This document shows, in pieces, positions 1 to 50,785 of a DNA stretch of 50,785 bases. Both the position numbers and the translations under genes were made by a program. The notes under the pieces are model-generated. The model did no database searches and was not told the DNA's origin. It saw only the letters and a program-made list of their open reading frames with translations. The DNA comes from an uncultured Mediterraneibacter sp. (GTDB lineage Bacteria; Bacillota; Clostridia; Lachnospirales; Lachnospiraceae), in the NCBI GenBank assembly GCA_944384505.1, contig CALWTQ010000020.1, positions 1 to 50,785 on the forward strand, written 5' to 3'. The first letter of the stretch is position 1. Every line of letters starts with the position of its first letter.

Positions 1-132
1 GGCCTGCTAGATTTTCCGGATTCTGGAACGGAACATCGCACGGCTGTCCCCTTTCACAGAATACGTATCGCAAACCAACCGATCCGCTTCCGGACGTGAG
101 TCATAGAAAATGTTAGTGCACTAAATAGCTGA
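1..132 (-). repeat. Partial copy (one arm) of the ~345-bp long-hairpin repeat
   Basis: Read on the minus strand, this stretch aligns with the 5' arm of the complete copy at 26617-26962. Shared blocks in the same order include ACGTCCGGAAGCGGA, AAAGGGGAC/GAGGGGAC, and GAATCCGG followed a few bases on by ATCTA. Read on the plus strand, its end GTTAGTGCACTAAATAGCTG resembles the ends of both complete copies (for example GTTAGTGAACTTTATAGCTG at 27353-27372). The other arm and the apical loop would lie beyond the left edge of the window. The copy ends about 22 bp before the mutS -35 box. It is not coding in any convincing frame. Confidence 0.75.
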
Positions 133-153
133 AGAAAGATTTTATTTCTGCGG

Positions 154-182
154 TTGAACAGATTTCTTAAAAATGCTATAAT
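154..182 (+). promoter_or_regulatory. Sigma-A promoter for mutS
   Basis: TTGAAC at 154-159 and TATAAT at 177-182 are separated by 17 bp, and TGC just before the -10 makes an extended -10. The predicted start of transcription is near 189, giving a leader of roughly 77 nt before the GTG start of mutS at 266. This is close to consensus and is the only good promoter seen upstream of the mutS-mutL-miaA run. Confidence 0.8.
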
Positions 183-211
183 ACATCCGCAGAAAAAGTA
201 TGACTACCGGG

Positions 212-240
212 CGCGTGCGGCTTTATGCACGCGGCTTTTT
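212..240 (+). terminator. Intrinsic terminator or attenuator inside the mutS leader
   Basis: CGCGTGC (212-218) pairs perfectly with GCACGCG (227-233) across an 8-nt loop, and GCTTTTT follows directly. It lies between the mutS promoter (154-182) and the mutS start (266). Transcripts from that promoter must therefore pass it, which fits an attenuator rather than the end of an upstream gene. No ligand-binding domain is evident in the short leader. Confidence 0.65.
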
Positions 241-265
241 AACACGACGGCAAAGGAGTATGACT

Positions 266-2917
266 GTGGCGGAATTAACACCAATGATGAAGCAGTACAT
301 GGAGACGAAGTCCGAGTATCCGGACTGTATTCTCTTCTATAGATTGGGCGATTTTTACGAGATGTTTTTTGACGATGCGCTGACTGCGTCGAGGGAACTG
401 GAGATCACGCTGACCGGGAAGAACTGCGGCCAGGAAGAGCGGGCACCCATGTGCGGTGTCCCTTATCATGCTGTGGAGGGATATTTAAACCGCCTTGTCT
501 CCAGGGGATACAAGGTGGCGATCTGTGAGCAGGTAGAGGATCCGAAGACGGCGAAGGGCATTGTGAAGCGGGAAGTGGTTCGCATTGTAACGCCGGGAAC
601 TAATGTGGACGCCCAGGCTTTGGATGAGACAAAGAATAATTATATTATGTGTATTGTCTATATTGCGGACCGGTACGGGGTGTCCGTGGCGGATATTTCC
701 ACCGGGGATTATTTTGTGACGGAGATTCCGGACAGCGCGAAGCTGCTGGATGAGATCTATCGGTTTGCGCCTTCTGAGATTATCTGCAATGAGGCGTTCT
801 ATATGAGCGGCATGGATCTGGATGGGATGAAGGAGAGATTCGGCATGGCAATCTACTCGCTGGATTCCTGGTATTTTGACGATGCAGTGTGCAGACAGAA
901 GCTCCTGGAGCATTTCAAAGTGGCTTCTTTCGCGGGACTGGGGCTCGCGGATTACGACTGCGGCGTGATCAGCGCGGGCGCGCTTCTGCAGTACCTTCTG
1001 GAGACTCAGAAGAATTCTCTGTCCAACCTGACTCATATTACTCCTTATGCGGCCGGCCTGTATATGATGCTGGACAGCTCTACGCGGCGGAACCTGGAGC
1101 TGTGCGAGACGCTCAGGGAGAAGCAGAAGAGGGGTTCTCTTCTCTGGGTTCTGGATAAGACAAAGACTGCTATGGGAGCAAGAACTCTGAGAAAATATGT
1201 GGAACAGCCGCTTATTGATAAGGCAGAGATTGAGAGACGACTGGATGCAGTAGGGGAACTTAAAGAGCAGGCTATTTCCAGGGAGGAGATCCGGGAGTAT
1301 TTATCTCCTGTCTATGACCTGGAGCGTCTGATTACAAGGATTGCTTACGGCACTGCCAATCCCAGAGATCTGACTGCGTTCAGGGGCTCCCTTGAGATGC
1401 TGCCTCCGATCCGGTATATTCTGGAGGAGATGCAGTCGCCGCTTCTGAAAAATATATATGAAGACCTGGATCCGCTGGAGGATCTGTGCGGCCTGGTGAA
1501 AAACGCGATCCGTGAAGAGCCGCCTATTGTCATGAAAGAGGGCAATATTATCCGGGAAGGATATAATGAAGAGGTGGACAAGCTGCGCCGGGCAAAGTCG
1601 GACGGGAAGGAATGGCTTGCGAAGCTGGAGAATGACGAGCGGGAGAAAACAGGGATCAAAAATCTCCGGATCAAGTATAATAAAGTATTCGGATATTACC
1701 TTGAGGTGACAAATTCTTATAAGGATCTGGTGCCGGATTACTATACGCGCAAGCAGACGCTTGCCAATGCGGAGCGGTACATTACGCCTGAGCTGAAAGA
1801 ACTTGAGGATATGATCCTGGGCGCTGAGGACAAGCTTTATGCGCTGGAATATGAGCTTTACTGCCAGGTGAGGGATACGGTTGCGGCGGAAGTGGAAAGG
1901 ATTCAGAAAACGGCGAAGGCGGTCGCCGCGCTTGACGCGTTTGCCTCCCTTGCGCTTGTGGCTGAAAGGAATAATTATGTGCGCCCGAAGATCAATGAAA
2001 AGGGTGTTATCGATATAAAAGAGGGCCGGCATCCTGTGGTGGAGCAGATGATTCCCAATGACATGTTTATCTCAAACGATACTTATCTGGATGATAAAAA
2101 GCACCGGATTTCCATTATCACCGGGCCGAATATGGCGGGGAAATCCACCTATATGCGGCAGACCGCGCTGATTGCCCTGCTGGCGCAGGTAGGCTCCTTC
2201 GTCCCGGCGAAAAGCGCCAACATCGGGATCTCAGACCGGATTTTTACCAGGGTCGGCGCTTCGGATGACCTGGCTTCCGGGCAGAGCACGTTCATGGTAG
2301 AAATGACGGAAGTGGCGAATATCTTAAGAAACGCCACTTCGAAGAGCCTTCTGATCCTGGATGAGATCGGCCGGGGGACCAGCACATTTGACGGCCTTTC
2401 AATCGCGTGGGCTGTGGTAGAGTATATCAGCGACAGCCGGCTGCTGGGGGCAAAGACGCTTTTTGCGACTCATTATCATGAGCTGACCGAGCTGGAAGGG
2501 AAGATTGCAAATGTGAACAACTACTGCATCGCCGTGAAAGAAAAAGGGGACGACATTGTGTTCCTGCGCAAGATTGTAAAAGGCGGCGCGGATAAGAGTT
2601 ACGGAATCCAGGTGGCCAAGCTGGCCGGAGTCCCGGATCTGGTGATCGACAGGGCCAAAGAGATTGTGGAAGAATTAAGCGACGGAGACATTACCAACCG
2701 GGTCGGTGAGATTGCGGGCAGGGAAAAAGAAGTAAAGAAAAAGCCGAAAGTGAAGAAGTACGATGAAGTGGACATTGCGCAGATGTCGCTCTTTGACACG
2801 GTGAAAGACGACGATGTGTTAGAAGAACTGAAAAATCTTGACGTGGGAAATATGACGCCCATTGACGCGCTCAATACGATTTACCGGCTGCAGAATAAGC
2901 TGAAAAACCGCTGGTAA
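266..2917 (+). CDS. mutS: DNA mismatch repair protein MutS
   Basis: MutS dimers detect base mismatches and small loops and recruit MutL in an ATP-dependent way. The 883-residue length is normal for a bacterial MutS. The mismatch-reading Phe-x-Glu is F30/E32 (GDFYEMF), the Walker A GPNMAGKST is at about 620-628 and the Walker B acidic pair is D699/E700. The C-terminal helix-turn-helix and a short beta-clamp-like tail (QMSLF) follow. The open frame extends upstream to 200, but I chose GTG at 266. AAAGGAG (252-258) is 7 nt before it, whereas the ATG at 260 is only 1 nt from that site, and the resulting N-terminus MAELTPMMKQY is typical of the family. The gene heads a run with mutL and miaA, and a leader terminator may regulate it. 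Confidence 0.97.
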   Translation: MAELTPMMKQYMETKSEYPDCILFYRLGDFYEMFFDDALTASRELEITLTGKNCGQEERAPMCGVPYHAVEGYLNRLVSRGYKVAICEQVEDPKTAKGIVKREVVRIVTPGTNVDAQALDETKNNYIMCIVYIADRYGVSVADISTGDYFVTEIPDSAKLLDEIYRFAPSEIICNEAFYMSGMDLDGMKERFGMAIYSLDSWYFDDAVCRQKLLEHFKVASFAGLGLADYDCGVISAGALLQYLLETQKNSLSNLTHITPYAAGLYMMLDSSTRRNLELCETLREKQKRGSLLWVLDKTKTAMGARTLRKYVEQPLIDKAEIERRLDAVGELKEQAISREEIREYLSPVYDLERLITRIAYGTANPRDLTAFRGSLEMLPPIRYILEEMQSPLLKNIYEDLDPLEDLCGLVKNAIREEPPIVMKEGNIIREGYNEEVDKLRRAKSDGKEWLAKLENDEREKTGIKNLRIKYNKVFGYYLEVTNSYKDLVPDYYTRKQTLANAERYITPELKELEDMILGAEDKLYALEYELYCQVRDTVAAEVERIQKTAKAVAALDAFASLALVAERNNYVRPKINEKGVIDIKEGRHPVVEQMIPNDMFISNDTYLDDKKHRISIITGPNMAGKSTYMRQTALIALLAQVGSFVPAKSANIGISDRIFTRVGASDDLASGQSTFMVEMTEVANILRNATSKSLLILDEIGRGTSTFDGLSIAWAVVEYISDSRLLGAKTLFATHYHELTELEGKIANVNNYCIAVKEKGDDIVFLRKIVKGGADKSYGIQVAKLAGVPDLVIDRAKEIVEELSDGDITNRVGEIAGREKEVKKKPKVKKYDEVDIAQMSLFDTVKDDDVLEELKNLDVGNMTPIDALNTIYRLQNKLKNRW

Positions 2918-2950
2918 GTCAGATACAGCGGAATAAAAAGGAGGCGGACA

Positions 2951-5098
2951 ATGCCGCATATTCAGGTATTAGATCAGATTACAATCGACAAGATTGCCGC
3001 CGGGGAAGTGATCGAGCGCCCGGCTTCTATCGTAAAAGAACTGGTGGAGAACGCCATTGACGCAGGCGCGTCCTCCGTGACGGTGGAGATCAAGGACGGG
3101 GGGATCGCCCTGATCCGGGTGATGGACAACGGATGCGGGATCCCCTATGAGGAAGTGCGCAGCGCATTCCTGCGCCATTCCACCAGTAAGATCCGCAGCG
3201 TGGAAGATCTTGCGCATATCAGCTCTCTGGGGTTCAGGGGCGAGGCGCTTTCCAGCATCGCTGCGGTAACAAAAACAGAGCTGATTACAAAGCCGGAGGA
3301 GGCAGAGCTGGGGACCAGATATGTGATCGAAGGCGGAAAGGAGGTCTCTTTAGAAGAGACCGGAGCGCCGGACGGAACTACATTTCTCGTGCACCAGCTC
3401 TTCTACAATGTGCCGGCCAGAAGAAAGTTCTTGAAAACGCCTATGACTGAGGCGGGACATGTACAGGATCTTCTCATGCACCTGGCTCTGTCCCATCCGG
3501 AGGTGGCGTTCCTCTTTAAGAGCAACGGTCAGGAAAAGCTCCGGACTTCAGGAAACGGGAAATTAAAAGACGTGATCTACAATATATATGGGCGTGAAAT
3601 CGCGGCCAACCTTCTGGAAATTGATTACGAAAAGGGCGGCCTGCGCATTGCCGGATATCTCGGAAAGCCTGTGATTACCCGCGGAAACCGGAATTTTGAG
3701 AACTTTTTCGTGAACGGCAGATATGTGAAGAGCCCTATGATATCCAAAGCGCTGGAGGACGCTTACAGAGACTTTACCATGCAGCATAAGTTCCCGTTTG
3801 CTGTTCTTCACTTCCATGTGGATGGAGAGAAAATCGATGTGAATGTCCATCCGACAAAGATGGAGCTGAGGTTCCAGAGACAGCAGGAGGTATACGCTGC
3901 TGTTTTTGAAGGGGTGCACAGAACACTTCTGGAGCCGGAACTGATCCAGAGGGCGGAGGCGCCGCTGCCGATGGGAAAAGGGCCTTCCGCCAAAGGGGAT
4001 CAGAAAGAGAAAAAAGAGAGCCCGTTCCTGCTGCGTCCCAGACAGGAAAACGTTGTGCCGGAGCAGGGGGAAGCAAAAACAGAACCCGCAACAGAAACCG
4101 CTGAGAACGTTCCGGCGGCAGAAGAAACGAAGGAAGAGGTAAAAGACGAAGATTATTTTATCCGAAAAATGAGAGAGAGGGTTATGGCATACCATGAGCG
4201 TATGTCCTCGGCGGAAGTGTCTGACAGGAATGGGATATACCGCCCGGAGAAGCAGGCGGACCGGATCCGGGAAGCTGTGAATTACAGAACCGATGACGAA
4301 GAACAACCCATCAAAACGCAGAGGGAAGCTCCCCAGAATGAACTGCGGGATGTGCAGCCGGCGCCGGAAAGACCGCAGAGTGAACCGCGGGACGCGCAGC
4401 CGGCGCCGGAAAGGGCTCAGGACAAACTGAGTGAACATCCGCCGAAAAATCCGATGGACTCTGAGAAGCCGCGACAGCTCGACTTGTTTGAGGAGAATTT
4501 CTTAAAAAGGGATGTCCGGGCGGAGTATAAGCTAATCGGACAGGTGTTTGACACGTACTGGCTCGTAGAATTTCATGACAGCCTTTATATTATTGACCAG
4601 CATGCGGCCCATGAAAGGGTGCTGTATGAGCGCACGCTAAAGAGTATGAAGAACCGGGAATATACTTCTCAGTATTTAAGTCCGCCGATTATTCTGACGC
4701 TTTCTATGCAGGAGGCCGGACTGCTGGAGGAGAATATGGATCGTTTTTCGCGCATCGGGTTTGAGATAGAGCCTTTTGGACCGGAAGAATATGCGGTACG
4801 GGCAGTTCCGGACAATCTGTTTGGCATCGCGAAGAAGGATCTTCTTATGGAGATGATTGATGATCTCTCAGACGGACTGAATACGTCTATGACTCCGGAA
4901 CTGATTGATGAAAAGGTGGCTTCCATGTCCTGTAAAGCGGCGGTGAAAGGAAACAGCCGCCTCTCCGCGCAGGAGGTGGACGCATTGATCGGGGAACTGC
5001 TGACACTGGAGAATCCGTATCACTGTCCCCACGGACGTCCAACGATTATCGCAATGACGAAGAGGGAACTGGAAAAGAAGTTTAAGAGAATTGTTTGA
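2951..5098 (+). CDS. mutL: DNA mismatch repair protein MutL, endonuclease type
   Basis: MutL couples mismatch recognition by MutS to strand incision. The GHKL ATPase domain (about 1-330) shows ELVENAID with catalytic E33 and N34, DNGCGI and GFRGEAL. A poorly conserved linker (about 335-535) precedes the C-terminal dimerisation/nuclease domain. That domain carries the metal motif DQHAAHE (549-555), CKAAVKG near 661 and CPHGRP (692-697), the signature of MutL proteins that nick DNA themselves in organisms lacking MutH. The ATG is preceded by AAAAGGAGG, 33 nt after the mutS stop. The linker contains a 42-nt tandem repeat (4334-4417). Confidence 0.97.
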   Translation: MPHIQVLDQITIDKIAAGEVIERPASIVKELVENAIDAGASSVTVEIKDGGIALIRVMDNGCGIPYEEVRSAFLRHSTSKIRSVEDLAHISSLGFRGEALSSIAAVTKTELITKPEEAELGTRYVIEGGKEVSLEETGAPDGTTFLVHQLFYNVPARRKFLKTPMTEAGHVQDLLMHLALSHPEVAFLFKSNGQEKLRTSGNGKLKDVIYNIYGREIAANLLEIDYEKGGLRIAGYLGKPVITRGNRNFENFFVNGRYVKSPMISKALEDAYRDFTMQHKFPFAVLHFHVDGEKIDVNVHPTKMELRFQRQQEVYAAVFEGVHRTLLEPELIQRAEAPLPMGKGPSAKGDQKEKKESPFLLRPRQENVVPEQGEAKTEPATETAENVPAAEETKEEVKDEDYFIRKMRERVMAYHERMSSAEVSDRNGIYRPEKQADRIREAVNYRTDDEEQPIKTQREAPQNELRDVQPAPERPQSEPRDAQPAPERAQDKLSEHPPKNPMDSEKPRQLDLFEENFLKRDVRAEYKLIGQVFDTYWLVEFHDSLYIIDQHAAHERVLYERTLKSMKNREYTSQYLSPPIILTLSMQEAGLLEENMDRFSRIGFEIEPFGPEEYAVRAVPDNLFGIAKKDLLMEMIDDLSDGLNTSMTPELIDEKVASMSCKAAVKGNSRLSAQEVDALIGELLTLENPYHCPHGRPTIIAMTKRELEKKFKRIV
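4334..4417 (+). repeat. 42-nt tandem repeat inside mutL (two units)
   Basis: Two in-frame 14-codon units (4334-4375 and 4376-4417) encode QNELRDVQPAPERP and QSEPRDAQPAPERA, and a degenerate third start (QDKL) follows. They share the block GTGCAG/GCGCAG plus CCGGCGCCGGAAAG. The repeat sits in the disordered linker between the ATPase and nuclease domains, where length change should be tolerated. Confidence 0.85.
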
Positions 5099-5114
5099 GT
5101 GAGGATTATGTGAG

Positions 5115-6059
5115 ATGAAAAGACCACTTGTCATACTGGCCGGGCCTACGGCCGTGGGGAAGACAAAGGCGTCCATACAGCTGGCGGAGGAGATCGGGGC
5201 GGAGATTATATCCGCTGACTCCATGCAGGTGTACCGCCATATGGACATTGGTTCTGCCAAGATCACGCCGGAGGAAATGAACGGCATTCCCCACTATCTC
5301 GTAGATGTGCTGGAGCCGGAAGAAGAGTTTAATGTGGTGCGTTTCCAGCAGATGGCAAAGGCCGCTGCGGAGAAAATATGGAAAAAGGGGAAAATCCCCC
5401 TCGTTGTAGGCGGTACCGGGTTTTATATACAGGCGCTTCTGTACGATATTGATTTTACAGAAAATGACGGGGATGACACTTACAGAAGGGAACTGGAAGA
5501 GACTGCGGCTGAAAAAGGAGGGGAATATCTCTACGGACTGCTTAAGGAGGCGGATCCGGAGGCGGCCGGGCAGATTCATCCCAACAATATAAAGCGAATC
5601 ATCCGGGCGCTGGAATTCCATCAGCAGACCGGCGGGAAGATATCCGAACACAATGAAAAAGAGCGGGGGAAGGAGTCTCCCTACAACTACGTGTATTTCG
5701 TTCTTACTGACGAGAGAAGCAGACTTTATGAGCGGATTGACATGCGGGTGGATCAGATGATGGAGCAGGGGCTTCTGGAAGAAGTGCGCTATTTAAAAGA
5801 CCGGGGAGTGAGGAAAGATTCCACAGCCATGCAGGGGCTTGGATATAAGCAGCTGTATGCTTATCTGGAGGGAGAATATCCTCTTGATGAAGCTGTGCGT
5901 ATCATAAAGCGGGACACAAGGCATTTTGCCAAACGCCAGCTCACATGGTTTAAGAGGGAGCGGGATGTCATCTGGGCGGACCGTTCCGTGATCGGACAGG
6001 AAGACAGCGCTCTTGTGGAGTTTATGATTTCAGCGATTAACTCCAGAAATATAAGATAA
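5115..6059 (+). CDS. miaA: tRNA dimethylallyltransferase MiaA
   Basis: MiaA transfers a dimethylallyl group to N6 of A37 in tRNAs reading UNN codons, the first step toward ms2i6A. The P-loop GPTAVGKT is at residues 10-17, followed by the ISADSMQVYRHMDIG substrate motif, VGGTGFYIQALLY, and a C-terminal RDTRHFAKRQLTWF helix that contacts tRNA. The 314-residue length is normal. The gene starts 16 nt after mutL, and mutS-mutL-miaA is a widely conserved order, so co-transcription from the mutS promoter is likely. Confidence 0.97.
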   Translation: MKRPLVILAGPTAVGKTKASIQLAEEIGAEIISADSMQVYRHMDIGSAKITPEEMNGIPHYLVDVLEPEEEFNVVRFQQMAKAAAEKIWKKGKIPLVVGGTGFYIQALLYDIDFTENDGDDTYRRELEETAAEKGGEYLYGLLKEADPEAAGQIHPNNIKRIIRALEFHQQTGGKISEHNEKERGKESPYNYVYFVLTDERSRLYERIDMRVDQMMEQGLLEEVRYLKDRGVRKDSTAMQGLGYKQLYAYLEGEYPLDEAVRIIKRDTRHFAKRQLTWFKRERDVIWADRSVIGQEDSALVEFMISAINSRNIR

Positions 6060-6074
6060 AAGGACAGGAATAAA

Positions 6075-7385
6075 ATGACAGATAGAAAGATAGAAACAAT
6101 ATATGAACAGCTCGGCATATCCCGGGAGGTGTGGCAGTACGGGCAGAAAACAGAAGAGCAGCTGCATGAACGTTTTCAGGAGTTTGACTCTGTGGCGGAA
6201 TACAATCAGCTCAAAGTAATCCGGGCTATGCAGGAGAACCGGGTGAGCGAGGGCTGCTTTAATTATGCCAGCGGGTATGGGTACAATGATCAGGGCAGGG
6301 ATACGCTGGAGGCGGTGTATGCCTCTGCATTTCGCACAGAGGCTGCTCTTGTGCGTCCGCAGATCACGTGCGGCACTCATGCTCTGGCCCTGGCTCTCTC
6401 GGCGAACTTAAGGCCGGGGGATGAACTGCTGTCTCCTGCGGGCAAGCCCTATGACACGCTGGAGGAAGTGATTGGCATCCGTCCGTCCAGAGGATCTCTG
6501 GCGGAATATGGAGTTACTTACCGCCAGGTGGATCTCCTTGAGGACGGATATTTCGACTATCCGGCGATTGAAGCCGCATTGAATGAGAAAACGAAACTTG
6601 TGACAATTCAGCGGTCCAAAGGGTATCAGACGCGCCCCAGCTATTCTGTAGAAAAGATCGGTGAACTGATCGCGTTTATTAAGGAGCGGCGGCCGGATGT
6701 GATCTGCATGGTTGACAACTGTTACGGAGAATTCGTAGAGCGGATCGAGCCAAGCGATGTGGGTGCGGATATGATCGTCGGCTCCCTGATTAAGAATCCG
6801 GGCGGCGGCCTGGCTCCCATCGGAGGTTATATCGCGGGAAAAGAGGAACTGATTGAGAACTGCGCCTGCAGGCTGACTTCCCCGGGACTGGGAAGAGAAG
6901 TAGGCGCGTCGCTGGGAGTTATGCAGTCCTTTTACCAGGGATTTTTCCTCGCGCCGGATGTTGTCTGCGGCGCGTTAAAGGGTGCCGTATTTGCGGCAAA
7001 TATTTATGAGAAACTGGGGTATCCCGTGGTGCCGGACGGGAAGGAATCCAGACATGACATTATCCAGGCAGTGACATTAGGCTCTCCGGAAGGGGTTATC
7101 GCATTCTGCAAGGGAATCCAGGCGGCCGCGCCGGTGGACAGCTACGTCACTCCGGAACCATGGGCAATGCCGGGATATGACAGTGATGTGATTATGGCTG
7201 CAGGCGCGTTCGTCCAGGGATCCTCCATTGAACTGTCCGCGGACGGTCCGATCAAGCCGCCCTATGCAGTATATTTTCAGGGAGGGCTGACCTGGCATCA
7301 CGCGAAACTCGGGATCTTGAAATCCCTGCAGTCCATGGTGGATGCCGGTGTAATTGGGATCGAACGGATCCGCGAATTGATCTGA
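6075..7385 (+). CDS. PLP-dependent enzyme, YnbB/aluminium-resistance family
   Basis: This 436-residue protein belongs to the family often labelled aluminium resistance protein or methionine gamma-lyase-like, a fold-type I PLP enzyme group. The PLP-binding lysine is probably K240 in SLIKNPGGG. The loop RPQITCGTHALALAL and the MVDNCYGEF segment with its Asp fit the cofactor pocket. Homologues often lie near miaA or hflX in Firmicutes. The true substrate is not established, although sulfur amino acid lyase activity is the usual guess. It begins 15 nt after miaA and probably belongs to the same transcript. Confidence 0.88.
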   Translation: MTDRKIETIYEQLGISREVWQYGQKTEEQLHERFQEFDSVAEYNQLKVIRAMQENRVSEGCFNYASGYGYNDQGRDTLEAVYASAFRTEAALVRPQITCGTHALALALSANLRPGDELLSPAGKPYDTLEEVIGIRPSRGSLAEYGVTYRQVDLLEDGYFDYPAIEAALNEKTKLVTIQRSKGYQTRPSYSVEKIGELIAFIKERRPDVICMVDNCYGEFVERIEPSDVGADMIVGSLIKNPGGGLAPIGGYIAGKEELIENCACRLTSPGLGREVGASLGVMQSFYQGFFLAPDVVCGALKGAVFAANIYEKLGYPVVPDGKESRHDIIQAVTLGSPEGVIAFCKGIQAAAPVDSYVTPEPWAMPGYDSDVIMAAGAFVQGSSIELSADGPIKPPYAVYFQGGLTWHHAKLGILKSLQSMVDAGVIGIERIRELI

Positions 7386-7455
7386 GATTGTGCATGCGTG
7401 CAAAGCGGCTGCAAACAGCAGGGATCTAAGACGCGTGCTTAGGAGGTGTGGCAGT

Positions 7456-8736
7456 ATGAATACAGTTGCAGTAATCGGCGCTGGCGCGTCCGGTATGATG
7501 GCCGCCATAACAGCGGCAGATGCGGGCGCCAGAGTTGTTCTGATTGAGCACAAAGACCGGATTGGAAAGAAGATTCTCTCCACGGGAAACGGGAGATGCA
7601 ATTTTACAAATATCCATCAGGAGCCGGTGTGCTACCACTCGGAAAACCCATTGTTTCCCTGGAGGATTATTGAGAAGTTTAACGCCAGAGACACGATTTC
7701 ATTTTTTCTGCAGATTGGCGTATATTCAAAAAACAGGAACGGATACCTCTATCCCAACTCGGATCAGGCTTCCGCAGTCCTTGACGCTCTGAGGATGGAG
7801 ATAGATCGGCTTGGGATCGAGGTGAGAACCGGAACCGAGTGCAGAGAGATCTGCCCCGGGAAGCGGGGATTTAAGATCCGGGTACAGTCTGAAAGAGGAG
7901 AGTTTATCCGGGCGGACCGTGTGATCCTGTGCACCGGTTCAAAAGCCGCTCCTGTCACGGGATCGGACGGCTCGGGATATGCGCTGGCAAAAAGTCTGGG
8001 ACACCGGATTATCCCTGTTCTCCCGGCGTTGGTACAGCTCCGGTGTGAAGGCAGCTTCTTTAAATCAATTGCCGGCGTGCGCGCGGTCGGCACAGTGTCC
8101 GTCTGGTCCGGCATGGAATGCATTGCCAGGGATACTGGAGAAATCCAGCTCACAGATTATGGGATATCGGGGATCCCTGTTTTCCAGGTGAGCAGATATG
8201 CGGCTCAGCTCTTGTATGAAAAGAGAGAGGCGGAAGCGGTTCTTGACTTTATGCCGGACTTCACGAAAGAACAGACAGGAGCATTTTTAAGCGCGAGAGC
8301 TAAGACCCGCCCGGATAAGCCGCTGGAGATGTTTCTGATCGGACTATTTCATAAGAAGCTTTCCGATCTGTGGGTGCGATTATCCGGCATCGCCCGAGGA
8401 AAACATGCGGGTGATCTTACGGAAAAAGAGATTGAGAAACTGACAGGCCTGATCAAGGAGTTCCGTGTGCGGATCACCGGGACCAATTCCTTTGACCAGG
8501 CCCAGGTATGCCGGGGAGGCGTTGACACTTCGGAAGCAGATCCGGATACTCTGGAATCCAGGTATATACCGGGAGTGTATTTCGCCGGCGAGCTGCTGGA
8601 TGTGGACGGCATGTGCGGCGGCTACAACCTGCAGTGGGCGTGGAGCAGCGGGTATACAGCCGGCAGATGCGCGGCGGGAGAAAGCGCAGAATCAGCGGAA
8701 CCGTCCCGCCGTCAGGCGGCGAACGGGACGGAATAA
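7456..8736 (+). CDS. BaiN/HI0933-family NAD(P)/FAD-dependent oxidoreductase
   Basis: A flavoprotein of about 426 residues. The dinucleotide-binding motif VIGAGASG is at 6-13, the family motif GNGRCNFTN at about 48-56, and the C-terminal FAD contact GELLDVDGMCGGYNLQWAW is near the end. I start it at ATG 7456, which has AGGAGG at 7441-7446. The open frame from 7390 has no ribosome binding site. Family members include BaiN of bile-acid 7-dehydroxylating clostridia and HI0933, but most members are uncharacterised housekeeping proteins. No bai genes are near, so a bile-acid role is not supported here. It is followed closely by a second flavoprotein gene. Confidence 0.88.
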   Translation: MNTVAVIGAGASGMMAAITAADAGARVVLIEHKDRIGKKILSTGNGRCNFTNIHQEPVCYHSENPLFPWRIIEKFNARDTISFFLQIGVYSKNRNGYLYPNSDQASAVLDALRMEIDRLGIEVRTGTECREICPGKRGFKIRVQSERGEFIRADRVILCTGSKAAPVTGSDGSGYALAKSLGHRIIPVLPALVQLRCEGSFFKSIAGVRAVGTVSVWSGMECIARDTGEIQLTDYGISGIPVFQVSRYAAQLLYEKREAEAVLDFMPDFTKEQTGAFLSARAKTRPDKPLEMFLIGLFHKKLSDLWVRLSGIARGKHAGDLTEKEIEKLTGLIKEFRVRITGTNSFDQAQVCRGGVDTSEADPDTLESRYIPGVYFAGELLDVDGMCGGYNLQWAWSSGYTAGRCAAGESAESAEPSRRQAANGTE

Positions 8737-8760
8737 TCAGCCAGAAGAGAGGGAAACAGG

Positions 8761-10338
8761 ATGATTCGTATACAGCAGTTAAAATTGCCGGTACGGCATA
8801 CAGAACCGGAGTTAAAGGCCAGGATTCTGAAAAAGCTTGGTGTCCACGAGGATAACCTGATCTCTTACAGAATCAGGAAGCAGTCAATTGACGCCAGAAA
8901 GAAACCGGAGCTTTTCTATGTTTATACCGTGGATGTAACTGTCCGGAAGGAGTCTGTGCTGAAAAAGAGGAAAAAACATTCGGACATTCTGTTCGTGGAA
9001 AAAGAGAAGCCTTATAAGATTACTGCGCCCTCGGGTGGACGCCCGGAGGTACGCCCCGTAGTCATAGGCATGGGGCCGGCAGGCCTTTTCTGCGCGCTGG
9101 AGCTTGCACGGCTGGGATTCCGGCCGCTTGTTCTGGAGCGGGGAGCATCGGTGGAAGAGCGGGTGAAGGACGTGGAGAAGTTCTGGGAGACCGGGATGCT
9201 GAACCCGGAATCCAATGTCCAGTTCGGAGAAGGCGGAGCGGGCACTTTCTCAGACGGAAAACTCAACACAATGGTGCACGACAATGAAGGACGGGGCAGG
9301 TATGTTCTGGAACAGTTTGTAAAATACGGAGCTCCCGAAGATATTTTATGGCAGAATAAGCCTCATATCGGAACAGACATTCTGGTCGATGTAGTGAGAA
9401 ACATGCGCCGGCAGATCCAATACTATGGCGGTGAAGTGCGTTTCCACAGCCAGGTGACGGATATTCTCCCGGAGGAACAGTGCCTGATTGTCAACGGAGA
9501 GGAGAAGGTTCATACATGGGCCGCTGTCCTTGCCGTCGGGCACAGCGCAAGGGACACCTTTCAGATGCTTTTGGAGAGAGGGGCTCATATGGAGGCGAAG
9601 TCCTTTGCCGTGGGCGTGCGTATTGAGCATCCCCAGAAGCTGATCGACAGGAATATGTACGGGAGGGAAGACCGCGGGGATCTTCCGGCGGCGTCGTATA
9701 AGCTGACGGCAAAGCTTGAAAATGGAAGAGGAGTCTATACCTTCTGTATGTGCCCGGGAGGATACGTGGTGAATGCGTCTTCTGAGCCGGGGCGCCTCGC
9801 GGTGAACGGCATGAGCTACCACAGCCGCGCTTCAAAGAACGCCAACAGCGCGGTTATCGTGACTGTAACGCCGGAGGATTACGGCGGGGATCATCCGCTC
9901 TCCGGCGTGGAGTTCCAGAGAGGGCTGGAAAGGAAAGCATGGGAACAGGGCGCCGGGAGAATACCGGTTCAGCGCTTTGAGGACTTCTGCGAGAACAGGA
10001 AGACCTCTGCTTTTGGAAGTGTAACGCCATGCATGAAGGGACAGTACAGTTTTGGAAATGTACGGGAGATTTTCCCGGAAGAACTGGCCGAATCTCTCCG
10101 GCAGGGAATTGAGGCGATGGACCGTAAGATTCACGGCTTCGCAGGGAGAGACGCCCTGCTCTCCGGTGTAGAGAGCAGGACCTCTTCCCCGGTAAAGATC
10201 CTCAGGGACCAGGAGTTTAAGAGCAGTATCCCCTGGCTCTTTCCCTGCGGGGAAGGCGCGGGATATGCAGGCGGGATCACGTCTGCGGCCATGGACGGGC
10301 TGAAAGTGGCGGAAGCCCTTGTGAGATTTTATGGATGA
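8761..10338 (+). CDS. FAD-dependent dehydrogenase, COG2509 family
   Basis: A 525-residue flavoprotein with an N-terminal domain of about 95 residues of unknown role, then the FAD motif VIGMGPAG (about 101-108), ERGASVEERV, GEGGAGTFSDGKLNT and a C-terminal GEGAGYAGGITSAAMDG. This layout matches the uncharacterised FAD-dependent dehydrogenase family found next to mutS/miaA and radC genes in many clostridia. The substrate is unknown. It starts 24 nt after the preceding flavoprotein gene behind AGAGGGAAACAGG, so the two are probably co-transcribed and perhaps functionally linked. Confidence 0.85.
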   Translation: MIRIQQLKLPVRHTEPELKARILKKLGVHEDNLISYRIRKQSIDARKKPELFYVYTVDVTVRKESVLKKRKKHSDILFVEKEKPYKITAPSGGRPEVRPVVIGMGPAGLFCALELARLGFRPLVLERGASVEERVKDVEKFWETGMLNPESNVQFGEGGAGTFSDGKLNTMVHDNEGRGRYVLEQFVKYGAPEDILWQNKPHIGTDILVDVVRNMRRQIQYYGGEVRFHSQVTDILPEEQCLIVNGEEKVHTWAAVLAVGHSARDTFQMLLERGAHMEAKSFAVGVRIEHPQKLIDRNMYGREDRGDLPAASYKLTAKLENGRGVYTFCMCPGGYVVNASSEPGRLAVNGMSYHSRASKNANSAVIVTVTPEDYGGDHPLSGVEFQRGLERKAWEQGAGRIPVQRFEDFCENRKTSAFGSVTPCMKGQYSFGNVREIFPEELAESLRQGIEAMDRKIHGFAGRDALLSGVESRTSSPVKILRDQEFKSSIPWLFPCGEGAGYAGGITSAAMDGLKVAEALVRFYG

Positions 10339-10385
10339 CACGGGCTGAACTGTTTCTTTTTCACAGAAATTTAATTTGTAGTCCC

Positions 10386-10414
10386 TATACACCCTGATTA
10401 ATTTGTGCTAAAAT
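10386..10414 (+). promoter_or_regulatory. Candidate sigma-A promoter upstream of radC
   Basis: TATACA (10386-10391) and TAAAAT (10409-10414) are 17 bp apart in an AT-rich 147-nt gap. The -35 matches four of six consensus positions and the -10 five of six. It would start a new transcript for radC and the cell-shape cluster. Confidence 0.5.
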
Positions 10415-10485
10415 AAATCGTTGTATTGTATCATCAGCACTGGTGTACAGGAGACAGCGCCAGCGCTGAGCCGATAAAGAATAAT

Positions 10486-11220
10486 ATGAATCAGAACAAT
10501 ACGATGAAAGAAATGTACCGCGAAGACCGTCCTTATGAGAAGTGTGAACGTTTCGGCGCTGAAAATCTGACAGATGCGGAGCTTCTGGCAGTGATTCTGC
10601 GGACAGGAACCAAAGGGGAGAATTCTCTGGAACTGGCGCGCAGGCTCCTGAATCCGGATCTGTCCGGCAAGGGCATTCTGAATATTCATCAGTGGACGAT
10701 GGACCGGCTGATCCGTGTCAGGGGAATCGGAAAAGTGAAAGCGGTCCAGATCCTCTGTCTGTCCGAGCTGTCGAAGCGCATGGCAAAGTCAGCGGCCTTA
10801 GAAGGCCTGGATTTCTCCTCACCGAAAAAAATCGCACAATATTATATGGAAGATATGAGGCACAGGAACAGAGAAGTGATGAAACTGCTTCTCCTGAACA
10901 CAAGGTCCAGGCTGATCGGAGAGAGTGATATCTCCGTAGGAACCGTGGACACAGCGCTTGTGTCGCCCAGGGAACTGTTCCTGGAAGCACTGGGAAAGAA
11001 TGCGGTATCCATCATCCTTCTCCACAATCACCCCAGCGGTGATCCGACTCCGAGCAGAACGGATGTGCTGATCACCAGGAGAGTGTATGAGGCAGGAGAG
11101 ATGATCGGAATCCCTCTTTTAGATCATATTATCATAGGGGATAACCGTTTCATCAGCCTGAATGAGAAGAACCTTATCCGGGGCGGGAGACAGGAGATAC
11201 AGCTGACGCAGAGTAATTGA
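10486..11220 (+). CDS. radC: RadC family JAMM/MPN+ protein
   Basis: About 244 residues. An N-terminal UPF0758/HhH-like region (RPYEKCERFGAENLTDAELL, then VRGIGKVKAVQILC) is followed by a JAMM metalloprotease-like domain with H180-N-H182, S190 and D193 in the HNHPSGDPTPSRTD motif. The JAMM residues are intact, so a zinc-dependent hydrolase activity is plausible. The historical DNA-repair role of RadC has been withdrawn for E. coli. I prefer ATG 10486; the frame extends to a TTG at 10426 without a good ribosome site. In many Firmicutes radC directly precedes mreB, as here. Confidence 0.9.
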   Translation: MNQNNTMKEMYREDRPYEKCERFGAENLTDAELLAVILRTGTKGENSLELARRLLNPDLSGKGILNIHQWTMDRLIRVRGIGKVKAVQILCLSELSKRMAKSAALEGLDFSSPKKIAQYYMEDMRHRNREVMKLLLLNTRSRLIGESDISVGTVDTALVSPRELFLEALGKNAVSIILLHNHPSGDPTPSRTDVLITRRVYEAGEMIGIPLLDHIIIGDNRFISLNEKNLIRGGRQEIQLTQSN

Positions 11221-11237
11221 CAGGGGTTTGGAACTAT

Positions 11238-12263
11238 ATGATGGGGAATGTTTATGGACTTGATCTGGGCACTTACGAGATCAAGGTATATGATAAGAAA
11301 AAAGATAAGCTGTGGCAGGAAAAAAACGCGATTGCGATGAAGAACAAGAGGTATATATTTGCTCTTGGAGACGAAGCCTACAGAATGAATGAAAAAGCGC
11401 CGGAAGATATAGAAGTGATCTTCCCGATGAAAAACGGTGTGATCGCGCATTTTGACGATATGCAGTATTTGCTCGGCAGTCTGCTGGACAGGGAAAGGCG
11501 GTTTTCCTGGGGGGCGGAGTACGTGATCGCGGTGCCGACTGATGTGACAGAAGTTGAGAAGAAAGCGTTCTTCGATCTCTTCTTTCATTCGGAGGCAAAG
11601 GCGAGATCTGTCCGCATTGTAGAGAGGGGACTTGCGGACGCCGTGGGATCCGGAATCGATGTGCTTGGAGAAAAAGGGATCTTTGTAGCCAATTTCGGGG
11701 GCGGGACTACAGAGCTGTCTGTTCTTTCCTCCGGGGGAATGGTCTTAAACCGCCTCCTGAAAACCGGCGGGGAAGACTTTGACAATGCAATCGCCGGCCT
11801 TGTAAGGCACAATCAGGATTTCCTGATCGGAAGGACGACAGCGGAGCGTCTGAGAAAGGAATTCGGCGTGTTTGACGAGAGCACGGGCAGCGCCATCACT
11901 GTATACGGGAGAGACCTCGTGACAGGGGTTCCGTCCCAGACAGAAGTGTCCATAAGCCTGGTGCGCGCCGCGATGAAAGATCCCCTGGAGGAGTGTGTTC
12001 ACGCAATTCAGTCCATGATAGACCGGACGCCGCCGGATGTGCGCAGGGTGATCTTAAAGCGGGGGATCTGCCTGACAGGCGGCATGGCGAATTTAAAAGG
12101 CCTCTCCACGTACATAAGAGAAATCACAGGGCTTCCCGTGCGCACTCTGGAGCATCCGGAACTCAGCGCCGTCAGAGGCCTGCGCAGGATTATCTCCGAT
12201 AAGTCGTATTATAAACGTCTCACATATTCCATGCTGGGCGAAGATTATAGGTGGTTAAGATAA
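11238..12263 (+). CDS. mreB: MreB-like actin homologue, rod shape-determining
   Basis: MreB polymers at the membrane guide the elongation peptidoglycan machinery. The 341-residue protein shows the phosphate-1 loop YGLDLGTYEIKVY at the N-terminus and the phosphate-2 region NFGGGTTELSVLS near 155. An adenosine-site segment TGGMANLKGL lies near 285. It is rather divergent from textbook MreB (for example GLDLGTYEIK in place of DLGTANT), so it may be a specialised MreB/Mbl-type paralogue. ATG 11238 is chosen, and ATG 11241 is equally possible. Its stop overlaps the mreC start, supporting co-translation. Confidence 0.88.
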   Translation: MMGNVYGLDLGTYEIKVYDKKKDKLWQEKNAIAMKNKRYIFALGDEAYRMNEKAPEDIEVIFPMKNGVIAHFDDMQYLLGSLLDRERRFSWGAEYVIAVPTDVTEVEKKAFFDLFFHSEAKARSVRIVERGLADAVGSGIDVLGEKGIFVANFGGGTTELSVLSSGGMVLNRLLKTGGEDFDNAIAGLVRHNQDFLIGRTTAERLRKEFGVFDESTGSAITVYGRDLVTGVPSQTEVSISLVRAAMKDPLEECVHAIQSMIDRTPPDVRRVILKRGICLTGGMANLKGLSTYIREITGLPVRTLEHPELSAVRGLRRIISDKSYYKRLTYSMLGEDYRWLR

Positions 12264-13132
12264 TGAACAGAAAGAATCATACATCTCATACAAACAGATA
12301 TATCCTGCTGGGGCTTGCGATTGTGTGTGCGCTTCTTATGCTGCTGTCATCCTTTTCAGACAGAGTGGGCGGGCCCTTTAAAGCGGTTGCGAATGTGACG
12401 GTCATCCCGCTGCAGCAGGGGATCAATCAGATCGGCGGCTGGATGAGCGATATGAAGGATAATTTTGCAACGCTTAAACAGCTCCGGGCAGAAAATGAGC
12501 AGCTTAAAGAGCAGGTGAACGCCTTATCCACGGAGAACAACTACCTCCAGGAAGAACAGTATGAGTATGAACGGCTCCAGGAGCTTTATAAACTGGATCA
12601 GAATTATGCGGATTATGAGAAGACCGCGGCCCATGTCATCGGAAAGGATTCCGGCAACTGGTTTTCTACATTTACGATAGATAAGGGAAGCCGGGATGGC
12701 ATTGAGGTGGATATGAATGTCCTCGCAAACGGCGGGCTTGCGGGGATTGTGGTAGAGACAGGCCCTACATGGTCGAGGGTGCGCTCCATTATCGATGACT
12801 CCTCGAACATAAGCGGAATGGTGCTCTCCACGTCGGACACATGTATTGTAAGCGGAGATCTGTCCCTGATGAGCACGGGCCAGATTTCATTCGATTCGAT
12901 GGAAAACAATGAGAATGTAGTATCTGTAGGGGATCAGATTGTCACGTCCTATATCAGTGACAAATATGTGCAGGGCCTTCTGATCGGCTCAGTGAGCGAG
13001 ATCAATGTGGACTCCAACAACCTGACCCGCTCCGGCTATATTACTCCGGCCGTGGACTTTAAGAACATCCAGGAAGTGCTTGTTATCACCCAGACGAAAG
13101 CGGAGCTTACGGGCTCGAACGAGACCGAGTAG
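12263..13132 (+). CDS. mreC: Rod shape-determining protein MreC
   Basis: MreC is a bitopic membrane protein that links MreB with PBP2/RodA. The 289-residue product has one N-terminal transmembrane helix (about residues 13-31). A coiled coil rich in Glu, Leu and Gln follows (about 70-110, LRAENEQLKEQVNALSTEN), then the beta-barrel MreC domain with the conserved GLAGIVVETGPTWSRV stretch. The ATG at 12263 overlaps the mreB stop (TAATG) and has AGGTGG upstream within mreB, so translation is coupled. Confidence 0.95.
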   Translation: MNRKNHTSHTNRYILLGLAIVCALLMLLSSFSDRVGGPFKAVANVTVIPLQQGINQIGGWMSDMKDNFATLKQLRAENEQLKEQVNALSTENNYLQEEQYEYERLQELYKLDQNYADYEKTAAHVIGKDSGNWFSTFTIDKGSRDGIEVDMNVLANGGLAGIVVETGPTWSRVRSIIDDSSNISGMVLSTSDTCIVSGDLSLMSTGQISFDSMENNENVVSVGDQIVTSYISDKYVQGLLIGSVSEINVDSNNLTRSGYITPAVDFKNIQEVLVITQTKAELTGSNETE

Positions 13133-13144
13133 GAGAAGTGATCT

Positions 13145-13678
13145 ATGAAAGCTGTAAAAATACGCCGCATCGCAGTGACGGCGGTGATCATACTCGCCGC
13201 CTATATCCTGCAGTGCTCTGTGTTCCCGTCTCTGGAAATCGCGGGAATAAAACCAAATCTGATGCTGATCGTAACGGCTTCTTTCGGCTTTATGCGGGGA
13301 CCGAGGGAAGGGATGATTGTCGGCCTTATATCCGGGCTTCTGATCGATACTCAGTCAGGAGATATGATCGGATTCTATGCCCTGATTTATCTGGTGGCCG
13401 GATATATTAACGGCCTTTTTGAAGAGATGTATTTTGATGAAGATGTCAAGCTGCCCCTGTTCCTGATCGCGGCAAGTGATCTGGTGTACGGGGTCTGTAT
13501 TTATTTCCTGACATTTCTTCTGCGGAGCGATTTTAATTTCCTGTATTACCTGAACAGGATCATCGTCCCGGAGGTGATATACACGCTTGTCATCACGCTT
13601 GCGGCATATCCGCTGCTGCTGTACATCAATCATAAACTGGAAGCAGAAGAAAAAAGGAGTGCAAGTAAATTTGTTTAG
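13145..13678 (+). CDS. mreD: Rod shape-determining protein MreD
   Basis: A 177-residue polytopic membrane protein with about five hydrophobic helices, expected to work with MreC in the elongasome. The PNLMLIVTASFGFMRGPREGMIVGLISGLLID segment fits the MreD family pattern of a conserved N-terminal helix and a G-rich second region. AGGAG lies 7-8 nt before the ATG. Its last 8 nt overlap the start of the PBP2 gene. Confidence 0.93.
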   Translation: MKAVKIRRIAVTAVIILAAYILQCSVFPSLEIAGIKPNLMLIVTASFGFMRGPREGMIVGLISGLLIDTQSGDMIGFYALIYLVAGYINGLFEEMYFDEDVKLPLFLIAASDLVYGVCIYFLTFLLRSDFNFLYYLNRIIVPEVIYTLVITLAAYPLLLYINHKLEAEEKRSASKFV

Positions 13679-16529
13679 AGAGATCATTGACCGAATAAAG
13701 GAAGCCATAGACTATATCATGAGATCCAGGCTGGTTGTTCTCATAGTTGTATTCTGCCTGACGTCTTCTGTCCTGATCGGGCGGCTCTTTTACCTCCAGA
13801 TTGTAAGAGGCGAGGACTATCTCGAGAACTATGAACTGCAGATCCGCAAGACAAGGCAGATCGCGGCGACCAGAGGGAATATCTATGACAGGAACGGAGA
13901 GCTTCTGGCTTATAATAAGCTGGCTTATTCTGTCACAATCGAAGATACTATTTCCACGGACACACCGGAAGATAAGAAAAATGAGATCCTGAACGGGGTC
14001 CTTGACAGAGTGCTCACTATCGTCGAGCAGAACGGGGATTCTGTCATCGACAGTTTCGGAATCATTCTGGATTCTGCGGGGAACTATCAGTTCGCGGAGA
14101 CGAATGAAACACTGCGGCTCCGGTTTATCGCGGATGTATACGGGAGAAGCTATACGGACGATCTGACAGATGAGGAGAGGAATCAGACGGCAGAGGGAAT
14201 TATGCATTATCTCTGTTCGGAGAGATACGGACTGGACGACAAAAACGGCGACCCGGCCTACATTTTAAAAATGGTGAATATGCGATATGCAATGGGACTG
14301 AACAGCTACCAGCAATACCTGACTACGACCCTTGCCTCTGACGTCAGCGATGAGACGGCCGCCTCCATTATGGAGAACCAGAATTCTCTCACCGGGGTAG
14401 ACATAGAGGAAGATTCTCTCAGAGTATATCCGGACGGGGAGTATTTTGCTTCTATCATCGGGTATACCGGCCCTATGTCGCAGGAAGAGTATGACAATCT
14501 TGATGAGAGGGAAAAGGACAGATACTCTCTCTCTGACATTGTAGGGAAATCAGGCATTGAACAGGTTTTTGACAGCACTCTGCAGGGGGAGAAGGGAGAG
14601 CGTACTTTTTATGTGGATAATCTGGGAAAGGTGACGGATACGGTCAGCGAGACAGATCCGAAAGCCGGGAATGACGTGTATCTTACCATTGACAAAAATC
14701 TACAGATCGGCGCTTACCGCCTTCTGGAAGAAAAGCTTGCGGGAATTGTCCTCTCCAAACTGAATAATGTTCTGGATTATGATCCGTCCGTGGCAGATGA
14801 TTCTTCAGAGATCATCATTCCGGTGGGAGACGCCTACAATGCGTTTATCGCCAATGAGATCATCGATATGGACCACTTCGGAACCGATGGGGCAGGCCCC
14901 GCGGAACAGGCAGTTTACTCAGCGTTCCAGAGCAAAAAGGCATCCACAATCAGTGAACTGATCTCCCAGCTCCAGAATCCGGACGCGCCTGCCTATCGGA
15001 ATCTTTCCGCTGAGATGCAGGCGTATATGGATTATATCTGCGACACTGTGTTAAGAGATACCGCCGGAATTCTTATGTCAGACGCAATTGACAGTACGGA
15101 CGAGACGCAGATCGCATGGGCAAAGAATGAGACAATCAGCCTGTACACATACCTGAATTACGCAATCTCACAGAACTGGATCGATACATCACAGCTGGAA
15201 GGAAGCACATATTCAAGTTCGGAAGAGATTTACCAGGGGATTGTTTCCTATCTGGAAGAATATTTAAATAATGCAAGTGATTTCGACAAACTTCTCTATG
15301 AATATCTTATAAAATCAGGTGGTGTGAGAGGCAGTCAGATCTGTGCCATCGCATATGAGCAGGGTGTGCTTCCCATGGACGAGGACGCGTACAACGGACT
15401 GTTAAATGGAACCGTGGATGCTTACGGATGGCTGTACAATAAAATCGAAACACTTCAGATCACGCCGGGCGATCTGGCTCTGGAGCCCTGTTCCGGGGGA
15501 ATTGTGGTGACGGATCCGAAGACCGGCGATGTTCTGGCATGCGTATCCTACCCTGGATATGACAACAACCGGCTGGCAAATACGATGGATTCGGCTTACT
15601 ACAATAAGCTCAACACAGGCCTTGCCAATACATTTTATAACAGAGCCACTCAGGAGCTGACAGCGCCGGGCTCAACATACAAGATGGTGTCTGCGGCAGC
15701 TGCCCTGGAGGAGGGGATTGTCGATGCAGGAACCGCGATCTACTGCAACGGTACTTTTGATGAAGTTACGCCAAGCCCGAGATGCTGGATTTACCCCGGC
15801 GGGCACGGTTCTCTGAATGTAGTGCAGGCGATTGAGCACTCCTGCAACGTATTCTTCTATGAGGCAGGATATGAACTTGGAATGGACGAGGAAGGCAATT
15901 ATGACAGTGACCGGGGAACGGACAGGCTGGCGAAGTATGCGGAGATGTTTGGACTCGGCACCACGTCCGGCGTGGAAATACCGGAGGCGGAACCTCATAT
16001 ATCAGATGAGTATTCGATCCAGTCAGCGATCGGACAGGGCAATAACAACTATACGGTCAGCCAGCTGAACAGGTATGTAACCGCGGTTGCGACAAGCGGC
16101 ACTGTGTATGATCTCACCCTGATCGACAAGACAACGGATTCCTCCGGCAATCTGATCCGGGACTATCAGGCGGAGGTGACGTCCACAATGGATGAGATCA
16201 GTCCGGAGACCTGGGATCTCCTTCACCAGGGAATGGAGCAGATGGTGTCAAGTTCGACTACGTTTTCCGGCCTTGATTTTTCAATGGCGGGAAAAACAGG
16301 TACCGCACAGCACAATGAACTTCACGCTGACCATGTGCTCTTTGTGGGGTATGCGCCCGCGGACGATCCGCAGATCTCGATTGCCGTCAGAATCACATAT
16401 GGCTATAATTCCGGTTATTCTTCGGAGATCGGAAGAGATATCGCCCAGATATACTTTAACCCGGACCGGGCGTCGGAGCTGATTACCGGAGGGGCAGCGG
16501 ATCTTGGTCAGGGGATTGCAGGCGACTAA
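13671..16529 (+). CDS. mrdA: Penicillin-binding protein 2, elongation transpeptidase
   Basis: A class B PBP of about 952 residues that cross-links peptidoglycan during side-wall growth with RodA and MreBCD. It has a short cytoplasmic tail, one membrane helix (about 17-40), a dimerisation domain and a transpeptidase domain. The active-site S668-x-x-K671 (STYK), S724-C-N726 and K875-T-G motifs are all intact. About 250 residues between the dimerisation and catalytic domains (roughly 345-590) are extra relative to E. coli PBP2, and such long forms are common in clostridia. I chose TTG 13671: AAAAGGAG is 11 nt upstream and no ATG or GTG fits. It overlaps mreD by 8 nt. Confidence 0.94.
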   Translation: MFREIIDRIKEAIDYIMRSRLVVLIVVFCLTSSVLIGRLFYLQIVRGEDYLENYELQIRKTRQIAATRGNIYDRNGELLAYNKLAYSVTIEDTISTDTPEDKKNEILNGVLDRVLTIVEQNGDSVIDSFGIILDSAGNYQFAETNETLRLRFIADVYGRSYTDDLTDEERNQTAEGIMHYLCSERYGLDDKNGDPAYILKMVNMRYAMGLNSYQQYLTTTLASDVSDETAASIMENQNSLTGVDIEEDSLRVYPDGEYFASIIGYTGPMSQEEYDNLDEREKDRYSLSDIVGKSGIEQVFDSTLQGEKGERTFYVDNLGKVTDTVSETDPKAGNDVYLTIDKNLQIGAYRLLEEKLAGIVLSKLNNVLDYDPSVADDSSEIIIPVGDAYNAFIANEIIDMDHFGTDGAGPAEQAVYSAFQSKKASTISELISQLQNPDAPAYRNLSAEMQAYMDYICDTVLRDTAGILMSDAIDSTDETQIAWAKNETISLYTYLNYAISQNWIDTSQLEGSTYSSSEEIYQGIVSYLEEYLNNASDFDKLLYEYLIKSGGVRGSQICAIAYEQGVLPMDEDAYNGLLNGTVDAYGWLYNKIETLQITPGDLALEPCSGGIVVTDPKTGDVLACVSYPGYDNNRLANTMDSAYYNKLNTGLANTFYNRATQELTAPGSTYKMVSAAAALEEGIVDAGTAIYCNGTFDEVTPSPRCWIYPGGHGSLNVVQAIEHSCNVFFYEAGYELGMDEEGNYDSDRGTDRLAKYAEMFGLGTTSGVEIPEAEPHISDEYSIQSAIGQGNNNYTVSQLNRYVTAVATSGTVYDLTLIDKTTDSSGNLIRDYQAEVTSTMDEISPETWDLLHQGMEQMVSSSTTFSGLDFSMAGKTGTAQHNELHADHVLFVGYAPADDPQISIAVRITYGYNSGYSSEIGRDIAQIYFNPDRASELITGGAADLGQGIAGD

Positions 16530-16552
16530 GAGATGGAGGATGATGACAACAG

Positions 16553-17203
16553 ATGAAAAAGGACAGGCTGGTAACAATCCGGAGCAATCGGTATGGTCTG
16601 GATATCGAACTGGATCCGGAGACGGAATTTGCAGAGCTTTTGGAGATTCTTGCCGGGAAATTCAGAGACTCGGCCCGCTTTTTTAAAGACGCCAGTATGG
16701 CCCTGAGCTTTAGCGGAAGGGATCTGGACCGGACGGAAGAATCACGGATCCTGGATGTAATAAGTGCAAACTCACAGATTGAAGTACTGTGTATTATTGA
16801 GAGAAACGATAAGAATGAACCCATGTACAAAAGCGTTGTGGAGCAGACCCTTTCAGATATGCAGAAGCAGGAAGGGGAGTTCTACAGAGGAACCCTGGAG
16901 AGCAGACAGGCGCTGGAGACAGAATCCAGCATTGTGATCCTGGGAGATGTGGAGCCGGGAGCCCGGGTTGTGGCTGCGGGGAATATCGTGGTTATGGGAG
17001 CGCTGTACGGCTCGGCGCACGCCGGGGCCGCGGGCGATAGGAATGCTTTTATCGCTGCCCTCGCCATGCAGCCGAAGAGGCTCTGCATCGGAGATGTCGA
17101 AGCAAAACGGCAGATCATCTGCCAGGAAAGCCTGAGTATAAAAGGGCCCAAGATCGCCGTTGTCGATGGCAGCCGGATCTACCTGGATCCTCTTGTATAC
17201 TGA
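16553..17203 (+). CDS. minC: Septum site-determining protein MinC
   Basis: MinC blocks FtsZ assembly away from midcell when recruited by MinD. The 216-residue protein has an N-terminal FtsZ-inhibiting domain (about 1-100) and a C-terminal beta-helix with the family motif ILGDVEPGARVVAAGNIVV followed by GALYGSAHAG. The ATG has GGAGG about 14 nt upstream and follows the PBP2 stop by 23 nt, placing division-site control in the cell-shape operon. Confidence 0.95.
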   Translation: MKKDRLVTIRSNRYGLDIELDPETEFAELLEILAGKFRDSARFFKDASMALSFSGRDLDRTEESRILDVISANSQIEVLCIIERNDKNEPMYKSVVEQTLSDMQKQEGEFYRGTLESRQALETESSIVILGDVEPGARVVAAGNIVVMGALYGSAHAGAAGDRNAFIAALAMQPKRLCIGDVEAKRQIICQESLSIKGPKIAVVDGSRIYLDPLVY

Positions 17204-17240
17204 GAAAGCGGCAGATAACTTATGTAGGAGGAAAAGCAGC

Positions 17241-18044
17241 ATGGGAGAAGTTATAGTTATTACATCAGGAAAAGGCGGGGTCGGCAAAACGACAACGACA
17301 GCAAATATCGGAATCGGTCTTTCGAAGCTTGACAAAAAGGTTGTCGTGATAGACACAGATCTCGGGCTTAGAAATCTGGATGTGGTCTTAGGCCTTGAAA
17401 ACCGGATCGTTTATAATCTGGTAGATGTGATAGAGGGAAACTGCCGGCTAAAGCAGGCGCTTATCAGGGATAAACGGTTTCCCGAGCTTTATCTGCTCCC
17501 CTCGGCGCAGACAAAGGATAAGTCCAGCGTCTCACCGGGCCAGATGAAAAAGCTGGTGGAAGATATCAGGGATCAGTTTGACTATATTCTGCTGGACTGC
17601 CCTGCGGGGATTGAACAGGGATTCCAGAACGCGATCGCCGGAGCGGACCGCGCAATTGTGGTGACGACGCCGGAAGTGTCGTCCATACGGGACGCGGACC
17701 GGATCATAGGGCTGCTGGAAGCGTCCGGGATCCGTCAGAATGATCTGCTGATCAACCGTCTCCGTGTTGATATGGTGAGGCGGGGAGATATGATGTCAGT
17801 AGACGATGTGACAGAAATCCTTGCCGTTAATCTTCTGGGGGTCATCCCGGATGACGAGCAGGTCGTCATCGCCACCAACCAGGGAGAGCCGGTGGTCGGT
17901 GAGGACTGTATGGCAGGAAAGGCATATATGAATATCTGCAGGAGGCTGACGGGAGAGGAACTTCCGGTTCCGGACTTTTCCAAGCCGGAAAGCTTTTTTG
18001 AAAAAATCAGCAGCCTCTTTCATCGCAGAGCGGGGGAGCGGTAA
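17241..18044 (+). CDS. minD: Septum site-determining protein MinD
   Basis: A ParA/MinD-type ATPase of 267 residues that binds the membrane as a dimer and recruits MinC and MinE. The deviant Walker A GKGGVGKTTTT is at 10-20, the switch I/II regions include DTDLGLRNLD and LLDCPAGIEQGFQ, and the C-terminal amphipathic targeting helix is SFFEKISSLFHRR. ATG 17241 with AGGAGG upstream is preferred over the in-frame extension to 17160, which overlaps minC. The stop overlaps the minE start. Confidence 0.97.
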   Translation: MGEVIVITSGKGGVGKTTTTANIGIGLSKLDKKVVVIDTDLGLRNLDVVLGLENRIVYNLVDVIEGNCRLKQALIRDKRFPELYLLPSAQTKDKSSVSPGQMKKLVEDIRDQFDYILLDCPAGIEQGFQNAIAGADRAIVVTTPEVSSIRDADRIIGLLEASGIRQNDLLINRLRVDMVRRGDMMSVDDVTEILAVNLLGVIPDDEQVVIATNQGEPVVGEDCMAGKAYMNICRRLTGEELPVPDFSKPESFFEKISSLFHRRAGER

Positions 18045-18253
18045 TGGGTGTTCCTTCTGTTTCCATTGCGAGGGAGCGGCTGAGGAATCTTCTGATTTCA
18101 GACAGAATCCAGTGCGCGCCGGACGCCGTGGACAGGCTCTCCAGCGACCTGTATCATACAGTGTCAAAATACGTGGAAATAAAACCGGAAGATTTCCGGA
18201 TTGAAATCACCCGGACAGATATACATATCAGATATATGGGAGAAAAGAATTGA
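18044..18253 (+). CDS. minE: MinE-like topological specificity factor, short form
   Basis: MinE stimulates MinD ATPase and limits the MinC/MinD zone. This product has only 69 residues. The MinD-contact region IARERLRNLLISDRIQCAPDA and a compact C-terminal domain (DLYHTVSKYVEIKPEDF) are recognisable. The N-terminal amphipathic membrane-targeting helix found in typical MinE (for example the MALLDFF-type start) is absent. No start codon lies between the upstream in-frame stop at 17999 and this ATG. The C-terminal tail is also short. It overlaps minD (TAATG). Confidence 0.82.
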   Translation: MGVPSVSIARERLRNLLISDRIQCAPDAVDRLSSDLYHTVSKYVEIKPEDFRIEITRTDIHIRYMGEKN

Positions 18254-19386
18254 AACATCTTTTAAAGCAAATTAAGGTTCGTTACAACATCAAAGATTAC
18301 CATTTCAGCCTGGCAATTGTGGTCCTGGTCCTCTCTGTCATAGGAGTTCTCATGGTGAGAAGCGCAAGGCCGGACCTGATGAACAGGCAGATTCTCGGCG
18401 TCATTCTGGGGATTGCCGCTATGGTTGTAATTTCGCTGATCGATTATAAGTGGGTTCTGAACTTTTACTGGCCGATGTATATCCTGAACCTGGTCCTTCT
18501 GGCGGCCATATGGATCCCGGGGATTGGCGTTACCGCCAACGGCGCGCGGCGGTGGCTCGATCTTGGAATCACACAGCTGCAGCCTTCGGATCTGACGAAG
18601 ATCCTGATGATCCTTTTCTTCGCCAGATTTTTGTCCGACCGTGAACAGAAGATTAACGACCCGAAAACGATTGTCCAGGCTGTGGCGCTGATTCTTCCGT
18701 CCCTTGCGATGATCGTTGCGCAGCCGAATCTTTCAACGACCATCTGTGTGGCGACGCTGTTCTGCGCGCTTTTGTTTCTGGCGGGACTGAGCTACAAGTT
18801 CATCGGCACTGTGCTGGCGATCTCCGTGCCTGCGGTGATTATCTTTCTTGTGATCGCCGTACAGCCCAACCAGCCATTCCTGCATGATTACCAGCAGTCT
18901 CGTATTCTGGCCTGGCTGGATCCGGAAGAATATGCGGACGATGAATCCTATCAGCAGCTCAACTCGGTTATGGCCATCGGTTCTGGGCAGCTTTCCGGGA
19001 AGGGGTATAATAATGATGAGACAAATTCTGTAAAAAACGGTAATTTTGTGTCAGAACCCCAGACAGACTTTATTTTTGCCATAATTGGTGAAGAATTGGG
19101 ATTTGTGGGTTGTTGTGCCGTCATATTTTTGTTATTATTAATTATTATAGAATGTATTTTGGTTGGCCTGAAAGCGAAAGATACAGGAGGGCGCATCATC
19201 TGCGGCGGAGTAGCCGCACTGGTAGGGATACAGAGCTTTATCAATATCGGTGTGGCCACATTGATTCTTCCCAATACAGGACTGTCGCTTCCCTTCGTAA
19301 GTTACGGACTGACTTCTGTTGTATGCTTTTTTATGGGGATCGGTTTTGTACTGAATGTCGGCTTACAGCCTAACAAATATCAGTAA
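18250..19386 (+). CDS. rodA: RodA-type SEDS glycosyltransferase
   Basis: SEDS proteins polymerise lipid II and partner with class B PBPs; here PBP2 is encoded in the same cluster. The 378-residue protein has about ten transmembrane helices, the extracellular stretch ANGARRWLDLG, and the C-terminal LPNTGLSLPFVSYG motif shared by RodA/FtsW. It starts at TTG 18250, overlapping the minE stop (TTGA), with GGGAGAAAAG upstream. The PBP2 context favours RodA over FtsW. Confidence 0.93.
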   Translation: MKHLLKQIKVRYNIKDYHFSLAIVVLVLSVIGVLMVRSARPDLMNRQILGVILGIAAMVVISLIDYKWVLNFYWPMYILNLVLLAAIWIPGIGVTANGARRWLDLGITQLQPSDLTKILMILFFARFLSDREQKINDPKTIVQAVALILPSLAMIVAQPNLSTTICVATLFCALLFLAGLSYKFIGTVLAISVPAVIIFLVIAVQPNQPFLHDYQQSRILAWLDPEEYADDESYQQLNSVMAIGSGQLSGKGYNNDETNSVKNGNFVSEPQTDFIFAIIGEELGFVGCCAVIFLLLLIIIECILVGLKAKDTGGRIICGGVAALVGIQSFINIGVATLILPNTGLSLPFVSYGLTSVVCFFMGIGFVLNVGLQPNKYQ

Positions 19387-19400
19387 GGAGAGGATCGATT

Positions 19401-19796
19401 ATGAATATCGGACTGATCGCACACGATGCGAAGAAAAAACTGATGCAGAATTTCTGCATCGCCTACCGCGGAATACTCAGCAAGCATGATCTGTACGCTA
19501 CGGAGACGACAGGCGTGCTTGTGGAGAGTGTGACAAATCTGACGATTCACAAATTTCTGCCCGGGCATCTGGGGGGAAAACAGCAGCTTGCTTCTCAGAT
19601 TGAGCACAATAATATTGACCTGCTGATCTTTTTCAGAGATCCGCTTGCTCCGCGCCCACATGAGCCGGATGTGAATGACGTTGTGAAGCTGTGTGATATG
19701 TACAATATCCCGATTGCGACGAATATCGCCACCGCTGAGGCATTGATACTCGCGCTTGACAGGGGTGATCTTGACTGGCGCGAGATGTATAAATAG
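19401..19796 (+). CDS. mgsA: Methylglyoxal synthase
   Basis: MgsA converts dihydroxyacetone phosphate to methylglyoxal and phosphate, a bypass used under phosphate limitation or sugar-phosphate excess. The 131-residue protein has the phosphate-binding ETTGVLVE loop and LPGHLGGKQQLASQI. It also has LIFFRDPL with the catalytic Asp, and a conserved IPIATNIATAEALI C-terminal segment. A strong AAGGAGAGG precedes the ATG, 14 nt after rodA. It is the last gene before an 18-bp hairpin. Confidence 0.96.
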   Translation: MNIGLIAHDAKKKLMQNFCIAYRGILSKHDLYATETTGVLVESVTNLTIHKFLPGHLGGKQQLASQIEHNNIDLLIFFRDPLAPRPHEPDVNDVVKLCDMYNIPIATNIATAEALILALDRGDLDWREMYK

Positions 19797-19844
19797 CAGC
19801 TGCTCCGGCGGACTGTGAACAGCGGTTATAAGTGAAAGACCCCT

Positions 19845-19886
19845 GCGGCAGGCCATGCGGACATACAGGTCCGCATGGCCTGCCGC
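19845..19886. repeat. Perfect 18-bp inverted repeat between mgsA and the carboxypeptidase gene
   Basis: Arms 19845-19862 and 19869-19886 (GCGGCAGGCCATGCGGAC and its exact complement) flank a 6-nt loop ATACAG. No T run follows on the plus strand (TCCCGGG comes next), so it is not a classical intrinsic terminator there. The minus-strand side is preceded by GGG. It may act as an mRNA-stabilising or attenuating hairpin between two co-directional genes. Confidence 0.9.
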
Positions 19887-19922
19887 TCCCGGGAAATAAT
19901 GGTAGAACAAGGTGGCAGGCGC

Positions 19923-20960
19923 ATGAAGGGACAGAATTACAGAACACAGAGAAAGAAGAGAAAAGGGAGACGCAGACGTCCGAACAGGGCAGCTGCGGTT
20001 CTGGTATGCCTGACGATTGTGATCGGAGCCTGCGCTGTGGCGGGGATCATGATCTGGGACAGGTCGAAAGATTATGTAGGCGAATATGAAAGACAGGCCT
20101 ATAACCGGCAGCTGTATCAGGGAACGCTTTTTGCGTCGGATCTGTGCGTGGCATCAGGAGACGTCAGTCTGGCCGGATTTGAACCGGGTTCTGAACTGCA
20201 CGCAGCGGCTCTGTTTGATCTGGATCAGAGCCAGGTGCTGTGCGGATATAAAGTGTTTGACCGGCTTTACCCTGCAAGCACCACAAAGACGATGACTGCT
20301 TATCTGGCGCTGAAATATGGCAATCTGGACGATACAGTTACAGTCAGCGCGAATGCCACGGATTTTAACTGGGATGAATCCGTATGCGGCCTGCAGACCG
20401 GAGACACGCTGACACTGTACGATCTGATCTGCGGGCTTATGCTCCAGTCCGGAAATGACGCCGGAACTGCAATCGCAGAATATATCTCCGGGAGCGAGGA
20501 GGCCTTTGCCGAACTGATGAATCAGGAGGCGGCAGCACTCGGCGCTACAGGAACCCATTTTGTGAATCCCCACGGCCTGCATGACGAAAATCATTATACA
20601 ACCGCATATGATCTGTATCTTATCTTTAATGCGAGCCTCAGGAATCAGACTTTTGTGGACATCATTTCTCTCGATTCCTACAGTGCCTCCATTACCGGAG
20701 CCGACGGCGCTTTGAGAAATGAAGACTGGGCCCCGACAAATTACTATTCGGCCGGCCTGGCGGATCCTCCGGCCGGGATACAGGTGATCGGAGGTAAGAC
20801 AGGGACGACAGACCAGGCGGGAAACTGTGTGGTGCTCTATGATATGGACGCCGGGTCCCACCCGTATATATCCGTCATTATGGGCGCGCCGGACAAGGAA
20901 AATCTATACGAGGAGATGAACGAAATGCTGACGGCAGGAATCACAGGCTCCTCCCGTTAA
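19923..20960 (+). CDS. D-alanyl-D-alanine carboxypeptidase (PBP5-family serine peptidase)
   Basis: It trims the terminal D-Ala from peptidoglycan stem peptides outside the membrane. The 345-residue protein begins with a very basic tail, then one transmembrane helix (about 22-43). The catalytic motifs are S119-T-T-K122, S176-G-N178 and K292-T-G. It lacks the C-terminal beta-rich domain and membrane anchor helix of E. coli PBP5. I chose ATG 19923, which has AAGGTGG 7 nt upstream. The open frame extends back into the 19845-19886 hairpin and is unlikely to be used. Confidence 0.9.
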   Translation: MKGQNYRTQRKKRKGRRRRPNRAAAVLVCLTIVIGACAVAGIMIWDRSKDYVGEYERQAYNRQLYQGTLFASDLCVASGDVSLAGFEPGSELHAAALFDLDQSQVLCGYKVFDRLYPASTTKTMTAYLALKYGNLDDTVTVSANATDFNWDESVCGLQTGDTLTLYDLICGLMLQSGNDAGTAIAEYISGSEEAFAELMNQEAAALGATGTHFVNPHGLHDENHYTTAYDLYLIFNASLRNQTFVDIISLDSYSASITGADGALRNEDWAPTNYYSAGLADPPAGIQVIGGKTGTTDQAGNCVVLYDMDAGSHPYISVIMGAPDKENLYEEMNEMLTAGITGSSR

Positions 20961-20992
20961 ACTGACGCAGAGAGATAACGCCAGAAACATAT

Positions 20993-21038
20993 GTAAAGAC
21001 CTTCCGGTCCTGTGATGATGGAGACGGAAGGTCTTTAC
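20993..21038. terminator. Bidirectional terminator-like hairpin between convergent genes
   Basis: GTAAAGACCTTCCG (20993-21006) pairs perfectly with 21025-21038 across an 18-nt loop. An outer CATATG/CATATG pair lies nearby. It lies between the carboxypeptidase gene (+) and the DUF378 gene (-). There is no long T run, but both arms end in TTTAC, so it can serve either strand weakly. Confidence 0.6.
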
Positions 21039-21049
21039 ACGTTCATATG

Positions 21050-21253
21050 TTATTCTGACATGCCCCTGATTCTGCCAAACAGGCTGATCAGGTACAGGCC
21101 GCACAGGCCGATGATGGTGTAGACAATGCGGGAAAGCCAGCTTAAGTTCCCAAGCAGGTAAGCTACAAGGTCAAACTTGAAGATCCCGACCAGGAGCCAG
21201 TTGACCGCTCCGATGATTACGAGGGTCAGCGCCGTGTTATCAAACCATTTCAT
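21050..21253 (-). CDS. DUF378 family small membrane protein
   Basis: A 67-residue protein with two hydrophobic helices (about 7-25 and 38-60) and the family motif GAVNWLLVGIFKFDLVAYL. DUF378 proteins (B. subtilis YuzA-like) have no established function. On the minus strand AAGGAGG precedes the ATG by 7 nt, which supports real expression. It stands alone, convergent with the carboxypeptidase gene and divergent from the HlyD-like gene. Confidence 0.88.
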   Translation of the reverse strand: MKWFDNTALTLVIIGAVNWLLVGIFKFDLVAYLLGNLSWLSRIVYTIIGLCGLYLISLFGRIRGMSE

Positions 21254-21280
21254 GTGATTTCCTCCTTACTCTGTTCGCAG

Positions 21281-21322
21281 CAGTTCAGCCCGCGCCATTC
21301 GGAATGCCCCATGGCTGAACTG
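21281..21322. repeat. 10-bp inverted repeat in a divergent intergenic region
   Basis: CAGTTCAGCC (21281-21290) and GGCTGAACTG (21313-21322) are exact complements around a 22-nt spacer. The spacer itself contains CATTC-G-GAATG. It lies 28-69 bp upstream of the DUF378 start and about 60 bp before the HlyD-like promoter. It could be a cruciform operator or an RNA hairpin in the DUF378 leader. Confidence 0.7.
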
Positions 21323-21355
21323 TTACTTTAATACTGCTATTATTTCCATAAAAAC

Positions 21356-21384
21356 TGGAAATATACACAGGAAAATGCTATACT
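21356..21384 (+). promoter_or_regulatory. Candidate promoter for the HlyD-sepF-rluD cluster
   Basis: TGGAAA (21356-21361) and TATACT (21379-21384) are 17 bp apart, with TGC before the -10 (extended -10). Transcription would begin near 21391, about 30 nt before the TTG start of the HlyD-like gene. Confidence 0.6.
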
Positions 21385-21419
21385 GTTTAAGTTGAAAAAA
21401 TAGGAGGTGCTGCCTGGTT

Positions 21420-22823
21420 TTGGCATCGGAAAAAAAAGGAAAATCAATCAGTATAAAAAAATATAAGAATAAGCGGGAGTTTAACCTCGGAATTGTTCTG
21501 TTTGCTGTTGTATTTCTTTATCTTATCGTGACGACTGTCATGTACTTTACCGGGGATACGATCTCCGCCTATGAAGTGCGTGAGGGCAGTATAGTAAATG
21601 ACAACTCTTATACCGGCCTTATCCTCCGTGAGGAGACGGCAGTGAACGCAGAGGCGGGAGGATATGTCAGCTACTACCAGAATGAGAACAGCAAGGTGAA
21701 GGCCGGGACAAATATCTATGCGCTGTCAGCGCAGAAGCTGGATACGGATGCGGCAGGGCAGGCATCTGACGAGTCTGAATCACAAAGCCTGAATCCTGAG
21801 ATTCAGGCAGGAATTATGTATCAGATACAGAATTTTAATGAGAATTATAATTCCAACAGTTTCTCATCGGTCTACTCCCTGAAAAACGAGATTAATACAG
21901 CGCTGCAGGATGCTTACAGTTCTTCCAGGATGCAGCAGCTGGGAGACGCTATCGCCGCAAGCGGTCAGGAGGTTACATCCTATGTGACGCCCCGGGACGG
22001 CATAGTGGCCTTAACAGTGGACGGATATGAGTCTCTGACAAAAGATACATTTACAGCGGATAATTTTGACCGCTCAAAGTATGAAAGCACCGTATTCTCT
22101 GACCAGATGGAGGTATCCGCCGGAAGTCCGGTATACCGCCTCATTACAAGCGAAAACTGGTCCATTATTGTACAGCTTGACAGGGAGACAGCGGAACAGC
22201 TCATCGCGGATGAAATCACCAGCATCCGGGTTAGGATCGACAAGGACAGTGAGACTCTCTGGGCCGGTTTTTCCGTGATTTCCCGGAATGGGGATTACTA
22301 TGGATGTCTCGATTTTGACAATTCTATGATACGCTATGCGGAAGAGCGGTTTTTAAATGTAGAGCTGATCCTGGAGGATGAGAGCGGACTGAAGATCCCG
22401 AAGTCTTCTGTAGTAGAAGAGGAGTTTTATGTGATTCCGGAGGAATATATTACGACAGGGGGCAACAGTTCATCTGAGGGCATTATGACAGGCGGAACTG
22501 ACGGGAGCGCTCAGTTCCAGGAGGTAAGCATCTATGATGTGTCTGAGGATGGCGATGTATGCGTCAGCAGCAAGGAGCTGCGCGAGGGGGATGTCATTTA
22601 TAAGCCGGAGTCCTCTGAGACATATACAATAGGAAAGACGAAGTCATTAAGCGGGGTTTATAATATCAACCGGGGCTACGCGGTGTTTAATAAAGTCACG
22701 ATTCTGTGCGAAAACGATGAATACTACATTGTGCAGGAGGGCGAAAGCTACGGGCTGTCCAACTATGACCACATCGTGCAGAATGGGAACAGCGTCAGCC
22801 CGGACGAAGTCGTATTTCAATAA
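21420..22823 (+). CDS. HlyD-like membrane-fusion/adaptor protein
   Basis: A 467-residue protein with one N-terminal transmembrane helix (about 23-43). An extracellular part carries the biotinyl/lipoyl-like half motifs typical of HlyD adaptors (YTGLILREETAVNAEAGGYVSYYQNENSKVKAGTNIY). A Gly/Ser-rich loop lies around 345-365. No ABC exporter is encoded beside it. Similar single adaptors precede yggS and sepF in other Lachnospiraceae, which suggests an envelope or division role that is not established. It starts at TTG 21420 with AGGAGG 11 nt upstream. Confidence 0.75.
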   Translation: MASEKKGKSISIKKYKNKREFNLGIVLFAVVFLYLIVTTVMYFTGDTISAYEVREGSIVNDNSYTGLILREETAVNAEAGGYVSYYQNENSKVKAGTNIYALSAQKLDTDAAGQASDESESQSLNPEIQAGIMYQIQNFNENYNSNSFSSVYSLKNEINTALQDAYSSSRMQQLGDAIAASGQEVTSYVTPRDGIVALTVDGYESLTKDTFTADNFDRSKYESTVFSDQMEVSAGSPVYRLITSENWSIIVQLDRETAEQLIADEITSIRVRIDKDSETLWAGFSVISRNGDYYGCLDFDNSMIRYAEERFLNVELILEDESGLKIPKSSVVEEEFYVIPEEYITTGGNSSSEGIMTGGTDGSAQFQEVSIYDVSEDGDVCVSSKELREGDVIYKPESSETYTIGKTKSLSGVYNINRGYAVFNKVTILCENDEYYIVQEGESYGLSNYDHIVQNGNSVSPDEVVFQ

Positions 22824-22893
22824 TCAGGCGGCGTTTCCGCCGCGCAGTCCGGACGGCGTTCCTGTCAGGAGGAGACAGTTAGGAGGAGATAAG

Positions 22894-23613
22894 ATGACAC
22901 TGGAAGAAAACTTAAAAAATGTAGAAGAGAAAATTGAGGCGGCCTGCAGAAGGGCAGGGAGAAGCAGAGACGAAGTGACGCTGGTCGCCGTTAGCAAGAC
23001 CAAGCCGGTATCCATGCTTCAGGAGGCTTACGATCTTGGGGTCCGGATATTCGGGGAGAACAAAGTACAGGAGATCCGGGACAAGTATGACGCGCTTCCC
23101 GGGGACATTGAGTGGCATATGATCGGACATCTGCAGACCAATAAGGTGAAATATATTGTCGATAAAGTGAAGCTGATCCATTCCGTTGACTCCCTGCATC
23201 TTGCAGAGACAATTGAACGCGAGGCAGAGAAACACGGATGCAGCGTGGACATTCTCCTGGAGGTAAATGTAGCCCGGGAAGAGACGAAATTCGGGCTGAA
23301 AATGGAGGAAGTAATCCCTCTGGCGGAGAAAATATCAGAGTTTCCCCATGTGAATCTGCGGGGCCTGATGACAATTGCGCCTTTTGTAGATAATCCAGAA
23401 AAAAATCGCACAATTTTCGCGGATTTACAGAAATTATATGTTGACATAAAAGAAAAAAACATTGATAATGGTACTGTGAGCATACTTTCAATGGGGATGA
23501 CCAATGATTACGAGGTTGCGATCGAGGAAGGGGCCACAATGGTCCGGATCGGAACCGGGATCTTTGGTGCCAGGGATTATAGTATATCTTCTGGGCAGGA
23601 GAGTATAAAATAA
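22894..23613 (+). CDS. YggS/PLPBP family PLP-binding protein
   Basis: A 239-residue single-domain PLP protein with the alanine racemase-like barrel. The PLP lysine is in VAVSKTKPV (about K36), with FGENKVQE, HMIGHLQTNK, SMGMTNDYEVAIEEGATMVRIGTGIFG following. The family controls PLP homeostasis rather than catalysing a known reaction. ATG 22894 has AGGAGG 8 nt upstream. The position immediately before sepF is conserved across Firmicutes (the ylmE position of the division cluster). Confidence 0.95.
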   Translation: MTLEENLKNVEEKIEAACRRAGRSRDEVTLVAVSKTKPVSMLQEAYDLGVRIFGENKVQEIRDKYDALPGDIEWHMIGHLQTNKVKYIVDKVKLIHSVDSLHLAETIEREAEKHGCSVDILLEVNVAREETKFGLKMEEVIPLAEKISEFPHVNLRGLMTIAPFVDNPEKNRTIFADLQKLYVDIKEKNIDNGTVSILSMGMTNDYEVAIEEGATMVRIGTGIFGARDYSISSGQESIK

Positions 23614-23656
23614 TAAAATTACGCGGGGTTGCAATGCGTGAGATAGGAGTGTAAGA

Positions 23657-24205
23657 ATGGGTGTATTTGATAAATTTCTGGACATCATGAAGCTGAATGA
23701 CGACGATTATGATGACGAGTACTATGATGATGACGAGTATTTCGATGATGATGGCTATGAGGAGAAGCCTCAGCGTCGTTCTCTGTTCGGAAAGAAGAAT
23801 ACCAAAGAAGATAATTTCGATGATTTTAATATGGAAGAGGATGACAAGAATTTCCAGCCTTCCACAGCAAATAAAGTAACACCGATGAGACAGCCGGCTG
23901 CCAGAAGAGGCGGGAATATGGAAGTCTGTGTTGTAAAGCCGTCGTCTGTAGACGATTCAAGGGAGATCACAGAGACTCTTCTCTCCGGCCGGACAGTAAT
24001 CCTGAATCTGGAGGGCATGGATCTCGAGGTTGCCCAGAGGATTATCGATTTTGTTTCAGGCGCTACATTTGCCATCAGCGGCAATCTGCAGAAGATCTCG
24101 AATTATATCTTCCTTGTAACGCCTACCAATGTGGATATATCCGGCGATCTTCAGGACCTGCTTGGTGGTTCCATGGAAACTCCGAGCGTAAAGGGCAGAT
24201 ATTAG
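23657..24205 (+). CDS. sepF: Cell division protein SepF
   Basis: SepF is a membrane-bound partner of FtsZ that shapes the Z ring. The 182-residue protein has a short N-terminal amphipathic segment (MGVFDKFLDIMKL) and a strikingly acidic linker. In the linker about 18 of residues 15-35 are Asp or Glu, encoded by GATGAT-like repeats. The SepF domain (about 75-165) includes ILNLEGMDLEVAQRIIDFVSG. It is flanked by yggS and ylmH as in other Firmicutes. Confidence 0.95.
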   Translation: MGVFDKFLDIMKLNDDDYDDEYYDDDEYFDDDGYEEKPQRRSLFGKKNTKEDNFDDFNMEEDDKNFQPSTANKVTPMRQPAARRGGNMEVCVVKPSSVDDSREITETLLSGRTVILNLEGMDLEVAQRIIDFVSGATFAISGNLQKISNYIFLVTPTNVDISGDLQDLLGGSMETPSVKGRY

Positions 24206-24220
24206 GCGGATGTGCACGAT

Positions 24221-25012
24221 ATGGATCAGGAGAAAGACAGCCAGATTCTGGAGAAGCGTTTTATTGACTTATCCAGAACTGCATATCAGCGGGACATTAT
24301 AACTTTTTCGGATTTTCTTAGTCTGAATGAACAGAATATTTTACATAGGCTGCCAAAAGACAGACTGTTTACAGGAGTGGCATCTTTTGGCGGCTTTCGT
24401 ACGGCAGAGCGTCAGATGGCGGCATTTATCCCTGAGGCTCTTTATTTGCGTTGGGGGAAAAGCGAGCATGAGCCGGATGAAATCGGGTATCCGTTCGCTG
24501 TGTTAAAGATCGCGCCGCTCAACCGGAAGTTCGCAGAACAGTTAAGTCACAGGGACTATCTGGGAGCGCTTCTGAACCTGGGGATTGAACGGTGCAAGAC
24601 CGGCGACATCATCTGCGGCGAAGGGGAAGCCTCTGTTTTTGTCCACAGAGACATGGCAGCCTTTGTGAAGGAAGAGCTGACGCGGGTGCGCCACACTTCC
24701 GTTTCTGTGTCAGAAATGTCCCTGTCAGAATTTGATTATACGCCGGAATATGAGGAAGTCCGGGGAACAGTGGCCTCTGTGCGCCTGGACAGCCTTCTGG
24801 CCCTTGCGTTTTCCTCGTCGCGGACAAAACTTACCGGACTGATTGAAGGGGCAAGGGTTTATGTGAACGGACGTCTCATTACCAGTAACGGATATGAACC
24901 AAAAGAGGGGGATGTCATTTCAGTGCGTGGACTGGGGAAATTCCGCTATGCCGGCGCGGGAACGCGCACCAGGAAAAACCGGATCAGCGTGACGGTTCAG
25001 CGCTACGTTTAG
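24221..25012 (+). CDS. YlmH-type S4 RNA-binding protein
   Basis: About 263 residues, with an N-terminal YlmH-specific domain and a C-terminal S4 RNA-binding domain (about 185-245, VRLDSLLALAFSSSRTKLTGLIEGARVYVNG). Members bind ribosomal complexes; B. subtilis YlmH/RqcP2-type proteins have been linked to ribosome rescue and quality control. ATG 24221 is preferred over GTG 24212, because AGGCGGA is about 10 nt before the ATG but only 1-2 nt before the GTG. It follows sepF by 15 nt. Confidence 0.9.
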   Translation: MDQEKDSQILEKRFIDLSRTAYQRDIITFSDFLSLNEQNILHRLPKDRLFTGVASFGGFRTAERQMAAFIPEALYLRWGKSEHEPDEIGYPFAVLKIAPLNRKFAEQLSHRDYLGALLNLGIERCKTGDIICGEGEASVFVHRDMAAFVKEELTRVRHTSVSVSEMSLSEFDYTPEYEEVRGTVASVRLDSLLALAFSSSRTKLTGLIEGARVYVNGRLITSNGYEPKEGDVISVRGLGKFRYAGAGTRTRKNRISVTVQRYV

Positions 25013-25052
25013 CGCCAGTTCCGCCATCGGATCTGAAAACAGGATTCACAGG

Positions 25053-25622
25053 ATGGAAAAGAATATGACAGAAAAAAATACAGAAATCCAGAGGGAGAAT
25101 CATTCCAGACGGCCGGCCGTTTCCTATGCCGCGGCGCTGGCCGGATTCATAGCGGCCGTTCTTCTGGATCAGCTTACCAAATATTGGGCGGCCGCCTCTT
25201 TGAAGGGGAATGAGCCGTTTGTTATTATAAAAGGGGTTTTCGAACTGCGTTATCTGGAGAACCGGGGCGCGGCGTTCGGCCTGATGCAGAATATGCAGAT
25301 CGTCTTTGTGATCGGCGCTGTGGCGGTGATTGCCGCGGTTCTTTTCCTCTATGGGAAAATGCCGCCGGCTGCCAGATTCCTGCCCCTCCGTGTGTGCGCT
25401 GTGCTTTTATGTGCCGGAGCTGTGGGAAATATGATCGACCGTCTCAGACTGAATTATGTGATTGATTTCTTCTATTTCAGGCTGATTGATTTTCCGATTT
25501 TTAATGTAGCGGACTGTTATGTTGTAGTGGCCTGCATTCTCTTCGTCTTCCTGGTTCTGTTCTTTTATAAGGACGAAGACTTTGAGTTCCTCAGCAGGAA
25601 GAGGAAAAAGACGGAGAATTGA
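25053..25622 (+). CDS. lspA: Lipoprotein signal peptidase (SPase II)
   Basis: LspA cleaves prolipoprotein signal peptides in the membrane. The 189-residue protein has four transmembrane helices and the motifs DQLTKYW, NRGAAFGL, GNMIDRL and FNVADCYV, which carry the two catalytic aspartates. The N-terminus is extended by about 20 polar residues; ATG 25065 is an alternative start. It sits between ylmH and rluD as in many Firmicutes. Confidence 0.95.
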   Translation: MEKNMTEKNTEIQRENHSRRPAVSYAAALAGFIAAVLLDQLTKYWAAASLKGNEPFVIIKGVFELRYLENRGAAFGLMQNMQIVFVIGAVAVIAAVLFLYGKMPPAARFLPLRVCAVLLCAGAVGNMIDRLRLNYVIDFFYFRLIDFPIFNVADCYVVVACILFVFLVLFFYKDEDFEFLSRKRKKTEN

Positions 25623-25705
25623 GAGTTTCCAGGCAGGAATCGGTAAGAAACAGCGGATCATGGTCTTCCGGAGTGAAGCGAAAAGAAAAAGGAGGCATGC
25701 CAGAG

Positions 25706-26614
25706 ATGGAGGAGATATATCTTACAGCCGGCTGCAGCGGGGAAAGGATTGACAGATTCTTAAGCGGGGATCTGGAAAACCTTTCCCGTTCTTATATCCA
25801 GAAGCTGGTAAAGGACGGAAGCGTCAGTGTAAATGGCAGATCCGTAAAGGCAAATTATAAAGTGAGCGAGGGGGATGAGATTATAGTGCAGATCCCGGAT
25901 CCGGAGATTCTGGACGTGCAGCCGGAGGATATCCCCCTTGACATCCTCTACGAGGACGATGATATTCTTGTGGTAAACAAACCGAAAGGGATGGTGGTGC
26001 ACCCGGCTCCCGGCCATTACAGCCATACCCTCGTAAATGCCATCCTCTGGCACTGCGGAGAACGGCTCTCGGGAATTAACGGCGTGCTGCGCCCGGGAAT
26101 CGTCCACCGGATTGACATGGACACCACAGGTTCTCTCCTGGTGTGCAAGAATGACCGGGCTCACCAGATCCTTGCAGAAGAGCTGAAAGAACACTCCATC
26201 ACCAGGCGCTATCATGCCATTGTGCACGGAAATCTGAAGGATGATACCGGTACGGTAAACGCGCCGATCGGGAGACACCCGGCAGACCGGAAAAAGATGA
26301 GCACAAAAGCTCCGAACGGGCGGCCCGCGGTTACCCATTACCGTGTATTGGAACGTTTTGGAAATTACACATATATTGAGTGCGAACTGGAGACCGGACG
26401 CACCCATCAGATCCGGGTGCATATGTCCGGCATCGGGCATCCGATTCTGGGGGATACGGTGTACGGGCCGGCAAAATGCCCGTTCCGCCTCCAGGGACAA
26501 ACACTGCACGCCAAAATCCTCGGGATACGGCATCCGTCTACAGGAGAATATATGGAATTTGACGCGCCGCTGCCGGAGTACTTTATTGCACTCCTGGAGC
26601 GCCTGAGGAAGTAA
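25706..26614 (+). CDS. RluD/RluA family 23S rRNA pseudouridine synthase
   Basis: A 302-residue pseudouridine synthase. An N-terminal S4 domain (about 15-75, RIDRFLSGDLENLSRSYIQK) is followed by the catalytic domain with D137 in HRIDMDTTGSLLV, and GRTHQIRVHMS near 225. The target is probably helix 69 or another large-subunit site. I chose ATG 25706, 10 nt after AAAAAGGAGG; ATG 25697 is 1 nt from that site. A long-hairpin repeat begins 2 nt after its stop codon. Confidence 0.92.
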   Translation: MEEIYLTAGCSGERIDRFLSGDLENLSRSYIQKLVKDGSVSVNGRSVKANYKVSEGDEIIVQIPDPEILDVQPEDIPLDILYEDDDILVVNKPKGMVVHPAPGHYSHTLVNAILWHCGERLSGINGVLRPGIVHRIDMDTTGSLLVCKNDRAHQILAEELKEHSITRRYHAIVHGNLKDDTGTVNAPIGRHPADRKKMSTKAPNGRPAVTHYRVLERFGNYTYIECELETGRTHQIRVHMSGIGHPILGDTVYGPAKCPFRLQGQTLHAKILGIRHPSTGEYMEFDAPLPEYFIALLERLRK

Positions 26615-26616
26615 GG

Positions 26617-26962
26617 CAGCTTTTAGCACAATAACATTCCCGGAGAGTACGTCCGGAAGCGGAGCGGATGTTTGAAACGTGTTCTTTGAGAGGGGACGTG
26701 TGTGTACTGCTCCGTTCCGGAATCCGGGAAGGATCTAAGAAGCCGGAGAGCTGTTTAAGTGCAAAGCGGCGCTCCGGGCAACTCGCTTCGCTCAGACAAT
26801 CCCTGCGCGCCGCTTAACAACAGCTCTCCGACTTCTAAGATCTTCTATCAGATTCCTCCAAAGTCACAGTCCCCACACGCCCCTCTCAAAGAACTTACGC
26901 TTCAAACATCCGCTCCGCTTCCTGCGCGTTTCCAGTCGGAATGTTATTGCCCTAATAGGCTG
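26617..26962 (+). repeat. Complete long-hairpin repeat, copy 1 (346 bp)
   Basis: The two halves form one long imperfect inverted repeat. Perfectly paired blocks include 26629-26640 with 26938-26949 (12 bp), 26655-26676 with 26901-26922 (22 bp) and 26681-26695 with 26880-26894 (15 bp). GGAGAGCTGTT (26745-26755) pairs with its partner near 26819-26829, and GCGGCGC with GCGCCGC is at the tip. The apical loop is about 26779-26800 and contains ACTCGCTTCGCTCAGAC. Outer ends are CAGC and GCTG. It begins 2 nt after the rluD-type stop. Short open frames inside it are not credible genes. Confidence 0.9.
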
Positions 26963-26974
26963 AAACGCAAAGTT

Positions 26975-27025
26975 GGCGCGGCTTGTGGGCTTTCGGCTGT
27001 GAAAGCTTACCGGCCGCGCCTGTTT
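26975..27025 (+). terminator. Intrinsic terminator of the sepF-rluD cluster
   Basis: GGCGCGGC (26975-26982) pairs with GCCGCGCC (27013-27020) around an inner stem GCTTTC (26989-26994)/GAAAGC (27001-27006). TGTTTTTACG follows. It lies between the two long-hairpin repeats and would end transcripts reading through copy 1. Confidence 0.75.
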
Positions 27026-27031
27026 TTACGA

Positions 27032-27372
27032 CAGCTATATATTCATTAACTTCCGGCTCGAAAAGCCCAGAAAACAGCCCCATTTCGAGAAAAATTCTGC
27101 GGGGATGGAGGATGGCGACGGGCGCCTTCGGAAGGGGATTAGAGAAACTTGAAGCTGCGGCTGCGGATGTTAGGCCAGGAGGGGAGATTGTCTGAGCGTA
27201 AGCGAGTTGCTCTCCTCCTGGCCTTGCATTTAATCCTCAGCCTCAGCTTCTTAGTTTCCCCTATCCCCTGGAGCGAAGCCCTGAGCCATCCTCCATTCCC
27301 GCAGAATACGTCTCAGAAATCATCCCTGTTTTCGGACGTTTCACACAGGGAGGTTAGTGAACTTTATAGCTG
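27032..27372 (-). repeat. Complete long-hairpin repeat, copy 2 (341 bp, inverted)
   Basis: Terminal CAGCTATA (27032-27039) pairs with TATAGCTG (27365-27372). CATTAACTTCC (27044-27054) pairs with GGAGGTTAGTG (27349-27359) using two G-U type pairs. GAAAACAG pairs with CTGTTTTC (27070-27077/27326-27333), 27095-27116 with 27285-27306 (22 positions, one wobble), and GGCCAGGAGG with CCTCCTGGCC (27173-27182/27214-27223). The loop around 27188-27210 has TCTGAGCGTAAGCGAG. Read on the minus strand it aligns with copy 1, for example ACGTCCG near the 5' end and the same loop, so the two copies are inverted relative to each other. Confidence 0.9.
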
Positions 27373-27400
27373 AGATATTGTAAAATGTTGAAAATATGCA

Positions 27401-27429
27401 TTGTAAAAGAGACGCAATTTGTTTATAAT
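27401..27429 (+). promoter_or_regulatory. Sigma-A promoter for the cytidylate-kinase-like gene
   Basis: TTGTAA (27401-27406) and a perfect TATAAT (27424-27429) are 17 bp apart. It begins 28 bp after the end of the copy 2 hairpin, much as the mutS promoter begins 22 bp after the partial copy. The leader to the ATG is about 83 nt. Confidence 0.85.
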
Positions 27430-27518
27430 AGTCATATGGCAAGTGATTGCGCAAGCGGTTTTTATGCAAAATCACAAGACTAAGTAGCGCTGTTGCGCAT
27501 AAAGGAGTGTGGCTTTCT

Positions 27519-28166
27519 ATGAAAACAAATACAATTATAACCATCGGAAGGGAATACGGCAGTGCCGGGCGTGAGATTGGATATAAGGTGGCCGAGGCGT
27601 TTGGCATTAAACTGTATGACAAAGAGATGCTTGCAAGGGCTGCAAAAGAAAGCGGAATCTGTGAAGAGATTTTCGAATCTCATGATGAAAAACCGACAAA
27701 CAGTTTTCTCTATTCTCTTGTTATGGATACATATTCCATGGGATATTCGGGCAATTCTTATACAGATATGCCAATCAATCACAAAGTATTTCTCGCGCAG
27801 TTTGACGCGATTAAAAAGATTGCGGACGAGGGCCCGTGCATACTTGTCGGAAGATGCGCGGATTATGCTCTGGAGTCCTATAAAAATGTAGTCAGTATAT
27901 TTATTCATGCGGATATGAATGCGAGGATCCGGAGAATCGCGCGCATCTATGATCTGACTGATGCAAAAGCAAAAGACCGTATTGTAAAGACAGATAAGCA
28001 GAGATCCAGCTATTATAACTATTATACGAATAAAAAATGGTCTGACGCAGACAGCTATGAGCTGTGCCTTACAAGTTCTGAGCTCGGAATTGAGGGAACG
28101 GCGCAGGCAATCATCAACTATGTGAACATGAAGGAGAGCATTAAGAAAGAGGACCGCCGGCTATAG
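27519..28166 (+). CDS. Cytidylate kinase-like family protein
   Basis: A 215-residue P-loop kinase-like protein (the cytidylate kinase-like family). The nucleotide-binding region is TIGREYGSAGREIGYKVAE (about 8-26), with LVGRCADYAL near 112 and a basic lid-like segment ARIRRIARIYDLTDAKAKDRI. It differs from the housekeeping Cmk and its substrate is unknown. ATG 27519 has AAAGGAG 11 nt upstream; the open frame to 27447 has no site. It is transcribed alone from the 27401-27429 promoter. Confidence 0.88.
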   Translation: MKTNTIITIGREYGSAGREIGYKVAEAFGIKLYDKEMLARAAKESGICEEIFESHDEKPTNSFLYSLVMDTYSMGYSGNSYTDMPINHKVFLAQFDAIKKIADEGPCILVGRCADYALESYKNVVSIFIHADMNARIRRIARIYDLTDAKAKDRIVKTDKQRSSYYNYYTNKKWSDADSYELCLTSSELGIEGTAQAIINYVNMKESIKKEDRRL

Positions 28167-28221
28167 TCAGGGAACTATAAGCCGCCTGCGGGGAAATACA
28201 GACCGATATTGAGGGAAGAAG

Positions 28222-28265
28222 ATCTCCCGGCATACAGAACCAACGGTGACTGTATGCCGGGAGAT
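28222..28265. terminator. Perfect 16-bp terminator-like hairpin between convergent genes
   Basis: ATCTCCCGGCATACAG (28222-28237) and its exact complement (28250-28265) flank a 12-nt loop. On the minus strand CTTCTTCCC follows, so it can end the ttcA-like transcript. On the plus strand no T run follows. The stretch from 28167 to 28317 holds nothing else I can support. Confidence 0.7.
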
Positions 28266-28317
28266 GCCTTGCATCGCTTCCGGTTTGACGCCACGTATGC
28301 TTATACCGGGGGCGCAA

Positions 28318-29073
28318 CTATGCAGGAGCTTTCTCCCCGGTACGGTTTCGGAGAACCGGTGCGGGCCAGCCGGAGATATTTCCAGAGAGAATCGCATGGA
28401 ACATGCGCTCGCGCGCTCCGGGATGCTCGGTGTTCAGCTGTTTCACAAGTTCTTTGGCGTACTGGCGCTTTGTATAGCCGTCCACAGGACACGGGCTTTT
28501 TATAACCGGAAGATTATATTTATTTTTAAATCCGATCACCTCCATCTCGCTTACAAACATAAGTGGGCGGATTACGGTCAGATCCATCCGGTCAAGATAT
28601 GTCCTTGGAGAAAATGAGTGAAATCTTCCTTCAAAAATCAAGGATAAGAGCATGGTCTCAATGATGTCGTCCTTATGATGTGCATAGGCGACTTTATTGC
28701 ATCCCATTTCTTTCACTGCCTGGTTGAGAGCTCCTTTTCTCATCTTGGCGCAAAGGGAGCAGGGATTTGACTCCTTCCGAATATGAAATAGGATTTCATA
28801 GATGTCAGAAGGCACGATTCTGTAGGGAATCTCCATGTTGTCACAGAGCTGCTGAACCGGACTGAGATCAAAGTTTTCAAATCCAAGGTCAACGGTTACC
28901 GCGCTCAGTTCAAATTTCTTCGGATAGAATCGCTTCAGGCCGTGGAGGGCATGAAGAAGAGTCAGGCTGTCTTTTCCGCCGGAGATACCGACGGCGATGT
29001 GGTCGCCCTCCTGAATCATCTCATATTCATCAACGGCTTTGCGAGTATAGCTTAATAAACGCTGTAGCTGCAT
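28318..29073 (-). CDS. TtcA-like PP-loop tRNA thiolation enzyme
   Basis: A 251-residue ATP-pyrophosphatase family protein. The PP-loop SGGKDS is at 31-36, the C105-S-L-C108 pair and a third cysteine in SPCPVDG are in place, matching the cluster/sulfur chemistry cysteines of TtcA. TtcA thiolates C32 of certain tRNAs, although clostridial members of this group could act on another base. AAAGGA lies about 9 nt before the ATG. It is divergent from the FUSC gene with overlapping promoters. Confidence 0.88.
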   Translation of the reverse strand: MQLQRLLSYTRKAVDEYEMIQEGDHIAVGISGGKDSLTLLHALHGLKRFYPKKFELSAVTVDLGFENFDLSPVQQLCDNMEIPYRIVPSDIYEILFHIRKESNPCSLCAKMRKGALNQAVKEMGCNKVAYAHHKDDIIETMLLSLIFEGRFHSFSPRTYLDRMDLTVIRPLMFVSEMEVIGFKNKYNLPVIKSPCPVDGYTKRQYAKELVKQLNTEHPGARERMFHAILSGNISGWPAPVLRNRTGEKAPA

Positions 29074-29193
29074 AATATATATTCCTTTCTATGTCTTATG
29101 TCTTATGTATGCAATGTATAAATGTATATCTGTATCAGCACAAAGCATCCGGCGCGCTTACACTGCAGGCAATCGTTTTATGCCGGCCTTTAT

Positions 29194-29222
29194 ATTATAC
29201 TGACCGGCCTTTATAAATACAA
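29194..29222 (-). promoter_or_regulatory. Promoter for the ttcA-like gene with a 21-bp-spaced direct repeat
   Basis: On the minus strand TTGTAT (29217-29222) and TATAAT (29194-29199) are 17 bp apart. Two copies of CCGGCCTTTATA lie at 29183-29194 and 29204-29215, 21 bp apart, covering the spacer and the edge of the -10. A plus-strand pair TTTATA (29189-29194)/TATAAA (29212-29217), also 17 bp apart, could serve the divergent FUSC gene. Confidence 0.75.
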
Positions 29223-29251
29223 GGAAAAAATAGATTCAAAGGGGATTCGAT

Positions 29252-31258
29252 ATGAGAAAGACTAAGCTTCCTCAGTTTCATATCCATGATCAGGCAGAGG
29301 GTGTGCGCCGCCAGTTTCTGGTGGCGCTTCCGGTCATTGCTCTCTTTCTTATTCTGTTTTATGCCGTAATTTATTTTTTCGGAATGCAGTATACAATGGT
29401 TGTGTCTCTTGGGACTGTGATCTTTCAGGTGAACTATAAGAAGCAGCATACCGCAGGCTCTCTTGCCTATCTGATCGCACAGCACCTTTTACTTGCAGTC
29501 CTGGCGTATATCGCTACTTTGAACCTGTTCCTGTGTATCGTCCTTAACCTGGCGATGCCTTTTATACTGATCTTTCTCAAGGCCTCCCAATTTAACAAGC
29601 TGGGGTATTTCTCCTGCCTGATGACTTTCACTTTCCTTCAGTTTATGCCTCTGGGCTGGAATGGATTTGTCACACAGTTTGGCGCCATGTGCTTCTGCTG
29701 CGCGGCAGTTTTTCTCGCACTTTCATATTCTGGGCTGAACCTGAAAAAGGAGGGCACGGGCACTGAGAAGAAATGTATGTATCTTATAAGTATAATCCTG
29801 GAGAAAAATCTGGACGGGAATGATTTCGGCAGGGAGCTGGGAGACCTGTTTGACCTGTTCCGCATGCTTTATCAGGAGGCTTATAATGAGCGCGGGAAAA
29901 AGCATATTGTCACTGCGCGCGGGAAAGTCAAATATATGTTCGCCATCTTAATGCAGAGGACTGCATATGTTGTTTCCACGCAGAACAGCGCGTTCCCTCC
30001 ATCGGACGAAGAGAGCAGGGGCTTTGCCAGAGAGATCGCCGGCTACATGAGAAAAGCGGGAGCAGCCGATTTCTCAAACGAGGAGGATATAAAACGGCTG
30101 AAGAAAGAAGGAAGGCATCTTCTGCACAAAGCGGAAAGGATAAAGACAGATTTCTGCAGAACAGCAACGAACTTTTTCCGGATGTATCTGTTTATCCTGC
30201 ATCAGGCAGGGAAAAAGGACAGAGAGATACTGGACGAGCACTGGGAGGTGCCAGCGGGCCAGAAGCTCAAAGAAAAATTCCTGAACAAACTGCGCCCGGA
30301 TACCTTTGAGATGCGCTTTGCCATGCGCATGAGCGTGGTTCTTGCAGTCGGGATGACTGTAAACATGCTGTTTGGCGAGGGACATTCTTACTGGTTTGTG
30401 ATGAATGCTTTTCTTCTCCTGCGGCCCATGTATGAGGACAGCAATTACCGGATGCGCACCCGTTTTCTAGGGACTACGGCAGGCTGCCTGATCATCACGC
30501 TGATCCTTCCGTCCTTCACATCCGATCTATCCCATCTTGTCCTTGCAGGCATTCTGGTTACATGCATGTATACAGCGACACCGGGGACAATTGTGCACGC
30601 TGTGTTTGTCACCTGCTTTTCGCTTACAATGACTACATTTGCCGTGGGCGGCAGTTTTGCGGCGTTCCTGCGTATGGCATATACAATTGCGGCAGTGCTG
30701 TTCGTTCTTGTGATAAACAGGTTTTTCTTCCCTACCAGTTTCGGAAGCCAGTTAAGATACAATTTCCAGATGATTTTCCACATGCATCACATGTATCTGC
30801 GTATTCTGGAAAATGCACTGACCAGGCCGCTTGACTATTGGAGAATCTGTGACGCTCAGATCCAGTATCATATGGTGCACGCGCAGATCAGAGAGGATCT
30901 TCCCAAAGTTATTAAGGATGAAACCGAAAAAGATTACTGTATGAAAATACTTACGCTCACCTGGCGGATGGCCTCCGAGATCCAGCAGATGATCTTCCAT
31001 GTCAAGCATAAAAAACGGGGGACAGAGGCAAGGAAGATCATGGAACAGTATATACGGTATTCGGATTATATCCTGAACCAGATCCAGGAGATGCTTCATT
31101 TGAAAAAAGAAACGAAGCTGAAGAATATTGACGGGATGAAGTATCAGAGAAAAATAGAAAATGAGCCCGAACTGTCCGGGCTCATGACGCTGTATGCAAG
31201 GAATCTGTCAAAGCTTTATGTGCTTGTGCTCAGGCAGTACAGACGAGGCACTCCCTGA
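29252..31258 (+). CDS. FUSC-family integral membrane protein
   Basis: A 668-residue protein with two blocks of hydrophobic helices (about 25-155 and 350-500) separated by a cytoplasmic region, plus a C-terminal soluble part. This is the layout of the FUSC/aromatic acid exporter group. The second block has the conserved GHSYWFVMNAFLLLRP and YRMRTRFLGTTAG segments. Transport substrate is unknown. AAAGGGG is 7 nt before the ATG. The stop is only 12 nt from the convergent xerS-like stop, and a 6-bp stem (31251-31256/31262-31267) lies across the junction. Confidence 0.85.
   Translation: MRKTKLPQFHIHDQAEGVRRQFLVALPVIALFLILFYAVIYFFGMQYTMVVSLGTVIFQVNYKKQHTAGSLAYLIAQHLLLAVLAYIATLNLFLCIVLNLAMPFILIFLKASQFNKLGYFSCLMTFTFLQFMPLGWNGFVTQFGAMCFCCAAVFLALSYSGLNLKKEGTGTEKKCMYLISIILEKNLDGNDFGRELGDLFDLFRMLYQEAYNERGKKHIVTARGKVKYMFAILMQRTAYVVSTQNSAFPPSDEESRGFAREIAGYMRKAGAADFSNEEDIKRLKKEGRHLLHKAERIKTDFCRTATNFFRMYLFILHQAGKKDREILDEHWEVPAGQKLKEKFLNKLRPDTFEMRFAMRMSVVLAVGMTVNMLFGEGHSYWFVMNAFLLLRPMYEDSNYRMRTRFLGTTAGCLIITLILPSFTSDLSHLVLAGILVTCMYTATPGTIVHAVFVTCFSLTMTTFAVGGSFAAFLRMAYTIAAVLFVLVINRFFFPTSFGSQLRYNFQMIFHMHHMYLRILENALTRPLDYWRICDAQIQYHMVHAQIREDLPKVIKDETEKDYCMKILTLTWRMASEIQQMIFHVKHKKRGTEARKIMEQYIRYSDYILNQIQEMLHLKKETKLKNIDGMKYQRKIENEPELSGLMTLYARNLSKLYVLVLRQYRRGTP
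31156..31185 (-). terminator. Terminator of the xerS-like gene, inside the FUSC coding sequence
   Basis: ATGAGCCCG (31161-31169) pairs perfectly with CGGGCTCAT (31177-31185) over a 7-nt loop. Read on the minus strand the stem is followed by TTTCTATTTTTC. It lies about 85 bp past the xerS-like stop, within codons for the FUSC C-terminus (near NEPELSGLM). Confidence 0.7.
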
Positions 31259-31270
31259 TGAAGGGAGCAC

Positions 31271-32338
31271 TTATACCTCCCGCAGCTTCACCGCTCCGGC
31301 TGCCTGCCTGCGCCGGTTCTCATCTATGGCAGCGTAATGCTTCTTCGTTGTATTTACGTCCTTGTGGCCGAGGACATCCGCCACAAGGTAGATATCGCCG
31401 GTTTCCTTATATAAAGCTGTACCGTAAGTGCTGCGCAGCTTATGAGGAGTAATTTTTTTGTTCGGCGTCACTTCTTTGGCATATTTCTTTACCATATTCT
31501 CTACGGCCTGAACGCCCATCCGTTTTCTCTGTGTGGAGAGAAAAAGCGCGTTCTCATGTCCCGGAAGCGGGAGAGTAGTCCTGCGTGTTGTATACATATA
31601 GGTTTTCAGAGCATTTTCTACCTCCTCACCAAAGTAAACAACCATTTCATTTCCGCCCTTGCGTGTTACTTTGATGCCGTTGTTTTTAAAATCTACATCC
31701 TGGATATCAAGTCCCACACACTCTGAAACACGGATCCCGGTTCCGAGAAGAAGAGTGAGAATCGCAAGATCACGGTTCTTTGTCTTTTCGTAATAAACCT
31801 TTCTCTGACCGGTCAGATTATCGCCGCCGTGATCCACATAGTCAAGCAGTTTCGCTACCTCATCCGTATCCAAACGTATGATCGCCTTTTCATGGAGCTT
31901 CGGCATATCCACAAGCAGCGTCGGGTTATTCGCAATTGCCTGCCTTTTATAAAAATATCCGTAAAAGCTCCTGAGAGCCGACATCTTGCGAGCAAGGCCT
32001 TTTTCCGTATTTGTGATCTGTTTGTCGTCATTTTCATAAACTTTCAGATATTCCTGATATTCCTCGATATCAACCGGTTCCAGACGCTCCAGATCCTGCA
32101 GAGTAAACTGATCTATTGTATAATTCTTATAAATCGGATTATTATCCATTAAATAATGAAAAAAGACACGGATATCATATGCATAAGAAATCCTTGTCCT
32201 GGCCGATGTAGTCGGCTCAACCGCACGGAAATAATCCTTTGCAAACGGAGGCAGCGTCTTAAGAATAGATCTGAGACGCAAGGTGTTATCAATATATTTC
32301 TGTTCATGATATGTTTTTGATTTGGATGATGTTTCCAT
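31271..32338 (-). CDS. XerS-like tyrosine recombinase
   Basis: A 355-residue tyrosine recombinase. Catalytic residues are R203 (GTGIRVSE), K227 (TRKGGN), H299 and R302 (HKLR), H325 (LGHKD) and nucleophile Y335 (KHY). An N-terminal SAM-like core-binding domain covers about 25-150. Length and the segment KNRDLAILTLLLGTGIRVSE resemble streptococcal XerS, which acts alone on dif, and homologues sit beside lexA in Lachnospiraceae. No attachment sites or phage genes are nearby, so a chromosome-dimer role is more likely than mobility. AAGGGG precedes the ATG. Confidence 0.85.
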   Translation of the reverse strand: METSSKSKTYHEQKYIDNTLRLRSILKTLPPFAKDYFRAVEPTTSARTRISYAYDIRVFFHYLMDNNPIYKNYTIDQFTLQDLERLEPVDIEEYQEYLKVYENDDKQITNTEKGLARKMSALRSFYGYFYKRQAIANNPTLLVDMPKLHEKAIIRLDTDEVAKLLDYVDHGGDNLTGQRKVYYEKTKNRDLAILTLLLGTGIRVSECVGLDIQDVDFKNNGIKVTRKGGNEMVVYFGEEVENALKTYMYTTRRTTLPLPGHENALFLSTQRKRMGVQAVENMVKKYAKEVTPNKKITPHKLRSTYGTALYKETGDIYLVADVLGHKDVNTTKKHYAAIDENRRRQAAGAVKLREV

Positions 32339-32375
32339 AATAAATTACCCCTTATTTTTATTATACATTGAGTTT

Positions 32376-32404
32376 ATTATAGCTAAAATAAGGTTTTTTG
32401 TCCA
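32376..32404 (-). promoter_or_regulatory. Promoter for the xerS-like gene
   Basis: On the minus strand TGGACA (32399-32404) and TATAAT (32376-32381) are 17 bp apart, matching consensus at eleven of twelve positions. The leader is about 30 nt. Confidence 0.8.
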
Positions 32405-32453
32405 GATCTTTTGGAAAAATCGGTATTTGTCGTATAGATTGATCTGTGTGAGT

Positions 32454-32496
32454 AAACAGCCGGAAAATAATCTTCTATCCATTATTCCGGCTGTTT
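32454..32496. terminator. Terminator downstream of the LysM gene
   Basis: AAACAGCCGGAA (32454-32465) pairs with TTCCGGCTGTTT (32485-32496), and an inner ATAAT/ATTAT extends the stem. It lies about 50 bp past the LysM gene stop on the minus strand and before the xerS promoter. TTT ends the stem in either direction. Confidence 0.75.
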
Positions 32497-32546
32497 TGGA
32501 GTGTATATATCAATACATAGGGATGTATATTGATACCGTTATTACC

Positions 32547-32894
32547 TTATGGAATGAAATTTGTATCCTCATATGCGATAATGAGATATTGACCATACTG
32601 AATGTCATCGCTCTTCAAATTATTCATTTCTTTAAGTACCTGTACATATTCAGCTGTTGAACTGTATTCGGAAGTCATTGTCTCTTCTGCAATATCCCAG
32701 AGCGTATCGCCGGGCTGGATTTCAATGCTTTTATAATATTTGTATATGGATTCATCGCTAAGTCCGTTCTCATGCGCGGAGACCATAAATACTCCGCCGA
32801 AGGTCATACATGCGCAAAGGAAAATAATAACGCCTGCCGTGAAATTGCGGATACATTTTTTTGTTTTATTTCTGTGTGCGTTCCTTTTTTTCAT
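32547..32894 (-). CDS. YneA-like LysM membrane protein, probable SOS division inhibitor
   Basis: About 115 residues: a basic N-terminus, one transmembrane helix (about 18-38) and a C-terminal LysM domain (IQPGDTLWDIAEE to DIQYGQYLIIAY). Size, topology and divergent placement beside lexA match B. subtilis YneA, an SOS-induced division suppressor. The sequence similarity I can judge is limited to the LysM part. ATG 32894 has AAAAGGGGAG 7 nt upstream; ATG 32900 is too close. Its promoter carries two LexA boxes (33071-33082 and 33103-33116). Confidence 0.8.
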   Translation of the reverse strand: MKKRNAHRNKTKKCIRNFTAGVIIFLCACMTFGGVFMVSAHENGLSDESIYKYYKSIEIQPGDTLWDIAEETMTSEYSSTAEYVQVLKEMNNLKSDDIQYGQYLIIAYEDTNFIP

Positions 32895-33070
32895 GATCAT
32901 TCTCCCCTTTTAATGAATTCCCCTGCCAGCAATAACTATGCTGCTTACTTGTTTGTATTGTATACAAAAATACAATTTTGAAATCATATAAATATTTGTT
33001 TAGATCCTAGACTCTTTTAATAATTTAAAATTGTATGCAAGTATACTTAATGCCGAATACTTGTTCTTAC

Positions 33071-33082
33071 GAACAACTGTTC
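33071..33082. promoter_or_regulatory. Perfect LexA box (SOS operator)
   Basis: GAACAACTGTTC fits the Firmicutes SOS box GAAC-N4-GTTC exactly, with a C before it. It lies just downstream of the minus-strand -10 (33092-33097), around the predicted +1 of the LysM gene transcript. Confidence 0.9.
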
Positions 33083-33091
33083 TATAATTGT

Positions 33092-33120
33092 ATTATATAG
33101 CGCGAACATTTGTTTGTCAA
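33092..33120 (-). promoter_or_regulatory. Consensus sigma-A promoter for the YneA-like gene
   Basis: On the minus strand a perfect TTGACA (33115-33120) and perfect TATAAT (33092-33097) are 17 bp apart. A degenerate LexA box lies in the spacer and a perfect one at the start site. An ideal promoter under direct double repression is expected of a tightly SOS-controlled gene. The leader is about 190 nt. Confidence 0.92.
33103..33116. promoter_or_regulatory. Second LexA box, one mismatch
   Basis: CGAACATTTGTTTG matches CGAAC-N4-GTTCG with one core mismatch (GTTT). It occupies the spacer of the YneA-like promoter. Confidence 0.7.
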
Positions 33121-33128
33121 TAATAAAT

Positions 33129-33142
33129 CGAACATATTTTCG
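33129..33142. promoter_or_regulatory. Third LexA-box-like site, nearest lexA
   Basis: CGAACATATTTTCG keeps the CGAAC half and a partial second half (TTTCG). A 10-bp palindrome CAAACGTTTG follows at 33148-33157. Both lie upstream of lexA, so they could mediate autoregulation. The lexA promoter itself is less clear, with GATAAT at 33176-33181 the best -10. The rest of the 317-nt gap (32895-33211) is AT-rich and shows nothing further. Confidence 0.55.
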
Positions 33143-33211
33143 CAAAACAAACGTTTGCTTTTTCTGCTGCCATATGATAATATAAATAAAGATTAAAGTT
33201 CGGAGGCAGTT

Positions 33212-33829
33212 ATGGCGCAGGGTAAGATAAGTAAAAAACAACAGGAAATTCTTGAATTTATTAAAGATCAGATTTTAACGAGAGGATTCCCTCCGGCGGT
33301 CCGTGAGATATGTGAGGCAGTAAACTTAAAGTCTACTTCTTCTGTCCACTCTCATCTTGAGACGCTTGAGCGGAACGGTTATATTCGAAGAGATCCAACG
33401 AAACCGCGTGCAATAGAAATTTTGGATGATCAGTTTAATCTGACCAGACGCGAGATGGTACAGGTTCCTATTATCGGTCAGGTAGCGGCCGGACAGCCGA
33501 TTTTAGCCCAGGAGAATATTGAAGATTATTTTCCGTTTCCTGCAGATCAGATGCCGAATAAGCAGCTTTTCCTTCTTCGAGTGAAGGGGGAAAGTATGAT
33601 CAACGCAGGGATCCTCGATGGTGATTTTGTTCTCGTCGAGCAGGAAGCCACTGCTTCCAATGGAGATATGGTTGTCGCATTGATTGAGGACGGGGCGACG
33701 GTCAAGACGTTCTATCGCGAGGAAGGCGTGTTCCGCCTCCAGCCGGAGAATGATTTTATGGATCCTATTATTGTAAAAGAAGTTTCAATTCTGGGAAAAG
33801 TAATCGGTGTGATGAGATTTTTTAAGTAG
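33212..33829 (+). CDS. lexA: SOS repressor LexA
   Basis: LexA represses DNA-damage genes until RecA filaments trigger self-cleavage. The 205-residue protein has a winged-helix DNA-binding domain (about 1-70, [24 protein letters not shown]). The cleavage bond is A93-G94 in VAAGQP, and the catalytic dyad is S128 (GESM) and K165 (TVKTF). GGAGG lies 5 nt before the ATG. LexA boxes upstream fit autoregulation and control of the divergent YneA-like gene. Confidence 0.97.
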
Positions 33830-33838
33830 ATAAACTGC

Positions 33839-33871
33839 AGAATCCCGCTAAAAAACAGCGGGATTCTTTTT
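33839..33871 (+). terminator. Intrinsic terminator of lexA
   Basis: AGAATCCCGCT (33839-33849) pairs perfectly with AGCGGGATTCT (33857-33867) over AAAAAAC, followed by TTTT. It lies 10 nt past the lexA stop and may also serve the convergent nitroreductase transcript. Confidence 0.9.
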
Positions 33872-33908
33872 GTATAAAATTGGTCGTATGAATCACATAA
33901 TCCTCAGA

Positions 33909-34496
33909 CTAAACGGTTACGACTGTATTCTTTTTGAGTGTCCTTTTTTTATCAAAGAATTCAGGCTCTTCAGGATGTCCCAGTATGATTCCACAATAGA
34001 CGTCTTCATCTTCCTGAAACCCGGTTCTTTTAAGGAACTTTCTTACTGCTCTGCTCTCTGTCAGCCAGTGGACCTGGTTCACATAACAGGAGCCGATCTG
34101 GTACGCAGTGGCGGCAATCATCATATTCTCAGCAATGCACGCGCAGTCAGCCATACTGTTGCCGTAGTCCTTCTTATTGCAGATCAGAATAAGAACAGGC
34201 GCGCCATAAGTAAAATGATATCCGCCTTCTTTTGATTTCACAATGGATGTGCGGAGGCTCTTATATGTGTCCGGACCTGACTCCATGGCGGCAAATTCAT
34301 CCTCGGCAATTTTTTCGAGTTCCTGTATCAGATTCTGGTTTTGAAATATAATGATCCGCGCTGTTTTACTGTTTCCCCCGCTTGGGGCGTACTGCCCTGC
34401 TTCTGTGATTTCATCTAATATGCGGCTGTCAATAGGAAGTGATTTATATTTTCTGCAGCTTCTGCGTTTTTGAAACAGTTTGATGATCTCGTCCAT
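33909..34496 (-). CDS. Nitroreductase family protein
   Basis: A 195-residue FMN-dependent oxidoreductase of the nitroreductase fold. FMN contacts are in RRSCRKYKS (about 11-19), QYAPSGGNSKTARIIIF and the C-terminal CGIILGHPEEPEF. I start it at ATG 34496 behind AGGAGAATAAAT; the frame from 34556 has no ribosome site. It is the last gene of the beta-glucoside PTS unit. Its role there is unknown; reduction of a quinone, nitro or enone group released from a substrate is one possibility. Confidence 0.88.
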   Translation of the reverse strand: MDEIIKLFQKRRSCRKYKSLPIDSRILDEITEAGQYAPSGGNSKTARIIIFQNQNLIQELEKIAEDEFAAMESGPDTYKSLRTSIVKSKEGGYHFTYGAPVLILICNKKDYGNSMADCACIAENMMIAATAYQIGSCYVNQVHWLTESRAVRKFLKRTGFQEDEDVYCGIILGHPEEPEFFDKKRTLKKNTVVTV

Positions 34497-34552
34497 ATTT
34501 ATTCTCCTGTTCTTATCTCCCATCCTTAAGTTACTGCCCCTGTTGTATGCTG

Positions 34553-35509
34553 TCATTTTCCAGATTCAAGATCCAGGATGCGGAGCAGATTCTCTCTTGT
34601 GATCTTGCGGATTGTATCCTCACTGATCTCATTTTCTCTCAGATATGGAAGAATTGTTTTATAGACCATATCCGGATATCTAGGTTTGCTCTTACTGATA
34701 TATCCCATCCGGTCAAACATTGTATCATGGGACAGGACGATTCTGTCTTCATATCCTTCCCGGAGCAGAGTGAGAAGATTTGCCGCCTTTTCCTCATCGT
34801 CCGGTATGTCCGGGATTGAGAGAATGCCAAACTGATCAAAAGCTGCTGTAAATCCCCTGTCCATGACAAAACGGATCTCATCAAGATTTCTGCAGCTTGT
34901 CATATGTCCGATGATGACCTTTTCGAGCGGCATTTTCATACTCAGCATTAGCTCAGCCTGGGCTTTTGCCATTGTTCCCCTGTCACAGTGCGTCAGTACA
35001 GGGACGCCGCAGGTGAGAGCGGCACGCGCGGCCGCTTTCATAATGACTTGTTCAAGTGGACGTATCCGGCCGTATGATGATGCGGTTTTGACTGCGCCGG
35101 CTCTCACACCGGTATCTCCGAGTCCGTCAGTGATTTCTTTTATGAAAAATCTGGTCAGCTCCTTTTCCAGATCAGTGCAGTATGACATTGCTTTCAAGAT
35201 TGCCAGCATGTTGTCTTCATCTTTGAAAAAACCGGTTGAGCAGACGATAAATACGTCTGTATCCACGGAAATCTTTTTAAGGAGATGAGGATCTCTGCCG
35301 CACTCTGCCGTAGTAGCGTCCACGACAAGGTTTACATTATATTTTTTGATCATATCAATTCGGCTCAGAGCATTCTTATACGCAGTTTTCCGGCTGTAGC
35401 AATTGTCATCGTCTCCGACATACCCCGGCTTTCCAAATGTGATATGTTCGTGAGAAAGCGTATTCATTATTTTTTCAATGCTGACATCTCCGGTGACAGT
35501 CCGGATCAT
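34553..35509 (-). CDS. Phosphotriesterase-family metal-dependent hydrolase
   Basis: A 318-residue amidohydrolase-superfamily barrel. All binuclear metal ligands can be placed: H20 and H22 (SHEH), K141 for carbamylation (GAVKTASSYG), H174 (THCDRG), H202 (GHMTS) and D262 (SHDTM). Related PTE-family proteins include lactonases, among them some that act on phosphorylated sugar lactones in PTS-type operons; the substrate here is unknown. The ATG overlaps the upstream gene's TGA by 4 nt (ATGA), so the two are translationally coupled. Confidence 0.88.
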   Translation of the reverse strand: MIRTVTGDVSIEKIMNTLSHEHITFGKPGYVGDDDNCYSRKTAYKNALSRIDMIKKYNVNLVVDATTAECGRDPHLLKKISVDTDVFIVCSTGFFKDEDNMLAILKAMSYCTDLEKELTRFFIKEITDGLGDTGVRAGAVKTASSYGRIRPLEQVIMKAAARAALTCGVPVLTHCDRGTMAKAQAELMLSMKMPLEKVIIGHMTSCRNLDEIRFVMDRGFTAAFDQFGILSIPDIPDDEEKAANLLTLLREGYEDRIVLSHDTMFDRMGYISKSKPRYPDMVYKTILPYLRENEISEDTIRKITRENLLRILDLESGK

Positions 35510-36498
35510 ATTATCACTTCCGTTTCTCTCTCATAATTCCCAAGGTCGATCAGCCCAAGGTAATAGTTACACCTCTTGATCTTCCATATATTATCCTCTT
35601 TAATAAGATCAATTTCATAGCTGGCGCACGCATGCTCGATATTTACATTTTCATTTGTATATACATAAGGATGTTCCCTTTGTTTATGACCGCACATCCT
35701 GTAGATCTGCATGTGGGCGCTGTCTCCTTGGACAGTAATGCTGTGAACCATGCCGCAGTGTCCCCACTGTCTGTCTTTCTGACGGTGATATTTCAGAGAT
35801 GAAATCCAGCTTCGTTTATCCATCGCGCCCCAGGGCTGGATATCGGCGATTACATCATCTGCCGCAGCCTTTTCCACTTCGTGGAACACAAGATGGTCAA
35901 TGCCAAATGCATATCTGTAAAATGCCTGAGCGATCTTCTCCTCTTCTGTCAATACGTCTTCTGAATCTGGAATACGGAACCATGGGGAATCCAGCTCGCC
36001 GTTAATGCAGGGGAGATGAATCCCCGGCACTGTTTTCGGATGAGGATCTTCGAAGTACCAATGCTCCTGAAATTCGGTAAAGCTGCCTTCTTCAGGGAGC
36101 ACATCCATCCGCATTTCACTGATTCTCCAGCCTTTTTCTCCTTTTTTCCAGTGGTTTGAAAACATCATATTAAACATAAAATACAATGGCGTCTTTTCGC
36201 CGTACCTGCCTGTGAGACACACGATATGGGCGCACTGCTGAGCGTCCGTACTGTTCAGACGGCAGATGTAATTACAGATTCTCGTATGGAAAAAATCGGT
36301 TTGAGGCATATCTTTTATAAAATTGTCTATCCCATATACTGTATGGTTTGAGCCGTCAGTATAAGCTTTGGCTGTGCTGAAATAACACTTGACATCCGGC
36401 TCGAAAATTTCAGCAATGTGTTCTGTGTTTTTGTATTTTATGGATGCTGCAAACTGTTCGAATTTCGCTTTGATTTCATCATAATCCTCTCGTGCCAT
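35506..36498 (-). CDS. Tandem NTF2-fold (SnoaL-like) protein
   Basis: About 330 residues that appear to be two NTF2-like domains. The first (about 5-150) has FEQFAASIKYKNTEHIAEIF and WRISEMRMDV; the second (about 185-325) has AFYRYAFGIDHLVFHEVE and WKIKRCNYYLG. SnoaL-like folds include cyclases, isomerases, dehydratases and non-enzymatic binding proteins, so no reaction can be assigned. ATG 36498 follows GGAAGGGGA by about 6 nt; the frame to 36543 lacks a site. It is coupled to the phosphotriesterase-family gene. Confidence 0.72.
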   Translation of the reverse strand: MAREDYDEIKAKFEQFAASIKYKNTEHIAEIFEPDVKCYFSTAKAYTDGSNHTVYGIDNFIKDMPQTDFFHTRICNYICRLNSTDAQQCAHIVCLTGRYGEKTPLYFMFNMMFSNHWKKGEKGWRISEMRMDVLPEEGSFTEFQEHWYFEDPHPKTVPGIHLPCINGELDSPWFRIPDSEDVLTEEEKIAQAFYRYAFGIDHLVFHEVEKAAADDVIADIQPWGAMDKRSWISSLKYHRQKDRQWGHCGMVHSITVQGDSAHMQIYRMCGHKQREHPYVYTNENVNIEHACASYEIDLIKEDNIWKIKRCNYYLGLIDLGNYERETEVII

Positions 36499-36551
36499 AG
36501 CGATCCCCTTCCTGTGACTGCTTTTTATATCAATTACTGCCAATTGCTGTC

Positions 36552-37946
36552 TTATCTGGCTGCTTTTGAGCCTTTTTTCAGTCCTTTTTTATCCTCATAG
36601 CCGAAGATCAGGGCAAGCACGGCCGCGATTCCTATCGCGAGGACAAGGCCTATGATATAGTAGATAAATGTAGGACCAAAGTATCCCGGGAAGTTCAGTA
36701 CGCCCGCGAAAAGGAATGCAATTACCTGTGTGTGGGTGGCTCCTACAACCGCACCTCCTACTGCTCCGCCGATCACGACGTAGACGTTTAACTTTTTATA
36801 TTTAGTCAGCAGTCCGTAGAGAATCGGTTCTGTCACTCCCGTAAACAATCCGGTCAGGAATCCTGTAAGTGAAAGCTGCTTTAATTCCGGCTGTTTTGCC
36901 TTGATAAATACTGCAAGAGCTACTCCGACCTGAGCATAGGGTCCCATCATCCACATAGGTGTAAAGTAATCATATCCCAGGTTCGAGATGTTGATCAGAA
37001 TAATCGGGATGATACCCCACTGCAGACCGAACATTGCCATGTATCCGCACAGACCGCCGCCGATGATTCCCGCAATCAGCGGATTGAATGTAACAAGGGC
37101 ATTTAATCCGTTTCCAAGGGCTGTGCTTAAATAATTTCCTACAGGGCCGAACACGATGATTGTAAGCGGCACGACAATTACCATGCCTATAAGAGTAATA
37201 ATCAGCGAACGAAGGCTGTCCGGCAGTATCTTAGAAAGTTTATGGTCAATTACAGAGTAAAGCCATACTCCTGCAATTGCCGGTATTACAGTTGATGAAT
37301 ATGTCTGCATGATAACCGGAATCCCGAAGAATGTTACAGCGCCCTCTGCTTCTGCCAGAGCCGTAAATGTGGGATGAATCAATGCAGCTCCGATCATTAC
37401 GGCAACAAACGGGTTCGTGTGGAACTGTTTTGCCGCTGTGTAGGCAAGCAGAACCGGGAAGAAATAGAAAAGGGAGTTGCTTGCCGCGGACAGGATTGCA
37501 TAGGATCCTGACGAGGTATCAAGCCAGCCCATTGTCGAGGCCAGGCTGAGCAGTCCGGTAACAATACCGGAACACATCAGCAGGGGAAGATACGGCGCAA
37601 AGATTCCCGCAATTACATTAAACACCTTGTCGATCGGCCTGCTCTTTTCTTTGGAGCCTTCACTGTCCGCGGTATCAGCTTCTTTATCAGCTGCAGGGGT
37701 CTCCGGCAGCATCGGTGTAAGTTCATTATAAACCTTATTTACCGCGCTGCCTATCACAACCTGGATCTGAGTGCCGTTTCCGAGTACGTTAAGCACTCCG
37801 TTTACTGATTTTAGTTTTTCAATATCTACATGCTCTGAGCTGTTTAATGTAAAACGAAGTCTGGTTGCACAGTGGTATACGTTTTTTACATTTTCTGCAC
37901 CGCCTGCGTATTTGAGCACTTCTTCTGCTGTTTCTTTATATGACAT
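36552..37946 (-). CDS. PTS EIIBC permease, beta-glucoside type
   Basis: A 464-residue phosphotransferase permease that imports and phosphorylates a sugar. The EIIB domain (about 1-80) has the phosphorylated C26 in YHCATRLRF. After a charged linker (about 80-105) the EIIC domain has eight to ten helices with GVTEPILYGLLTKYK, the glucose-superfamily signature. No EIIA domain is fused or encoded nearby, so a shared EIIA must donate phosphate. AGGAGG precedes the ATG, and the start overlaps the upstream GH1 gene by 11 nt. Confidence 0.93.
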   Translation of the reverse strand: MSYKETAEEVLKYAGGAENVKNVYHCATRLRFTLNSSEHVDIEKLKSVNGVLNVLGNGTQIQVVIGSAVNKVYNELTPMLPETPAADKEADTADSEGSKEKSRPIDKVFNVIAGIFAPYLPLLMCSGIVTGLLSLASTMGWLDTSSGSYAILSAASNSLFYFFPVLLAYTAAKQFHTNPFVAVMIGAALIHPTFTALAEAEGAVTFFGIPVIMQTYSSTVIPAIAGVWLYSVIDHKLSKILPDSLRSLIITLIGMVIVVPLTIIVFGPVGNYLSTALGNGLNALVTFNPLIAGIIGGGLCGYMAMFGLQWGIIPIILINISNLGYDYFTPMWMMGPYAQVGVALAVFIKAKQPELKQLSLTGFLTGLFTGVTEPILYGLLTKYKKLNVYVVIGGAVGGAVVGATHTQVIAFLFAGVLNFPGYFGPTFIYYIIGLVLAIGIAAVLALIFGYEDKKGLKKGSKAAR

Positions 37947-39372
37947 TTGTTTCTCCTCCTATCAATTCTCCTCTTGTCCTGATAACTTCTTTATACCAGT
38001 AGAAAGACAGTTTCTTTTTCCGTTCAAGGTGATTTTTATGGTCAACATATATAAATCCATACTGCTTTTCAAAACCGTTCAGCCAGCTTAAAAGATCGAT
38101 CACTGACCAGGCAAAATACCCTTTAATATTAAGCCCTGCCTCATTTCCTTTTTTAACTGCCGCCAGATGTTTCTCAATATATTTGATTCTCGGTACGTCC
38201 ACGATCTCGCCGTCAATAACCAGATCATAATCACCGAGCCCGTTTTCCGTAATATAGATTTTCATATTCGCGTTATATCTGGCATTGATTTTTTCGATGC
38301 CTTCAATAAGGCTCTCCGGTGAAATTTCCCAGCCCCACTTGGTGTACGTCTTATCAGCAGGTTTTACGATCTCATAGTATCCGTCGTAGTAATACTGGCG
38401 TTTCTGCCCTGTATTGGCTTCACGGGAATAATCAATCGAAATGTCCTCTGTGTCTGACGTCTTTTTCACTGCGTTTGGATGATAGTAGTTCAGCCCCAGG
38501 AAATCCGTCAGGGAGGAAGCCTCTTTCAGAGCTGCCATCTCGTCGTCCGTATAATCGAACATCACTCCCCTCGCCCGCATGGAATCCAGACAGTATGCAG
38601 GATATTCACCCCGAAATACCGGATCCAGATGAAGATAATTCTCAAAACAGTCCGCATGTCTGGCAGCGTCTGCGTCCGCCGGATCTGAGGACGCGGGATA
38701 GTTAGGCGCGAATCCATGGGAAAATCCGATTTCTCCGTACTGTTTCAGGCTCTTATATAAGAGTACTGTTTTCGCGTGAGCTGTCATTACATTGTGAAGC
38801 GCCTGAAAAAATCCTTTCTGGTCGTTCTTCCTGCCCGGCGGATGCGCTCCGGTAATATAGCCGAATCTGAGAAAGTATACGGTCTCGTTAAATGTAATCC
38901 AGTGCTTTACTTTTTTCCCGAATCTTTCGAAACAGATACCGGCATAACGGACAAAAGCGTCAATTGTCTCTTTATTGCTCCAGCCGCCTTTTTCCTCAAG
39001 GTACTGAGGAAGATCCCAGTGGTACAGGGTGACAAACGGAACAATTCCGTATTTCAGGCATTCATCAATCAGATTCTCATAAAATTCAATTCCTTTTTCG
39101 TTTATCTGTCCGTCAGGCCCGGGAATAATCCTTGTCCAGGCGATTGAAAAACGGTATGATTCAAGGCCCATTTCCGCCATCAGCCTGACGTCTTCTTTAT
39201 ATCTGTGATAATGATCAATCGCTGTATCTCCGTTTGTATGGTTCAGCGTTTTTCCTTCTATCTTAGAAAATACATCCCAGTTTGATACGCCCTTTCCGTC
39301 TTCGTTATACGCTCCCTCGATCTGGTAAGCTGCAGATGCAGCGCCGAACAGAAAATCATGTTCAAACCTCAA
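37936..39372 (-). CDS. GH1 6-phospho-beta-glucosidase
   Basis: A 478-residue glycoside hydrolase family 1 enzyme. The acid/base glutamate is E163 (TFNE) and the nucleophile E376 (ITENG). The phosphate-binding triad is S429, K436 and Y438 in LLSWLNGFEKQYGF. Ser replaces the Glu used by non-phospho beta-glucosidases, so a 6-phospho substrate delivered by the adjoining PTS is expected. It starts at TTG 39372 with AGGAGG 7 nt upstream, and is the first gene of the five-gene unit. Confidence 0.93.
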   Translation of the reverse strand: MRFEHDFLFGAASAAYQIEGAYNEDGKGVSNWDVFSKIEGKTLNHTNGDTAIDHYHRYKEDVRLMAEMGLESYRFSIAWTRIIPGPDGQINEKGIEFYENLIDECLKYGIVPFVTLYHWDLPQYLEEKGGWSNKETIDAFVRYAGICFERFGKKVKHWITFNETVYFLRFGYITGAHPPGRKNDQKGFFQALHNVMTAHAKTVLLYKSLKQYGEIGFSHGFAPNYPASSDPADADAARHADCFENYLHLDPVFRGEYPAYCLDSMRARGVMFDYTDDEMAALKEASSLTDFLGLNYYHPNAVKKTSDTEDISIDYSREANTGQKRQYYYDGYYEIVKPADKTYTKWGWEISPESLIEGIEKINARYNANMKIYITENGLGDYDLVIDGEIVDVPRIKYIEKHLAAVKKGNEAGLNIKGYFAWSVIDLLSWLNGFEKQYGFIYVDHKNHLERKKKLSFYWYKEVIRTRGELIGGETNVI

Positions 39373-39393
39373 TGAAAGTCCTCCTCTCTGTGA

Positions 39394-39415
39394 TTGACAT
39401 TTGGCGCCTTGTCAA
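39394..39415. promoter_or_regulatory. Candidate operator upstream of the phospho-glucosidase operon
   Basis: TTGACA (39394-39399) and TGTCAA (39410-39415) form a 6-bp dyad with a 10-bp spacer containing GGCGCC. It is 22 bp upstream of the GH1 start and downstream of the AT-rich TATTAT/TATAAA segment (about 39420-39430) that may be the -10. The divergently placed function, an RpiR regulator, is encoded just upstream on the same strand. Confidence 0.45.
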
Positions 39416-39507
39416 CGTAACTTTATAATAAAACTATTTTTGGAAGAAGAAAAGATGTTCAAAGGCTTTAGAAAATTATCAACTTATTTAGAAATTTGTT
39501 ACATGAA

Positions 39508-39551
39508 AAAAACAAGCAACGCACTCTATATAGTGCAAATTGCTTGTTTTT
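39508..39551 (-). terminator. Intrinsic terminator of the RpiR-family gene
   Basis: AAAAACAAGCAA (39508-39519) pairs with TTGCTTGTTTTT (39540-39551), with an inner GCACT/AGTGC stem. Read on the minus strand it ends in a run of seven T. It separates the regulator from the five-gene unit. Confidence 0.9.
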
Positions 39552-39597
39552 AGCGGTGAAAAATATACATAATATACAAAAAATCAAGTAAAATGTG

Positions 39598-40335
39598 TCA
39601 CTGTTCCCGGTTTTTGATAATCTGGGCTTTCTGCGCGATAGATTCCAAAATGTATATCACCGGAACCTGGCTTGTCACATTATACAGACCGGGAAGAACT
39701 TTCATAGGCATATAATATGCAATGTTAAAATCTGAAATGCTGGCCAGAGTACACTGCCGCGTATTTGTAATACTTATAATCGCGGCATTCCCGTTTTTCA
39801 GTCCGACGATCTGCTTGTGCAGTATATTCTGTTCCCCGCTGACAGAAAGGACTATAACGGCTGAATTTGTGTAATCCCCTCCCTCGGTGGGATAGAATGG
39901 ATCGTCAATATAAAATGCCTTAAGTCCGAGATTGGATATATATCTTGCTCCGTACTTTCCCAGTGTACCGCTCGTACCCATTCCGATAAAATAGATGTTC
40001 TGCTTGGAACAGATAATTTCAGCGGCAGTCTGAAGCTGGGCATTGAACTCTCTGCTCTCTGCCTTTTCGAAAAAATCCTGAAGAATCGTAAAATCTTCGA
40101 TTACATCATTTGTTCTGTTATTTTTCACATATTCTTTTAATGAGTATTTGAATTCAGAATATCCTTCGCAGCCGGCTTTATGGCAGAACCTGAGAACGGT
40201 GGTCGTGGATACGTGAAGTTCGTTGGACAGCTCGCGTATCGTCATGTCAATCACCTTCTGGGGATTGCATACAACATAGTTGTATATCAGTATTTCCAGG
40301 TTATTCAGTGACTTTATCATTTCGTAATCAAACAA
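39598..40335 (-). CDS. MurR/RpiR family transcriptional regulator
   Basis: A 245-residue regulator with an N-terminal helix-turn-helix domain (about 1-75, MTIRELSNELHVSTTTVLRFCHKAG) and a C-terminal SIS sugar-phosphate-binding domain (about 105-235, IYFIGMGTSGTLGKYGARY). Such proteins sense phosphosugars, and its position directly before the PTS/phospho-glucosidase unit makes that unit its likely target. TTG 40335 is chosen because AGGAGG lies 7 nt upstream; ATG or GTG upstream in frame would precede that site. Confidence 0.9.
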   Translation of the reverse strand: MFDYEMIKSLNNLEILIYNYVVCNPQKVIDMTIRELSNELHVSTTTVLRFCHKAGCEGYSEFKYSLKEYVKNNRTNDVIEDFTILQDFFEKAESREFNAQLQTAAEIICSKQNIYFIGMGTSGTLGKYGARYISNLGLKAFYIDDPFYPTEGGDYTNSAVIVLSVSGEQNILHKQIVGLKNGNAAIISITNTRQCTLASISDFNIAYYMPMKVLPGLYNVTSQVPVIYILESIAQKAQIIKNREQ

Positions 40336-40419
40336 TGCCGCTCCTCCTTTTGATGTCTGCCGGTTCACTTTAGTCTATTCAGTGTCTGTAAGTTGTTCAT
40401 GCCAAAGGACAGCGCCGGA

Positions 40420-40773
40420 TTAATTCAGCTCTTCCGGTGCGATATCTTTGCCGTCTTTCCAGATTCTCTCAAGGTCATAGAACAGGCGGTTCTCCTTATC
40501 AAACACGTGCACAATGATATCGCCGAAGTCGAGAAGCACCCAGCTTCCTCCGGACTGCCCTTCTCTCTGCTTTAGTTGGAACCCTGCTTTGTGGAGCTTC
40601 TCTTCCACATTATCTACCAGTGCCGTCACCTGGCTTGAGCTGTTTCCGTTGGCGATCAGGAAATAGTCAGCGAGCACGGAGATTCCAGCGATATCAATAA
40701 TTTTGATATCTTCTCCTTTTTTTTCGCTGAGGGCTTCATAGGCAATTTTCGCCATTTCTTTTGACTGGTTCAT
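40420..40773 (-). CDS. rsfS: Ribosomal silencing factor RsfS
   Basis: RsfS binds L14 on the 50S subunit and blocks subunit joining in starvation. The 117-residue protein has the family core DIAGISVLADYFLIANGNSS and the GSWVLLDFGDIIVHVF strand pair. AAGGAGG precedes the ATG. It is the last gene of the obgE-yhbY-nadD-yqeK-rsfS unit, in the conserved order nadD-yqeK-rsfS. Confidence 0.96.
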   Translation of the reverse strand: MNQSKEMAKIAYEALSEKKGEDIKIIDIAGISVLADYFLIANGNSSSQVTALVDNVEEKLHKAGFQLKQREGQSGGSWVLLDFGDIIVHVFDKENRLFYDLERIWKDGKDIAPEELN

Positions 40774-40823
40774 TTCACTCCTCCTTCTCTCGTAGGATAT
40801 ATGTTATCTGTTCTGTGAGAGAC

Positions 40824-41396
40824 TTATCTCTCAGGATTGTAATACTCACATGTGCTTACGGTCATCGGATCTACAGATTTACCTCCGTTTTCCAGATAAC
40901 GGACAGTTCCTTTCGCGGACAGATATACTGCCCGGTCTATATTCTGGAATACAATACTGCGTATTTCCGAAAGTCCCGGGATTTCCTTACGGTTCGGCTC
41001 AATATAGTCCGCGATATAGATGATCTTCTCAAGCAGCGTCATACCCGGTCTTCCTGTTGTGTGATAGGTAATGGCGCTGAGAATCTCAGGATCCGAAATC
41101 TCATACTCATGTTCCGCAAGATATGCGCCAAGCTTCGCGTGCACCAGCGCCGGCATAGACAGCTCAGATTCTGTGAGCTCAATCTGATGCTTTTCGCAGT
41201 ATTTGATCTGATCTTTTGCGGAACAGTATTTCCCGCAGTCATGAAGAAGGCCTGCGGTCAGAGCTTTCTGGAGGTCGGCTCCATAGCACATAGCAAGGGA
41301 GGATGCGGTGTACATCACTCCGATGGTGTGTTCATACCGGTCTTTTTTCAGCTTTTTCGAAATCTCCTTTTTGATTTCTGCCAGCTGTTCATTCAT
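40824..41396 (-). CDS. yqeK: YqeK family HD-domain hydrolase
   Basis: A 190-residue HD-domain protein. The metal ligands are in HTIG, LLHDCGKY, VHAKLGAYLA and TYHTTGR. The family hydrolyses diadenosine tetraphosphate symmetrically to ADP. AAAGGAG lies about 11 nt before the ATG, and the gene follows nadD as in most Firmicutes. Confidence 0.93.
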   Translation of the reverse strand: MNEQLAEIKKEISKKLKKDRYEHTIGVMYTASSLAMCYGADLQKALTAGLLHDCGKYCSAKDQIKYCEKHQIELTESELSMPALVHAKLGAYLAEHEYEISDPEILSAITYHTTGRPGMTLLEKIIYIADYIEPNRKEIPGLSEIRSIVFQNIDRAVYLSAKGTVRYLENGGKSVDPMTVSTCEYYNPER

Positions 41397-41448
41397 CTTT
41401 TCTGACGCTCCTTTCAGGATTCATCTGGTTAAGGTATCGTTTAAAATC

Positions 41449-42063
41449 TTATTTAAGATCCTCCCGGTAAAGATTATTCTTTTTGATATAATCAGCTACA
41501 TCATCAGTGACCATGTACCGGGTACTCAGCCCTTTGGCGGCTCTGGCGCGCAGCGCTGTCGAAGAAATCTCAACGAGCGGCGCCTGCAGAAGCTGGATGG
41601 AGGCGTCATATTTCTTCTCCAGATAAGCGATCTGCTGTTTCATAGATCCGACGTCCTTATCATCCCTCATAGCCGCCAGGATCGTACAGTTTGGGAAAAT
41701 TTTCTCAAAGCATTTCCACTGTTCTATTGTAAAGAGAGAATCCGCTCCCAGGATAAAGTAAAACTCATGTTCCGGATATAGTCTGCGGAATGCTTCTAAT
41801 GTGCTGTACGTATACGAATGTTCTGTCGTCTCTGCTTCATACAGGCAGAGATGGAAATATGGCATATCTTTGATCGCAAGCCGGAGCATCTCTATTCTGT
41901 GATGCAGCGCTTCTTCTGTGTGCTCCGCCTTTTTATGGGGCGGATTGGCATTTGGGAGAAACCAGATCTTGTCCAGATTGAAATCCTCATAGGCAAATTC
42001 CGCCAGGAGAAGATGGCCGATGTGAACAGGATCAAAGGTGCCTCCCATAATTCCGATTTTCAT
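41449..42063 (-). CDS. nadD: Nicotinate-mononucleotide adenylyltransferase NadD
   Basis: NadD adenylates NaMN in NAD synthesis. The 204-residue protein has GGTFDPVHIGH at 7-17 and the C-terminal ISSTALR signature, with GADSLFTIEQWK between. ATG 42063 is chosen because GAGG lies 6 nt upstream; the frame extends to a GTG at 42075. Confidence 0.96.
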   Translation of the reverse strand: MKIGIMGGTFDPVHIGHLLLAEFAYEDFNLDKIWFLPNANPPHKKAEHTEEALHHRIEMLRLAIKDMPYFHLCLYEAETTEHSYTYSTLEAFRRLYPEHEFYFILGADSLFTIEQWKCFEKIFPNCTILAAMRDDKDVGSMKQQIAYLEKKYDASIQLLQAPLVEISSTALRARAAKGLSTRYMVTDDVADYIKKNNLYREDLK

Positions 42064-42123
42064 ATGTTTCCTCACTTTTTCCTCACGGAGTCTGTTTTCT
42101 TAGTATTTCCCTGTTTTCCGGAT

Positions 42124-42417
42124 TTACAGTGGAAGCATGATTTTCTTTTTGTCGTCTTTTCCCTCACGGTAAAGGACGATCTTCTTGCCGATGACCTGAA
42201 CGACCTGAGAGCGTGTGCGCTCTGCGATCAGCTCGGCCAGCTCGCGGGGATCATCCGCACAGTTTTTAAGGACACTGACTTTGATCAGCTCTCTGGCTGC
42301 AAGAGCCTCAGAGATTGCCTCAGTCAGTCCCGGGGTCATACTGGACTTGCCGACCTGGAAGATAGGCTCCATGGTCATAGCAAGACTTTTGAGATATGCG
42401 CGTTGTTTTGTTGTCAT
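42124..42417 (-). CDS. yhbY: YhbY-family RNA-binding protein
   Basis: A 97-residue CRM-domain protein (TTKQRAYLKSLAMTMEPIFQVGK, with GxxG-type loop and a C-terminal QVIGKKIVLYR strand) associated with 50S assembly. AAGGAG is 6 nt before ATG 42417; the upstream in-frame extension overlaps obgE and is unlikely. Confidence 0.94.
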   Translation of the reverse strand: MTTKQRAYLKSLAMTMEPIFQVGKSSMTPGLTEAISEALAARELIKVSVLKNCADDPRELAELIAERTRSQVVQVIGKKIVLYREGKDDKKKIMLPL

Positions 42418-42430
42418 ATACTGCTCCTTA

Positions 42431-43714
42431 TTATTTATAATAGTCAAACTGGAGACCATACATCTTTACTGTGTCTCCCTCCTGGATTCCCTTTGCCTCC
42501 AGCTCATCCAGGATTCCGGTCTCTTTTAAGAACTTCTGGAAGAATGCAAATCCTTTTTCAGAATCCAGATTCGTATATCCGAGCATCTTTTCGATCTTCG
42601 GTCCTTCTACCACATACATGCCGTCTTCCACTTCCACAGTGTACGGAAGATTTTCGTAGATCAGCTCTTCATCAGGGAAGAATTCCTGTTCAAAGACAAT
42701 CGGAGGCGTCTCGATCTCATCCAGTCTTCTGCTCACATAATACAAAAGATCAGAGATTCCGTTTCCCGTCGCCCCGGAAATAGGAAATACTTTAATCCCC
42801 TGCGGCTCAAACTCCTGTTTCAGCCGTTCCACCGGATCTTCATCCGGGTCATAGATCAAATCCGTCTTATTGGCCGCGATTACCTGGGGACGCTGTGCGA
42901 TCTCCGGGTTGTAAGCTTTAAGCTCTTCATTGATCTTATAGATATCGTCTACGGGATCACGGCCCTCTGTGCCGGCAGCGTCTACTACATGGATCATCAG
43001 CCTTGTACGTTCAATATGGCGGAGAAATTCGTGGCCAAGGCCTACTCCCTCAGAGGCCCCCTCGATCAGGCCGGGAATATCCGCCATAACGAATCCCTTT
43101 GCCCCGTCCAGATCCACAACGCCAAGATTAGGACTCAGTGTCGTGAAATGGTAGTTGGCGATCTTCGGCTCTGCGTTTGTCACCCGGGAAAGAAGGGTGG
43201 ATTTCCCTACATTAGGAAATCCGATCAGCCCTACGTCGGCTATCACCTTGAGCTCCAGGTTTACTTCCAATTCCCTGGCCGGCTGCCCGGGCTGGGCATA
43301 TTTAGGAACCTGCATGGTGGCGGTCGCGAAATGCTGGTTTCCAAGGCCGCCTTTCCCGCCTTTGAGCACGATCTGGCGCCTGTTCTCTCCGGACATATCC
43401 GCGATTACTTTTCCGGAAGACGCCTCCTTGATTACGGTTCCCTCCGGCACATAGAGAATCAGGTCTTTGCCGTCTTTTCCATGGCATCTGCGTTTCCCGC
43501 CGGGTTCTCCGTCACCGGCCGCGTATTTGCGCCTGTGACGGTAATCAGCCAGGGTGTTAAGGCCTTTGTCCACTTCAAAGATCAGATCCCCTCCTCTTCC
43601 GCCGTCGCCGCCGTCCGGCCCGCCGTTCGGCACATAGAGTTCTCTGCGGAAGCTGCAGTGCCCGTCTCCGCCTTTGCCGGAACGGATATAGATTTTCGCT
43701 CTGTCTGCAAACAT
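42431..43714 (-). CDS. obgE: GTPase Obg
   Basis: Obg is an essential GTPase in 50S maturation and stress signalling. The 427-residue protein has the glycine-rich Obg fold (about 1-158), the GTPase domain with P-loop GFPNVGKST (K171), DIPGLIEGASEG, NKTD and SGATGNG. A C-terminal OCT domain (about 350-425) follows. AAGGAG lies 6 nt before the ATG. It leads the yhbY-nadD-yqeK-rsfS unit from its own promoter. Confidence 0.97.
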   Translation of the reverse strand: MFADRAKIYIRSGKGGDGHCSFRRELYVPNGGPDGGDGGRGGDLIFEVDKGLNTLADYRHRRKYAAGDGEPGGKRRCHGKDGKDLILYVPEGTVIKEASSGKVIADMSGENRRQIVLKGGKGGLGNQHFATATMQVPKYAQPGQPARELEVNLELKVIADVGLIGFPNVGKSTLLSRVTNAEPKIANYHFTTLSPNLGVVDLDGAKGFVMADIPGLIEGASEGVGLGHEFLRHIERTRLMIHVVDAAGTEGRDPVDDIYKINEELKAYNPEIAQRPQVIAANKTDLIYDPDEDPVERLKQEFEPQGIKVFPISGATGNGISDLLYYVSRRLDEIETPPIVFEQEFFPDEELIYENLPYTVEVEDGMYVVEGPKIEKMLGYTNLDSEKGFAFFQKFLKETGILDELEAKGIQEGDTVKMYGLQFDYYK

Positions 43715-43737
43715 ATTGTTCTCCTTCTGTCTGTTAA

Positions 43738-43766
43738 ATGATAACGGTCACACTTGTATTGTACAA
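43738..43766 (-). promoter_or_regulatory. Promoter of the obgE unit
   Basis: On the minus strand TTGTAC (43761-43766) and TATCAT (43738-43743) are 17 bp apart. The -35 abuts the T-rich tail of the rpmA terminator, so the two operons are insulated within about 50 bp. Confidence 0.72.
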
Positions 43767-43792
43767 AAGCCCCAGACAAAAGTCTGGGGCTT
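43767..43792 (-). terminator. Intrinsic terminator after rpmA
   Basis: AAGCCCCAGAC (43767-43777) pairs perfectly with GTCTGGGGCTT (43782-43792) over a 4-nt loop; read on the minus strand TTGT follows. It ends the rplU-prp-rpmA transcript. Confidence 0.88.
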
Positions 43793-43847
43793 AATTCTGC
43801 CTTTTATGCGAGTGAAAAGTTCCGGCCGGAGCCTTTTGTCAGCCCGA

Positions 43848-44132
43848 TTATTCAGCCACCGGATAGATAGAAACCTGTTTCTTATCTCTTCCTTTTCTTT
43901 CATATCTCACTACACCGTCTACCAGTGCGAACAGAGTGTCGTCACCGCCGCGTCCAACGTTCACACCCGGGTGAATCTTTGTTCCGCGCTGTCTGTAGAG
44001 GATGTTTCCGGCTTTTACAAACTGTCCGTCCGCTCTCTTCGCGCCCAGTCTCTTGGACTCGGAATCACGTCCGTTCTTTGTAGAACCAACTCCCTTTTTA
44101 TGAGCAAAAAACTGAAGATTCATTTTCATCAT
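43848..44132 (-). CDS. rpmA: Ribosomal protein L27 precursor
   Basis: The 94-residue L27 carries the Firmicutes N-terminal extension ending NLQFF, cut before [15 protein letters not shown] by Prp so that the mature tail can reach the peptidyl transferase centre. AAGGAGG lies about 10 nt before the ATG. The gene follows prp by 5 nt. Confidence 0.97.
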
Positions 44133-44137
44133 GGTTC

Positions 44138-44470
44138 TTACACCTCCTTGAAAATAATGTCAATGTATGGTTCATATTCCTCGCTGGCTTCAATTTCTTC
44201 CAGACCAAGAATCATAGAATCCAGCAGCAGTCCGGCATCATGGGAAGGCCTGCTCTTAAAACGGAACTCAATTGAGCCTGCCTCTTCATCTGCAACAGAG
44301 GTTGTCTCATCATCTGTAAAACGCTCGATAGAATTCAGAGCATTAATGACAAGGGCGGATGCAGCAGCACATACGAGATCCTTTCCGGGATCACTGTACT
44401 CCGCGTGTCCGTGCATGTCAAAACCTGCATATTCGTGCCGGTCGGTCTTATAAACGGTTACCTTAATCAT
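44138..44470 (-). CDS. prp: Ribosomal-processing cysteine protease Prp
   Basis: A 110-residue protease whose catalytic pair is H22 (HGHAEY) and C34 (DLVCAAAS). It removes the N-terminal extension of L27, encoded next to it. AGGATCC precedes the ATG. It sits between rplU and rpmA, the conserved order in Firmicutes. Confidence 0.96.
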
Positions 44471-44481
44471 GGATCCTGCGC

Positions 44482-44790
44482 TTACGCGTTGATCTTGTCG
44501 ATCTTAACAGCTGTGTACTGCTGTCTGTGACCATTCTTCTTATGGTATCCAGTTTTTCTCTTATACTTGTAAACGATAACTTTCTTCGCTTTCCCGTCAC
44601 CGATTACAGAAGCTGTAACTGTTGCACCTTCAACAGTCGGATTTCCAACAACCAGCTTGTCGTTATTCACTGCAAGCACCTGGTCAAATGTATAAGTCTC
44701 CCCAGCTTCAACACCAAGTTTCTCTACTTTAATGATATCGCCTTCGGCTACTTTGTACTGTTTACCACCTGTTGCTATAATCGCGTACAT
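44482..44790 (-). CDS. rplU: Ribosomal protein L21
   Basis: A 102-residue L21 beginning [14 protein letters not shown], with the family C-terminus [17 protein letters not shown] 44790 has GGAGG 6-7 nt upstream; the extension to 44820 is not needed. It is first in the rplU-prp-rpmA operon. The leader of about 75 nt can fold a small TCTGC/GCAGA stem, but I cannot confirm an L21 leader motif. Confidence 0.96.
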
Positions 44791-44873
44791 ATGGCACCTC
44801 CTATTATCATTACTCGCCAATTACGGTGTCTGCGGCGCAGAACTTTAAACCTCATTGTGCGGCATACTGTTAT

Positions 44874-44903
44874 AATATACCATATTGATTTCAGAGAAGT
44901 CAA
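44874..44903 (-). promoter_or_regulatory. Promoter of rplU-prp-rpmA
   Basis: On the minus strand TTGACT (44898-44903) and TATATT (44874-44879) are 18 bp apart, with a second TATAAC overlapping slightly downstream. The -35 overlaps the stop end of the CBS-domain gene. Confidence 0.68.
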
Positions 44904-45319
44904 TACTCTTCAGGAAACTTTTTCAGCTTTTCATAGCAGTATTCAATGATACTTTTCCGGGTGATGATCCCTATAAACTTTTTCTCATCGTCCACCACCG
45001 GGACATAATTCTGATTCATGGCTTTCTGAATCAGGTCTTCCATATCCGAGTCGGCGGAAACCGCTTCGTAGTCCGCCTTTCTGGGAAATTCCTGAATAAA
45101 GATATTCTCCGCCTTTTTCAGATTCAGATCCGTATATTGTTTAATTCCCCACAGAAGATCTCCTTCTGTAATTGTTCCGACATACTCCCCCGCTCTGTTG
45201 AGCATGGGGATGGAGGCGTATTTATGGTACTCCATTGTCTCAAGCACCTGGCGGAGCGTACAGTAGTCATGTATATATGCAACTTCGCCCTTCGGCTTTA
45301 AAAAGAACAGGATATTCAT
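44900..45319 (-). CDS. CBS-domain pair protein
   Basis: A 139-residue protein made of two CBS motifs (about 1-60 and 75-135, with YASIPMLNRAGEYVGTITEGDL and YVPVVDDEKKFIGIITRKSI). It would bind adenine nucleotides as a sensor. No effector domain is fused. It follows the aspartokinase gene by 42 nt and may share its transcript; the function is unknown. Confidence 0.85.
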   Translation of the reverse strand: MNILFFLKPKGEVAYIHDYCTLRQVLETMEYHKYASIPMLNRAGEYVGTITEGDLLWGIKQYTDLNLKKAENIFIQEFPRKADYEAVSADSDMEDLIQKAMNQNYVPVVDDEKKFIGIITRKSIIEYCYEKLKKFPEEY

Positions 45320-45361
45320 TCTGCCTGGTACCCGCCTTTCTTTTGTATGTTATCAGTTCAT

Positions 45362-46681
45362 TTATATCTGGGTCAGTACAAAGATTTCGTACAGAGCCCG
45401 GATCGCGTTTTTGAAATCCTCATGTTTTACTCCCACGATAATATTCAGCTCGCTGGAGCCCTGGTCAATCATCTTTACATTAATATGCGCGTGCGCAAGC
45501 GCGGAGAAAATCCGCCCTGCCGTCCCCCGCGTAGACTTCATACCGCGCCCCACAATCGCGATCAGCGCAAGGTCCGATTCCAGCTCAATATGATCCGGAT
45601 TAACGGCCCTCTGAATATCAGAAAGGATTTTCTGTTCTTTCTCTTCAAATACATCCTTGTGTACAAAAATTGTCATTGTATCAATTCCGGAAGGCATATG
45701 CTCGATAGAGATTCCATTGTCCTCAAACACCTGCAGTACCTTGCGGCAGAAACCTACTTCTGAATTCATCATAGCCTTTTCTATTGTAATAGAGACGAAG
45801 CCGTCCGTCCCCGCGATCCCGGTAATCGTATATCTGGGCTGCCTGCATGTGCTCTCCACAATCAGAGTCCCTTTGTCTTCAGGAGCGTTCGTATTGCGTA
45901 TATTAATAGGAATTCCCGCTTTCCTTACCGGAAAGATGGCGTCCTCATGAAGAACGCTGGCGCCCATGTAGGAGAGCTCTCTTAACTCTTTATAAGTGAT
46001 CGTCTCGATCGACTTCGGATTCTTCACGATACGCGGGTCAGCGATGAGGAAACCGGATACATCCGTCCAGTTCTCATACAGATCCGCATGGACAGCAAGA
46101 GCCACAAGAGATCCGCTGATATCAGACCCCCCGCGGGAGAAAGTCACTACTGTCCCGTCAGCTTTCGCTCCATAGAATCCCGGAATGACAGCTGTCTGCA
46201 TATCTTTCAGGCGCTCAGACATAAGTTCATTGGTCACATCATCATTAAAAGATCCGTCCTCATTAAAGCGGACAACTTCCGCCGCGTCCACAAATTCGAA
46301 TCCAAGATAAGCAGCCATAATTTTCCCGTTCAGATACTCGCCCCGGGACGCCGCATAATTGATGCCTGCCTTTTCCTGAAAATTCTTCTCGATGACTTCA
46401 AAATCTTTCTCCAGGGAGAAATCAAGGTTCAGGCCGTCAATAATCTCCTGATATCTTGCCTGGATCTGGGCGAGAAGATCAAGAAAATTCTCCCCCTTCT
46501 CCGCGGCGGCATAACATGCGTAAAGCATATCCGTCACTTTCGTGTCGCTGGGAAAACGTTTCCCGGGAGCTGACGGAACCACATAGCGCCGGTTCTCATC
46601 CGCATGGATGATATTTCCAACTTTCTTAAACTGCTCAGCGCTCGCAAGAGAACTTCCGCCGAACTTTACCACTTTTTTCAT
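45362..46681 (-). CDS. Aspartate kinase
   Basis: Aspartokinase phosphorylates aspartate at the start of lysine, threonine and methionine synthesis. The 439-residue protein starts KKVVKFGGSSLA, has FSRGGSDISGSLVA and the C-terminal ACT repeats (about 300-435, with GFVSITIEKAMMNSEVGF and IAIVGRGMKSTRG). The length and ACT layout match single-chain aspartokinase III-like forms, which are feedback-inhibited. AAGGATA precedes the ATG. No lysine riboswitch fold is evident in the roughly 60-nt leader. Confidence 0.94.
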   Translation of the reverse strand: MKKVVKFGGSSLASAEQFKKVGNIIHADENRRYVVPSAPGKRFPSDTKVTDMLYACYAAAEKGENFLDLLAQIQARYQEIIDGLNLDFSLEKDFEVIEKNFQEKAGINYAASRGEYLNGKIMAAYLGFEFVDAAEVVRFNEDGSFNDDVTNELMSERLKDMQTAVIPGFYGAKADGTVVTFSRGGSDISGSLVALAVHADLYENWTDVSGFLIADPRIVKNPKSIETITYKELRELSYMGASVLHEDAIFPVRKAGIPINIRNTNAPEDKGTLIVESTCRQPRYTITGIAGTDGFVSITIEKAMMNSEVGFCRKVLQVFEDNGISIEHMPSGIDTMTIFVHKDVFEEKEQKILSDIQRAVNPDHIELESDLALIAIVGRGMKSTRGTAGRIFSALAHAHINVKMIDQGSSELNIIVGVKHEDFKNAIRALYEIFVLTQI

Positions 46682-46752
46682 TATCCTTCATCCTCATCTT
46701 TCTTCTTCAAATGTACAGTCCGCGCCCTTGCGGGGCACACTCTCGGTACAAT

Positions 46753-46781
46753 ATTATAACGCCAGTTCCGCGGCTTGTAAA
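46753..46781 (-). promoter_or_regulatory. Promoter of the aspartokinase gene
   Basis: On the minus strand TTTACA (46776-46781) and TATAAT (46753-46758) are 17 bp apart, eleven of twelve consensus matches. The gap from 46682 to 46829 otherwise holds a small GCCC/GGGC stem in the leader. Confidence 0.85.
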
Positions 46782-46829
46782 CGAAAAAATCTTGAACTCC
46801 TGACTGAACTGTTGCTATCCTGCTGCTGT

Positions 46830-48065
46830 TTACAATCCCTCCTGCTCAGCGAGAGGCCTGCGCACCTTTTTTCTTGTTATTTCCACAAGCCCCAGCGGCG
46901 TCATATCCACAAGGGTGGTCTGGATGGGATCTCTCGCCAGGAGTCTCCGGAATTCGTGGAGAAGCGTCCTGGTATTTTCCTCAGACTCCAGATTAATGAA
47001 GTCTACAAGGATAATGCCGGACAGGTTCCTGAGCCGGATCTGTTTCGCCGCCTCTTTGGCCGCTTCCAGATTGACCTTCATCGCTCCCTCTTCGCTGCCT
47101 GTCCTGCTTCCCGCCTTCACGGCGTTTTTCCCGGAGTTAACATCTATCACCGTCAGAGCTTCTGTCGGCTGGATGACCAGGTATCCTCCGGTTTTCAGCC
47201 AGGCGCGTTCCCTCAGAGCTTTCTCCAGGACAGTCTGGGTGCTGTACATCTTATCCAGAGGAAAGCCGGGATTGTCATATAGCTTCAGCAGATCCGACCT
47301 TTCGGGAAGTTCCGCGCGGAAAAAGGATTGTATACGAGTATACAGCTCTTTGTCACCTATAATGATTTCTTCCATCCCGTCCATATAAACATTTTTCAGG
47401 TCCAGAATATAGGACGGAGGGGCTGATTTCAGGCAGGAGAAGCAGACTCTTGTGGGCGCCGCGGCCATAAGATCTTCATATTCCTTCAAAAGAGAACGGA
47501 TCTCCTCCTCCACTTCATGAAAAGGGACATCTTTCGCATTCGTCCGGACAATAATTCCGTACCGGTCATTTTTCAGAAAACTGAGCCGTTCTTTGTATTC
47601 ATCCCTCTGAACCTTCGGAATCTTGGATGAGACTCCGATCCGCGTATTTCCGTGAGTCAGAACCGCGTATCTCCCGGTGAAGCTTAAATTCCCGGTGACC
47701 GTCGGGGCTTTGGTTTTCACGGCCTCCCTGCTGATCTGCACGACCAGTTCATCTCCGATACAGACAGGCTTACTGCCGCACTTTCGGGTGAACAGCGCAC
47801 TGTCTGCGTCCTTCATATCATAATAGCAGTTGACGCCGCGGCCGATCTCTATAAATGCGGCTCCTATATTCGGAACAATATTTTTCACCTTTCCTATATA
47901 AATATCTCCCAGACGGTATGCATTCTTCCCGCTCTCGTCGGCAGGAGCGCTGTGGATCTCCACAATATCCCCGTCCTCAGAGAAATAGGTCCGTATCCGG
48001 TTGTCCCGTTTTTCAATCAGAATCTTTCGTTTCAATTTTTTAGCTCCTTTGCTGATATCCGTCAT
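46830..48065 (-). CDS. RNase E/G-family ribonuclease
   Basis: A 411-residue Rne/Rng-type protein with an S1-like domain near the N-terminus (about 45-115, GDIYIGKVKNIVPNIGAAFIEIG). The catalytic core has TVIDVNSGKN and LVDFINLES carrying the metal-binding aspartates. It lacks the E. coli RNase E C-terminal scaffold and resembles RNase G. It processes RNA 5' ends. The ATG overlaps the TIGR03936 gene stop by 4 nt, so the two are coupled, and rplU is downstream as in related genomes. Confidence 0.93.
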   Translation of the reverse strand: MTDISKGAKKLKRKILIEKRDNRIRTYFSEDGDIVEIHSAPADESGKNAYRLGDIYIGKVKNIVPNIGAAFIEIGRGVNCYYDMKDADSALFTRKCGSKPVCIGDELVVQISREAVKTKAPTVTGNLSFTGRYAVLTHGNTRIGVSSKIPKVQRDEYKERLSFLKNDRYGIIVRTNAKDVPFHEVEEEIRSLLKEYEDLMAAAPTRVCFSCLKSAPPSYILDLKNVYMDGMEEIIIGDKELYTRIQSFFRAELPERSDLLKLYDNPGFPLDKMYSTQTVLEKALRERAWLKTGGYLVIQPTEALTVIDVNSGKNAVKAGSRTGSEEGAMKVNLEAAKEAAKQIRLRNLSGIILVDFINLESEENTRTLLHEFRRLLARDPIQTTLVDMTPLGLVEITRKKVRRPLAEQEGL

Positions 48066-48781
48066 CTGATATCTGTTCCAAGGGATTCCAGTGTCACAAG
48101 CGAGCGGCCGTTTTCCTTTCCTGTATCGGCATACATCTCCAGCCTGTGACAGGCAAAAGACGAGGAAGAAAAAGTTTCATTCAGATTCATGTATGTGAGG
48201 AAGGAGTCCATAACCAGATCCGGTTTCAGATTCTCCGCGCTTCCGGCGGCAAGCTGCAGAAATATGCCGCCATCCCGGAATTCCCAGTCATAGATCAGCG
48301 GACGGATATTCATCTCACGTTCACTCTTCTTCGTCTGCTTTATGACACGGATTTCCTTCTGATCCATAAACCGACGGAATCCTGTCATCCAATTCTGAGG
48401 CAGGGATTCTTCCGTTTCTTCTTTTGGAGTGACGAGGTAGTCAGCGCCGGCCAGGATCGTCATGCCGGTCATCTTCTTTTCTTCCGCGATCTGTCTGAAA
48501 CTGATCACCTCAATACCTTCTACACAGGCTTCGTTCATCCGGCGCACCGCCTCCTCTGAGGAGACGGGCTCCCGCAGTTCGATATCAAAATATTCGCCGT
48601 CGCTGGTCAGCCCGATCCCCAGGGGACTTGCAAAGGACATAATCATATGTGGACTGTATCCGCCGGTAAAAGCGATAGGAATATCAGCCCGGCGCATAAC
48701 TTTCTGGAAGAAGCGCATAACATCCAGGTGCCCGATAAACCGGAGCGCTCCGTATTTTCTGAATTTAATTCTTGCCTTCAT
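48062..48781 (-). CDS. TIGR03936-family radical SAM-associated protein
   Basis: A 239-residue protein of the DUF2344/TIGR03936 group (KARIKFRKYGALRFIGHLDVMRFFQK, SPHMIMSFASPLGIGL). The family is encoded next to a TIGR03960 radical SAM protein and is thought to work with it; no reaction is known. ATG 48781 has GGAGGAGG 8 nt upstream and overlaps the radical SAM gene end by 17 nt. The frame beyond it to 48799 is probably not used. Confidence 0.9.
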   Translation of the reverse strand: MKARIKFRKYGALRFIGHLDVMRFFQKVMRRADIPIAFTGGYSPHMIMSFASPLGIGLTSDGEYFDIELREPVSSEEAVRRMNEACVEGIEVISFRQIAEEKKMTGMTILAGADYLVTPKEETEESLPQNWMTGFRRFMDQKEIRVIKQTKKSEREMNIRPLIYDWEFRDGGIFLQLAAGSAENLKPDLVMDSFLTYMNLNETFSSSSFACHRLEMYADTGKENGRSLVTLESLGTDIR

Positions 48782-50630
48782 AACAGACACCTCCTCCAAA
48801 TGCCGCCGCGCCGCAGCCGGAACACTGCATCCTGCAGTTCGGCGTCACAGTTTCTTTCATTGCCCTCTCCCACTCTCTCCGGAGGAAATTGCGGCTTACG
48901 CCGATGTCAATAAAATCCCACGGGAAAAGTTCATCTTTTCCACGCTCACGCTGATTATAGAAAGAGATATCCACACCAGTGTTCTCAAACGCCTGCATCC
49001 ACAGACTATTATCAAACGCCTCAGTCCATGAATCAAAAAGACAGCCCAGACGATACGCTTCCTCAATCACAGCAGAGATCCTGCGGTCTCCTCTTGCCAT
49101 AACGCCTTCCAGAACAGTTGTCTGGGCGTCATGCCAGTTGTATTTCAGGCTCTTGCGGTTCAGCTGCGCCTGGAATTCTTCTTTAACAATGGAGGCTCTT
49201 CTCATATACTCATCCGCCGGGAGCATAGACGCCCACTGGAAAGGAGTAAACGGTTTGGGGACAAAGAAGGAAGAACTTGCAGTGATCTGACATTTCCCAT
49301 GCCTTTGATCTTTTGGAATCTCATAATATCTGCGCGCCACACGATCGGAAAGGCGGGCGATCTCCCTCATATCTTCCTCTGTCTCCGTGGGAAGGCCCAG
49401 CATAAAGTAGAGCTTTACCTTGCTCCAGCCGCCCTCAAAGGCCTGTCCCGCGCCGTCAATAATATCCTCTTCTGTCAGCCCCTTATTGATCACGTTGCGC
49501 ATCCGCTGGGATCCCGCTTCCGGGGCAAAGGTCAGGCTGCTCTTGCGGATATCCTGAACCCGGCTCATCACGTCCAGGGAAAAGGCGTCGATCCTGAGGG
49601 ACGGCAGAGAGATGTTGATTCCCTTGTCTTTGAATTCATCGATGAGGAAATTCACCAGCTCTTTTAATTCGGAGTAATCACTGGAGCTGAGGGAACTCAA
49701 AGAGATCTCCTCATGTCCGGTATTTTTCAGCATTGTGCGGGCGTATTCCTTCAGCTTTTCCACATTCCGCTCCCGTGTGGGACGATAAATCATCCCCGCC
49801 TGGCAGAAACGGCAGCCCCGGATACAGCCGCGCTGAATTTCAAGGACAACACGGTCCTGAGTGGCCTTGATAAAAGGCACGACCGGCTTCATAGGATAGC
49901 ATGCGTCTGTCACATCCATTACAACCTGCTTTTTTACCCTGACAGGCGCATGTTCGTTGTTCGGTGTAAACGATCTGAGCGTACCGTCCTCATGATATGC
50001 CGCATCGTAAAAGCGCGGCACATAGAGTCCCTCGATCTGCGCGGCTCTCTCCAGGAATTCCTCCCGCGTCCTGCCGGAGGTCTTCCACTCCTTGTAGCTG
50101 TCGAGAAGTTCATCATAGACCGTCTCGCCCTCGCCAATATAGAAAATATCGAAAAATTCTGCCAGCGGTTCCGGATTATAAGTGCACGGGCCGCCGCCGA
50201 TCACAATGGGGTCCGCCTCTGCACGTTCTGATGCATGAAGCGGAATCCCGCTCAAATCAAGGATCTGCAGAATATTCGTATAGCACATCTCGAACTGGAT
50301 CGTAATCCCGAGAAAATCAAAATCCTTAACCGGATCCTGTGACTCCAGCGCAAAAAGAGGGATCTTCTTCTCCCTCATCACCTTGTCTAAATCTCTCCAC
50401 GGAGAATAGACCCGCTCGCACCACACGTCCTCCCTGCGGTTAAACATATCGTAGAGTATCTGAATGCCAAGGTGGGACATCCCGATTTCATAGGCATCGG
50501 GAAAACACATGGCGAAACGGATATCCACCTTTTCCTTGTCCTTCATGACCGAGTTCACCTCGCCGCCGATATAGCGGGCAGGCTTCTCGATATTTAGTAA
50601 TATTTCATCATTTAAAGCTAGTTTTCTCAT
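48765..50630 (-). CDS. TIGR03960-family B12-binding-like radical SAM protein
   Basis: About 621 residues, with an N-terminal cobalamin-binding-like region (about 20-200, FAMCFPDAYEIGMSHLGIQI). The radical SAM core has the cluster cysteines C269, C273 and C276 (CIRGCRFC), and a Cys-rich end (CRMQCSGCGAAAFGGGVC) follows. The reaction is unknown, but a tRNA- or rRNA-modification role is suspected from its companions. I start it at ATG 50630 behind GAGGAGTTT. The frame runs on to 50744, across the promoter. Confidence 0.9.
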   Translation of the reverse strand: MRKLALNDEILLNIEKPARYIGGEVNSVMKDKEKVDIRFAMCFPDAYEIGMSHLGIQILYDMFNRREDVWCERVYSPWRDLDKVMREKKIPLFALESQDPVKDFDFLGITIQFEMCYTNILQILDLSGIPLHASERAEADPIVIGGGPCTYNPEPLAEFFDIFYIGEGETVYDELLDSYKEWKTSGRTREEFLERAAQIEGLYVPRFYDAAYHEDGTLRSFTPNNEHAPVRVKKQVVMDVTDACYPMKPVVPFIKATQDRVVLEIQRGCIRGCRFCQAGMIYRPTRERNVEKLKEYARTMLKNTGHEEISLSSLSSSDYSELKELVNFLIDEFKDKGINISLPSLRIDAFSLDVMSRVQDIRKSSLTFAPEAGSQRMRNVINKGLTEEDIIDGAGQAFEGGWSKVKLYFMLGLPTETEEDMREIARLSDRVARRYYEIPKDQRHGKCQITASSSFFVPKPFTPFQWASMLPADEYMRRASIVKEEFQAQLNRKSLKYNWHDAQTTVLEGVMARGDRRISAVIEEAYRLGCLFDSWTEAFDNSLWMQAFENTGVDISFYNQRERGKDELFPWDFIDIGVSRNFLRREWERAMKETVTPNCRMQCSGCGAAAFGGGVCYEGKN

Positions 50631-50664
50631 AAACTCCTCTCTTATACTGCTTTTATTTATAGAT

Positions 50665-50692
50665 ATTATAACAGATTTTTCAGGATCTTCAA
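50665..50692 (-). promoter_or_regulatory. Promoter of the radical SAM-RNase G unit
   Basis: On the minus strand TTGAAG (50687-50692) and TATAAT (50665-50670) are 16 bp apart, with TGT before the -10 (extended -10). It lies about 35 bp upstream of ATG 50630, which is why the longer open frame start is rejected. Positions 50745-50785 hold nothing I can identify. Confidence 0.78.
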
Positions 50693-50785
50693 CAACAGCC
50701 CTGACTGTAGTATGTGTCAAGTAATCATGGGCACTTTTTTTCATTTATTAATGTCAGTTTATTTCTTTAATTTTCAGATAATTCT

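What the first reader, a model, noticed from the sequence alone, without database searches (positions are those of the whole stretch)
26617..27372. Dispersed ~345-bp long-hairpin repeat family with two inverted copies in one gap
The sequence shows two complete elements (346 bp at 26617-26962 and 341 bp at 27032-27372). Each is one long imperfect hairpin with CAGC...GCTG ends. They align in opposite orientation (shared ACGTCCG, TTCT, GGGG, CTAAGAAG blocks and loop), so they are homologous copies and not two independent palindromes. The arms pair with wobble and compensating differences, which suggests selection or a copying mechanism acting on the folded form. I do not recognise the family. It may be a MITE-like element, a structured RNA, or both.
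Basis: seen in the sequence. Interest (0 to 1): 0.8.

Follow-up and report, generated by a model that had tools for sequence, protein, structure and literature searches.

The report
Giant paired hairpins behind stop codons
A gut bacterium carries a few hundred copies of a roughly 760-base element made of two giant folding hairpins, placed almost exactly where genes end; the fold is conserved in related bacteria and matches no family of the RNA catalogue searched, so it looks like a mobile "gene-ending" cassette of a kind not yet described.

Summary
In detail: 26617-26962 and 27032-27372 are homologous, inverted hairpins (z -15.9, -15.1). They are halves of one composite of 756 bp, hairpin A - spacer hairpin - hairpin B; 26 such composites were aligned in this genome, and the right end occurs 257 times. 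Related DNA occurs in 27 of 57 congeners (probably Mediterraneibacter). The apical 137 nt form a structural family without an Rfam match: 36 of 38 pairs show changes on both sides, covariation 0.797 against 0.264 shuffled. Its model matches 21 of 250 Lachnospiraceae genomes. Elements sit at gene ends: 43 of 53 facing gene 3' ends within 30 bp (median 5), against median 106 bp to 5' ends. In a second species 15 of 22 ends have the stop codon at -2 to +1. No target duplication; no autonomous partner found. Best reading: a non-autonomous, formerly or still mobile 3'-end cassette that works like BIME/REP or BOX repeats and whose fold is under selection. Mobiliser and RNA role are not shown.

The parts
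26617..27372 (.). Complete composite element (756 bp): hairpin A - spacer - hairpin B, non-coding
   Evidence: 26 composites aligned, sharp boundaries CAGCTAT...ATAGCTG, unrelated flanks
26617..26962 (-). Hairpin A (346 bp); the better-folding strand is minus
   Evidence: fold z -15.9; minus strand more stable in 26 of 26 copies and 11 of 11 congener copies
26963..27031 (.). Spacer, with a GC-rich stem-loop at 26975-27020 followed by TGTTTTT
   Evidence: conserved in 18 aligned spacers; terminator-like by a simple scan in 11 of 26 copies on +, 0 of 26 on -
27032..27372 (+). Hairpin B (341 bp); the better-folding strand is plus
   Evidence: fold z -15.1; plus strand more stable in 24 of 26 copies and 11 of 11 congener copies
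26719..26855 (-). Apical structured module of A (model R1)
   Evidence: R1 match 129 bits, E 3.1e-27; this copy is in the training alignment A1
27132..27269 (+). Apical structured module of B (model R1)
   Evidence: R1 match 127.6 bits, E 7.0e-27; this copy is in the training alignment A1
26779..26799 (-). Conserved apical loop region of A (TTGTCTGAGCGAAGCGAGTTG on the minus strand)
   Evidence: conserved columns of alignment A1
27188..27209 (+). Conserved apical loop region of B (TTGTCTGAGCGTAAGCGAGTTG)
   Evidence: conserved columns of alignment A1
26617..26636 (+). Left terminal inverted repeat (family consensus CAGCTATTTAGCGCACTAAC; this copy differs at several bases)
27353..27372 (-). Right terminal inverted repeat (GTTAGTGAACTTTATAGCTG read on +)
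   Evidence: 257 genome matches at <=3 mismatches, reversed control 0
25619..26614 (+). Upstream gene (RNA pseudouridylate synthase PF00849 + S4); its stop codon is separated from the element by 2 bp
27519..28166 (+). Downstream gene (Cytidylate_kin2, PF13189); a -35/-10-like site lies just behind the element (27401-27429)
   Evidence: the promoter-like block aligns in congeners without the element

Best explanation
A non-autonomous, formerly or still mobile composite element that lodges at the 3' ends of genes. SHOWN: it is inserted DNA (absent from the orthologous sites examined), bounded by terminal inverted repeats, amplified separately in at least two species of the genus, and set at or within a few bases of stop codons, sometimes supplying the stop codon itself. 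Its two hairpins are inverted homologues whose apical part is a structured nucleic acid kept by compensatory change, with fixed unpaired motifs; in each half the outward-reading strand folds better. INFERRED: copies spread in trans through an unidentified enzyme that recognises the ends and/or the hairpins; insertions survive where they spare reading frames and promoters, that is at stop codons; once there, a transcript running off the neighbouring gene gets a very long, stable 3' hairpin plus the spacer stem-loop, so the element acts as a two-way 3'-end module (transcript ending, 3' protection, or REP-like damping of translation).
For: Insertion: 0 of 80 orthologous rluD-cmk loci carry it; the gap there is 77-278 bp in the 79 measured, against 904 - 756 = 148 bp here. 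Composite and copy number. Separate amplification: G026 copies are 74-93% identical to one G026 copy (99% for a 136-base piece) but 71-72% to this window over their best stretches. Position; in G056, 15 of 22 ends have the stop codon at -2 to +1, and 9 of 11 elements have a gene end within 30 nt on both sides. Element-supplied stop codons: 14 of the 61 3' ends, one of them against a site without the element. Fold. Polarity; G-U 89 against A-C 33 cells at paired columns of A1. Persistence: 3 of 7 sites compared between species align through the boundary and are occupied in both.
Against: No mobiliser was found. Of the 5 Y1 transposase matches in this genome, two sit inside elements as later insertions (C15, C73), one has repeats of its own (C50), one has no element in its fetched 3.4 kb (C33), and one is a fragment beside a piece of A (C54). 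The 20 terminal-repeat pairs that I read off in G056 are 244-865 bp apart, too short for most transposases. No target-site duplication; the outer bases are not uniform (AACAGTT precedes some copies only; flanks are palindromic at 4 bp in 6 of 62 against 1.7 expected), unlike clean DDE transposition. The spacer is a weak terminator by sequence. The better-folding strand is the outward one, not the one that neighbours transcribe when they read into the element, which the 3'-module idea does not explain. In G056 the terminal repeat supplies part of most stop codons, so some of that precision is built in. No transcription data.
Confidence: 0.5

Rival explanations
1. A purely selfish ssDNA element, a 'giant BIME/REPIN': the outward strand of each hairpin is folded as single-stranded DNA and recognised by a Y1 (RAYT-like) transposase, and the stop-codon position is only what selection lets survive.
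For: Two inverted palindromes with a spacer (as in BIME-1), no target duplication, strand polarity of the fold, and a loop of the GCGNAGC type that is also visible in several enterobacterial REPs of the table in PMC2817692 (passages). Y1 genes of RAYT-like length and low score (255-284 aa) are present in this genome, G026 and G056; 'RAYT-like' is my reading of length and score.
Against: The RAYT-like gene of this genome is flanked by unrelated repeats. G327 carries two copies of the hairpin and has no Y1 match. G007, G023 and G034 have Y1 genes and no element match by DNA search (they were not searched with R1). The ends carry no GTAG or CGTC tag.
Confidence: 0.2
2. Each hairpin is an independently transcribed, outward-reading non-coding RNA; the composite is a divergent pair, and the mobile unit spreads because the RNA acts (for example by base pairing with, or protein binding near, the convergent neighbour).
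For: G-U is preferred over A-C on the outward strand (89 against 33 cells), and A(-) and B(+) fold better in 11 of 11 congener copies each. In other genera the RNA's 3' side faces a gene 3' end in 20 of 28 loci.
Against: A simple scan finds no outward promoter in this copy. The orientation bias at single-hairpin loci is modest (14 antisense against 6 sense between tandem genes, read off). On pairs common to both strand fits the G-U excess is smaller (64 against 33 in B, 39 against 23 in A). No RNA data.
Confidence: 0.18
3. The arms match because DNA-level arm-to-arm gene conversion in palindromes keeps them complementary; no selection on the fold.
For: Palindromes can homogenise; outer arms in other genera are close to perfect in several copies and differ between loci.
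Against: The asymmetric internal loop (GTTA against TTTGCTTTTAG) and the apical loop are conserved (the apical loop also in the other-family matches shown), and conversion would erase asymmetric loops. The G-U against A-C strand asymmetry is not expected.
Confidence: 0.05

Closest known systems
BIME-1 / REP / REPIN (with RAYT)
   Same: High copy number, extragenic, two palindromes in opposite orientation close together; many REPs lie 1-20 nt behind ORFs and are reported to lower translation only when nearer than 16 nt to the stop codon (passages of PMC12306157; of PMC2817692); pairing preserved
   Different: About 345-nt hairpins instead of 20-40 bp (abstract of PMC3733652 in the listing); internal and apical loop motifs conserved over a bacterial family; no GTAG/CGTC tag; no cognate RAYT found
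Pneumococcal BOX and SPRITE repeats
   Same: Interspersed repeats with extensive predicted RNA fold; BOX is modular and encodes the stop codon in 36 cases; SPRITE enriched near 3' ends and between convergent genes; new insertions slow (passages of PMC3049150)
   Different: Different module plan (mirror pair of giant hairpins plus spacer) and host; no sequence comparison with BOX was run
Classical MITE
   Same: Non-coding, terminal inverted repeats, highly base-paired, internal-deletion variants, dispersed
   Different: No target-site duplication seen, no parent transposon with these ends found, long structured interior under selection
Rfam structured RNAs
   Same: Covariation of the kind that supports an RNA family
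   Different: No family at gathering score in the whole window; two sub-threshold microRNA models at E<=1

Membership tests
MITE | Terminal inverted repeats, non-coding | tested here: met
   in G056 AAATCTGAGTTTG/CAAACTCAGATTT or near variants at both ends in 11 of 13 fetched loci
MITE | Target-site duplication | tested here: not met
   62 elements: 4-mer duplications 1 against 0.22 expected, 5- to 9-mers 0, 2- and 3-mers at the shuffled level. In G056 a TA on both sides in 4 of 11 copies, by eye
MITE | Parent transposon with the same ends | tested here: inconclusive
   G056: 47 matches, 20 pairs read off, all 244-865 bp, 7 unpaired matches not inspected; G000: 48 matches to the extended end, not all inspected
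MITE | AT-rich | not tested
   base composition of the family was not computed
REP/BIME (RAYT-type) | Palindromes of 20-40 bp with a GTAG or CGTC tag | tested here: not met
   hairpins of 341-346 bp, ends CAGCTAT
REP/BIME (RAYT-type) | rayt gene flanked by the cognate repeat | tested here: not met
   5 Y1 matches in G000; the one of RAYT-like length (C50) has other repeats
REP/BIME (RAYT-type) | Position close behind stop codons | tested here: met
   43 of 53 facing gene 3' ends within 30 bp, median 5
BOX (pneumococcus) | boxA-boxB-boxC sequence homology | not tested
   no BOX model was run
Any Rfam 15 family | Score at or above gathering | tested here: not met
   0 matches in the window
Structured RNA/ssDNA family (own model R1) | Covariation above controls | tested here: met
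   0.797 against 0.264 shuffled and at most 0.236 slid; 92.3% of cells paired against 64.7% shuffled and at most 55.8% slid
Structured RNA (transcribed) | Expression from the better-folding strand | not testable with these tools
   no RNA-seq available

The most novel reading that the evidence does not exclude
A new class of mobile genetic element whose body is a mirror pair of large structured RNAs and whose niche is the stop codon: it installs gene 3' ends genome-wide, so that a sizeable share of a bacterium's transcripts end in copies of one mobile, selected RNA fold that belongs to a family reaching across Lachnospiraceae and, by weak matches with the same loop, into other Clostridia.
Probability: 0.3. 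Interest if true: 0.88.

Novelty: new variant of a known kind. Interest (0 to 1): 0.72.

Why it matters
If the 3'-end role holds, one mobile fold has rewritten how a few hundred genes of a gut bacterium end, and insertion at stop codons becomes a testable route by which repeats are tolerated and then put to use. The covariation gives a model that can be used at once to annotate Lachnospiraceae genomes, where these hairpins also seem to break assemblies: many contigs of this genome start or stop inside a copy. It also raises the question of which enzyme moves an element with no target duplication and no autonomous relative found.

Tried and rejected
Autonomous partner: Y1 transposases in the own genome and in 18 other genomes (16 of 18 have one), the extended terminal repeat in the own genome and the terminal repeat in near-complete G056 gave no element seen to hold a transposase between these ends; other transposase families were not searched. 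One solo end (C2:52848) lay right behind a stop codon with no hairpin beside it. Phage and plasmid origin: no blastn match in phages or plasmids; exact patterns in viral contigs gave 0, 2, 6 and 1 stretches, not examined further.

Terminator replacement: terminator-like sites in the joined flanks (element removed) were 8 of 61, against 34 of 127 control 3' ends; perhaps a depletion, but the scan is crude, and at the window locus I see no terminator in the aligned congeners (by eye). Wholesale deletion of the old intergenic region is not general: residual gaps have a median of 113 bp at tandem sites against 29 bp background; at convergent sites 56.5 (n = 8) against 104 bp (n = 47). In one search the residual gaps were typed by hand: one of 37 tandem sites (C1:84372) was left out and one value was typed as 549 for 548. 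Y1 presence did not predict element presence. The strand test on pairs common to both strand fits gave the same direction with smaller ratios.

Automatic hairpin-boundary calling in other genera failed and was replaced by plain folds. Paper searches; the loop sequence as text is in 0 papers of the library. From papers I saw listings and passages only. PMC8040213 (passages) reports 250 palindromic candidates among 3161 structured RNAs of human microbiomes; whether one of them is this family was not checked. Rows dropped: two truncated hits of 37 (L074:1159-1233 and the one in L086) were left out of alignment A1, to which the two window copies were added. An earlier count said 16 of 22 G056 ends at -2 to +1; a recount gives 15.

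Full report
What is there. In the 904-bp gap between an RluD-type pseudouridine synthase gene (stop codon ending at 26614) and a cytidylate-kinase-like gene (start 27519) lies a 756-bp insert, 26617-27372. It consists of hairpin A (346 bp), a 69-bp spacer with a GC-rich stem-loop, and hairpin B (341 bp). Each hairpin folds far better than shuffled sequence: -187.2 against a mean of -100.7 (z -15.9) and -190.5 against -108.5 (z -15.1), 0 of 100 shuffles reaching either. A and B are homologous in opposite orientation and share the loop TTGTCTGAGCG-NA-GCGAGTTG.

One unit, not two. Own-genome searches gave 40 places for each half, 40 being the number scored. Putting the places together gave 26 composites of 723-765 bp (A and B matches each over 250 bp), with sharp ends (CAGCTAT...ATAGCTG) and unrelated flanks. 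The script asked for the order A-B; the unfiltered listing of 60 loci shows no other order. In the congener G026, some loci instead have two B-type halves pointing apart (L244, L258, L260, L263). The right-end 20-mer occurs 257 times with up to 3 mismatches; the reversed control occurs 0 times. At about 0.7 kb each this would be some 4-5% of the 3.95-Mb assembly (my estimate; partial and contracted copies make it rough). In 652 kb of sampled sequence, partly chosen for carrying elements, 106 segments were found, 63 of them with both ends. Contracted copies lack the tops of A or B but keep the ends.

It is inserted DNA. Eighty orthologous loci, mostly labelled Mediterraneibacter and kin, were fetched through the kinase protein. 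None shows a match to the element; the rluD-cmk gap is 77-278 bp in the 79 measured, against 148 bp here once the element is taken away. The promoter-like block upstream of the kinase aligns in congeners and lies intact behind the element. A site without the element elsewhere (C71:7992-8752 against G056 L322) shows it near the end of a gene (product not identified by a call): some 50-60 bp of the G056 sequence, the C-terminal tail and what follows, have no clear counterpart, and the stop codon now lies in the element. Of 7 flank comparisons between species, 3 align through the boundary: C23:12736 with G026 L239 (same point within a few bases), C40:26703 with G026 L264, and C26:24546 with G014 L084, where the same gene end carries an element with different terminal letters; 4 alignments stop short of the boundary.

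Where it sits. For 59 elements with flanking ORFs, gene 3' ends facing the element lie a median 5 bp away (43 of 53 within 30 bp), gene 5' ends a median 106 bp away (n = 65). A distance of 0 includes ORFs that run into the element. The copies come from loci picked for well-preserved matches, and ORFs were called mechanically, so single gaps may be off. A scan that kept only ends with a stop codon up to 40 nt outside or inside the element found 61: 38 at 0-10 nt, 9 at 11-40 nt, and 14 that use a stop codon inside the element; A-end 31, B-end 30. In G056, 11 of 13 fetched loci have both terminal repeats; 15 of their 22 ends have the stop codon at -2 to +1 of the boundary, 20 of 22 have one within the scanned range, and 9 of 11 elements have one on both sides, that is between convergent genes. 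There the terminal repeat (AAATC...) supplies the last letters of most of these stop codons, so part of the precision is built in. In G026 the same scan gave 7 of 14 ends with a stop codon in range.

The fold is conserved. The apical part was aligned from 37 copies of 26 genomes. Of 38 pairs, 36 have changes on both sides; 92.3% of cells pair against 64.7% in shuffles; the covariation score is 0.797 against 0.264 shuffled and at most 0.236 with slid partners. Unpaired motifs are conserved: the apical loop, and an asymmetric internal loop GTTA against TTTGCTTTTAG. A folds better on the minus strand in 26 of 26 composites and 11 of 11 in congeners, B on the plus strand in 24 of 26 and 11 of 11. 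At paired columns G-U outnumbers A-C 89 to 33 on the outward strand, 25 pairs against 10 (sign test p 0.008); the structure was derived on that strand, and on pairs common to both strand fits the excess is smaller. So the outward strand of each half is the one that behaves like a folded molecule.

Spread. DNA search: 28 of 99 genomes match, all in this genus (own plus 27 of 57 congeners; 0 of 41 others). G026 has its own amplified set. With covariance model R1, 21 of 250 Lachnospiraceae genomes match at E <= 1e-3, own included, and 12 of 291 genomes drawn from the class: own, one of the same family and ten of other families with weak scores. In the five of those ten whose alignments I saw, the apical loop is the same or nearly so. 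Copy numbers from a deeper search: 150 of 150 scored in this genome (a floor), 17 in G056, 2-10 in five other genera. In other genera the hairpin is mostly single (one facing pair among the 28 loci searched), copies within a genome differ outside the core, and its 3' side faces a gene 3' end in 20 of 28 loci, its 5' side in 11 of 27.

How it may work. A transcript that leaves the neighbouring gene runs, within a few bases of the stop codon, into a hairpin of well over 100 base pairs and then a conserved GC-rich stem-loop with a T-rich tail on the plus strand. That could mark, protect or end the transcript; REPs at this distance are reported to lower translation (passages of PMC12306157). This role is inferred. 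Against a simple terminator: the spacer passes a crude terminator scan in only 11 of 26 copies on + and 0 of 26 on -, and the strand that neighbours transcribe is the less stable one. The polarity instead suggests that the outward strand acts as RNA or as single-stranded DNA, for instance in transposition. No mobiliser was found, there is no target duplication, and some copies are preceded by AACAGTT while others are not, so the insertion chemistry is open.

Verdict. Not ordinary: a covariation-supported family without an Rfam match and with a striking position, of the general kind of BIME/REP and BOX repeats, but failing at least one defining feature of MITEs and REPs that I tested (BOX was not tested). 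I file it as a new variant of a known kind and keep the bolder reading (a mobile 3'-end cassette built from paired structured RNAs) at 0.3.

Noticed in passing
G000 C15:48787-50219 (L042) and C73 (L192): IS200-type Y1 transposase copies inserted inside composite elements, one between hairpin A and the spacer, one within hairpin A; the elements serve as landing sites for other ISs.
   Followed up: partly
G000 C50, L193:1099-1866: A 255-aa RAYT-like Y1 transposase flanked by its own unrelated palindromes (GGGACGTAGTAAAAT...), a second REP-type system in the same genome.
   Followed up: partly
window 31271-32338 (-): A 355-aa tyrosine recombinase (PF00589/PF02899) about 4 kb from the element; resembles XerS by recall only.
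   Followed up: no
window 4324-4407: Two tandem 42-bp repeats, 81% alike.
   Followed up: no
G000 C2:52848-52865 (L182): A solo copy of the element's outer end directly behind a stop codon, with no hairpin; possibly a near-complete internal deletion.
   Followed up: partly
ends of elements at G000 C6:47436, C52:21645, C78:8943, C103:4185: About 16 outermost bases are tandemly repeated in some copies (e.g. GAACTTTATAGCTG TTGAACTTTATAGCTG), unexplained by simple transposition.
   Followed up: no
contig ends of G000 (e.g. C63, C120, C38, C44, C30, C76, C119): Contigs start or end inside elements, so the family probably fragments assemblies of this genus.
   Followed up: no
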